Shown here piece after piece: positions 1-29,554 of a stretch of 29,554 bases of DNA. The position numbers and the translations under genes are program-made. Origin of the DNA: a virus; IMG/VR virus record IMGVR_UViG_3300032294_001220, positions 1 through 29,554 of that record, one strand, 5' to 3'. Numbering within the stretch: the stretch's first letter is position 1; each line of letters starts with the position of its first letter. The notes beneath the pieces are model-generated. The model made no database searches. It saw only the letters and a list, made by a program, of their open reading frames with translations, and was not told the origin of the DNA.

Positions 1-18
1 GTGTCGGGCCACGCGACA
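1..18. other. cos: Genome terminus, cos-like site (end of phage map)
   Basis: The first 11 bases (GTGTCGGGCCA) are identical to the last 11 bases of the window. They sit in a dyad, TGTCG-7 nt-CGACA, at 2-18. Lambda-like phages cut by a GpA-type terminase have 5' single-stranded ends of about this length. Filled-in ends would show exactly such a short duplication. The assignment as cos is inferred from the repeat, the dyad and the nearby terminase genes. Confidence 0.6.
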
Positions 19-67
19 AGGGGGTGGGGTGGTAGAAGACTCCCTAGACGGGGGTATTGGGCCGTTT

Positions 68-616
68 TCATCGCTTGGGCGTGGCAGGGGGGAGGGGGCT
101 TGGCACCTTATTCTTGCCGCGTCTGGCATTAACGTGCGGGAACAGACCGCACGCGTCAGAGTTAACCGTGCGTTGGATTTCCTTAGCCCTGGCACGCATC
201 CAGAAGTGGGAGCGTCCGTACATCTTGCCGATCAGGCGAGAGGACAGACAACCGGGCAGACTGAGCGCCCAGCGGATGAGCTCGACGTGACGACGGAAGG
301 CGAAGTTATCCGTGCAGGCCAGCGCATCCATGAAGCCCTTGAGCATGACGCCGACATGATCGCGTGAGATGAACGCGTCGACCTCCTCGCGTCTGCCAAG
401 GTCAGTAGGGTTGAATGCCCAGTCAGGATGATTGGCGTCGATGTTGAAGACGTGCCGAGGTTGCGCCATCTCAGCGTAAGGCAGCACGCCGTTCTCTCGC
501 ATCTTCTCCTGGACCTTCTTCGGCTGAGAGAAAAACCAAGCGTCAAACGACTTGGCCTCCTTAGCCGGAGCCGTCAGGTCGTTGAGCCTAGCGCGTGTCA
601 CGTGGAACAGCGTCAA
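68..616 (-). CDS. Hypothetical protein, last gene of the phage map; possible DNA-binding C-terminus
   Basis: A 182-aa protein of unknown function. The start is TTG at 616: this T shares a TTGA overlap with the TGA stop of the gene before it, the same coupling most genes here make with ATGA, and the next in-frame ATG would remove 38 residues. The N-terminal half is mixed and charged. The segment at about residues 120-155 is rich in arginine and aromatics and has a helix-turn-helix-like pattern (LIGKMYGRSHFWMRARAKEI). The extreme C-terminus is basic and proline-rich. It is the gene nearest the right cos end and may be expressed last in the early transcript. The DNA-binding idea is inference only. 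Confidence 0.72.
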   Translation of the reverse strand: MTLFHVTRARLNDLTAPAKEAKSFDAWFFSQPKKVQEKMRENGVLPYAEMAQPRHVFNIDANHPDWAFNPTDLGRREEVDAFISRDHVGVMLKGFMDALACTDNFAFRRHVELIRWALSLPGCLSSRLIGKMYGRSHFWMRARAKEIQRTVNSDACGLFPHVNARRGKNKVPSPLPPATPKR

Positions 617-975
617 CTATCTTGACGGCGGGGCAAGTGGCAAAGGTTGTGCCAGTATCCGTCCATGTCGAACCGTAGCATTGCCTTACGGGTGAAGCGA
701 TAGGTCAGGGAGGAATACTTTCCCGAGTAGTCCAGGCTATGCTCGACGATGTCCTTGAGTTCCGCTGACGTCATCTTTGCCGGCCATGTGCTGATGACTT
801 CCCTCAGCTCCATGTCTTTCCTTTCCTTGACTGCCTTGGCTGCCTCGGTGGCCTGCTGCCGGATATGCTCCATCCTCTCAGGCTGATCCCTCCAGGCTTT
901 CTGGCGGTACCGGGTCAGGGCGAGCTTACGCAGGACCCAGCCTCTCCGCGCGGTGGTACGGTTAGGTTTAGTCAT
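613..975 (-). CDS. Hypothetical basic protein
   Basis: A 120-aa protein of unknown function. I chose the ATG at 975. The frame stays open further upstream to 1032, but that part lies in a repeat-containing non-coding region. A perfect AGGAGG (989-994) lies 13 bases before the ATG, rather far for a ribosome binding site but notable because such sequences are rare in this genome. The N-terminal third is strongly basic (many R and K), followed by a predicted helical stretch (about residues 35-60) and an aromatic C-terminal half. Its stop overlaps the TTG start of the following gene by four bases, so the two are probably translated together. Confidence 0.75.
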   Translation of the reverse strand: MTKPNRTTARRGWVLRKLALTRYRQKAWRDQPERMEHIRQQATEAAKAVKERKDMELREVISTWPAKMTSAELKDIVEHSLDYSGKYSSLTYRFTRKAMLRFDMDGYWHNLCHLPRRQDS

Positions 976-1141
976 CGCGTAGAACTTGCCTCCTCGCCAG
1001 AGACTCGGTCGAACCCCGAGCGTAAGCGACAAGGGGTGAGACTAGAGTCACCCTTGTACGAAGTACATGGGACGGAAGTTGAGTCGGAAGTTGAGAAGGG
1101 ATTTGACATTGGCTTCAGGGTGGGGGTACGGGTGTTGACCC
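976..1141. promoter_or_regulatory. Intergenic region with direct and inverted repeats (origin or operator candidate)
   Basis: This gap follows the helicase gene. It holds two direct copies of GGAAGTTGAG (1074-1083 and 1086-1095) in a 12-base period. It also holds the dyad TGTAC-GAA-GTACA (1055-1067) and a hairpin with arms AAGGGGTGA/TCACCCTT (1031-1054, one bulged base). The word GCGACAAGGGG (1026-1036) is repeated at the genome end (13-23). GTTGACC occurs at 1134-1140 and again at 1145-1151, the second copy reaching into the helicase gene's end. The pattern resembles small iteron/operator regions and is next to the replication helicase, but no function is shown directly. Confidence 0.45.
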
Positions 1142-2452
1142 TCAGTTGACCTTAAAACGCCTTGGCGACCCCTTAGCGGGGCTGGAATCGCTATGCCTTG
1201 GGGCGTTGTCGGGTGGGCTTTCGGAGGGGGGCTGGCTGTATTCCCAGCGGATGACCCCCTTCTCGGCGGCGTGGCGGATGTAAATCTCGCCCTTGAACTG
1301 GTTCGCGTGGTCCTTGAGACCAGCCCGGCCACGGCGCTTGGTCAGGCCGAACTTGTAGATAGGTTCCTCGCCCTGGCATCGGAAGAGGACGGCGACCTCG
1401 CGGAACCAGTTGGTGAACTCGGAGGAACCGAGGCCCGCATAGGCTAGGTCGGCGACGGTATGGCCTTCCTTGTCCGAGGCGGCCTTGGGCTTCCCGGTGT
1501 GGTGCATGGCCACGAGGACGGCGCCTGTCTCGAGGAGAATGGGGGCGAGGTCATGGCGCAGGAACTTGGACGCCTGCTCCTGATCGGAGACGTCGATGCC
1601 CGCGAAGGAGAGTAGAGGGTCGACGAAGACGATGTCGGCCTTGTGCTCGACGATGAGGTCACGGAGGGCCGAGGTGAAGGTCGTGCCGGTGCTCACGGTG
1701 TCGCGGAAGATGGCGAGGTGTTCGCGCAGCTGAGAGCGTTCGTCGCTGTCTAGGTATGCCCCGGCGATGACGTCCTGCAAGGCCTCGGAGATGTCGCCCG
1801 CGTCATTCTCAGCCTGGAGGACGATGGCCCGAAGCGGCTTGGCGGGCTTGATGCCGAAGAAGTCCTTGCCGATGCACCAATGGACGGCGGCCTGCATCAT
1901 CAGGGACGACTTGCCCGTGCCGGACTGGCCGACGATCAGGAGGGAGCCGCCCTTGCAGAGCCAGCGGTGATTGCCGAGGATGCAGGAAGGGTCTTCCTTA
2001 CGCTCGAAGGAGATGAGCGCATCGAAGTCCATGCGCTGCGGGCCATGCTTGGCTTTTCGCCCCTTGCGGGTTTCGGCGATGGTGGCATAATGGTCGAGCA
2101 GGGTATCGGCGTCGGTGGCCTGTTCGGCGGCGACGAGGGCACGGCGGAGGATGGCCGCGTCCGCGATCATGTCGGCGTGCTCTGGTCGGAAGGTCGCTTG
2201 GCCTGCGTCACTGACCAAGAGCGAGACCGTAGCCGCATCCACCGGGCTGTTGACCTGGCGTAGGCGCTGGGAGACCGTCAGCTCATCGGGGGCGATGCCG
2301 TCGACCGCCAGGGAGAGCATGGCGGCGGCGATGTCCTGATGGGCTGGTTCAAAGAAGTCAGATGGCTTTAGGTCGCCCGGTAAGTGGGCGGCTTCGCGTA
2401 GGAGTACGCCGAGGAGGTGGCGTTCCGCGGCGACGTTGTTCGGCGGGATCAT
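1142..2452 (-). CDS. Replicative helicase: DnaB-like N-terminal domain fused to RecA-fold ATPase (AAA_25/RepA type)
   Basis: A 436-aa protein likely to unwind DNA at the phage replication fork. Residues 5-50 have the pattern of the DnaB N-terminal domain (AERHLLGVLL, then a helical segment around FFEPAHQDIAAAM). Residues 160-390 form a RecA-fold ATPase: Walker A GQSGTGKSS at 175-183 with Lys181, and Walker B IVFVDPL with Asp278. AMHHTGKP near residue 317 matches the conserved histidine region of RepA-like hexameric helicases. The C-terminal 40 residues are polar and look disordered. Start ATG 2452 follows a C/T-rich leader without Shine-Dalgarno. No primase or polymerase is seen in the genome, so host enzymes are probably recruited. 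The family call is firm; the exact subfamily is less so. Confidence 0.85.
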   Translation of the reverse strand: MIPPNNVAAERHLLGVLLREAAHLPGDLKPSDFFEPAHQDIAAAMLSLAVDGIAPDELTVSQRLRQVNSPVDAATVSLLVSDAGQATFRPEHADMIADAAILRRALVAAEQATDADTLLDHYATIAETRKGRKAKHGPQRMDFDALISFERKEDPSCILGNHRWLCKGGSLLIVGQSGTGKSSLMMQAAVHWCIGKDFFGIKPAKPLRAIVLQAENDAGDISEALQDVIAGAYLDSDERSQLREHLAIFRDTVSTGTTFTSALRDLIVEHKADIVFVDPLLSFAGIDVSDQEQASKFLRHDLAPILLETGAVLVAMHHTGKPKAASDKEGHTVADLAYAGLGSSEFTNWFREVAVLFRCQGEEPIYKFGLTKRRGRAGLKDHANQFKGEIYIRHAAEKGVIRWEYSQPPSESPPDNAPRHSDSSPAKGSPRRFKVN

Positions 2453-2492
2453 GGAAGAGAGGGTTGGGGTTTGTGGGCGTGGGTGCCCGTGG

Positions 2493-2939
2493 TCAAGATG
2501 CTTTGCGTAGGATGCGGTCGAGGTCGGCCTTGCGGTAATGCGGGACCGGGCGAGGATTGCGGTAGACCTTGTGCGTGATGTCTGAGCCGTCGATGCGGTA
2601 TTGGATGCCGCGGACGGTGCGCCGGTGCTTGCGGGCGTACTCGGAGAGCGTGACCCATCCGGCGGGAGCCTTGAAGGCGTCGAGGGCTTGAGCTGCGGCC
2701 TTGGCTTGTGCCCAGGTCTTGAACTTGGGCGACAGGCGATAGATGAACCGACCGCGAGAGATGGTCTTACGTTCGGCGAAGCCTGCCTTGACGATGCGGG
2801 CGATAGGCAGGGCGACTCCGGCCCGGGTATTGTAGCCTAGCAGGCGGACGACCTCAGTGGTCTTGACCCATCCAGCGGGCACGTCCTCTGGCTCGCTTGC
2901 GAGGGCGGCGAGCAGGGCGTGAGCGTCGAAGCGCTTCAT
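2493..2939 (-). CDS. Winged-helix/HTH-like protein, possible replication or regulatory DNA-binding protein
   Basis: A 148-aa basic protein. Residues 5-70 look like a winged helix (helices around LLAALASEP and TTEVVRLLGY, then RIVKAGFAERKTI and a beta wing GRFIYRLS). Residues 95-145 look like a second, MerR-type helix-turn-helix (GWVTLSEYARKHRRTVRGI followed by a YRKADLDRIL end). The gene overlaps the phosphoesterase gene before it by ATGA and lies 40 bases before the helicase gene. A place just before the helicase is typical of replication initiators or helicase loaders, but a transcription regulator is equally possible. Function is inferred from fold pattern and position only. Confidence 0.75.
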   Translation of the reverse strand: MKRFDAHALLAALASEPEDVPAGWVKTTEVVRLLGYNTRAGVALPIARIVKAGFAERKTISRGRFIYRLSPKFKTWAQAKAAAQALDAFKAPAGWVTLSEYARKHRRTVRGIQYRIDGSDITHKVYRNPRPVPHYRKADLDRILRKAS

Positions 2940-3700
2940 CGGGCCTTCGGGGTGAAGACCTTGAGATCGGTGGTCCAGACCCAGCGGCTGCCGACGCGGT
3001 GGACGAGCCAGACCTTCCAGTCCTTGCCGTCGACCCAGCCGGCGGCGAAGCCTGAGCCCCAGCGGGAAGTGGCGAGACGGTGCGACGCGTAGGCCATGGC
3101 GTCCTTCTGACAGAGACAGCCAGCGGAGAAAGCGGCGCCGCCTTCGGCCTTCGTCAGGTTGACCTGGGCGAGCGTGTGGGTGTGGCCGTGGATCAGAGCG
3201 CCGCCGCGGTCGGCGTAGTGCTTGCCCTGCTCGGCGGTGGCGTTGAGGCCGTGAGCGTAGCCGTGGATGAAAGCGACCTGGCCGAGGCGGTAGACACCCT
3301 TCTCGGCGTGGTAGGGGAGGATGGTCTTCGCTCCGCAGCTCTTCGCGGCGGTCTTGATGCGGGCCTCGAGGTCGGCGCAGTAGTCGCGCACCAGGGCGGA
3401 GCCGGAGGTATGCTGGAGGGCTTGGGCGCGGTGCTCGTGATTGCCCATGAGGTAGACGGTGGGCTTCGTGCGCTCAAGGAAGGCTTCACCGGCCTCGATG
3501 TCGGAGATGAGGGACTCGGCGCCTTCGGCATCCTGCCCGGCTCCACGGCGCAGGGATCGGAAGTCGAAGCAGTCGCCGAGGTGGACGCGGACGGTCGGCT
3601 TGTAGTCCTTGATGAACTCGCAAAGGGCCTCGACGGCGTTCTCGTCGGCCATGTCGCCGTGGTTGTCGCCGAAAGCAACGAAGCGGGTAGGGGTGCTCAT
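2936..3700 (-). CDS. Calcineurin-like metallophosphoesterase
   Basis: A 254-aa protein with all the signature blocks of the calcineurin/MRE11 phosphoesterase superfamily. These are D12-N-H14, GDCFD (42-46), GNHEH (86-90), a histidine at 146 (HGY) and HGHTH (171-175). These bind two metal ions and hydrolyse phosphodiester or phosphomonoester bonds. Phage members are usually found in DNA replication and recombination regions and may act as nucleases or phosphatases. The substrate cannot be told here. Both ends are coupled to neighbours by ATGA overlaps (with the 58-aa gene before it and the winged-helix gene after it). Catalytic residues appear complete. Confidence 0.9.
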   Translation of the reverse strand: MSTPTRFVAFGDNHGDMADENAVEALCEFIKDYKPTVRVHLGDCFDFRSLRRGAGQDAEGAESLISDIEAGEAFLERTKPTVYLMGNHEHRAQALQHTSGSALVRDYCADLEARIKTAAKSCGAKTILPYHAEKGVYRLGQVAFIHGYAHGLNATAEQGKHYADRGGALIHGHTHTLAQVNLTKAEGGAAFSAGCLCQKDAMAYASHRLATSRWGSGFAAGWVDGKDWKVWLVHRVGSRWVWTTDLKVFTPKAR

Positions 3701-3873
3701 TTTGTGGGAGGGTTTGGTAGGGGCATCCAGTAATCCGGCATCAAGATGCCTTCTTCACCGTTGACCCATCCGCAAGAATTTGACCATTGGGCTACGAACT
3801 GACGCCCATCTTCAATCATGAGAACAGGGGTCCCATCCTTGGGAGCAGTCTGAATCGGTTGCCAGTTGCTCAT
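3697..3873 (-). CDS. Small DUF551-like protein
   Basis: A 58-aa protein. It begins MSNWQPIQTAPKDGTPVLM and ends DYWMPLPNPPTK, with a central GW, which matches the pattern of DUF551 proteins common in phages (WxPIxTAPKDGxxVLL ... YWMPLPxPP). The function of this family is unknown. The gene is supported by ATGA overlaps at both ends (with the 104-aa gene before it and the phosphoesterase after it) and fills what would otherwise be a gap of about 170 bases. Confidence 0.88.
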   Translation of the reverse strand: MSNWQPIQTAPKDGTPVLMIEDGRQFVAQWSNSCGWVNGEEGILMPDYWMPLPNPPTK

Positions 3874-4184
3874 CGGACGTTGATGTAAGGGATGGGCTTG
3901 CCGGCGTCGAAGGCCGCGAGCATCTCGTCACGGCGCTTACGGGCCGTCTCGAGGTCGCTGGCGATGTTTTCGACGATGTCCTTGCCACGACGGCGCAGAC
4001 GGAACCAATAGCAGTCCCCGAGCTTCTGGAGGTGATGGTTAGGGTTCTCGGCCTTGATGTAAGCCGGCTTGTCGTTGCGGCCCGTGCGGGTGTATTTGGG
4101 GCAGGCGAGCAGGAAGGCCAAGCGGTCGGGCTTGATGCCGACCTTGTTGGCCCAGCGCAGCGTCTCGGCATTCAGAGTTTCCAT
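3870..4184 (-). CDS. Orphan protein resembling the arm-binding domain of tyrosine integrases
   Basis: A 104-aa protein of unknown function. The middle and C-terminal part (YWFRLRRRGKDIVENI followed by LETARKRRDEMLAAFDAGK) has the three-strand-plus-helix pattern of the N-terminal arm-type DNA-binding domain of phage integrases. No catalytic integrase domain follows here or elsewhere in the window. The N-terminal part has a short helix and cysteine/threonine-rich segment. It overlaps the end of the dNMP kinase gene by 13 bases and the next gene by ATGA. It may be a stand-alone DNA-binding protein or a remnant. The similarity is judged by eye and is moderate. Confidence 0.75.
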   Translation of the reverse strand: METLNAETLRWANKVGIKPDRLAFLLACPKYTRTGRNDKPAYIKAENPNHHLQKLGDCYWFRLRRRGKDIVENIASDLETARKRRDEMLAAFDAGKPIPYINVR

Positions 4185-4765
4185 GAGCGGGCGAGGTTGC
4201 GACCTTCGGTCATGATCTGGTTACGGGTGTTCGGCCGGAAGATATACTCCTGGTCGAAAAGGTGGGAGGCGCGTATCTCGGCGATGCTGTCGAGCTCCTC
4301 GTCGTTAGCCGGACCGACGCCAGCCGTGGCGACGTAGATGGTGCGGACCTTCCAGCCCTTCTCCCAGAGGATGTCCTGGCAGACGCGCAGCTCGTTGATG
4401 TATCTCCAGTCGGAGCAGACGACCGTCTCGGGGGAGGGTTGGTCGTGGTGCTTCATGACCGGGCACCAGTTGGCGAAGTGGCGGGCGAAGACGTCCTTGT
4501 CCATGCGCCGTGCGAACTTCCCCGCGTGCACGAGGAAGTCACGGTTATCGACCTTGAAGTCTTCCTTGAAGAAGTTGCCGTCAAGGCCGAGGTAATCCAT
4601 GTAGTGGTTCGCGGCCTCCTTGAGCGCGTCGGCGAAGTTAATGTGCTCGGCGGGTCGCTGGGACCACTCAAGGATGCCGGAGGCGAGGGTGTCCTTCCCG
4701 GCCCTGGCATAGCCTGCGATCAGGATGAGGGTCGGGGCGGCCATCGGCGTGGGTGCGTCGGTCAC
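4172..4765 (-). CDS. Deoxynucleoside monophosphate kinase (dNMP kinase)
   Basis: A 197-aa P-loop kinase. Residues 18-25 (GYARAGKD) form the phosphate-binding loop with Lys24, followed by the NFADALKE block that is characteristic of phage dNMP kinases (T4 gene 1 type). VVCSDWRYINEL (about residues 114-125) matches the conserved region after the second substrate-binding segment. Such enzymes phosphorylate dNMPs for phage DNA synthesis. The start is GTG at 4765, five bases after the stop of the SSB-like gene. An alternative ATG at 4744 would begin just before the P-loop strand. It lies between the SSB-like and replication genes, consistent with a nucleotide supply role. Confidence 0.88.
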   Translation of the reverse strand: MTDAPTPMAAPTLILIAGYARAGKDTLASGILEWSQRPAEHINFADALKEAANHYMDYLGLDGNFFKEDFKVDNRDFLVHAGKFARRMDKDVFARHFANWCPVMKHHDQPSPETVVCSDWRYINELRVCQDILWEKGWKVRTIYVATAGVGPANDEELDSIAEIRASHLFDQEYIFRPNTRNQIMTEGRNLARSWKL

Positions 4766-4769
4766 GGGA

Positions 4770-5210
4770 TTAGAAGGGGACGCCTTCGGGGGGCAGCGGC
4801 TCTTCGGGAGCGGTCGGCTTCTGGGAGCCGCGCGGGTAGGTCATCTTGTACTTGTACTGAGGCTTGCCCTGCCACTCGCCGTTTGCCTCGACCTCGACGC
4901 CGACGAGGATGGTCTGGCCGCAGGCGGGCTCCAGGTACTGGAGGTACTCTGCCGGGGTCGCGTCGAGCCTGATCTCGTTCGTGTACTTGCCGGAGAACTT
5001 GCCGACGAGCATGGCGAGGGCCTTGCCGTACTTGCTGGAGAAGTTCTTCGACAGGCAGAAGCCCTTGTCGTCGACGAAGAACAGGCGGCAGGACGTGGTG
5101 CCGTCCTCCCACTGTTTGACCTTCTCGAACTTGGGCTTGATGAGTTTCAGCTTGTACGTGCCGTTCGTGCTGATCGAGGTGAGCGGGACGCGGTTGTTTT
5201 CGGTGGTCAT
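4770..5210 (-). CDS. Single-stranded DNA-binding-like protein
   Basis: A 146-aa protein. Residues 10-125 have the alternating strand pattern of an OB fold (TYKLKLIKPKFEKVKQW ... CRLFFVDDKGF ... ILVGVEVEANGEW). The C-terminus is proline/glutamate-rich and ends PPEGVPF. That ending resembles the conserved acidic-hydrophobic tip (ending IPF/VPF) by which SSB proteins bind partners. The gene directly follows the exonuclease gene and precedes the dNMP kinase, so it probably protects or presents single-stranded DNA for ERF-type annealing. The leader is TAATACC before ATG, with no Shine-Dalgarno. Confidence 0.8.
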   Translation of the reverse strand: MTTENNRVPLTSISTNGTYKLKLIKPKFEKVKQWEDGTTSCRLFFVDDKGFCLSKNFSSKYGKALAMLVGKFSGKYTNEIRLDATPAEYLQYLEPACGQTILVGVEVEANGEWQGKPQYKYKMTYPRGSQKPTAPEEPLPPEGVPF

Positions 5211-5214
5211 GGTA

Positions 5215-6021
5215 TTAGGCGAAGTTGATGTTAGTCGCGGCGCTGGGCTTGGCGGCGATGTCGATGGTGGTGATCTCGGTCTGGTATCCGGGCCAGTTGC
5301 CGGAGGCGGTGCATTCCTTATACAGGGTCAGCGCGCGCTCGAAGTCGAAGGCGGCGCCGGTCATCAGTTCCGGCCCCAGCTCGTAGACCGCGTGGGCATA
5401 GGGCGGCTCCTTCTCGACGGCGATGAAACGGAAGCCGAGGACGCGGCACTTGTAGGCCGACTCGACGGCGTGCCGGTAGAAGTAAGCCTGGAGGGCGTAC
5501 TTGTATTTGCGGACGGACTGGAGGAAGCCGTGCGGGCTGGCGTCCTCGCAGGTCTTCAGATCGTAGATGTAACCGTCGTCGGAGATGCCGTCGATGGCGC
5601 ACTTGACTAGGGTCTCGCCGATGAAGGCGGTGAACATAACCTCGGTCTTTGAGAGGACGATGCCATTCTGCTTCATGCAGGCCGCAGCGGAGTTGGCCAC
5701 GGCGTCGACGAGGGCGCCTTCCTCGGCGGTCAGGATGGCCTTGCCTTCGTTAGCGGTGACGAACTCGGCCCACTCGGCCTTGCCTTCCTTCGTGCGCTTG
5801 TCGACGTCCGGGGCGATGGCGTGCGTGGCGTTGTAGGCGTCGAGCCCTTCGAGGGCGAGCTTGTGGACGGCGGTGCCTACGCGGAGGGCCTTGGAGTCCT
5901 CGCGGGTGCGGGCGAGGTAAGCCTGGTAGTGAGCCGGGGACTTTAGCAGTTCCTTCGCGCCGGACTGGTTGAGCGCTTGGATGCCGTCGTAGACGACACG
6001 TTCAGTGATGAGGTTGGGCAT
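5215..6021 (-). CDS. PD-(D/E)XK exonuclease (RecE/exodeoxyribonuclease VIII-like)
   Basis: A 268-aa nuclease expected to resect DNA ends to give 3' single strands for the ERF annealing protein. Visible core residues are GTAVHKLALE (49-58, with His53), Glu127, CAIDGI with Asp144, and the DLK of the PD-(D/E)XK motif at 154-156. The order H...E...D...DxK and the length fit the PDDEXK_1/RecE-like family in phage recombination cassettes. The leader carries TAATTTCCCACCAACACCC before the ATG and has no Shine-Dalgarno; nearly the same leader precedes two other genes. The SSB-like gene starts five bases after its stop. Confidence 0.88.
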   Translation of the reverse strand: MPNLITERVVYDGIQALNQSGAKELLKSPAHYQAYLARTREDSKALRVGTAVHKLALEGLDAYNATHAIAPDVDKRTKEGKAEWAEFVTANEGKAILTAEEGALVDAVANSAAACMKQNGIVLSKTEVMFTAFIGETLVKCAIDGISDDGYIYDLKTCEDASPHGFLQSVRKYKYALQAYFYRHAVESAYKCRVLGFRFIAVEKEPPYAHAVYELGPELMTGAAFDFERALTLYKECTASGNWPGYQTEITTIDIAAKPSAATNINFA

Positions 6022-6048
6022 GGTATATTATTGGGTGTTGGTGGGAAA

Positions 6049-6348
6049 TTAGATGAGGGCCATGATGGCCTCGGCCTGATCGGGGCGGCGGCGCTCGATG
6101 GCGGTGAGGCACATGACCGAGCCCACGGGGAAGCGGGAGCAGGCGACCGGGCGGTTGGCGTAGGTCTTGCACTTGCCAGAGCCGGACAGGTGCGGGCATC
6201 GGGAAGGCAGTTCTGCGAAGGTGCTGTGCACGATCATGAAGACCGAGCCGCGCGCGGCGTAGAACTCGGTCGTGGTCGGTGACGCGTCGATGGGCAGGAT
6301 GATGCTCTCACAGCAGGCACCCTTGCACAGTTCACAAGCCTTGCTCAC
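6049..6348 (-). CDS. Cysteine-cluster (CxxCxxxCC) putative metal-binding protein
   Basis: A 99-aa protein with the pattern of the YkgJ/UPF0153 family, thought to bind zinc or an iron-sulfur cluster. Cysteines are at 5, 8, 12 and 13 (CELCKGACC), then 51, 60, 70 and 80. The block CKTYANRPVACSRFPVG is typical of the family. Its biochemical role is unknown. It overlaps the gene before it by ATGA and lies just upstream of the exonuclease, so it is expressed with the recombination genes. All expected cysteines appear to be kept. Confidence 0.85.
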   Translation of the reverse strand: MSKACELCKGACCESIILPIDASPTTTEFYAARGSVFMIVHSTFAELPSRCPHLSGSGKCKTYANRPVACSRFPVGSVMCLTAIERRRPDQAEAIMALI

Positions 6349-6698
6349 AGGCTGTCGTCTTCTGGGTTCGCTTCCTCGACGCTGGCCGAGATGCGGCGCA
6401 CGTCTTCAAGGGCGGACTCGGCGGCGTTCTCCATGGCCTCGAGCGTATTGCGCAGGACGCGCAGCTGAACGACGAGGACATGGACGCGGTCATGGAGCGG
6501 TTTGACCTGGGCGGCTTCATCGGCGGTCTCGATGTGATCCGTGAAGACCTGTAGCTCGGTGATGGCCGAGCGGTTGAGGTCGGAGAGCGTGATGATGTCG
6601 GCGTCGTGCTGTTCATAACGTCCGGCGATGTGCTGGACGGTGGCGAGCGAGCCCGTGATGTTCTCGACGAGGCGCTTGATGTTTTCGCGGTTGGTCAT
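6345..6698 (-). CDS. Hypothetical coiled-coil protein
   Basis: A 117-aa, almost wholly helical acidic protein of unknown function. Heptad-like hydrophobic spacing runs from about residue 5 to 105 with few glycines or prolines, suggesting a long coiled coil. The C-terminus is acidic (EEANPEDDSL). It overlaps both neighbours by ATGA-type junctions. No family was recognised. Confidence 0.82.
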   Translation of the reverse strand: MTNRENIKRLVENITGSLATVQHIAGRYEQHDADIITLSDLNRSAITELQVFTDHIETADEAAQVKPLHDRVHVLVVQLRVLRNTLEAMENAAESALEDVRRISASVEEANPEDDSL

Positions 6699-6943
6699 GA
6701 GCGGACGGGCGTGAAGGTAAGTTCCTTTATCTCGCCGTTAGGGGCAAGCGTGAAGTAGCGGACGTTGGACCGGGACAGGGACGGGTAGGTCTTGCGCTTC
6801 CAGGAGTTAAGGTCGGTCAGGAAGTCGGCGTGCTTGCGGGCCGTGAACTCGACGTAGGGGAAGCCGTCCAGGAAGAGCAGCAGGGCGTACTGCTTCGGGA
6901 CAGTGGCCGCGATCCGTTCGATGCCCTTGGGGACGTCAGCCAT
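6695..6943 (-). CDS. Hypothetical protein
   Basis: An 82-aa protein of unknown function. The ATG at 6943 shares its A with the TGA stop of the preceding gene (TGATG), so I prefer it over the longer open frame to 6973. Central segments (QYALLLFLDGFPYVEF, RYFTLAPNGEIKELTF) suggest beta strands and a compact fold. There is no signal peptide or clear motif. It is followed by an ATGA overlap to the coiled-coil gene. Confidence 0.8.
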   Translation of the reverse strand: MADVPKGIERIAATVPKQYALLLFLDGFPYVEFTARKHADFLTDLNSWKRKTYPSLSRSNVRYFTLAPNGEIKELTFTPVRS

Positions 6944-7179
6944 CAGAGTTGCCCGGTCTTGGCGCGGTTCCATTTAGCGATGGTGGCAACGACGACGGCC
7001 TTGGCGATGGCGTCGAGCTCACCGATCTGGGCGATGTCGTCGAGGACGCGGGCGAGTTCGTTACCAGCGTAGATGATGTTCTTGCGCTTGGCCTCTTCGG
7101 CGGCGAGGAGGTTCTGGCTGTGCATGGCGCCCATCGCGGCAGAGACCGGGTCGAAGGGGTCGAAGTCAGGCTTGCTCAT
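6943..7179 (-). CDS. Hypothetical small protein next to ERF
   Basis: A 78-aa mostly helical protein of unknown function (helices about residues 12-50 and 55-72). It is coupled by ATGA to the ERF annealing gene before it and by TGATG to the next gene, so it is probably made in step with the annealing protein. No motif was recognised. A role as an ERF partner is only a possibility from position. Confidence 0.8.
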   Translation of the reverse strand: MSKPDFDPFDPVSAAMGAMHSQNLLAAEEAKRKNIIYAGNELARVLDDIAQIGELDAIAKAVVVATIAKWNRAKTGQL

Positions 7180-7634
7180 TTGGTCAGGGGGCGGGGGGTG
7201 GGGGAGAAGGCAGGGGCGGCGGCCTGCGAGGGCGCAGAGCGGAAGCCAGAGGCCACGGCGCCGTCATCGTCGAGGTCTACCGAGATGCCGCACGCGGTCT
7301 GGATGGACTGGCGGCGGATGTAGGTGATTGCTCCGCCGATTTGCTGGGCGGTCAGACCCTCGGCCTTGACGAGAAGGGTGCCGAACTCGAAGCGTTCGCC
7401 GGACGCGTGGAGGAAGGCGGTTGAGACGCCGACCTTGCCCTCCTGGCTGACGAGCGTCTGGATCAGAGCGAGGTCGTGGTCGAGCAGCACGGGCTTGATG
7501 GCGTCGAGCAGCGCGTCGAGGGAGACGTACTTGGCCTTGAAGGCGGGGTTAATCTTGTTGGCCTTCACGTTGTCCAGGGCGGCGAGCGCTTGGACGAGGG
7601 AGGCGGTGGCGGAGGATGTGGGCTGTTTGCTCAT
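7176..7634 (-). CDS. erf: ERF-family single-strand annealing protein
   Basis: A 152-aa recombinase that should anneal complementary single strands. It shows the ERF-superfamily pattern: N-terminal helix LVQALAALDNV, the conserved NPAFKAKYVSLDALLDAIKP block (about residues 28-47), a central strand region and GGAITYIRRQSIQTACGI (about 99-116), followed by DDDG. The C-terminal 25 residues are proline/alanine-rich and probably flexible. With the exonuclease and SSB-like gene downstream it forms a complete exonuclease-annealing set. The leader TAATCTCCACC-ATG has no Shine-Dalgarno. Confidence 0.87.
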   Translation of the reverse strand: MSKQPTSSATASLVQALAALDNVKANKINPAFKAKYVSLDALLDAIKPVLLDHDLALIQTLVSQEGKVGVSTAFLHASGERFEFGTLLVKAEGLTAQQIGGAITYIRRQSIQTACGISVDLDDDGAVASGFRSAPSQAAAPAFSPTPRPLTK

Positions 7635-7642
7635 GGTGGAGA

Positions 7643-7864
7643 TTATTTGGTCGGTTCGGCCTTGGCGACTTCACCGGCCTTGATGGTGGCCTCGATGTCG
7701 GCGAGGCTCATGCGGGTGTAGGTCGGGACGAAGAGGTTGTAGTAGGTCACGCCGTTGCGGACGGTCGGGGTCAGGAGGCGGGCGACCTTCTGATCAGGGA
7801 GGACGATGTAGGACGAGTCCGCGATGATGCGGTATTCGGTCGGAAGTTTGGAGTCTTTCTTCAT
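7643..7864 (-). CDS. Hypothetical small protein
   Basis: A 73-aa protein of unknown function. It is beta-rich at the start and centre (YRIIADSSYIVLPDQKVARLL, NGVTYYNLFVP) with an alpha-helical end (SLADIEATIKAGEVAKAE). It lies between the resolvase and ERF genes with short spacers. The leader TAATCTCCCC-ATG has no Shine-Dalgarno. No family assigned. Confidence 0.8.
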   Translation of the reverse strand: MKKDSKLPTEYRIIADSSYIVLPDQKVARLLTPTVRNGVTYYNLFVPTYTRMSLADIEATIKAGEVAKAEPTK

Positions 7865-7871
7865 GGGGAGA

Positions 7872-8333
7872 TTAGTTGATGACGCCGCGGGTGGCGGAGT
7901 CGAAGATGAGGAGGGCGTCGGCGTTCCAGAGGGTGACGTCGACGGTGGGGTAGAGTTCGGCAGCGCGGGCCTTCAGTTTGTTCTTCCACTGGGTCGTGGT
8001 CAGGTCGCCCTTCGTGCCGCAGGTGTGCGTCTTCTGCCAGATGGCCGGACGGATGCGGTGAATTTTCCAGCCCATGGCTACGGCGGCGCCGTAGAGGACG
8101 CCGGTGTTCCACATCAGTTTACCGATGGCGGAGCCGGGGATGTTCTTGCCGGCGAAGAGCGGAGGTTCCTCGAGGTAGAGGCTGACGTCCTTGGCCTTGC
8201 AGCTGAGATCAGCGAGGAGTTGGCAGACCTCGACATCGGAGGCGGGCATCTTAGCGCATTGCACGGCGCCGTCCGTTGACCAGACGATGCCGCCATTCAC
8301 GCCAGGGTCGATTGCCACGATAAGATGAGCCAC
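7872..8333 (-). CDS. RuvC-like Holliday junction resolvase
   Basis: A 153-aa nuclease of the RNase H fold. The first strand carries AIDPGVNGG with Asp9, the next catalytic acid is in YLEEPP (Glu55/Glu56), and the C-terminal WNADALLIFD gives Asp139 and Asp145. This order matches crossover junction endodeoxyribonucleases, which resolve branched DNA before packaging. The start is GTG at 8333, 12 bases after the endolysin stop. It groups with ERF, exonuclease and SSB-like genes. Catalytic acids appear intact. Confidence 0.85.
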   Translation of the reverse strand: MAHLIVAIDPGVNGGIVWSTDGAVQCAKMPASDVEVCQLLADLSCKAKDVSLYLEEPPLFAGKNIPGSAIGKLMWNTGVLYGAAVAMGWKIHRIRPAIWQKTHTCGTKGDLTTTQWKNKLKARAAELYPTVDVTLWNADALLIFDSATRGVIN

Positions 8334-8344
8334 GGCAAGACCCT

Positions 8345-8797
8345 TTAACGCGGCTTGGCTAAGGACAAGCGGAAAAGGTTGGCCACGCGGAAAGCGTAGC
8401 CGTTTGCCCGGAAGCCTTGGGAGCGGGCGGCGGTCCAGCCTAGGTTCCAGACCACGGCAATCTGCTCAGGGGTCGGGTCTGTCATGCCGATGCGGTGGAA
8501 GTTCGACCTGATCCAGCGGAGGTGCGAGGCGGCAATCATGTCTTGGGCGGCGGCGTCGCGCCACTTAGACCAGGGGAAGAAGTAGTGGCCCTCGGCCTTG
8601 AGGCGGGCGGAGGCGTCGTCCCATGCCTCCTTGCCGATCTGATACATCCCACGCTCACCGGCCTTGCCGATGGCCTTGCGGTTATGCCCGGACTCGACCG
8701 CGGCGACGGCCTCGAGGAAGGCGGCATCGGTCTTAGCCTGGGCGTTGAGCCCGAGGAGCAGCAGGGCGACGACGGAGAAGCGTTGGTTGAGGGTCAT
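8345..8797 (-). CDS. Endolysin: secreted lytic transglycosylase-like protein
   Basis: A 150-aa protein with a hydrophobic N-terminal signal (residues 7-18) and a likely cleavage site after AQA (21). The mature part shows the SLT/lysozyme pattern: AAVESGHNR with probable catalytic Glu35, then GERGMYQIGKEAW, a histidine-rich middle and VVWNLGWTAARSQGF. It should cleave peptidoglycan after export by the host Sec system, or act as a signal-anchor lysin if the signal stays uncleaved. It is coupled by ATGA to the 94-aa gene and lies over 3.5 kb from the holin, inside the early/middle block, which is unusual. Confidence 0.82.
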   Translation of the reverse strand: MTLNQRFSVVALLLLGLNAQAKTDAAFLEAVAAVESGHNRKAIGKAGERGMYQIGKEAWDDASARLKAEGHYFFPWSKWRDAAAQDMIAASHLRWIRSNFHRIGMTDPTPEQIAVVWNLGWTAARSQGFRANGYAFRVANLFRLSLAKPR

Positions 8798-9078
8798 ACG
8801 CGGCGGGGGACTTGTGATCCGGCGACCTCGAAGCCGTCGAGCTCGTAGGAGTACTGGATGCCGACCCAGCCGCCAGCGGCGGCGTAAGCCTGGAGCGACA
8901 CCTTCACGGCGCCGTCCTCGTGCAGGGCCTCGTGATAGTGGTGCAGGAGTTTCTTCATGCGGGTTGAGGCGATGGCGGTCTTCGCGGAGCAGATGTCCCC
9001 GGTCATGATGCGCTCGTTAATCTCGTAGACCTCGGACAGCAGGGCGACCATGCCGTCCAAGTGGCGGAAGGAACTCAT
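8794..9078 (-). CDS. Hypothetical protein upstream of endolysin
   Basis: A 94-aa protein of unknown function. The ATG at 9078 overlaps the stop of the 29-aa membrane gene by ATGA and its own stop overlaps the endolysin ATG the same way, which fixes the start against the longer open frame. It is helical in the first half (DGMVALLSEVYEINERIM; KKLLHHYHEALHE) and beta in the second (YAAAGGWVGIQYSYELDGFEV). No motif recognised. Confidence 0.8.
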   Translation of the reverse strand: MSSFRHLDGMVALLSEVYEINERIMTGDICSAKTAIASTRMKKLLHHYHEALHEDGAVKVSLQAYAAAGGWVGIQYSYELDGFEVAGSQVPRRV

Positions 9079-9164
9079 CGGCGTAGGAGGGTGATGAAGA
9101 TGAGGTTGGCCACGGCGGCCCCAAGGGCGAAGCCGACGAGAGCCCAAGCGATGTTCTGCTTCAT
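9075..9164 (-). CDS. 29-aa single-pass membrane microprotein
   Basis: This ORF encodes 29 residues: three polar residues, a hydrophobic span (IAWALVGFALGAAVANLIFI) and a basic end (RR). Both ends overlap neighbours by ATGA, which argues strongly that it is translated despite its size. It precedes the 94-aa and endolysin genes, so a role in lysis timing or membrane targeting is possible but unproven. Confidence 0.7.
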   Translation of the reverse strand: MKQNIAWALVGFALGAAVANLIFITLLRR

Positions 9165-9418
9165 CGGCTGCGCTCCTCCATGTCGCGGATGACGCGCTCG
9201 TTGTGCATGGCGACGGCGTGAGCCCGGTCATGCTTCGCGATCCAATGCTCGCGGGAGTGGGCGAGCCGGACGACCTCGGCCTTGAGCACCATGTTGGTCG
9301 TGGACTGCTTGTCGGCCAGCGCCTGAAGGGCCACGGCGTTCTTGTGCAGCTGACGGGCGACGCTCCAGGGGAAGAGCCACCAGAGGCGGGGGAGGGAGTC
9401 GGGTCGGATGATGAGCAT
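9161..9418 (-). CDS. Hypothetical protein with hydrophobic N-terminus and helical body
   Basis: An 85-aa protein. A short aromatic hydrophobic stretch (RLWWLFPWSVA, about residues 11-21) is followed by a long charged helix to the end (heptad-like from about residue 25 to 83). I chose ATG 9418, preceded by a CCACCATCCCTCC leader; an ATG at 9448 would add ten residues and overlap the preceding stop. The layout, a short membrane segment plus coiled coil near an endolysin, recalls Rz-type inner-membrane spanins, but the hydrophobic part is short and the call stays hypothetical. Confidence 0.75.
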   Translation of the reverse strand: MLIIRPDSLPRLWWLFPWSVARQLHKNAVALQALADKQSTTNMVLKAEVVRLAHSREHWIAKHDRAHAVAMHNERVIRDMEERSR

Positions 9419-9440
9419 GGAGGGATGGTGGGCTAGGGGG

Positions 9441-9707
9441 TCAGGCATGGCGGTTGTACGGCCCACGGACCTTGAGGTTGACCCACGTAGTCCCGGTGAT
9501 GTCCAGCCAGGAGCGGAGGGTTCCGACGGTGGTGCCGAGGGCTTCGGCGGCGTCGCCCTGAGACTTGCCGGCGGCGTTGAGCGCGGCGATCTGCGGGAGG
9601 ATGGCCTGCAGGCGACGGGCGGCGTATTCGGCCATCGGTCGCTTGAGGGGGAGAGGTCGACCAGCGAAGGTGAGCGAGTCGACGTAGGGGTGGTTGGCGT
9701 TGGGCAT
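9441..9707 (-). CDS. Small helix-turn-helix-like protein
   Basis: An 88-aa basic protein. Residues 34-75 show a helix-turn-helix pattern (QIAALNAAGKSQGDAAEALG, then TTVGTLRSWLDITG) of the homeodomain-like or resolvase type. It may bind DNA, as a regulator or terminase-associated factor. The leader TAATTTCCCACCACC-ATG is among the clearest cases of the recurring non-Shine-Dalgarno leader. Targets are unknown. Confidence 0.8.
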   Translation of the reverse strand: MPNANHPYVDSLTFAGRPLPLKRPMAEYAARRLQAILPQIAALNAAGKSQGDAAEALGTTVGTLRSWLDITGTTWVNLKVRGPYNRHA

Positions 9708-9719
9708 GGTGGTGGGAAA

Positions 9720-10073
9720 TTATTTGGTTTTGGTAATGGTAGGTTTGTCTTCGGACTTGTAGCTGACAGCGACGACTCTGATGAAAGGGCTTGAGGCGTC
9801 GTGTTCGATTGTCTCGATGATGTAAGGCTTGCGGTTAAAGGTCAGTTTGATGCCGCATCGGATGGCCTTGGGTCGCTTGGTCGTGATCATGGCGGCGAGG
9901 GTGGTCTTGCTGTGCTCGATGCGGTATCCGTCAGGCTTGCCGTCTTCCCATGCCCTGGTCGAATGCAGGGGAAGCCAGAGCGGAGTCTCGCTGTAGTCCT
10001 TCGTGATGGTTGTCCCGACCGCCGTGTGCCTGACGGCCTTCTTGCCTGGGTATGTGCTGATGGGTTTTTTCAT
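9720..10073 (-). CDS. Hypothetical protein
   Basis: A 117-aa basic protein of unknown function. ATG 10073 overlaps the preceding stop by ATGA. The second half appears beta-rich (IRCGIKLTFNRKPYIIETI, FIRVVAVSYKSED) and the end is lysine/threonine-rich. The AT content is a little higher here than in the recombination genes. No motif recognised. Confidence 0.78.
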   Translation of the reverse strand: MKKPISTYPGKKAVRHTAVGTTITKDYSETPLWLPLHSTRAWEDGKPDGYRIEHSKTTLAAMITTKRPKAIRCGIKLTFNRKPYIIETIEHDASSPFIRVVAVSYKSEDKPTITKTK

Positions 10074-10387
10074 GAGTTGAGATTCTTGGCGGCGTTCCAT
10101 GCATCAACCATATCTTTGATGCCGGCTGATTCCATGTCGTATTCTTCATATTCAAGGAGACTGACAAACTCATCCCCGGCCTTGATGAGGTGCTGGTTGC
10201 TCGCGTCGATTATGTCCGCGGTGGCCATGATTTTCTTGTTCAGTTCCGTCAGCCGTTTGACCTCGGCTTTGAGATCGGCGTAGTCGGCGTAGCGGACATA
10301 TTCGCCTTCGGAAAACTCCCTTGTAGTCGGGACAAATGCCGTGCCTGTAAAAGTATAATCAGGCGTATATCGCTTCGGCTCGCTCAT
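10070..10387 (-). CDS. Hypothetical coiled-coil protein, apparent paralog of the preceding gene
   Basis: A 105-aa protein of unknown function. ATG 10387 overlaps the stop of the 179-aa gene by ATGA. It shares the layout of the C-terminal two thirds of that protein: PKRY start, a DYADLKAEVKRL coiled-coil block, an IKAGDEF block and a WNAAKNLNS end (compare PQRY, DYSFLRKEAEAL..EVDRL, INAGDAM and WQAAREVQS). This suggests an old tandem duplication. Confidence 0.8.
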   Translation of the reverse strand: MSEPKRYTPDYTFTGTAFVPTTREFSEGEYVRYADYADLKAEVKRLTELNKKIMATADIIDASNQHLIKAGDEFVSLLEYEEYDMESAGIKDMVDAWNAAKNLNS

Positions 10388-10923
10388 GACTGCACCTCCC
10401 TGGCGGCCTGCCAATTTATGTATTCGGGAATCTTCTTGCACTCGCGCTGGCCGTATTCGCTGACCATGCCTTCAGCCATGGCGTCCCCGGCATTGATGAG
10501 GCGTTCGAGCTTGGCGTTCGCCCTTTCGAGCGTGCCGACGCTGTAGGCTTCAAACTCTCCGTCGACGAGCAGGAGCCTGTCGGTATGTTGAAGGATGGAC
10601 TTGAGGCGGTCGACCTCACGCTTGAGGGCTTCGGCTTCCTTGCGTAGGAAAGAGTAGTCCTGCATCAGGACATAGTTTCCCTTGGGGTCTTTCACCATAT
10701 CGCAGTCGTAAGATTCACTTACTTTAAGTTCGTAGCGTTGCGGGTTAGCGGTGATCACATTGCCTTTTGATTTCCTGATTTCCTCCCAAGCTCGTGCGGC
10801 GTGTTCGTAGACTTCTTTGGGAAGTTCCTTGGTCATCCAAGTCGGCACGCCATAATGCTTGCATTGGGCATCAATAAACTCGGCGTCGGTCAGGTAGTCT
10901 TCTCGTTTTGGTTCGTTGCTCAT
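10384..10923 (-). CDS. Hypothetical coiled-coil protein, apparent paralog of the next gene
   Basis: A 179-aa protein of unknown function. The first 55 residues are charged and helical (YLTDAEFIDAQCKHYGVPTW). From PQRYELKV onward it resembles the following 105-aa protein block by block, with a coiled coil (about residues 90-115), an INAGDAM segment and a WQAAREVQS end. The leader TGATTTACCACC-ATG has no Shine-Dalgarno. Its extra N-terminal domain is not recognised. Confidence 0.82.
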   Translation of the reverse strand: MSNEPKREDYLTDAEFIDAQCKHYGVPTWMTKELPKEVYEHAARAWEEIRKSKGNVITANPQRYELKVSESYDCDMVKDPKGNYVLMQDYSFLRKEAEALKREVDRLKSILQHTDRLLLVDGEFEAYSVGTLERANAKLERLINAGDAMAEGMVSEYGQRECKKIPEYINWQAAREVQS

Positions 10924-10932
10924 GGTGGTAAA

Positions 10933-11379
10933 TCAGATGGAAGCGGCGGCGAGGGCTCCAATGACAAGGCCGAAGATCGTGGCAAGGGTCACATCCCTGC
11001 CCCAGCGGAGTGAGAAGGTCATGCGGGCATCGTTAGCACCTGCCGAAAAACCTTTCACCCAGGAGTCGTCGGTTTCCTCGCGCAACCTTTGCATGGCATT
11101 GTACACATCGTCGATGCGGTCTTGATGCAGTCGCTTGCCGGACTTGGTCTTATGAATCAGGTCGTAGACCAACTGTCCTTCGATGTCCTCGCCGCTGGCA
11201 AGCTTCGGGAAGATGATGCCGACATGTTCGCCGTCAGATTTAGGGAAGCAAAGGGTGATGCTTCGCTCGTCATGCGACAGGTAGAAACTCTGCTTGTTCT
11301 TATCGGAGTCAGTGATGATCGGGATACGGAGGCTTTCGATGTTTTTAACGAAGCCCGTGGAAGTGTCGGAGTAGTGCAT
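10933..11379 (-). CDS. Hypothetical protein with C-terminal membrane anchor
   Basis: A 148-aa protein of unknown function. Residues 1-125 are soluble, with beta-like segments (SITLCFPKSDGEHVGIIFPKL) and a helix (DRIDDVYNAMQRLREE). Residues 130-147 are hydrophobic (VTLATIFGLVIGALAAAS) and could be a tail anchor. It follows the 46-aa membrane gene with a TAATTCC-ATG junction. Possibly a membrane-attached early host-takeover protein; no family found. Confidence 0.8.
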   Translation of the reverse strand: MHYSDTSTGFVKNIESLRIPIITDSDKNKQSFYLSHDERSITLCFPKSDGEHVGIIFPKLASGEDIEGQLVYDLIHKTKSGKRLHQDRIDDVYNAMQRLREETDDSWVKGFSAGANDARMTFSLRWGRDVTLATIFGLVIGALAAASI

Positions 11380-11383
11380 GGAA

Positions 11384-11524
11384 TTATCGGACGCTGCGGA
11401 GCACCTTGGGGGCCTTGACCGGCTCCGGCCCGTTGATGGCCCGGGCGAGTTCGGGGCCGTAGAAGGTGACGACGGCGAGCCAGCCGAAGATGATGAGGAA
11501 GGACAGGGTGATAAGGGCTTTCAT
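11384..11524 (-). CDS. 46-aa membrane microprotein
   Basis: This small ORF encodes a short N-terminus (MKA), one hydrophobic segment (about residues 4-21, LITLSFLIIFGWLAVVTF) and a basic, proline-containing tail ending VLRSVR. It fits exactly between its neighbours (TAATCTCACGCAC-ATG before, TAATTCC-ATG after), which supports it as real. The tail would face the cytoplasm or periplasm depending on topology. Function unknown. Confidence 0.7.
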   Translation of the reverse strand: MKALITLSFLIIFGWLAVVTFYGPELARAINGPEPVKAPKVLRSVR

Positions 11525-11534
11525 GTGCGTGAGA

Positions 11535-12005
11535 TTAGAGGCCGAGGGTGTGGACGAGTTGGGCGTCGCTCATTCCGTTGAGGAAGGTTGCGTTCGGATA
11601 CTTCTTCTTCATCGCGGCGAAGGCGGCGTCGAAGCCCGGTACAGTTCCGTTGTGCTTGCAGAAGGAATAGCATCCGGCCTCGAACTCGTTTTCCTTGATG
11701 AAAAGCACCTTGGTCGTCATGTCCTTGCGGACTTTCTTGACCATGCGGGCGGTGTCCTTGGCCTTGGCGGCTTCGTCGACGAGGTCGTCGATACGATCCT
11801 CGAGCGCCTTGCGGTCGATGCCCATTGCGATGCCCTCGGGGGAGAGGGTGACGAAGGTGCAACCGCCGTGGCCGTCATTCTCGGCGTAGGCGACTTCGGC
11901 CTTGTCGATGAAGGCCTTCGTGGTGAAGCAGTACGTCTCGCGGCTGAACGTAAGGTTCAGTTTGAGGGACTTGAGGGTGATCTGGCTGACGGTGTCGGTC
12001 TTCAT
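11535..12005 (-). CDS. Hypothetical protein, first gene of the early/middle block
   Basis: A 156-aa protein of unknown function. I chose ATG 12005, preceded by CACCACCAATAACC; the frame is open to a TTG at 12056, but that lies in the control region. The N-terminal part is beta-like, the middle (about residues 65-100) a charged helix, and the C-terminal part contains ENEFEAGCYSFCKHNG with two cysteines. As the first gene after the long intergenic region it is probably expressed early. Confidence 0.82.
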   Translation of the reverse strand: MKTDTVSQITLKSLKLNLTFSRETYCFTTKAFIDKAEVAYAENDGHGGCTFVTLSPEGIAMGIDRKALEDRIDDLVDEAAKAKDTARMVKKVRKDMTTKVLFIKENEFEAGCYSFCKHNGTVPGFDAAFAAMKKKYPNATFLNGMSDAQLVHTLGL

Positions 12006-12078
12006 GGTTATTGGTGGTGCGTCAATGACCTTGCCCGACTGTTCCACATTCGTCAAGCACCTTTCCGCAAATAGCCTG

Positions 12079-12098
12079 TGACCCCACTCAAGGGGTCA
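12079..12098. promoter_or_regulatory. Perfect dyad, operator candidate
   Basis: TGACCCC and GGGGTCA flank a 6-base centre about 75 bases upstream of the first early gene. The right arm overlaps a CAAGGGG word shared with the other intergenic repeats. It may be a regulator binding site or a short RNA hairpin; there is no T-run to make it a terminator. Confidence 0.4.
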
Positions 12099-12187
12099 GG
12101 GCAATTCATGTCCCTCAGGTCATCGAGGCCCGCCATGATCAGCGTACCCCTACCCGACTGAGTTCAGTTTGCCCCTAGGGTCGCCTC

Positions 12188-12200
12188 CGTCAAGGGGCAA
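12188..12200 (-). repeat. Direct repeat copy 1 (CGTCAAGGGGCAA)
   Basis: Thirteen bases identical to 12283-12295, 95 bases away. On the minus strand it reads TTGCCCCTTGACG and includes a -35-like TTGACG just after the terminator T-run. Confidence 0.6.
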
Positions 12201-12201
12201 C

Positions 12202-12250
12202 AAAAGACCCCCCGAGAGAAACCATGCCAGGGGCAGAGGGCCGGGGGGTT
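12202..12250 (-). terminator. Intrinsic terminator of the late operon
   Basis: On the minus strand an 8-base GC-rich stem (AACCCCCC... pairing with ...GGGGGGT, plus one C-G) closes a loop of about 26 bases and is followed by TCTTTTGTT. It lies about 80 bases after the holin stop, so it should end late transcripts before the early block. Confidence 0.6.
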
Positions 12251-12282
12251 TACTATGGCTAATGTGCCACCCTAAGCCGCCA

Positions 12283-12295
12283 CGTCAAGGGGCAA
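12283..12295 (-). repeat. Direct repeat copy 2 (CGTCAAGGGGCAA)
   Basis: Identical to 12188-12200. On the minus strand it carries TTGACG followed 17 bases later by ACATTA, a weak promoter-like arrangement upstream of the terminator. Confidence 0.6.
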
Positions 12296-12327
12296 TAGAC
12301 CCCTCTGGCTTGCCTTAGGAGGCGGGT

Positions 12328-12654
12328 TTACCCCTTAGGGGCTGTCTTCCCCTTCATGGCCTTGATACGGGCCAGCAAAAGGTCGACGAGTTCCGGGGAG
12401 GCATAGCCAGCGCAGCCTGCCGCGGCGAAGGCCAGACCCTCGGAGGAGAAGTAGCCCTTCGTCCCAAGGCCGACCAGGAGAGAAGTCAGTCCAGCCGTGG
12501 CCGTGCGCCTGGCGATGTAGCCTAGGGTCTGCCTTTCGGTGGAGCAGAAGTAACGGACGAGCCATGAGGCCGAACCGATCAGGATGCCGAAGCCAACGTC
12601 CCTGAAGTTCACGGGGATTTCGTCGGGGGTCGGCGGTTGGGGAAGGGCGCTCAT
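12328..12654 (-). CDS. Holin
   Basis: A 108-aa membrane protein that should make the inner-membrane lesion at lysis. ATG 12654 overlaps the 55-aa gene's stop by ATGA. Hydrophobic segments are at about residues 19-37, 52-68 and 72-94; the last has LAFAAAGCAGYASPELVDLLL, a pattern common in phage holins of the class III/LydA-like type (GLTSLLVGLG ... AAAGxAGYxSPE). The C-terminus is short and basic (KAMKGKTAPKG), as in holins. It is the last gene of the late block, directly before the terminator, while the endolysin is elsewhere. Confidence 0.75.
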   Translation of the reverse strand: MSALPQPPTPDEIPVNFRDVGFGILIGSASWLVRYFCSTERQTLGYIARRTATAGLTSLLVGLGTKGYFSSEGLAFAAAGCAGYASPELVDLLLARIKAMKGKTAPKG

Positions 12655-12818
12655 TTGCGGAGGACGGTCGAAAGAAGGGCGACGTTGGCCACGGCGTAGC
12701 AAATCCACATGATGGCCATGGCGTAGTTGCGGGTGTAGAGGTTGGCCACGCCGGCTGAGAAGTACGCGAGGGAGGCGATGCCCGGGACGCAGACGGTCGT
12801 GAAGGTCTCGATGCTCAT
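12651..12818 (-). CDS. 55-aa membrane protein, two hydrophobic segments
   Basis: A 55-aa protein with hydrophobic spans at about residues 9-25 and 32-50 separated by a short loop (NLYTRN), ending LRK. ATGA overlaps join it to the HExxH gene before and the holin after. It could be an antiholin or a second holin; small two-span proteins beside holins often are, but no sequence family was recognised. Confidence 0.75.
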   Translation of the reverse strand: MSIETFTTVCVPGIASLAYFSAGVANLYTRNYAMAIMWICYAVANVALLSTVLRK

Positions 12819-13126
12819 CGGATGGTGCGGCGGTAGCCTAGGCGCCACATGGCCTCGGCGATGCGGGTCGCTCCGGCCTCGACCGCATCTTCGTCGAGGA
12901 AGGGATAGGTATCGTGGATGAGCTCGTGGACGACCGTGTCGATCATCTCATGCTCGGGCTGGCGGGAATCGACGTGGATGTCTCCCATGCCTTTCCAGCA
13001 GTAGCCGAAGGGCGTGCGGCATCCGGGCGCATGGGAGGGCTTACACTTCCCGAGGATGCGGAAGGTGAAGTGAGGCTCCGCGTACTTGACCGCGGGCGGG
13101 TCAGACTTGGGGCGGGGCTTGCTCAT
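12815..13126 (-). CDS. Putative zinc metallopeptidase (HExxH)
   Basis: A 103-aa protein with a zinc-protease motif VVHELIH at residues 65-71 (His67, Glu68, His71) and a candidate third ligand among the acidic residues 78-83. Four cysteines lie at 28, 36 and 43 and nearby residues could bind metal. Small phage HExxH proteins exist but their substrates are unknown; peptide cross-links or a virion or host protein are possible. ATG 13126 overlaps the lipoprotein gene's stop by ATGA; the longer open frame upstream is a shadow of that gene. Its place among lysis genes suggests a late role. Confidence 0.78.
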   Translation of the reverse strand: MSKPRPKSDPPAVKYAEPHFTFRILGKCKPSHAPGCRTPFGYCWKGMGDIHVDSRQPEHEMIDTVVHELIHDTYPFLDEDAVEAGATRIAEAMWRLGYRRTIR

Positions 13127-13860
13127 TCGTCCTTGGAGATTTCGGCTTCGTCCTTCTTGTCCTGCACGGCGTCGTGCACCTTGTCGGCCAGCCACCAGAG
13201 GCCGAGGCCGCAGGAGATGACGATGGTCGCACCGGCTGCGTACTCGAACCAGGGCGAGTCGATGATGAAGGGAACCGATCCGCAGAAGCCTCCGCAGAGG
13301 AGCAGGGGCAGACCGATGCGGGGGCCCATGAAAGCGGTGGTCAACGCACCGACGACGGCGAGTCCGGCGCCGACGAGCGTCCATGTCTGGGCGGAGGCGT
13401 CCTTCTTCACGCGCTCGACCTCCTTCGTCAGCTCGACGATGCGGGCGTCACGGGCGGCGAGGGCGGCCTTGTTCGCGGCGACCTGTTTCTCGAGGTCAGC
13501 CCAAGCGGCCTCGGCGGCCTTCTGCTTCTCGGCGGCCTTCATGCGCTGGCGTTCGTAGTCGGCGGGCGTGGCCTTCTCTGATCGTTGGCGGGCGTAGGCG
13601 GTGTCCTGAGGTGAAGGAGTAGGCAAGAATGAAGCCGCCACTGACAGTTCGGACTCCACGACGGCAGGCTTCCCGGCGGTGTTCGCTTCCCGGGCGACGG
13701 TCACTGCGGCGGCCACGCGGGAGTCGATGACGTCGAGCGTCGAGCCTACGGAAGTCAGGGCGACCTCCTTGGGCGTGGCGACCGCGGGAGGGAGTTCGGC
13801 CTTGGGCGTGGACTTGCACCCAGCCAGGGCCAAGACGGCGATGGCTAGGAGCAGGCGCAC
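13123..13860 (-). CDS. Lipoprotein with coiled coil and C-terminal membrane segments (unimolecular-spanin candidate)
   Basis: A 245-aa protein. The first 15 residues are a lipoprotein signal with lipobox LAGC (Cys15 lipidated). A proline/alanine-rich part follows, then a charged coiled coil (about 100-155) and three hydrophobic stretches (about 159-179, 181-200, 206-225) before an acidic end. An outer-membrane lipid anchor at the start and inner-membrane segment(s) at the end define u-spanins, which fuse the two membranes at lysis; known ones are shorter and have one C-terminal span. GTG start at 13860, close behind the 43-aa gene. The neighbouring holin supports a lysis role. Alternative: a structural or exclusion lipoprotein. 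Confidence 0.82.
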   Translation of the reverse strand: MRLLLAIAVLALAGCKSTPKAELPPAVATPKEVALTSVGSTLDVIDSRVAAAVTVAREANTAGKPAVVESELSVAASFLPTPSPQDTAYARQRSEKATPADYERQRMKAAEKQKAAEAAWADLEKQVAANKAALAARDARIVELTKEVERVKKDASAQTWTLVGAGLAVVGALTTAFMGPRIGLPLLLCGGFCGSVPFIIDSPWFEYAAGATIVISCGLGLWWLADKVHDAVQDKKDEAEISKDE

Positions 13861-13862
13861 GG

Positions 13863-13994
13863 TCAGCGACCCTTGAGGGCGTCGAGGGCGGCTTTGCCTT
13901 TGGCTTCCAGCGAGTCGGCCTTGGCCTTGTGCTTCCTCATGACGAGGGCACCGGCGACGAAGCCGACGAGGAGGGCGAGGATGTGGGTGATCAT
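13863..13994 (-). CDS. 43-aa membrane microprotein
   Basis: Residues 2-18 (ITHILALLVGFVAGALV) form one membrane span; the rest is a basic helix (RKHKAKADSLEAKGKAALDA). ATG 13994 follows the stop of the 62-aa gene by one base; longer upstream frames are shadows. It may help the neighbouring lysis proteins; function unknown. Confidence 0.72.
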   Translation of the reverse strand: MITHILALLVGFVAGALVMRKHKAKADSLEAKGKAALDALKGR

Positions 13995-13995
13995 G

Positions 13996-14184
13996 TTAGT
14001 CGTTGGGAAGGAGTTCGACGCGGACGAGAGGGCCGAGGTCGGCGGGGGTGACAGGCTCGGAGAAACCGAACTTGGCCTCGTTGCCGTTAATCTCGGAGAA
14101 GCAATGTTCACGCCCAGCGAAAAGCGAAGGGAACAGGTTGTTCCAGTCGGCCTGAAACATCGTCGTTACTTTGTAGGTAATCAT
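13996..14184 (-). CDS. Small hypothetical protein after the tail fibre
   Basis: A 62-aa protein of unknown function. ATG 14184 overlaps the tail fibre stop by ATGA. It is a compact, aromatic-rich sequence (MFQADWNNLFPSLFAG, CFSEINGNEAKFGFSEP). Small genes directly after a fibre gene are often fibre assembly chaperones, but nothing in this one shows it. Confidence 0.75.
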   Translation of the reverse strand: MITYKVTTMFQADWNNLFPSLFAGREHCFSEINGNEAKFGFSEPVTPADLGPLVRVELLPND

Positions 14185-17084
14185 TCTGAGAAGAAGATGC
14201 GGGGAGGAAGCTGACTGACACCCATGCGGACAGCCGCGCTGCCCGTTTGCTCAATTTGCTCGGTATAGAAGTTAAACATTTCACCTTGGAAGCCGGTGAA
14301 GTTGGCAGAGATCGTGCCGACGAGGGTGTCGTTGACATACATCTGACAGGTATCTGTTCCGTTGTAGGTGACCATCCAGTCAAACCACTGATTTGCAGTA
14401 GGCGTGAAGGACGTGGTCGTCTGGCTGTAGGTGCCGCCGTTGATCGAACTGCGAGAACGCATGTAGAAGACGATGGCAGACGCGCCGCCACCGGCGACTC
14501 GCCATCCAAGGCTTGGCCCAGTAGGGTCGCCAGATTGACCAAGCACATTACGACCACCTAGCTCACAGCGGAAAGTATTGTTTACGTCACCCGTGAAAGT
14601 ACCCGAGTCCAGCCCGATAATCGTTCGACCAGAGGCCCAGAAAGGACGAGCATAGTTTTTACCAAACTCATTCACGCCACGCTTAGAGCCAAGGAACCCA
14701 AGCTGAGAAGCAAAGGTATCAAACACAAACGCAGAGTATCCGGCGGTAGAAGCGTTAGGGCCGACGAATTGACGCCAACGAGCGGAATTAGAAGGAGCGG
14801 CAGCACCAGCACCGCTTGTGCCTACGGTTCCGCCTCCGAGGAACTCCTGCATCCCAGGGAACATCATCATCTGGCGCACCTTGTCCGGCGACATGGCGAC
14901 CGTGTTAGAGGACGGGCTGTTAGTCTGAGCTACGGAAGCGATGGCCGGAACCGCAGCCTGCACGAAGGCAGTCGTTGCGATCTGGGTCGTGTTCGTGCCA
15001 CCCGTGGCCGTCGGAGCGGTCGGCGTTCCCGTAAGCGCCGGAGAAGCCAGAGGCGCGCGGGTCGTATCCGTCGGGTGAACGTGGTCAGCCCTGGCGTAGC
15101 GCAAGGACGTACCGACGGCAGCCGTGCCATTAGCGAGCGGGGTGGCGGCGGCTGCTTGTGCAACGACGAAGGCAGTAGTAGCGAGCTGAGTCGTATTGGT
15201 ATCGACAGCGGCGGTCGGGGCGGCGGGCGTGCCCGTAAATGTCGGGCTGGCGAGAGCGGCGCGAGAGGTATCAGTCGGGTGGACGTGATCCTGACGAGCG
15301 TAGCGGAGGGACGTGCCGACGGCGGCGGTGCCGTCAACCAGAGGAGTCGCCGAGCCTGCCTGACCGACGACGAAGGCCGTGGTCGCGAGGGCGACGCTGT
15401 TCGTATCAGCTGCGGCGGTGACGCCGTTGGTCGTGCCCTGGAGCGTGGTCGTCGAGCCGGTCGTGTTTCCGATGGTTACGGTCGTCGTGCTACCAGCGGC
15501 GCCTAGGGTTCCGATGGCTACGGCCTTGGTAAGGCCAGAGGCGGTGACACCCGTGCCGAAGTTAAAGTTCGACGCGGCCGTTCCCGTGCCGATTGAAATC
15601 TGATTGCCAGAGGCCGCGATGGAAGCGTTGAAGGTCGTCGGGCCGTTGATCGTGATGTTGTTCGTGCCAGCCGTGGAACCGATGTTGACGTTGGTCGTCG
15701 AGCCAGAGACGCCGCCCGTGCCGACGTTGACCGTCTTGGTCGAGCCGGAGAGGGTCGCGCCAGAGGCCAGCGAAGTCGTGCTGGTCGCAGTCGAGTTTCC
15801 GAAAACAAGCGTGGCGTTAGAGAAGGTCTTGTTGCCGTTGATGGTCTGCGTGCCGTCGACGTCGACGTACTGGCGGGTCGAACCGTTGATGCGGGCGAAG
15901 AGGCCGCTCGTCGTACTCCAGACGTCTCCATTCACCGGCGTGGTCGGGGCCGTGCCGTGCGGGAGGTTGAAGCCCGCGCCGATGGTCGCGTCAGCGGCGA
16001 CCGTGTTGACCTTGCCGTTCTGGTCGATGGCGACGAAGTTCGTATCCGAAGCCTGGTCGTGCAGGGTCAGGATGTTGCCCGTGCCGGATTGCTCGATGAA
16101 CAGCGCCGCGCCGGTGGAGTTGCTGTTGATCGTGACGCTGCCCGTCAGGGCAGGGGACGCGAGGGGAGCAAAGCCATCGATGGACGCACCCGAGGGGATG
16201 GTCACGACGCCCGAAAAGGTCGGGGAAGCGATGGGGGCGTAGGTCGAGGCCGCCGTCGATGAGTCGAGCTTGGCGTTCAGCGCCGTGGAGAGGTCGGTCT
16301 GATTGCCGAGCACGCCGGTGATGTCGCCCCAGACGATGGAGGCCAGCGGAACCGTGCCGCCCACGTTGACCGTCCAGGTGGAGAAAGTCCCCGAGCCGGT
16401 ATGGCTGCGGACATCGACTTCCATGACGCCGGTTCCCGAGTTGTAGGACAGCACGACGGCGTGCATATGGTTCGCCGCGTCGTGAGCGATGACCACGTCC
16501 TGCTGCGTGGTGTAGGACAGGCCCGTGCCGACCGTCAGCGTCTTGTTCGCGTTGTTGATGGTAAGGCTCGTCGTCGAGCTCGTCAGGTAGCGGTCGCCAG
16601 GGATGAGGGTCGTGAAGGCGACATCGTAGTCGGCTCCGCTCTGCTTGGTCAGGACTTGGCCGGTGGTGCCAGCGGCAGGCAGGCCGCGAGCGGTGACCGC
16701 GTATGTCGAGGCGGCAGCCGAAGTCGTCAGATAGGACGACATCCCGGAGATGGGCTGATAGGTCGAGGCCGCCGTCGAGCTGAGGAGATAGGGCGAGAGG
16801 GACGAGGACGTGATGTAGCCCGAGGGGTTTGTCAGCGGGTAGTAGGTCGACGCGGCGGCGCTGGTCGTCAGGTAGGCCGACAGGTTGAGCGTGACCCAGT
16901 CAGTGGCGTAATCCACGCCCGTCGTCGTCTTCTGGAGGTACTGACCCGATGTGCCGCCAGCAGGGACGCCAGGGCCAGCGGGGCCGGTCGCTCCAGGGAC
17001 GCCGACGCCGATGGTAAGGACAGCAGGGGCCGTCGACCCGGTGGTGACGTCGACCGCTCCAGGGATGGTGATCGTGAGCGACAT
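14181..17084 (-). CDS. Tail fibre / receptor-binding protein
   Basis: A 967-aa fibre, the largest protein here. Residues 1-30 are a beta-rich attachment part, 26-45 a short collagen-like Gly-X-Y stretch (GATGPAGPG). Repeats of the form SSTAASTYxPI and SPTFSG follow, then a long region of small beta turns. At about 560-710 are two tandem copies of a 68-residue unit containing LRYARxDHVHPTDT and LATTAFVV, a pattern common in fibres. The last 180 residues resemble a lectin/laminin-G jelly roll (FDWMVTYNGTDTCQMYVND) and probably bind host sugar. Trimeric assembly is expected. Start ATG 17084 four bases after the preceding stop. Confidence 0.85.
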   Translation of the reverse strand: MSLTITIPGAVDVTTGSTAPAVLTIGVGVPGATGPAGPGVPAGGTSGQYLQKTTTGVDYATDWVTLNLSAYLTTSAAASTYYPLTNPSGYITSSSLSPYLLSSTAASTYQPISGMSSYLTTSAAASTYAVTARGLPAAGTTGQVLTKQSGADYDVAFTTLIPGDRYLTSSTTSLTINNANKTLTVGTGLSYTTQQDVVIAHDAANHMHAVVLSYNSGTGVMEVDVRSHTGSGTFSTWTVNVGGTVPLASIVWGDITGVLGNQTDLSTALNAKLDSSTAASTYAPIASPTFSGVVTIPSGASIDGFAPLASPALTGSVTINSNSTGAALFIEQSGTGNILTLHDQASDTNFVAIDQNGKVNTVAADATIGAGFNLPHGTAPTTPVNGDVWSTTSGLFARINGSTRQYVDVDGTQTINGNKTFSNATLVFGNSTATSTTSLASGATLSGSTKTVNVGTGGVSGSTTNVNIGSTAGTNNITINGPTTFNASIAASGNQISIGTGTAASNFNFGTGVTASGLTKAVAIGTLGAAGSTTTVTIGNTTGSTTTLQGTTNGVTAAADTNSVALATTAFVVGQAGSATPLVDGTAAVGTSLRYARQDHVHPTDTSRAALASPTFTGTPAAPTAAVDTNTTQLATTAFVVAQAAAATPLANGTAAVGTSLRYARADHVHPTDTTRAPLASPALTGTPTAPTATGGTNTTQIATTAFVQAAVPAIASVAQTNSPSSNTVAMSPDKVRQMMMFPGMQEFLGGGTVGTSGAGAAAPSNSARWRQFVGPNASTAGYSAFVFDTFASQLGFLGSKRGVNEFGKNYARPFWASGRTIIGLDSGTFTGDVNNTFRCELGGRNVLGQSGDPTGPSLGWRVAGGGASAIVFYMRSRSSINGGTYSQTTTSFTPTANQWFDWMVTYNGTDTCQMYVNDTLVGTISANFTGFQGEMFNFYTEQIEQTGSAAVRMGVSQLPPRIFFSE
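14960..15415 (-). repeat. Tandem repeats within the fibre gene
   Basis: Two full units of about 204 bases (68 codons), starting about 15355 and 15151 on the minus strand, plus a partial unit upstream. Shared blocks encode GTAAVGTSLRYAR, DHVHPTDT and TTAFV. DNA copies have diverged, mostly at third positions, so the duplication is old or the repeats evolved under selection. Confidence 0.75.
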
Positions 17085-17088
17085 GAAA

Positions 17089-17403
17089 TTAGGCGGTGAC
17101 CTGACCGATGAGGTCCAAGCGCATGGTCTCGGAGTAGAAGACCGTGCCGCCGTTCAGGAACTTGATGTCCCACTTGGCCGTGCCGATGGCCCAAGCCGCG
17201 GTCGAGGCTGGGTAGACGAAGGCCACGGAAAGGCCGCCAGGGGCCACGGTCGCGGTGAGGTCGTACTCGTTCTGCTGCGCGTCGATGATGCTCGAGGTGA
17301 CCGTCACGCCGATGAGGTTCGCGATGCCACCGGGCTCAGGGTTCCACACCATGGAGGCCGAGAAGGACGATCCGCGTTTAAAGGTGACGGTGTTGCAGCT
17401 CAT
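17089..17403 (-). CDS. BppU-like small tail adaptor protein
   Basis: A 104-aa beta-rich protein. It begins with a pattern like FKRGSSFSASMVWN followed by LIGVTVTSSIIDAQ, and later VAFVYPASTAAWAIGTAKWDIKF. This resembles the N-terminal domain of baseplate upper proteins (BppU-like) and other phage proteins of immunoglobulin-like fold that dock fibres to the tail. Its place directly before the fibre gene supports a fibre-anchoring role. The leader contains GGGGCAAGATTAAGACCCG before ATG. Family link is by pattern only. Confidence 0.72.
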   Translation of the reverse strand: MSCNTVTFKRGSSFSASMVWNPEPGGIANLIGVTVTSSIIDAQQNEYDLTATVAPGGLSVAFVYPASTAAWAIGTAKWDIKFLNGGTVFYSETMRLDLIGQVTA

Positions 17404-17441
17404 CGGGTCTTAATCTTGCCCCGATTGGAAGGGGGGTGGTG

Positions 17442-17951
17442 TCAGACCTCCGTCAGCTTGGTGATGCTGACGATATACTCGTAGCCAGGGCTGTAAGTCT
17501 GCCCTCCGTTGAAGGCATTGCTGTTCATATTGAAGAAGGTCGTGGTCGTCGTAACGAGTTCGCCAATCAGTTGGTCTTTCTGGTCATCGGTAAGGGTCTG
17601 GCCTACCAAAAAGCCTCCCGCCGTCCACTCGACGAAACTGCCAGGATTGCCGGGGAATGGGCTATTAGCTGTGAAGTAAGGGCTGCGGACGGACTGAGGT
17701 GTCCCGACCGAACCCGTGATGGTAGACGGATTAAAGTCGGTCCGCATCATGCTCTGCTGATCGCCGAGGAAGATAGGCCCTTCGTAGACGATGTTATAGG
17801 TGTCCGCGATGATGGGAGGGTCACCGGGGACGGGCGCCGGGGTGCTGATGCGGCCGCCCCTAGCCAGCGGGATGCCGACGCCAGAGCCCGTGCCCGTGAT
17901 GCAGAGGACAGGCGCACGAACCTTGGCCCATGTCTTGAGGGCCGTAGCCAT
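17442..17951 (-). CDS. Putative tail structural protein, unrecognised
   Basis: A 169-aa protein likely in the tail tip or baseplate by position. It starts with a helix (MATALKTWAKVRAPV), then glycine-rich and beta segments (PIIADTYNIVYEGPIFLGD). ATG 17951 shares bases with the preceding stop (TAATG). No family recognised. A 38-base gap with a motif shared by other gene leaders follows before the next gene. Confidence 0.8.
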   Translation of the reverse strand: MATALKTWAKVRAPVLCITGTGSGVGIPLARGGRISTPAPVPGDPPIIADTYNIVYEGPIFLGDQQSMMRTDFNPSTITGSVGTPQSVRSPYFTANSPFPGNPGSFVEWTAGGFLVGQTLTDDQKDQLIGELVTTTTTFFNMNSNAFNGGQTYSPGYEYIVSITKLTEV

Positions 17952-18499
17952 TAGGTGCGGGCGTAGTAGTACTTCGCCGTCAGGGTGCCGAGTTTGATAC
18001 GGTCAGCCCAGAGGGAGCCGGTGACATACTGCACGACCGTGCAGACCGGGCCAGCGCCTTCCGTAGCCTCGGCCAGCAGGATGTAGCCATAGGTGTCCGT
18101 GTCGGTGAGTTGCGTGCCAGAGGAGATGATGCGCGGCCACTCGTCTTCGTCGTCGGTCTGCCCAGGGAAGGCGTCGTTCGTCTGGTCGACACCCGCCCGG
18201 AGGTAGATGTACGACTTCGAGGAAGTGAAGTTCAGGACGCTGACAGGCCAGTCAGGGATGCCGCCCGCGGTACGGTTCGTGAACACCCAGACGGAGTCTT
18301 CCTCGATCTGGGCGACCTCGTTGTTCATCGTGCCTGGGACGACCTGATAGAGCCAAGTGCTGGCATCGAGCACCACGTTGATGACCTTGAACGGATGCAG
18401 GACCGGCGCCTGCACGCTCGGGAACGGGTCAGTCGTATCCAGCGTGAACCCGCTGGAGGACGAGTCGAAGGTATAGCCGACTCCGGGTTGCAGTTTCAT
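17951..18499 (-). CDS. Putative tail structural protein, unrecognised
   Basis: A 182-aa, beta-rich protein with many serine, threonine and aromatic residues and no long helices (YTFDSSSSGFTLDT, SKSYIYLRAGVDQTND, YGYILLAEATEGAG). ATG 18499 shares its A with the preceding TGA. It probably forms part of the tail tip or baseplate with its two neighbours. No family recognised. Confidence 0.8.
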   Translation of the reverse strand: MKLQPGVGYTFDSSSSGFTLDTTDPFPSVQAPVLHPFKVINVVLDASTWLYQVVPGTMNNEVAQIEEDSVWVFTNRTAGGIPDWPVSVLNFTSSKSYIYLRAGVDQTNDAFPGQTDDEDEWPRIISSGTQLTDTDTYGYILLAEATEGAGPVCTVVQYVTGSLWADRIKLGTLTAKYYYART

Positions 18500-19320
18500 C
18501 AGGCGGCAGTGTAGACCGAGGCGACGTAGCCTTCGCGGTTAAAGCGCAGTTCGTACTGGACCTTGTAGAGCAGGCCGAAGTCCTCGAAGGATACCTGAGC
18601 CAGGAGCAGCTGGTTCTTGCCGCCGACGGTGAACGCCGTGCCCATGTAGTCGGGGACTAGGTTGCGGGATGCAAACGTGCCGGTGCCAGAGGTCTTGCCC
18701 ACGGCGTTTCGCATATTGTTCACGAAGGTGCTGCTCGAGGTATAGATCACGCCGGAGAGGGAGCACTGCGGGGCGAGGTAACTCGTCTTGCCGTAGAAGT
18801 CCTTGAACTCAGGCTTCTTGAAGCCGAGGAACTTGCGGCCGATTTCGAGCTCGAACGTGGCGCCGTTGTTCCCCTGGTACTCGACGGGGTTAGACCCGGC
18901 GACCGCGGTATACTTCGGCGTAGCCAGAGAGCCACCCGAGCCGACGCCAGCGATGGGCGAGCCCGTGAAAGGGCTGGATGTCTCGAAGAAGTTAGGGTGG
19001 GTCGTGATGTGCTCCGAGGTCAGGCCCTGCGAGCCGGTGATCTGCGGGTCGGTGTAGGCCAAGCCGCCATCGATGCCGACATAGTCCACGGTCATCGTGG
19101 CGACATTCAGCGCGTCATAGACGATGCTGTAACGATGGGCGGCGCAGTTCGCGTTGATCGGGCAAGTAGAGCCGCGATTGACCACTGAGCCAAGGGAGGC
19201 GGCAGCGTCTGCCTTCCAGACCACCGTGGCCGTCAGTAGGCCGTAGCCATCGTCGGAGATTTTAGCCCCTGGCTGCTGGACCGGGGTCGTGAGAGGGAGA
19301 CCGTTCTTTACGATAGCCAT
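18499..19320 (-). CDS. Putative tail structural protein, unrecognised
   Basis: A 273-aa protein immediately after the tape-measure candidate (stop TAA, then ACC-ATG). It has several glycine/serine-rich loops, two cysteines close together (CPINANC), another pair later, and beta segments near the end (LLLAQVSFEDFGLLYKVQYELRF). In lambda the genes here code for tail-tip proteins, so a distal tail or hub role is likely. No family recognised; it is not long enough to be a J-type host-specificity protein. Confidence 0.8.
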   Translation of the reverse strand: MAIVKNGLPLTTPVQQPGAKISDDGYGLLTATVVWKADAAASLGSVVNRGSTCPINANCAAHRYSIVYDALNVATMTVDYVGIDGGLAYTDPQITGSQGLTSEHITTHPNFFETSSPFTGSPIAGVGSGGSLATPKYTAVAGSNPVEYQGNNGATFELEIGRKFLGFKKPEFKDFYGKTSYLAPQCSLSGVIYTSSSTFVNNMRNAVGKTSGTGTFASRNLVPDYMGTAFTVGGKNQLLLAQVSFEDFGLLYKVQYELRFNREGYVASVYTAA

Positions 19321-19323
19321 GGT

Positions 19324-20070
19324 TTATTTTTGAGGGGTCTTGGTAAAGTCGGTGGACATGAAAGGATTACGGTCCACGAGGTTCTGGAGCAGGGCGGTCT
19401 GCTTCTGCTGTTCCTCCAGCTGCGCGTTCATCGCCTCCATGACCGGGTTAGGTCCGACGCCGATGACGTTGCCGAAGCCTTCGGGGCCTTTGAAGTCGGC
19501 GGCCTTTGTTTTCTGGGCATCGCCAGGGACGACCAACTTGTCTTGATTTGCTTTAAACCAAGCCTCGATTTCGTCTCGGACCTTTTTGGTCTGAGCCATC
19601 TCGGAGATGGTGAACATCGTCGGTTCTCCTTCTGGGCCTGAGAACTGCGGCAGATACTTCTCGTAGATGCCTTGCCCTTCGCGGGTGTTAAGGAAGTCCT
19701 CGTAAATCTTCTGAGCGCCTAGGCGGACCTTCTGCTCTTCTTCCTGCTGGGCGATGCGATACTGAACGAAGGAAGCCTGTCGTTTCTGCTGAGAAGTGGC
19801 GAACTGCGTGTCGCCCTTAGCGATCAGGTCAAAACCGTCTTTGGCGTCCTGCTTGGCTTTCTCGATGTCGGCCTTAATCATGCCTAGCACGTTCTGCACA
19901 ATAATCATCGGAGCCAAAAAACCTAGGGCGATGTCCTTAAAGGCCGTGCTAAACTTCTTGCTGATGTCCTGGACCTGTTTGTCGAAACCCTCCGTAGCCT
20001 TCTTGGCCTTCTCCATGGCCTGCGGGACGTCGGAGGTGGTCTTGATGTTGACTGTCAGGTCTTGGGCCAT
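19324..20070 (-). CDS. Short tape-measure protein candidate
   Basis: A 248-aa, mostly helical protein. It begins like tape-measure proteins (a beta start, then QAMEKAKKATEGFDKQVQDI), has a hydrophobic segment at about residues 48-66 (IALGFLAPMIIVQNVLGMI) and long charged helices after it. It follows the tube and chaperone-position genes, as in siphophages. At the usual about 0.15 nm per residue it would set a tube of only about 37 nm, much shorter than lambda's 150 nm. ATG 20070 lies just after the preceding stop. Alternative: a tail-tip or injection protein in a phage with a very short tail. Confidence 0.75.
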   Translation of the reverse strand: MAQDLTVNIKTTSDVPQAMEKAKKATEGFDKQVQDISKKFSTAFKDIALGFLAPMIIVQNVLGMIKADIEKAKQDAKDGFDLIAKGDTQFATSQQKRQASFVQYRIAQQEEEQKVRLGAQKIYEDFLNTREGQGIYEKYLPQFSGPEGEPTMFTISEMAQTKKVRDEIEAWFKANQDKLVVPGDAQKTKAADFKGPEGFGNVIGVGPNPVMEAMNAQLEEQQKQTALLQNLVDRNPFMSTDFTKTPQK

Positions 20071-20071
20071 G

Positions 20072-20659
20072 TCAGGGGGTGCTTTCCTTTGCCGGATTGG
20101 AAGCAGCCGCCGCAGCCTCCCGGGCTTCCTCCTCGGCCATGAAGGCTTCCTCCTCGGGCGACATGATCGCCACGTCCGCCCCCTTGCGGATAGCCAGGGC
20201 GGAGTTAAGCCAGATGGCCTGACACTCCGGCATCTCCCAAGCGCGCTGCTCAGGGATGCCTGACGCGATCAGGTTAGCTACGATGGACAGCGGCCAAGGC
20301 ACCCCCTTGTCGCCGCCCCCTGACTTGGTCTTGGTCTGCTCCCAGAACTTGGGCCAGTCTTGGACGAGGATGTAGCCAGCGAAGGCTTCCAGCAGGCGCT
20401 CGAACTTAACGGGGTTCCGCTGAAGGCTCAGGATGCGCAGCTTGTCCATCCAGCCGATGGCGCCGCCCAGGGGTTCCTCGGCGCACACTTGGCAGGCGAA
20501 GATAAGGTCGGCGGGCGTGATGCCGCGGGTAGACGATACCAGCGGCGAGTCGAAGGCCATCAGGCGCACGCGGTACTTGAGGCACCAAGGGTAAAGAGTT
20601 CGACCCAGTATCCTGAAAGGAGCCGGGTCGACGTAGGCGTTGAGGAAGCGACGGTCCAC
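20072..20659 (-). CDS. Protein in tail-assembly-chaperone position
   Basis: A 195-aa, mostly helical protein of unknown family. It lies between the tube candidate and the tape-measure candidate, where lambda has the G/GT chaperones. It contains a CQVC pair (about residues 57-60) and an acidic, alanine-rich end (PEEEAFMAEEEAREAAAAA). I see no slippery site with an overlapping second frame, so no frameshifted form is evident. The start is GTG 20659, preceded by GAGG six bases upstream (one of the few likely ribosome binding sites) and by a small hairpin in the leader. Confidence 0.78.
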   Translation of the reverse strand: MDRRFLNAYVDPAPFRILGRTLYPWCLKYRVRLMAFDSPLVSSTRGITPADLIFACQVCAEEPLGGAIGWMDKLRILSLQRNPVKFERLLEAFAGYILVQDWPKFWEQTKTKSGGGDKGVPWPLSIVANLIASGIPEQRAWEMPECQAIWLNSALAIRKGADVAIMSPEEEAFMAEEEAREAAAAASNPAKESTP

Positions 20660-20662
20660 TGT

Positions 20663-20694
20663 CCTCTAGACTGTCCCCCTTTCGGGGGTGTCAA
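20663..20694 (-). promoter_or_regulatory. Leader hairpin and ribosome binding site of the chaperone-position gene
   Basis: On the minus strand CCCCC-GAAA-GGGGG (20675-20688) forms a stable tetraloop hairpin, followed by TCTAGAGGACA and the GTG start. There is no T-run, so it is not a terminator; it may affect translation or RNA stability. Confidence 0.45.
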
Positions 20695-21075
20695 TTACGC
20701 GTAGGTGATACCTTCAAAGTCGATGGCCGTGACGGTGACAGCCGTGAAGCCCTTGTTCGAGCCCTTGTCGTCAATCTTGGTAATGACGCCGGAGAAGGAA
20801 GCAGAAGCGGTGCCAGCCGGGTAGGCCGAGGCCGTGTTGACCGTGAAGGCGAGGGTGGAGCCGAGCGTCGGGATGGACGAGGTCTTAACAATGCCTTCGA
20901 TGGTGATCTCCGTCTTGCGGTCGTCGAGGCGGTGCGTCTTGGTCAGGCCCGTCTCATCGACAACCATGGCCTCGGCGTTGAACGAGGCCGAGAGGCTGTA
21001 GCTCTGGACGAAGAGGTTTGCGACAGTACCCGCGATACCGTAGACGCAGGTTGTTCCGTTTGAGATGGCGGCCAT
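20695..21075 (-). CDS. Major tail (tube) protein candidate
   Basis: A 126-aa beta-rich protein. Position after the U-like gene, length and strand pattern (VANLFVQSYSLSASF, KTEITIEGIV, LAFTVN, SASFSGVITKIDDK, FTAVTVTAIDFEG) fit a small tail tube or major tail protein. The leader AATTACAA-ATG has no Shine-Dalgarno. A related possibility is a tail-tube-associated minor protein; no other tube candidate is evident. Confidence 0.75.
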   Translation of the reverse strand: MAAISNGTTCVYGIAGTVANLFVQSYSLSASFNAEAMVVDETGLTKTHRLDDRKTEITIEGIVKTSSIPTLGSTLAFTVNTASAYPAGTASASFSGVITKIDDKGSNKGFTAVTVTAIDFEGITYA

Positions 21076-21096
21076 TTGTAATTGCGGGCTTTGGAA

Positions 21097-21531
21097 TTAG
21101 GCGGGCGGCAGGACCACGAGCACGTCAAAGCCGAACGAAGTCGCCCAGGAGCGCTCGTCGATGCCCTCGTCTTCGGAGACCACGGTGACGTCGTAACAGG
21201 CCGCGTCGGTCGAGGTCACGAAGGCCGCTTTGATGGACGTCAGGTCGCGCATATTGCCGGACAAGGCGGCGCAGCGGGCACGGTGATCGGCGAGGGTCGT
21301 GTCGTCGGCGTTTGAGAAGAGGGTGATGCGGACCGAGCAGCTGAAGTTCCCGGCGCCGTCAGGAAGGTCGGCAGGGTTGCGGGCGGACTCGCAGAGGACC
21401 ACGGCCTTGGGCAGGGTCTGCGTTGCGGCGTTGTCGCCCGTCAGGAAGGCCACGGTGGTCAGCCCGGTCTGGGTGGAGAGGTAGGTGGCCAAGGTGGCCT
21501 CTACGATGTGGCGGATGGATTTGGTTCCCAT
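21097..21531 (-). CDS. Tail terminator / completion protein (gpU-like by position)
   Basis: A 144-aa protein. It has an N-terminal helix (IRHIVEATLATYLSTQTG) followed by strand segments (AVVLCESARNP, FSCSVRITLFSNADD) and a helix (LADHRARCAALSGNM), the common pattern of tail terminator proteins that cap the tube and join head to tail. It lies between the Z-like gene and the tube candidate, as U does in lambda. The gene starts after TAACCACTT-ATG. Confidence 0.72.
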   Translation of the reverse strand: MGTKSIRHIVEATLATYLSTQTGLTTVAFLTGDNAATQTLPKAVVLCESARNPADLPDGAGNFSCSVRITLFSNADDTTLADHRARCAALSGNMRDLTSIKAAFVTSTDAACYDVTVVSEDEGIDERSWATSFGFDVLVVLPPA

Positions 21532-21537
21532 AAGTGG

Positions 21538-22491
21538 TTAGCGGCGGTTGGCGCGCTGGATGGTGCCGTTCATGTGGCGCTCGAAGCGGGCCTTCATCTG
21601 CTTGACTCGGTTGGCGTAGACGAGGCCGAGCACGTCTGCATCGGTGGCGATGCCGTTCACGTTGCCCTGGGTATTGGTCACGCTCAGCTCGACGACCTTT
21701 TCGTTGGCCGTGAGTTTGTTGGTACCCAGCACGCGGTTGTGCCGGTTAATCCAGGCTACGCTGAGAAGTTTGACGCCGAAGTCCTTGGGCACGCCGTTGA
21801 TGACGGGCTTGGGCAGGGAGCGCAGGGCCGATGCCCAGCCAGCCTTGATCATGCCAACCATGGCTTGGCGGTCGCGGATGTATTGGTCGAGGTCGGACTT
21901 GGACTCGACGAGCATCTTGAGTTTGACCGGGCGGACGGCCTTACCGATGCGTCCGCCGAACTTGCCCTTGATGCGGTTGTGCGGCGGGCGCAGCTCCTGG
22001 ACAAACCCTTGGCCGAACTCGGTCATCACTGGGTTTGTCGTGTTAAAGTAGTTCTTAGCCTTCTTGAAAGCCCGGTCATAGTCGCGGTCGTTCGCGATCT
22101 TGCGCATGATGGGCGGTAGGCTCTTCAGCGCCTGGAGCGAGCCCTTGCCGATGACCTTGTTAAACAGGCCAATGTCGTTGGTCTTGGTGGCGTAGGCCAG
22201 CTGATTGGTCAGGAGGGCGGCGGCGGAGTTCGAGCTGCGGTCGTTAGCCGCGACAAACATCTTCTTGATGTCGCCGGCTACGGCGTTGTCGCCCGCCACT
22301 TGGGCCGCCTTGGACAAGCCACGGCCACCACCCTTCGGCAGCGGAGGGGTGAAGGTCGCCGCGTCTTGGCAGGCGAGGGCGGCTTGTTCAAGCGCCGCGT
22401 CCCGCATGGTCTGCCCGGTGTTGGCCGCGAACTGACGCAGGGCGGCGATGAACTCAGCCTGAGACTTCGGACTGATGCTGACCGTCACCAC
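21538..22491 (-). CDS. Minor tail / head-tail completion protein (Z-like by position)
   Basis: A 317-aa basic protein. The start (about residues 1-55, including EFIAALRQFAANTG and ALACQDAATFTPPLPKGG) resembles gpZ/HK97-gp10-like proteins, which finish the head-tail joint; the typical length is 110-200, so this one is long. The extra C-terminal half carries helices and an arginine-rich end. GTG start at 22491 (another GTG at 22488), seven bases after the preceding stop. The gene order FII-Z-U fits lambda. Confidence 0.72.
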   Translation of the reverse strand: MVTVSISPKSQAEFIAALRQFAANTGQTMRDAALEQAALACQDAATFTPPLPKGGGRGLSKAAQVAGDNAVAGDIKKMFVAANDRSSNSAAALLTNQLAYATKTNDIGLFNKVIGKGSLQALKSLPPIMRKIANDRDYDRAFKKAKNYFNTTNPVMTEFGQGFVQELRPPHNRIKGKFGGRIGKAVRPVKLKMLVESKSDLDQYIRDRQAMVGMIKAGWASALRSLPKPVINGVPKDFGVKLLSVAWINRHNRVLGTNKLTANEKVVELSVTNTQGNVNGIATDADVLGLVYANRVKQMKARFERHMNGTIQRANRR

Positions 22492-22497
22492 GGCGGG

Positions 22498-22875
22498 TTA
22501 CTGGTTATCGTCGATGACGACGAGCGTGATCCATGCCGACCCGGGCTTGTAGGTCTGGCTCGTGATGCGGACGGTCTTTCCGCCCGCCACAATCTTCTTC
22601 CCCTGGGCAAGGCTGGCGATGGGGACGCCGCTCGACAGTAGGGCCGCCGATGCCCCAATAGACCCGTCTGGCTGGCTCCAGGAGGCCGTTACAGCGGGGA
22701 GCCTGACCGAGTACTGGGTCCGCTCCATATAACCCCCTGCTTCGAGCACGGTCGAGACGGCGGGGTCGGAGATGAGGCAGGAGAAGGTGATGGCCCCGGA
22801 GTTGGCCGACCCGGCCACGCCGAAGTCCGCGATCATCTCCTTAGCGTCCGCCAGAAACTCAGAGTAGAGGCTCAT
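22498..22875 (-). CDS. Head-tail joining protein (FII-like by position)
   Basis: A 125-aa protein. It begins with a helix (SLYSEFLADAKEMIADFG), then beta strands (GAITFSCLISDP, YSVRLPAV) and ends with KTVRITSQTYKPGSAWITLVVI. Size and pattern fit small head-tail attachment proteins like lambda FII (about 117 aa). I chose ATG 22875; a GTG at 22905 directly abuts the terminator and would add ten residues. It is the first gene after the terminator. Confidence 0.72.
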   Translation of the reverse strand: MSLYSEFLADAKEMIADFGVAGSANSGAITFSCLISDPAVSTVLEAGGYMERTQYSVRLPAVTASWSQPDGSIGASAALLSSGVPIASLAQGKKIVAGGKTVRITSQTYKPGSAWITLVVIDDNQ

Positions 22876-22905
22876 CCTATACTTGCCCGGATTGGTAGGG
22901 GGCAC

Positions 22906-22933
22906 AAAAAAAGGGCCCCTTGCGGAGCCCTTT
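22906..22933 (-). terminator. Strong intrinsic terminator after the capsid gene
   Basis: On the minus strand AAAGGGCTCC-GCAA-GGGGCCCTTT is a 10-base stem (one G-U pair) with a GCAA tetraloop, followed by a run of seven T (overlapping the stem base). It lies 22 bases after the major capsid stop and 31 bases before the next start. It is the clearest terminator in the window and probably lowers expression of the tail genes relative to the capsid gene. Confidence 0.85.
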
Positions 22934-22955
22934 CGGTTTGCCTTGCGGCGGCTGA

Positions 22956-23825
22956 TTAGGCCGTGGTGAGGCGGTTGAGCGAGGAGGCGCGACCGACAGC
23001 GGCACCGAACAGGATCGTCGCGGTGACGTTGTAGTAGCCGGACTGCTCCTGGCCCATGAGGACCTGGACGCCGAGGCCGGTGTCGGCGTCGACAGCGTTG
23101 GCGACTTCGAAGCCCGGGATTTCGGACATCGGGAGGGCAGAGGCGACGGCGATGGCGTCAGCGCCGCAACCGAAGCCAGCGAGGGACTGCGAGTTGGTCG
23201 GGAGGCTGTTCCACTGGTAGACCGAGGCACCGGCGAGGGTACCGATCTGGCCGGAGGTCAGGATGCCAGCACCGAGGACGGAGTTACCGATGATGGTCGC
23301 GTCAGCCAGGAGGCCGTTGGCGTAGGTCGGGTTCAGGATGAACGCGCGGGGCTCGGCGGCCTTGGCGGCGTCGAGGACACCCTTCGAGGCGACGACTTCG
23401 GCGTAGGTCAGGCCAGCGCCGGTGTTCGTGCCAGAGCTGAAGTTGCTCGAGGTGATGAGGGCGCCGATTTCGGCGAGGCAGGCTTCGGCGAGGGCGTTAG
23501 CGGCGGTCGGGACGAAGGCGTTCGAGAGGAACTGGGCGCCGTACATCTTGACGTCGAGGGGCGAGAAGCGGCTCGACACCTTGAAGTGCTTGAGGGTGAC
23601 GTTGGCGGCGGTGATCGTCGCGTCGTCCTGGGTGAGGTAACCGCCAGAGCCGAACTCAGTGGCAGTGGAGGTGCCGATGAGGGGGACCTGGACGGTCTTG
23701 CCAGCGCCGGACTCAGCGGCGGTGAAGACGCTGGAGAAGGCACGGAGGGCGGGGAGCTTGCCCTTGAGGGAAGCGATGACGGACTCGGCCAGGATGGCCG
23801 GGGCGTTTGCGATGGAGTTAGCCAT
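22956..23825 (-). CDS. Major capsid protein
   Basis: A 289-aa protein forming the head shell. It follows protease and scaffold genes and lies before head-tail genes, as expected. Features fit HK97-fold coats: an N-terminal helical arm (AESVIASLKGKLPALRAFSS), an E-loop-like strand region (KTVQVPLIGTSTATEFG), a long helix (NALAEACLAEIGALI) and A-domain strands (RAFILNPTYANGLL, YYNVTATILFGA). The leader contains TAATTTCCCTC and ends CACACC-ATG. A strong terminator follows. The exact family was not determined. Confidence 0.85.
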   Translation of the reverse strand: MANSIANAPAILAESVIASLKGKLPALRAFSSVFTAAESGAGKTVQVPLIGTSTATEFGSGGYLTQDDATITAANVTLKHFKVSSRFSPLDVKMYGAQFLSNAFVPTAANALAEACLAEIGALITSSNFSSGTNTGAGLTYAEVVASKGVLDAAKAAEPRAFILNPTYANGLLADATIIGNSVLGAGILTSGQIGTLAGASVYQWNSLPTNSQSLAGFGCGADAIAVASALPMSEIPGFEVANAVDADTGLGVQVLMGQEQSGYYNVTATILFGAAVGRASSLNRLTTA

Positions 23826-23857
23826 GGTGTGTTAGGATAATTGAGGGTTGAGGGAAA

Positions 23858-24298
23858 TTAGATGCAGCACTTGATGATGGCGTGCTTGTGAGCGGCGAAG
23901 TAGTCGTTGCGCTCTTTGCTGCCCACAGGGAGGGACAGGAAGGTGGCCATGTGGTCGACGGCCTCGGCGGACGGCTTGGCGTCGGCAGGGCTGAGCTCGA
24001 CCGGGGAGACGCCGACGGAGGCCACGATCTTGGCGGCTTCCTTGGAGGCGCTGACCTTGCTGGCTTCGTGCTGGGCGACGAGGGCCTTGAAGGACTCGGC
24101 TTCCTTGACGGCCACTTCTAGGGCGGCGCTCAGCTCGGCGAGCTTGGCGTCCTTGGACGCGGCTTCGACCTTGAGGGACTCCAGTTCGGCGGAGGCGCCG
24201 ACCGTCATCTTCTCGACAGTGGTACGGAGGTCGTCGCGCTCGGCGGTGAGGCCCGAGAGAGCGGCGTTGGCGGCGAGCAGCTGTTCTTCGATGGTCAT
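23858..24298 (-). CDS. Scaffold candidate, coiled-coil protein
   Basis: A 146-aa protein. Residues 5-90 are a long coiled coil (ELESLKVEAASKDAKLAEL and similar); the middle (95-115) is proline/alanine-rich; the end is basic with HKHAIIKCCI. Position between protease and capsid protein and the coiled-coil/basic-tail layout fit scaffolding proteins, whose C-terminus binds the coat. In lambda the scaffold is an internal product of the protease gene; here it would be separate. ATG 24298 follows CGCAAATCTAAG. Alternative: a decoration protein, which is less likely with so much coil. Confidence 0.75.
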   Translation of the reverse strand: MTIEEQLLAANAALSGLTAERDDLRTTVEKMTVGASAELESLKVEAASKDAKLAELSAALEVAVKEAESFKALVAQHEASKVSASKEAAKIVASVGVSPVELSPADAKPSAEAVDHMATFLSLPVGSKERNDYFAAHKHAIIKCCI

Positions 24299-24320
24299 CT
24301 TAGATTTGCGGTTAATGGAA

Positions 24321-25106
24321 TTAAAACGAACGCAGGGCGTCGTTGAAAGAGTCGGCCAAGCCCGTGACCAAGCCCTGGGCGGCGGCCTGCTTGCCAGAGA
24401 AGGTCTGGCCTTCCATGGCCTCGGCCTTCACCATCTTGCGCTTCATGTTAACGGCTTCCTTGAACTCGGCGTGGATTGTGTCGACGCCTTCCTGAAGGTT
24501 GCCGAGTTGGCCTTCGTCGAGGCTCGTGCCTTCGATGCCCGCGCCCTTGAACTTGCCGGACTTGATGACCACCATCTTGATGCCTGCCATCTTGGCGGCT
24601 TCGGAGTAGTCAGGGATGGCCATGTAGACGCCGATGCTACCGACCGTGGAGGACGGGCTGGCGACGACGCGGTCGGCAGCCGAACCGATCCAATAGGCGG
24701 CGGACGCCATCTCGGAGTCGGTGTAGGCGAGCGTAGGCTTGCCGAAGTTGCGGACCTTGTTGGCGAGTTCCTCGACGCCGGTGACCGTGCCACCAGGGGA
24801 AGAGATTTGCAGGGCGACCTTCTCGACCTCGGGGTTTGCGGCGAACGCATCGAGGGCCTCGGAGACTTCGTTCACGTCCACGGCGCCCATCATCTTCTCA
24901 AGCGGGGACAGGCCCTTTCCGATCACGCCGACGACCGGGATGATGCCGATGCCATCGACGACGTAGGGCTTGGGGGCCACGCCGAAGAGCTGCGCGAGCA
25001 TATCGGTGAAGCCGAACTTCTCGGCGAGGACAGCGTGGTCTTTCGCCTTGGTCGGGTCGATGAGGAGGGGCTCGCGGCCCGACAGTCCGTTGGTAAGGAA
25101 ACGCAT
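24321..25106 (-). CDS. Prohead protease, S49/ClpP-like serine peptidase (lambda C-like)
   Basis: A 261-aa protease that should process portal and scaffold in the prohead. SPGG at 103-106 forms the oxyanion region. Nucleophile Ser135 lies in MASAAYWIGSAADRVVA, and catalytic Lys185/187 in KSGKFKGAG, which is typical of the S49 family with a Ser-Lys dyad. The start ATG 25106 follows TAATTTCATT, seven bases after the portal stop; a longer frame to 25271 is within the portal gene. In lambda the same gene (C) also encodes the scaffold at its end; here the scaffold is apparently separate. Active-site residues are complete. Confidence 0.87.
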   Translation of the reverse strand: MRFLTNGLSGREPLLIDPTKAKDHAVLAEKFGFTDMLAQLFGVAPKPYVVDGIGIIPVVGVIGKGLSPLEKMMGAVDVNEVSEALDAFAANPEVEKVALQISSPGGTVTGVEELANKVRNFGKPTLAYTDSEMASAAYWIGSAADRVVASPSSTVGSIGVYMAIPDYSEAAKMAGIKMVVIKSGKFKGAGIEGTSLDEGQLGNLQEGVDTIHAEFKEAVNMKRKMVKAEAMEGQTFSGKQAAAQGLVTGLADSFNDALRSF

Positions 25107-25113
25107 AATGAAA

Positions 25114-26658
25114 TTAGGAGTTGGGTTCGTCTTCGGACTCAGGCTCTTCGAGGTCGGCGGGTTCGTCTTCGCCTTCGTCCTCCATCTCGCCGGCAGGAGA
25201 CTCGGGGCCTTCCTCGACGTCTCCGCTGATCGTGCCGACCGGGGTGTTGGACGGACGGAACAGCAGTTCAAACGGGATGCCGTACTCTTCGGCCAAGTCC
25301 TTGATGTGCACCATGTCGGCAGCCCGCTTGGCCATCTCGGTGCGGAAGTCTAGGCCGCGCTGGGCGTAGAGTTCGGACATGGACAGCAGGCCCATCTCGA
25401 CGTCGGCCCGATCGTTGGCGGCTTCGCGGCCAGCGTCGACGGTGACGGACTTCGGGGTCGTCCAGGAGACGCGGTTCCAATCCGGGTCGTCTGGCAGTTC
25501 GCCGGCGGCGATGCCTTGGCCGATGATGTAACCCCATGTCGGAACGCAGAAGTTCTCAATCATGATGGTCTGGTACTTCGAGAAGACGCGGCCAGCCTTG
25601 GCCGTGATGAGGCGGACGGTGGCGCCGCCGAGCTTGGAGGAGTCGCCGACGAACTCGTAAGGCAGGACGCCTTGGGAGATGTCGCGTTCCAGCGCCGCGA
25701 GGAAGCCGGTGAAGGTGGCGTTGGGGCGGTTGCTCTGGAAGGACGTCATGTCCTCGCCGGGCTCAAGGGCGATGAGTTTGCCGCCCATCGTGTTGGCTAG
25801 GTTGGCGTAAGAGCCGGTCGTGGTCGCGCCGAGTTCATTGGCCATGTCGCCGTCGATGACGCCGCCCTGCTTCTTGATTACGCGGGTCACGTCGCCGTTG
25901 TCCTTCACGGCCTGCTTTTCGAGGGCGAGGATTTCCATCTCGTCCTGGATGCTGTTGATGCTGTGCTGGAGCAGCGGGACGCCACGGGCGCCGGAGGCGT
26001 ACTCCTGGTCGACCACCATCATCATCGACTGGGCGAGAATCTGGCGGGACGAGCCGTCGGAACGGTAGATGTTCACGGCGATGTATTCGCCATACGGACC
26101 GAACTGGATGCCGTCGTGCATACCTTCGGGCACCTTGCCTTCGAGAGGGTCGCCGACGCGGTGGGCTTCCATCAGCTGGAGTTTCGCTTCCCCGGCGCCG
26201 TTACGCACCTTGGCGGCGAAGGAATCACCGTCGCGGATCATGCCGCGGAGAAGGATGGACTGAGCCTGGTAGAACGAGAAGCGGTTCGTGATGTCGATGC
26301 GCTTGGCCTTCTCGGCGAAGTAAGCCTCGTACCGTTCCTGCATCTCAGGGGTCGACGCGTGGCTCTGCGGCTTGATGCCGTCGCCCACGGTGTAGAGGCA
26401 GATGTCCGCAAGGATTTGCTTGAACAGCCCGGAGTTACGCTCGGCCCAGCGGCACTTGCGTACCATCGTCAAGCGGTCGTAAGGCGTCAGGTCACGGCGA
26501 AGGTCACGCGGTTCGGCGCCGTAGGCCGCACGGCGGGCACGCGTCACGCCGATGCTCTGCCAATCGCCGTAGGAAGCCTGCGGCTGCGGGGCGGAGGGCG
26601 TAGCCTTGGGCGTCTTGGGACGCAGGCTGACGGTCTTAATCTTCTTGCGGATGGCCAT
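25114..26658 (-). CDS. Portal protein (lambda B-like)
   Basis: A 514-aa portal. The core (about residues 40-450) has the pattern of the lambda portal family: RDLTPYDRLTMVRKCRWAER, GDGIKPQS, RDGDSFAAKV, GVPLLQHSINSIQDEMEI, and QGVLPYEFVGDSSKLGGATVR. The portal forms the dodecameric ring through which DNA enters and leaves. The last 35 residues are highly acidic and may be removed by the protease. ATG 26658 follows TAACTTTCC. Lambda B is 533 aa. Confidence 0.9.
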   Translation of the reverse strand: MAIRKKIKTVSLRPKTPKATPSAPQPQASYGDWQSIGVTRARRAAYGAEPRDLRRDLTPYDRLTMVRKCRWAERNSGLFKQILADICLYTVGDGIKPQSHASTPEMQERYEAYFAEKAKRIDITNRFSFYQAQSILLRGMIRDGDSFAAKVRNGAGEAKLQLMEAHRVGDPLEGKVPEGMHDGIQFGPYGEYIAVNIYRSDGSSRQILAQSMMMVVDQEYASGARGVPLLQHSINSIQDEMEILALEKQAVKDNGDVTRVIKKQGGVIDGDMANELGATTTGSYANLANTMGGKLIALEPGEDMTSFQSNRPNATFTGFLAALERDISQGVLPYEFVGDSSKLGGATVRLITAKAGRVFSKYQTIMIENFCVPTWGYIIGQGIAAGELPDDPDWNRVSWTTPKSVTVDAGREAANDRADVEMGLLSMSELYAQRGLDFRTEMAKRAADMVHIKDLAEEYGIPFELLFRPSNTPVGTISGDVEEGPESPAGEMEDEGEDEPADLEEPESEDEPNS

Positions 26659-26664
26659 GGAAAG

Positions 26665-26919
26665 TTAGTCCTGACGGTTCTGCCAGTCGGTCGAGACGAT
26701 CGTGCGACGGACGCCGTAGGTCGAAGGGTCGAGGCGGCTGAGGGCGAACATGGCCTCGGCGAGCATCTCCTTCGGAGGCATGGCGAACTGCTTGGACGCG
26801 GACGAGCCCGAGTCGGAGTAGGACATCAGGGTCTTACCTTCGGTGATCATGGCGACCGCCTTGGCTTTGATGTCTAGGAGTTCGCACTCCGTAAGTCCGA
26901 TAAAGAGTCCAGAGGCCAT
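26665..26919 (-). CDS. gpW-like head-tail joining protein
   Basis: An 84-aa protein between large terminase and portal, the position of lambda W. It has a helix (ECELLDIKAKAVAMITEGK), a short strand turn with an S/G loop (SYSDSGSSASKQF) and a second helix (PPKEMLAEAMFALSRLD), the alpha-beta-beta-alpha layout of gpW (68 aa in lambda). ATG 26919 directly follows the TAA of the 38-aa gene. Call is based on place, size and fold pattern. Confidence 0.7.
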   Translation of the reverse strand: MASGLFIGLTECELLDIKAKAVAMITEGKTLMSYSDSGSSASKQFAMPPKEMLAEAMFALSRLDPSTYGVRRTIVSTDWQNRQD

Positions 26920-27036
26920 TTAAACTTGCCGAGAATGGAAGGCGGAGAGGGGGTACGCCGCCCAGCCCACGCCATAGGTCTCTTCCTCCCACGACACTAA
27001 ACGGCGTACCCTTGAGGAAAGTCTGCCAAGGGTCAT
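26920..27036 (-). CDS. 38-aa microprotein after the large terminase
   Basis: ATG 27036 overlaps the terminase stop by ATGA and its TAA directly precedes the gpW-like ATG, so it bridges the two genes without a gap. The sequence is basic and arginine-rich at the start (MTLGRLSSRVRRLVSWEEE) and aromatic later (YGVGWAAYP). Possibly a translational coupling ORF or a small packaging factor; no family. Confidence 0.6.
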   Translation of the reverse strand: MTLGRLSSRVRRLVSWEEETYGVGWAAYPLSAFHSRQV

Positions 27037-28820
27037 GACGGTTGCAAGTCGGTTTCGGCGGTTTCCCGACCGGCGATGCCCCAGCGGACGGCGGCCAGCA
27101 GGGCGAGGATTTCGCAGTCCATGGCGTGGTTGTCCTTCTTGCCCTGGGGAAGTATCCACATCGGTTTCCCCGTCCGCTTGTCCTTTACGCGGACTTCGGC
27201 GCTGAGCTGCTCAACGTACTCGGGGGTCGCATCCAGCGCATAGGTCCAGACGCGGCGGGCCCGCAGGCCGTGCAGGAGGTCTTTGCCGGCGGTGGCCGAG
27301 TGGACAATCAGGATGGCCCGCTGAGGGATGCCAGGGACGACGATGGACTGCTTCTCGGAGTAGAAGCGGCGGGTCGTATTGCCGGACTTGTCGGTCACGG
27401 CGAAGTCATCGGAGCCCGAGCCCTTGGCCGTCTTCCAATTCCGCTTGGCCGTCTCGCGGTAGACCTCGGTCGTATTGTCACCCGAGTCGACGAGCACCAT
27501 GGCGTGATGGACGCCGTGCTGCTTGGCGAAGGCTTCCACGTTGCCCCATGAATCGATGCGGGCGAAGGCCATTAGGCGGCTATGCCCGGTCTTGGCCCAT
27601 CGGCGCACGGTCACCCAGAAGTGGCCACGCTGGACGTCCACTCCCATCGTGCGGAACGGGATGCTCCCGGGCACGGCGTCCTTCTGCTCGACGACGCGGG
27701 CCTTCGGTGTGATCGCGGCCTCGGCGTCCCAAGGGTCAGCCATCTTGTAGTTGGCGGCCTCTGCCAAGGCCACCATCTCGCCACCCTCTTCGCTCCAGGG
27801 CATAGCCAATCGCTTTTGCTTGAAGATGCGCCGCGGTTCCTCGTCGCCGTATTGGTCGACGGACTCCTTGGCCTTTAGCATCAGCACGCCAAGCTCGCCC
27901 CAGCTCATCGTCGCAAGGCTGTTCCAATGCAGGCCGATGTGCCCGGAGTTTGCGGCGACCGATGTGGCTACGAACGTACCGCGGGCGTTGGCCTCGAGGC
28001 GGCTGGCGTTCGTGTCGGGCAGGAGCGTGCGGCAGGCCGCGCACTCGTAGGTCGTGCCGACGCTGACCTTGTGCAAGTCCCATGTGCCGGTGGCCTTGGC
28101 GTCCTCGGGGAACCTGATCTGCTCCCAGACCCACGGCTGAAGGTGGTCGCACTTCGGGCAGCGCATATTCCAGTCACGCTGGTCCGTCGTCTCGTGTAGC
28201 TGATGGAACTCCTGCCCAGCCCGTCCGCCCTGGGATAGGAAGATGCGTTTGCCCATCCAGCCGAACGCCGTCACGCGCGCGCTCAGTTCGGCCAAGTGTC
28301 CGGGCGGCGCCATCCAGCACTCGTCGGCGATGGTGTAACGCAGGGACAGGCGCTGAAGGTTAGCCTCGTTCCAGATGCCGCGGCAATAGAGCGTCATGCG
28401 GTCGAAGTCCGCAGTCGTCGAGCGGTCGAGGTCGTCGCCCGAGAGACGAGCCTTCACCGGCGGGCAGTTGTTCCAGACCGGGCGGAGGTAACGCAGGGCG
28501 AAGTCCTTGGCCTCGGGGTCGGTGGCCTGTAGCACCATCGTCGGCCCAGGAGCGTTGGCGATGATGTGACAGGTGAGCAGGCGGGCGAAGAGAGATTTGC
28601 CGGATTGGATGCTGGCCAGCACGGTGAGCAGTCGCGTCTCTGGATCGGCGGCGATGCGCAGCGCTTCGGCTACCCATGGCGTACGGTCGGAGCGGAACGG
28701 CCCGGGCATCGGAGAGTCGGGGATGGCGTTGACGTTGGACTCTAGCCACTCCACCACGTCGCCAGAGTCCGACGGACGCAGGACGTCCCGACCGATGCGG
28801 AGCAGGTCAGCCTTAGTCAT
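27033..28820 (-). CDS. Large terminase subunit (GpA type)
   Basis: A 595-aa packaging motor-nuclease of the lambda A family. Walker A is SIQSGKS (70-76, Lys75); Walker B is LRYTIADE (160-167). A zinc-ribbon-like set of cysteines follows (CPKC 221-224, CAAC 260-263). The nuclease domain shows GVD (Asp395), DSGDN (Asp445/448) and KDNHAMDCE (His565/Asp568). It cuts cos and drives DNA into the prohead. ATG 28820 overlaps the 45-aa gene by eight bases. GpA-type terminases are usual for cos phages, in keeping with the repeated window ends. Confidence 0.92.
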   Translation of the reverse strand: MTKADLLRIGRDVLRPSDSGDVVEWLESNVNAIPDSPMPGPFRSDRTPWVAEALRIAADPETRLLTVLASIQSGKSLFARLLTCHIIANAPGPTMVLQATDPEAKDFALRYLRPVWNNCPPVKARLSGDDLDRSTTADFDRMTLYCRGIWNEANLQRLSLRYTIADECWMAPPGHLAELSARVTAFGWMGKRIFLSQGGRAGQEFHQLHETTDQRDWNMRCPKCDHLQPWVWEQIRFPEDAKATGTWDLHKVSVGTTYECAACRTLLPDTNASRLEANARGTFVATSVAANSGHIGLHWNSLATMSWGELGVLMLKAKESVDQYGDEEPRRIFKQKRLAMPWSEEGGEMVALAEAANYKMADPWDAEAAITPKARVVEQKDAVPGSIPFRTMGVDVQRGHFWVTVRRWAKTGHSRLMAFARIDSWGNVEAFAKQHGVHHAMVLVDSGDNTTEVYRETAKRNWKTAKGSGSDDFAVTDKSGNTTRRFYSEKQSIVVPGIPQRAILIVHSATAGKDLLHGLRARRVWTYALDATPEYVEQLSAEVRVKDKRTGKPMWILPQGKKDNHAMDCEILALLAAVRWGIAGRETAETDLQPS

Positions 28821-28950
28821 ACAGCCCGTGTTTGACCAGGTATCGGTGTAGGCGGTCGGATGCCTTCGACCAAGTGATGCGTTTATCCTTATGCCGAACG
28901 GTCGGCTTAGGCATCGGCTTACGCTTGGACTTTGGCTTACGCTTGGTCAT
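28813..28950 (-). CDS. 45-aa lysine/arginine-rich microprotein between terminase genes
   Basis: This ORF overlaps the end of the small terminase by 14 bases and the start of the large terminase by eight. It begins MTKRKPKSKRKPMPKPTV and ends RYLVKHGLYD, with an interior helix (DKRITWSKASDRLHRY). The strongly basic N-terminus could bind DNA; the fixed position between the terminase genes suggests a packaging or regulatory role. Family unknown. Confidence 0.7.
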   Translation of the reverse strand: MTKRKPKSKRKPMPKPTVRHKDKRITWSKASDRLHRYLVKHGLYD

Positions 28951-29491
28951 CGGATGAGAGGTCGGCCTTCACGCGGCGCACCCAAGCCTCGAGCACCTTC
29001 ACGGCCTTGGCCGGGTTCTCGGGGTTGCACCCTTCGGCCACGTCGAGGGCCAGCTTGTCGAGTCGGTTGACGATGGCCGCCGTCATGTCGCGCATGGCCT
29101 CGGTCGCTTCCTTCGCGGAGATGTAATCCTTGGTCAGGATGAGCCGACGCTCCTGCTCTTCCTCGAGGGCGACGAGCGTCTTCAGTGAGGCGTTATAACT
29201 CGACTGATACTTCCCCTGGTTAGGGTCGCCCCCTTCCATCGCCGCCTGCCAGACGCCACGCGCCCGACTGACTAAGGTCCGATGTTCGCTGATCGTGTCA
29301 GCCAGGGAGCCGTCATCGAGCTGCGCCGGTGCGGCCTTTGGTGCCGCGGCCCGCTGCACGTTCGCCCGGGCTTCACGCCATGCCCGAGCCGCGTCGATGC
29401 TTTCCGTCGGCATACCTTCGCGGCGCAAGACGCTGATGCGTTGCGCGGTGACGCCGAGCGCCAAACCCAGTTCTGAGTTGGTTAAGGCCAT
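28937..29491 (-). CDS. Small terminase subunit (Nu1-like)
   Basis: A 184-aa protein that should recognise the packaging site. The N-terminus has a helix-turn-helix (NSELGLALGVTAQRISVLRR, residues 5-24) like lambda Nu1; the middle (about 75-125) is a charged coiled coil for oligomerisation; the C-terminal 50 residues may contact the large subunit. It is the first gene of the map, 63 bases from the terminus, as in cos phages. ATG 29491 follows TTTAGCAAACT with no Shine-Dalgarno. Confidence 0.87.
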   Translation of the reverse strand: MALTNSELGLALGVTAQRISVLRREGMPTESIDAARAWREARANVQRAAAPKAAPAQLDDGSLADTISEHRTLVSRARGVWQAAMEGGDPNQGKYQSSYNASLKTLVALEEEQERRLILTKDYISAKEATEAMRDMTAAIVNRLDKLALDVAEGCNPENPAKAVKVLEAWVRRVKADLSSDDQA

Positions 29492-29525
29492 AGTTTGCTA
29501 AACTGCTTGTTTTGGCTCTTTGACC

Positions 29526-29554
29526 CCACGAAAAACCTTCGTGGTGTCGGGCCA
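29526..29554. other. cos: Genome terminus, cos-like site (start of phage map)
   Basis: The final 11 bases repeat positions 1-11. Directly inside lies a perfect 7-base inverted repeat CCACGAA-5 nt-TTCGTGG (29526-29544), a possible terminase binding element (cosB-like). The small terminase starts 35 bases further in. Inferred from repeat, dyad and context. Confidence 0.6.

Follow-up and report, generated by a model that had tools for sequence, protein, structure and literature searches.

The virus genome analysed here (29,554 nucleotides; IMG/VR record IMGVR_UViG_3300032294_001220, positions 1 to 29,554; hereafter the window) encodes a 248-residue protein that is very probably the tape-measure protein (TMP) of a small Verrucomicrobiota-type siphovirus. 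Comparison with related sequences suggests that this ruler is organized as an exchangeable core of fixed length between fixed ends. A short TMP is in itself not new, one being known from the gene transfer agent RcGTA; the conserved ends, the apparently exchanged core and the fixed length are what is less expected. The TMP gene is usually the longest in a phage genome, and the minimal needs of a ruler are hard to see because TMPs are usually so long. The approximately 190 complete relatives with a short TMP in the same gene slot offer a stripped-down ruler, and a sister clade provides natural longer rulers with recognisably the same ends and related tube proteins. Short and long rulers together make the number of rings per residue and the role of the ends directly testable.

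Identity of the short tape-measure protein

The open reading frame in which the first-pass annotation had recognised a tape-measure-like protein was confirmed on the minus strand, and homologues are present on other contigs. The frame begins with ATG one base past the stop codon of the upstream 195-aa gene. A programmed frameshift from this chaperone-like gene into the TMP is unlikely since a -1 slip misses the TMP frame. The coordinates of the gene, its parts and its neighbours are given in Table 1.

Table 1. Positions in the window of the TMP gene, its parts, neighbouring genes and the end overlap
Feature	Coordinates	Strand	Basis or remark
Short TMP (very probable), 248 aa	19324..20070	-	ORF; ~190 complete relatives; link through L216
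TMP N-terminal block, residues 1-62	19885..20070	-	Conserved start MAQDLTVNIKTTSDVPQAM; hydrophobic stretch 47-65
TMP core, putatively exchangeable, residues 63-190	19501..19884	-	Low pairwise identity, kept length
TMP C-terminal block, residues 191-248	19324..19500	-	FKGPEGFGNVIGVGPNPVMEAMNAQLEEQ..., common to the 367-aa TMP of L216
195-aa protein, tail-assembly-chaperone position (putative function)	20072..20659	-	Always directly upstream of TMP
126-aa protein, tail-tube position (putative function)	20695..21075	-	Place and size of P8625 gp16
144-aa protein, tail-terminator position (putative function)	21097..21531	-	Weak profile similarity to P8625 gp15
317-aa protein, head-tail joining position (putative function)	21538..22491	-	BLAST E 0.001 to P8625 gp14 (weak)
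135-aa probable head-closure protein	22498..22905	-	Weak PHROG match, head closure Hc1, E 0.047
Major capsid protein	22956..23825	-	BLAST 5e-13 to P8625 gp11
Portal, lambda family	25114..26658	-	Pfam Phage_portal_2, E 2e-39
Large terminase, GpA type	27033..28820	-	Pfam GpA_ATPase 4e-31, GpA_nuclease 5e-19
967-aa tail fibre-like protein	14181..17084	-	Phage tail fibre proteins matched over short stretches
273-aa beta-rich protein directly after TMP	18499..19320	-	AF2 pLDDT 89
11-base end overlap	1..11 with 29544-29554	no strand	GTGTCGGGCCA; closed genome

A search of IMG/VR with the TMP as single-protein query returned 67 loci at 39-90% identity, and the loci with the same gene order numbered over 200 after searches with neighbouring genes were added. 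Complete TMPs of the window's group are 243-297 aa long, the sole shorter value being 184 aa in a locus (L066) that is without the C-terminal block. In a second group, marked by a more divergent tube protein, TMPs measure 257-277 aa, with start codons not individually settled. A broken or misassembled gene was rejected as the origin of the short TMP, because approximately 190 relatives fall in the same size range. In every complete relative the slot order is tube-like protein, chaperone-like protein, TMP and 273-aa protein, an order matched by Verrucomicrobia phage P8625 (NC_029047; PMC4642752), in which the TMP (gp19) likewise lies between gp18-like and gp20-like genes. When the tube protein of a divergent locus, L216, served as query, it retrieved a sister clade (L216-L263 and others) whose loci keep this gene order but have a protein of 361-407 aa in the TMP slot. 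In one locus (L047:3400-10813) two blocks of terminator, tube and chaperone genes were present, and a portal-like reading frame there ends in a fused chaperone gene. This contig is clearly a chimeric assembly, and its extra 5 kb before the TMP was rejected as a longer tail block.

Profile scans were conducted with the TMP alone and with a 41-member alignment against Pfam and PHROGs, and with the TMP alone against NCBIfam. The Pfam family TMP_N was below the cut-off (E 0.21), no PHROG or NCBIfam family matched, and matches to YebO and similar coiled-coil proteins were dismissed as chance. The canonical TMP core domain comprises about 165 residues and is found in many, although not all, TMPs. 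Neither this domain nor the PHROG TMP family hit by P8625 and L216 had a match in the window or in the relative contigs G001 and G002. Direct profile comparison of the window TMP with the P8625 TMP revealed no detectable similarity, and sequence searches of the PDB with profiles of the TMP, tube-like, terminator-like and 273-aa proteins returned nothing credible.

The connection to canonical TMPs is supplied by the 367-aa protein in the TMP slot of L216 (L216:3279-4382). This protein has the canonical TMP core domain; its residues 1-240 match PHROG TMP families (best E 5e-19), and it is 27% identical to the P8625 TMP across 235 residues (BLAST E 2e-13), which itself matches the same PHROG (E 4e-17). 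The window TMP matches the L216 TMP by BLAST (E 2e-6), the two start alike (MAQ.L...K..SDV), and the C-terminal block of the window protein is present near the C-terminus of the L216 protein (hhalign probability 96.9%, E 1.4e-10) with the common pattern GNVIGVGxNPVxxAMxxQxE. Since the L216 intermediate joins the ends and slot of the window protein to canonical TMPs, the identity proposed by the first-pass annotation is well supported, the link running through an intermediate family and not through a direct family match. In the window TMP the canonical core domain appears to be replaced by, or reduced to, a core of ~128 residues.

Structure prediction, proposed in the first-pass annotation as a check, yielded a mostly helical AF2 model of low confidence (pLDDT 53), too weak to serve as evidence of fold. 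The composition of the core is of helix type, with 5% Pro+Gly in residues 63-130 and a like trend in all main core types. A hydrophobic segment (mean hydropathy 2.0) spans residues 47-65, and the most hydrophobic 19-residue stretch starts at positions 44-60 in 79 of the 80 TMP members.

The first-pass annotation had further stated that no larger TMP candidate exists in the tail block, which held when all open reading frames of at least 240 aa were reviewed across the complete genome, with the PHROG TMP family finding no match. The others of this size on the minus strand encode the terminase, portal, protease, capsid, fibre, a helicase-like ATPase and other genes that are not tail rulers; the 967-aa protein was rejected as a TMP on account of its matches to tail fibre proteins. 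The window is a complete, closed genome of ~29.54 kb, since its first and last 11 bases are the same and the end-to-end junction, queried as 1.2 kb of the two window ends joined, is unbroken at ~92% in the 32.85-kb relative contig G001 (loci L031, L141 and L142). Because the genome closes on itself, the absence of a larger candidate holds genome-wide, and a longer TMP outside the window was rejected. The IMG/VR record is classed as linear, yet its ends overlap by 11 bases. In G001, ~4 kb is present twice, at both ends, with slightly different portal sequences, more likely the result of a strain chimera than a true terminal repeat.

Predicted tail length

A TMP acts as a ruler at 0.15 nm per residue of straight helix, by which 248 aa correspond to a tail of 37 nm. 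Scaling from P8625, a siphovirus with a tail of 71-75 nm and a TMP of 521 aa (PMC4642752), gives ~34-36 nm. The TP901-1 TMP adds no tail length through its ends: its line reaches zero tail at 127 aa, with a slope of ~0.146 nm per residue (PMC5099701), and applied to 248 aa gives about 18 nm. A short tail follows from the TMP identity and the ruler rule calibrated by P8625, and a tail tube of ~18-37 nm, or 4-9 rings, is predicted for the window. Thus, the short tail claimed by the first-pass annotation is retained, whereas its figure of about 37 nm is better taken as an upper bound. Among the homologues of other lengths whose comparison it had recommended, the sister clade has longer TMPs and P8625 has a measured tail.

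The description of the tail as unusually short is right for a phage, the TMP being among the shortest known, although RcGTA provides a precedent. The RcGTA TMP (g11, Rcc01694) is approximately equal in length at ~216-219 aa (113+83+20 residues described) and accompanies five tube rings and a 49-nm tail (PMC7296036), the shortest among systems reviewed (PMC8718954). It was the only precedent for a short TMP found; the top-ranked papers of a literature search did not contain the phrase "short tape measure protein". RcGTA combines a short tail with a normal ring-stacked tube (PMC7296036), and a tail of this kind is predicted for the window. RcGTA differs in that it is a gene transfer agent rather than an infectious phage; its TMP is described as helix-sheet-helix. 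The window TMP had no sequence match to the RcGTA TMP in the search of solved structures, in which the latter is without a built atomic model.

P8625 resembles the window in its lambda-type terminase and portal, S49/Clp-type protease and genome of about 30-33 kb; it differs in the length of its TMP, in the presence of the canonical core domain and in having a measured tail. The organization of the window TMP can also be likened to that of TP901-1, where the two ends and first hydrophobic region are needed and the middle sets the length (PMC5099701). The TP901-1 TMP is much the longer, at about 937 aa, with repeats and a 118-nm tail (PMC5099701), and the window TMP resembles what would remain of it after removal of nearly all of the dispensable middle.

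A core that appears exchangeable

Mean pairwise identity among the TMPs is 74% for residues 1-62 and 72% for residues 191-222. In residues 63-190 it is 27% overall (18-37% by sub-region), compared with 82% and 85% for the tube-like and chaperone-like neighbours. The length of the core is kept at 129 ± 7 aa despite this divergence. The borders are apparent in DNA: the window and locus L010 are 96-100% identical up to the end of the chaperone-like gene and over the opening codons of the TMP, ~45% identical through the core and again ~90-100% identical from approximately codon 190. Conversely, two loci (L001 and L003) carry a window-like core (85-88%), and their backbone is no more similar to the window than the core is.

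Correlations of identity were computed across 75 distinct members. The identity of the N-terminal block tracks that of the upstream chaperone-like gene (r 0.58) and the identity of the C-terminal block tracks that of the downstream 273-aa gene (r 0.61), whereas core identity shows almost no correlation with that of the tube (r 0.10), chaperone (r 0.14) or 273-aa protein (r 0.15). Physical linkage alone could give the correlations between the ends and their neighbours; the decoupled core requires recombination at its borders, or very fast change. Where both neighbours are more than 90% identical, the cores are less than 35% identical in 17 of 38 pairs, and in 41 pairs the core is more than 80% identical and the 273-aa protein less than 60%. 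Clustering at 40% identity gives four main core types and three singletons, and some cores are 92-99% identical across different backbones. The core types are probably distant homologues and not unrelated proteins, because single-linkage at 30% unites all of them.

In the mechanism proposed, the conserved C-terminal block is probably part of the distal tail complex, together with the 273-aa protein, and the head-proximal end is probably occupied by the conserved N-terminal block with its hydrophobic helix. Between them the helix-rich core would fill the tube, set the number of rings at ~4-9 (18-37 nm) and meet the host envelope during DNA entry. Very different cores of approximately equal length would have been swapped in repeatedly by recombination between the conserved ends; as a presumed reason, a core bound to cross the host envelope and yet keep its length would evolve in the pattern seen. 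We tentatively propose, as possible rather than probable, that the core is traded as a specificity cassette for crossing of the inner membrane or escape from envelope-based defence, that its length is held because it sets tail length, and that the sister clade combines the same ends with a core ~110-150 residues longer. Independent replacement of the core fits evidence that the interior of the TMP decides the inner-membrane route and capture by defence systems. The window group can be likened to lambda and Bas14-18, in which internal TMP segments vary among related phages and determine how the TMP interacts with host membrane or defence (PMC13190303). Those TMPs are longer and differ by point changes, small indels or a single divergent segment, as opposed to whole-core replacement at fixed length in the window group.

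The pattern could also reflect weak constraint, any helix of the right length being sufficient, and not selection by host or defence, an explanation to which we assign a likelihood only slightly short of even. Consistent with it, the length of the core is kept and its sequence is not, and a repeat of the TP901-1 TMP can be replaced by alanines (PMC5099701). However, the small number of core types, near-identical in some cases across backbones, looks like spread and not free drift. In coliphages, moreover, internal TMP regions decide which inner-membrane factors are used and whether SNIPE is escaped; one such region is tied to ManYZ dependence and SNIPE sensitivity, and escapers of SNIPE variants from Bas14 all map within TMP residues 100-150 (PMC13190303). 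That the exchange of cores is mainly an artefact of short-read contigs mis-joined across the conserved ends of different strains is unlikely. All relatives are metagenome contigs, among them the chimeric L047, but mis-joining cannot create the divergence of the core relative to its neighbours, near-identical cores are found with different backbones across contigs of separate samples, and near-identical backbones carry different cores in many contigs.

The identity of the protein itself was weighed against a role in a podovirus-like stub tail, as needle, plug or injection protein, with length set in another way or with no tube. The protein is indeed very short and lacks the canonical core domain, the tube assignment is positional, and the short TMP of RcGTA shares features with the P22 tail needle (PMC7296036). 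Nevertheless, the slot and ends in common with TMPs that have the canonical core, the siphovirus morphology of the related P8625 and the 126-aa tube-like gene in all relatives make such a protein very improbable, and a tape-measure role is preferred.

Neighbouring genes and probable host

The first-pass annotation described the tube, terminator and joining genes as lambda-like. Matches to lambda-type families were obtained for the large terminase (TerL, GpA), portal and S49 protease; the tube, terminator and joining proteins are without a family match. The proposed tube, terminator, chaperone and 317-aa proteins had no match in Pfam, PHROG or NCBIfam, and their names follow from position and synteny with P8625. 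The tube-position protein is conserved in all relatives at 124-127 aa; profile comparison with P8625 gp16 was negative. The 195-aa protein (66-97% identity among relatives) has the place and size of P8625 gp18, with no sequence similarity detectable by profile comparison. The 144-aa protein showed weak profile similarity to gp15 (E 6e-4, probability 29%). Identity of the 317-aa protein (21538-22491) among relatives is bimodal (~36-50% or 70-98%), in contrast to the high identity of both neighbouring genes; this gene also seems to be exchanged on its own.

For the 273-aa protein, a fold search with the predicted model hit many uncharacterised phage proteins, the best at E 1e-19, as well as a viral protein of 334 aa (E 1e-5). 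P8625 gp20 has the same length as the latter and the same place in the gene order, suggesting that the two are one and the same. A fold search in the PDB returned nothing, and profile comparison of the 273-aa protein with P8625 proteins was negative. It is probably a distal-tail protein. The 182-aa slot that follows (17951-18499) holds proteins of 173 to 309 aa in relatives, and the 169-aa protein (17442-17951) is missing or unrecognisable in most of them; the products of these variable slots are possibly adhesion proteins.

By TerL and portal, P8625 and Akkermansia phage Moulinsart are among the nearest isolates, and two relative contigs sit in one Opitutae bin, although the binned contigs were given little weight for the host. 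The host is likely a member of the Verrucomicrobiota. The sources of metagenome-assembled genomes and the spread of samples suggest that the phage group is mainly freshwater. One relative contig (L136) is binned with an actinobacterium (LaPlata_bin-3933), likely a binning error.
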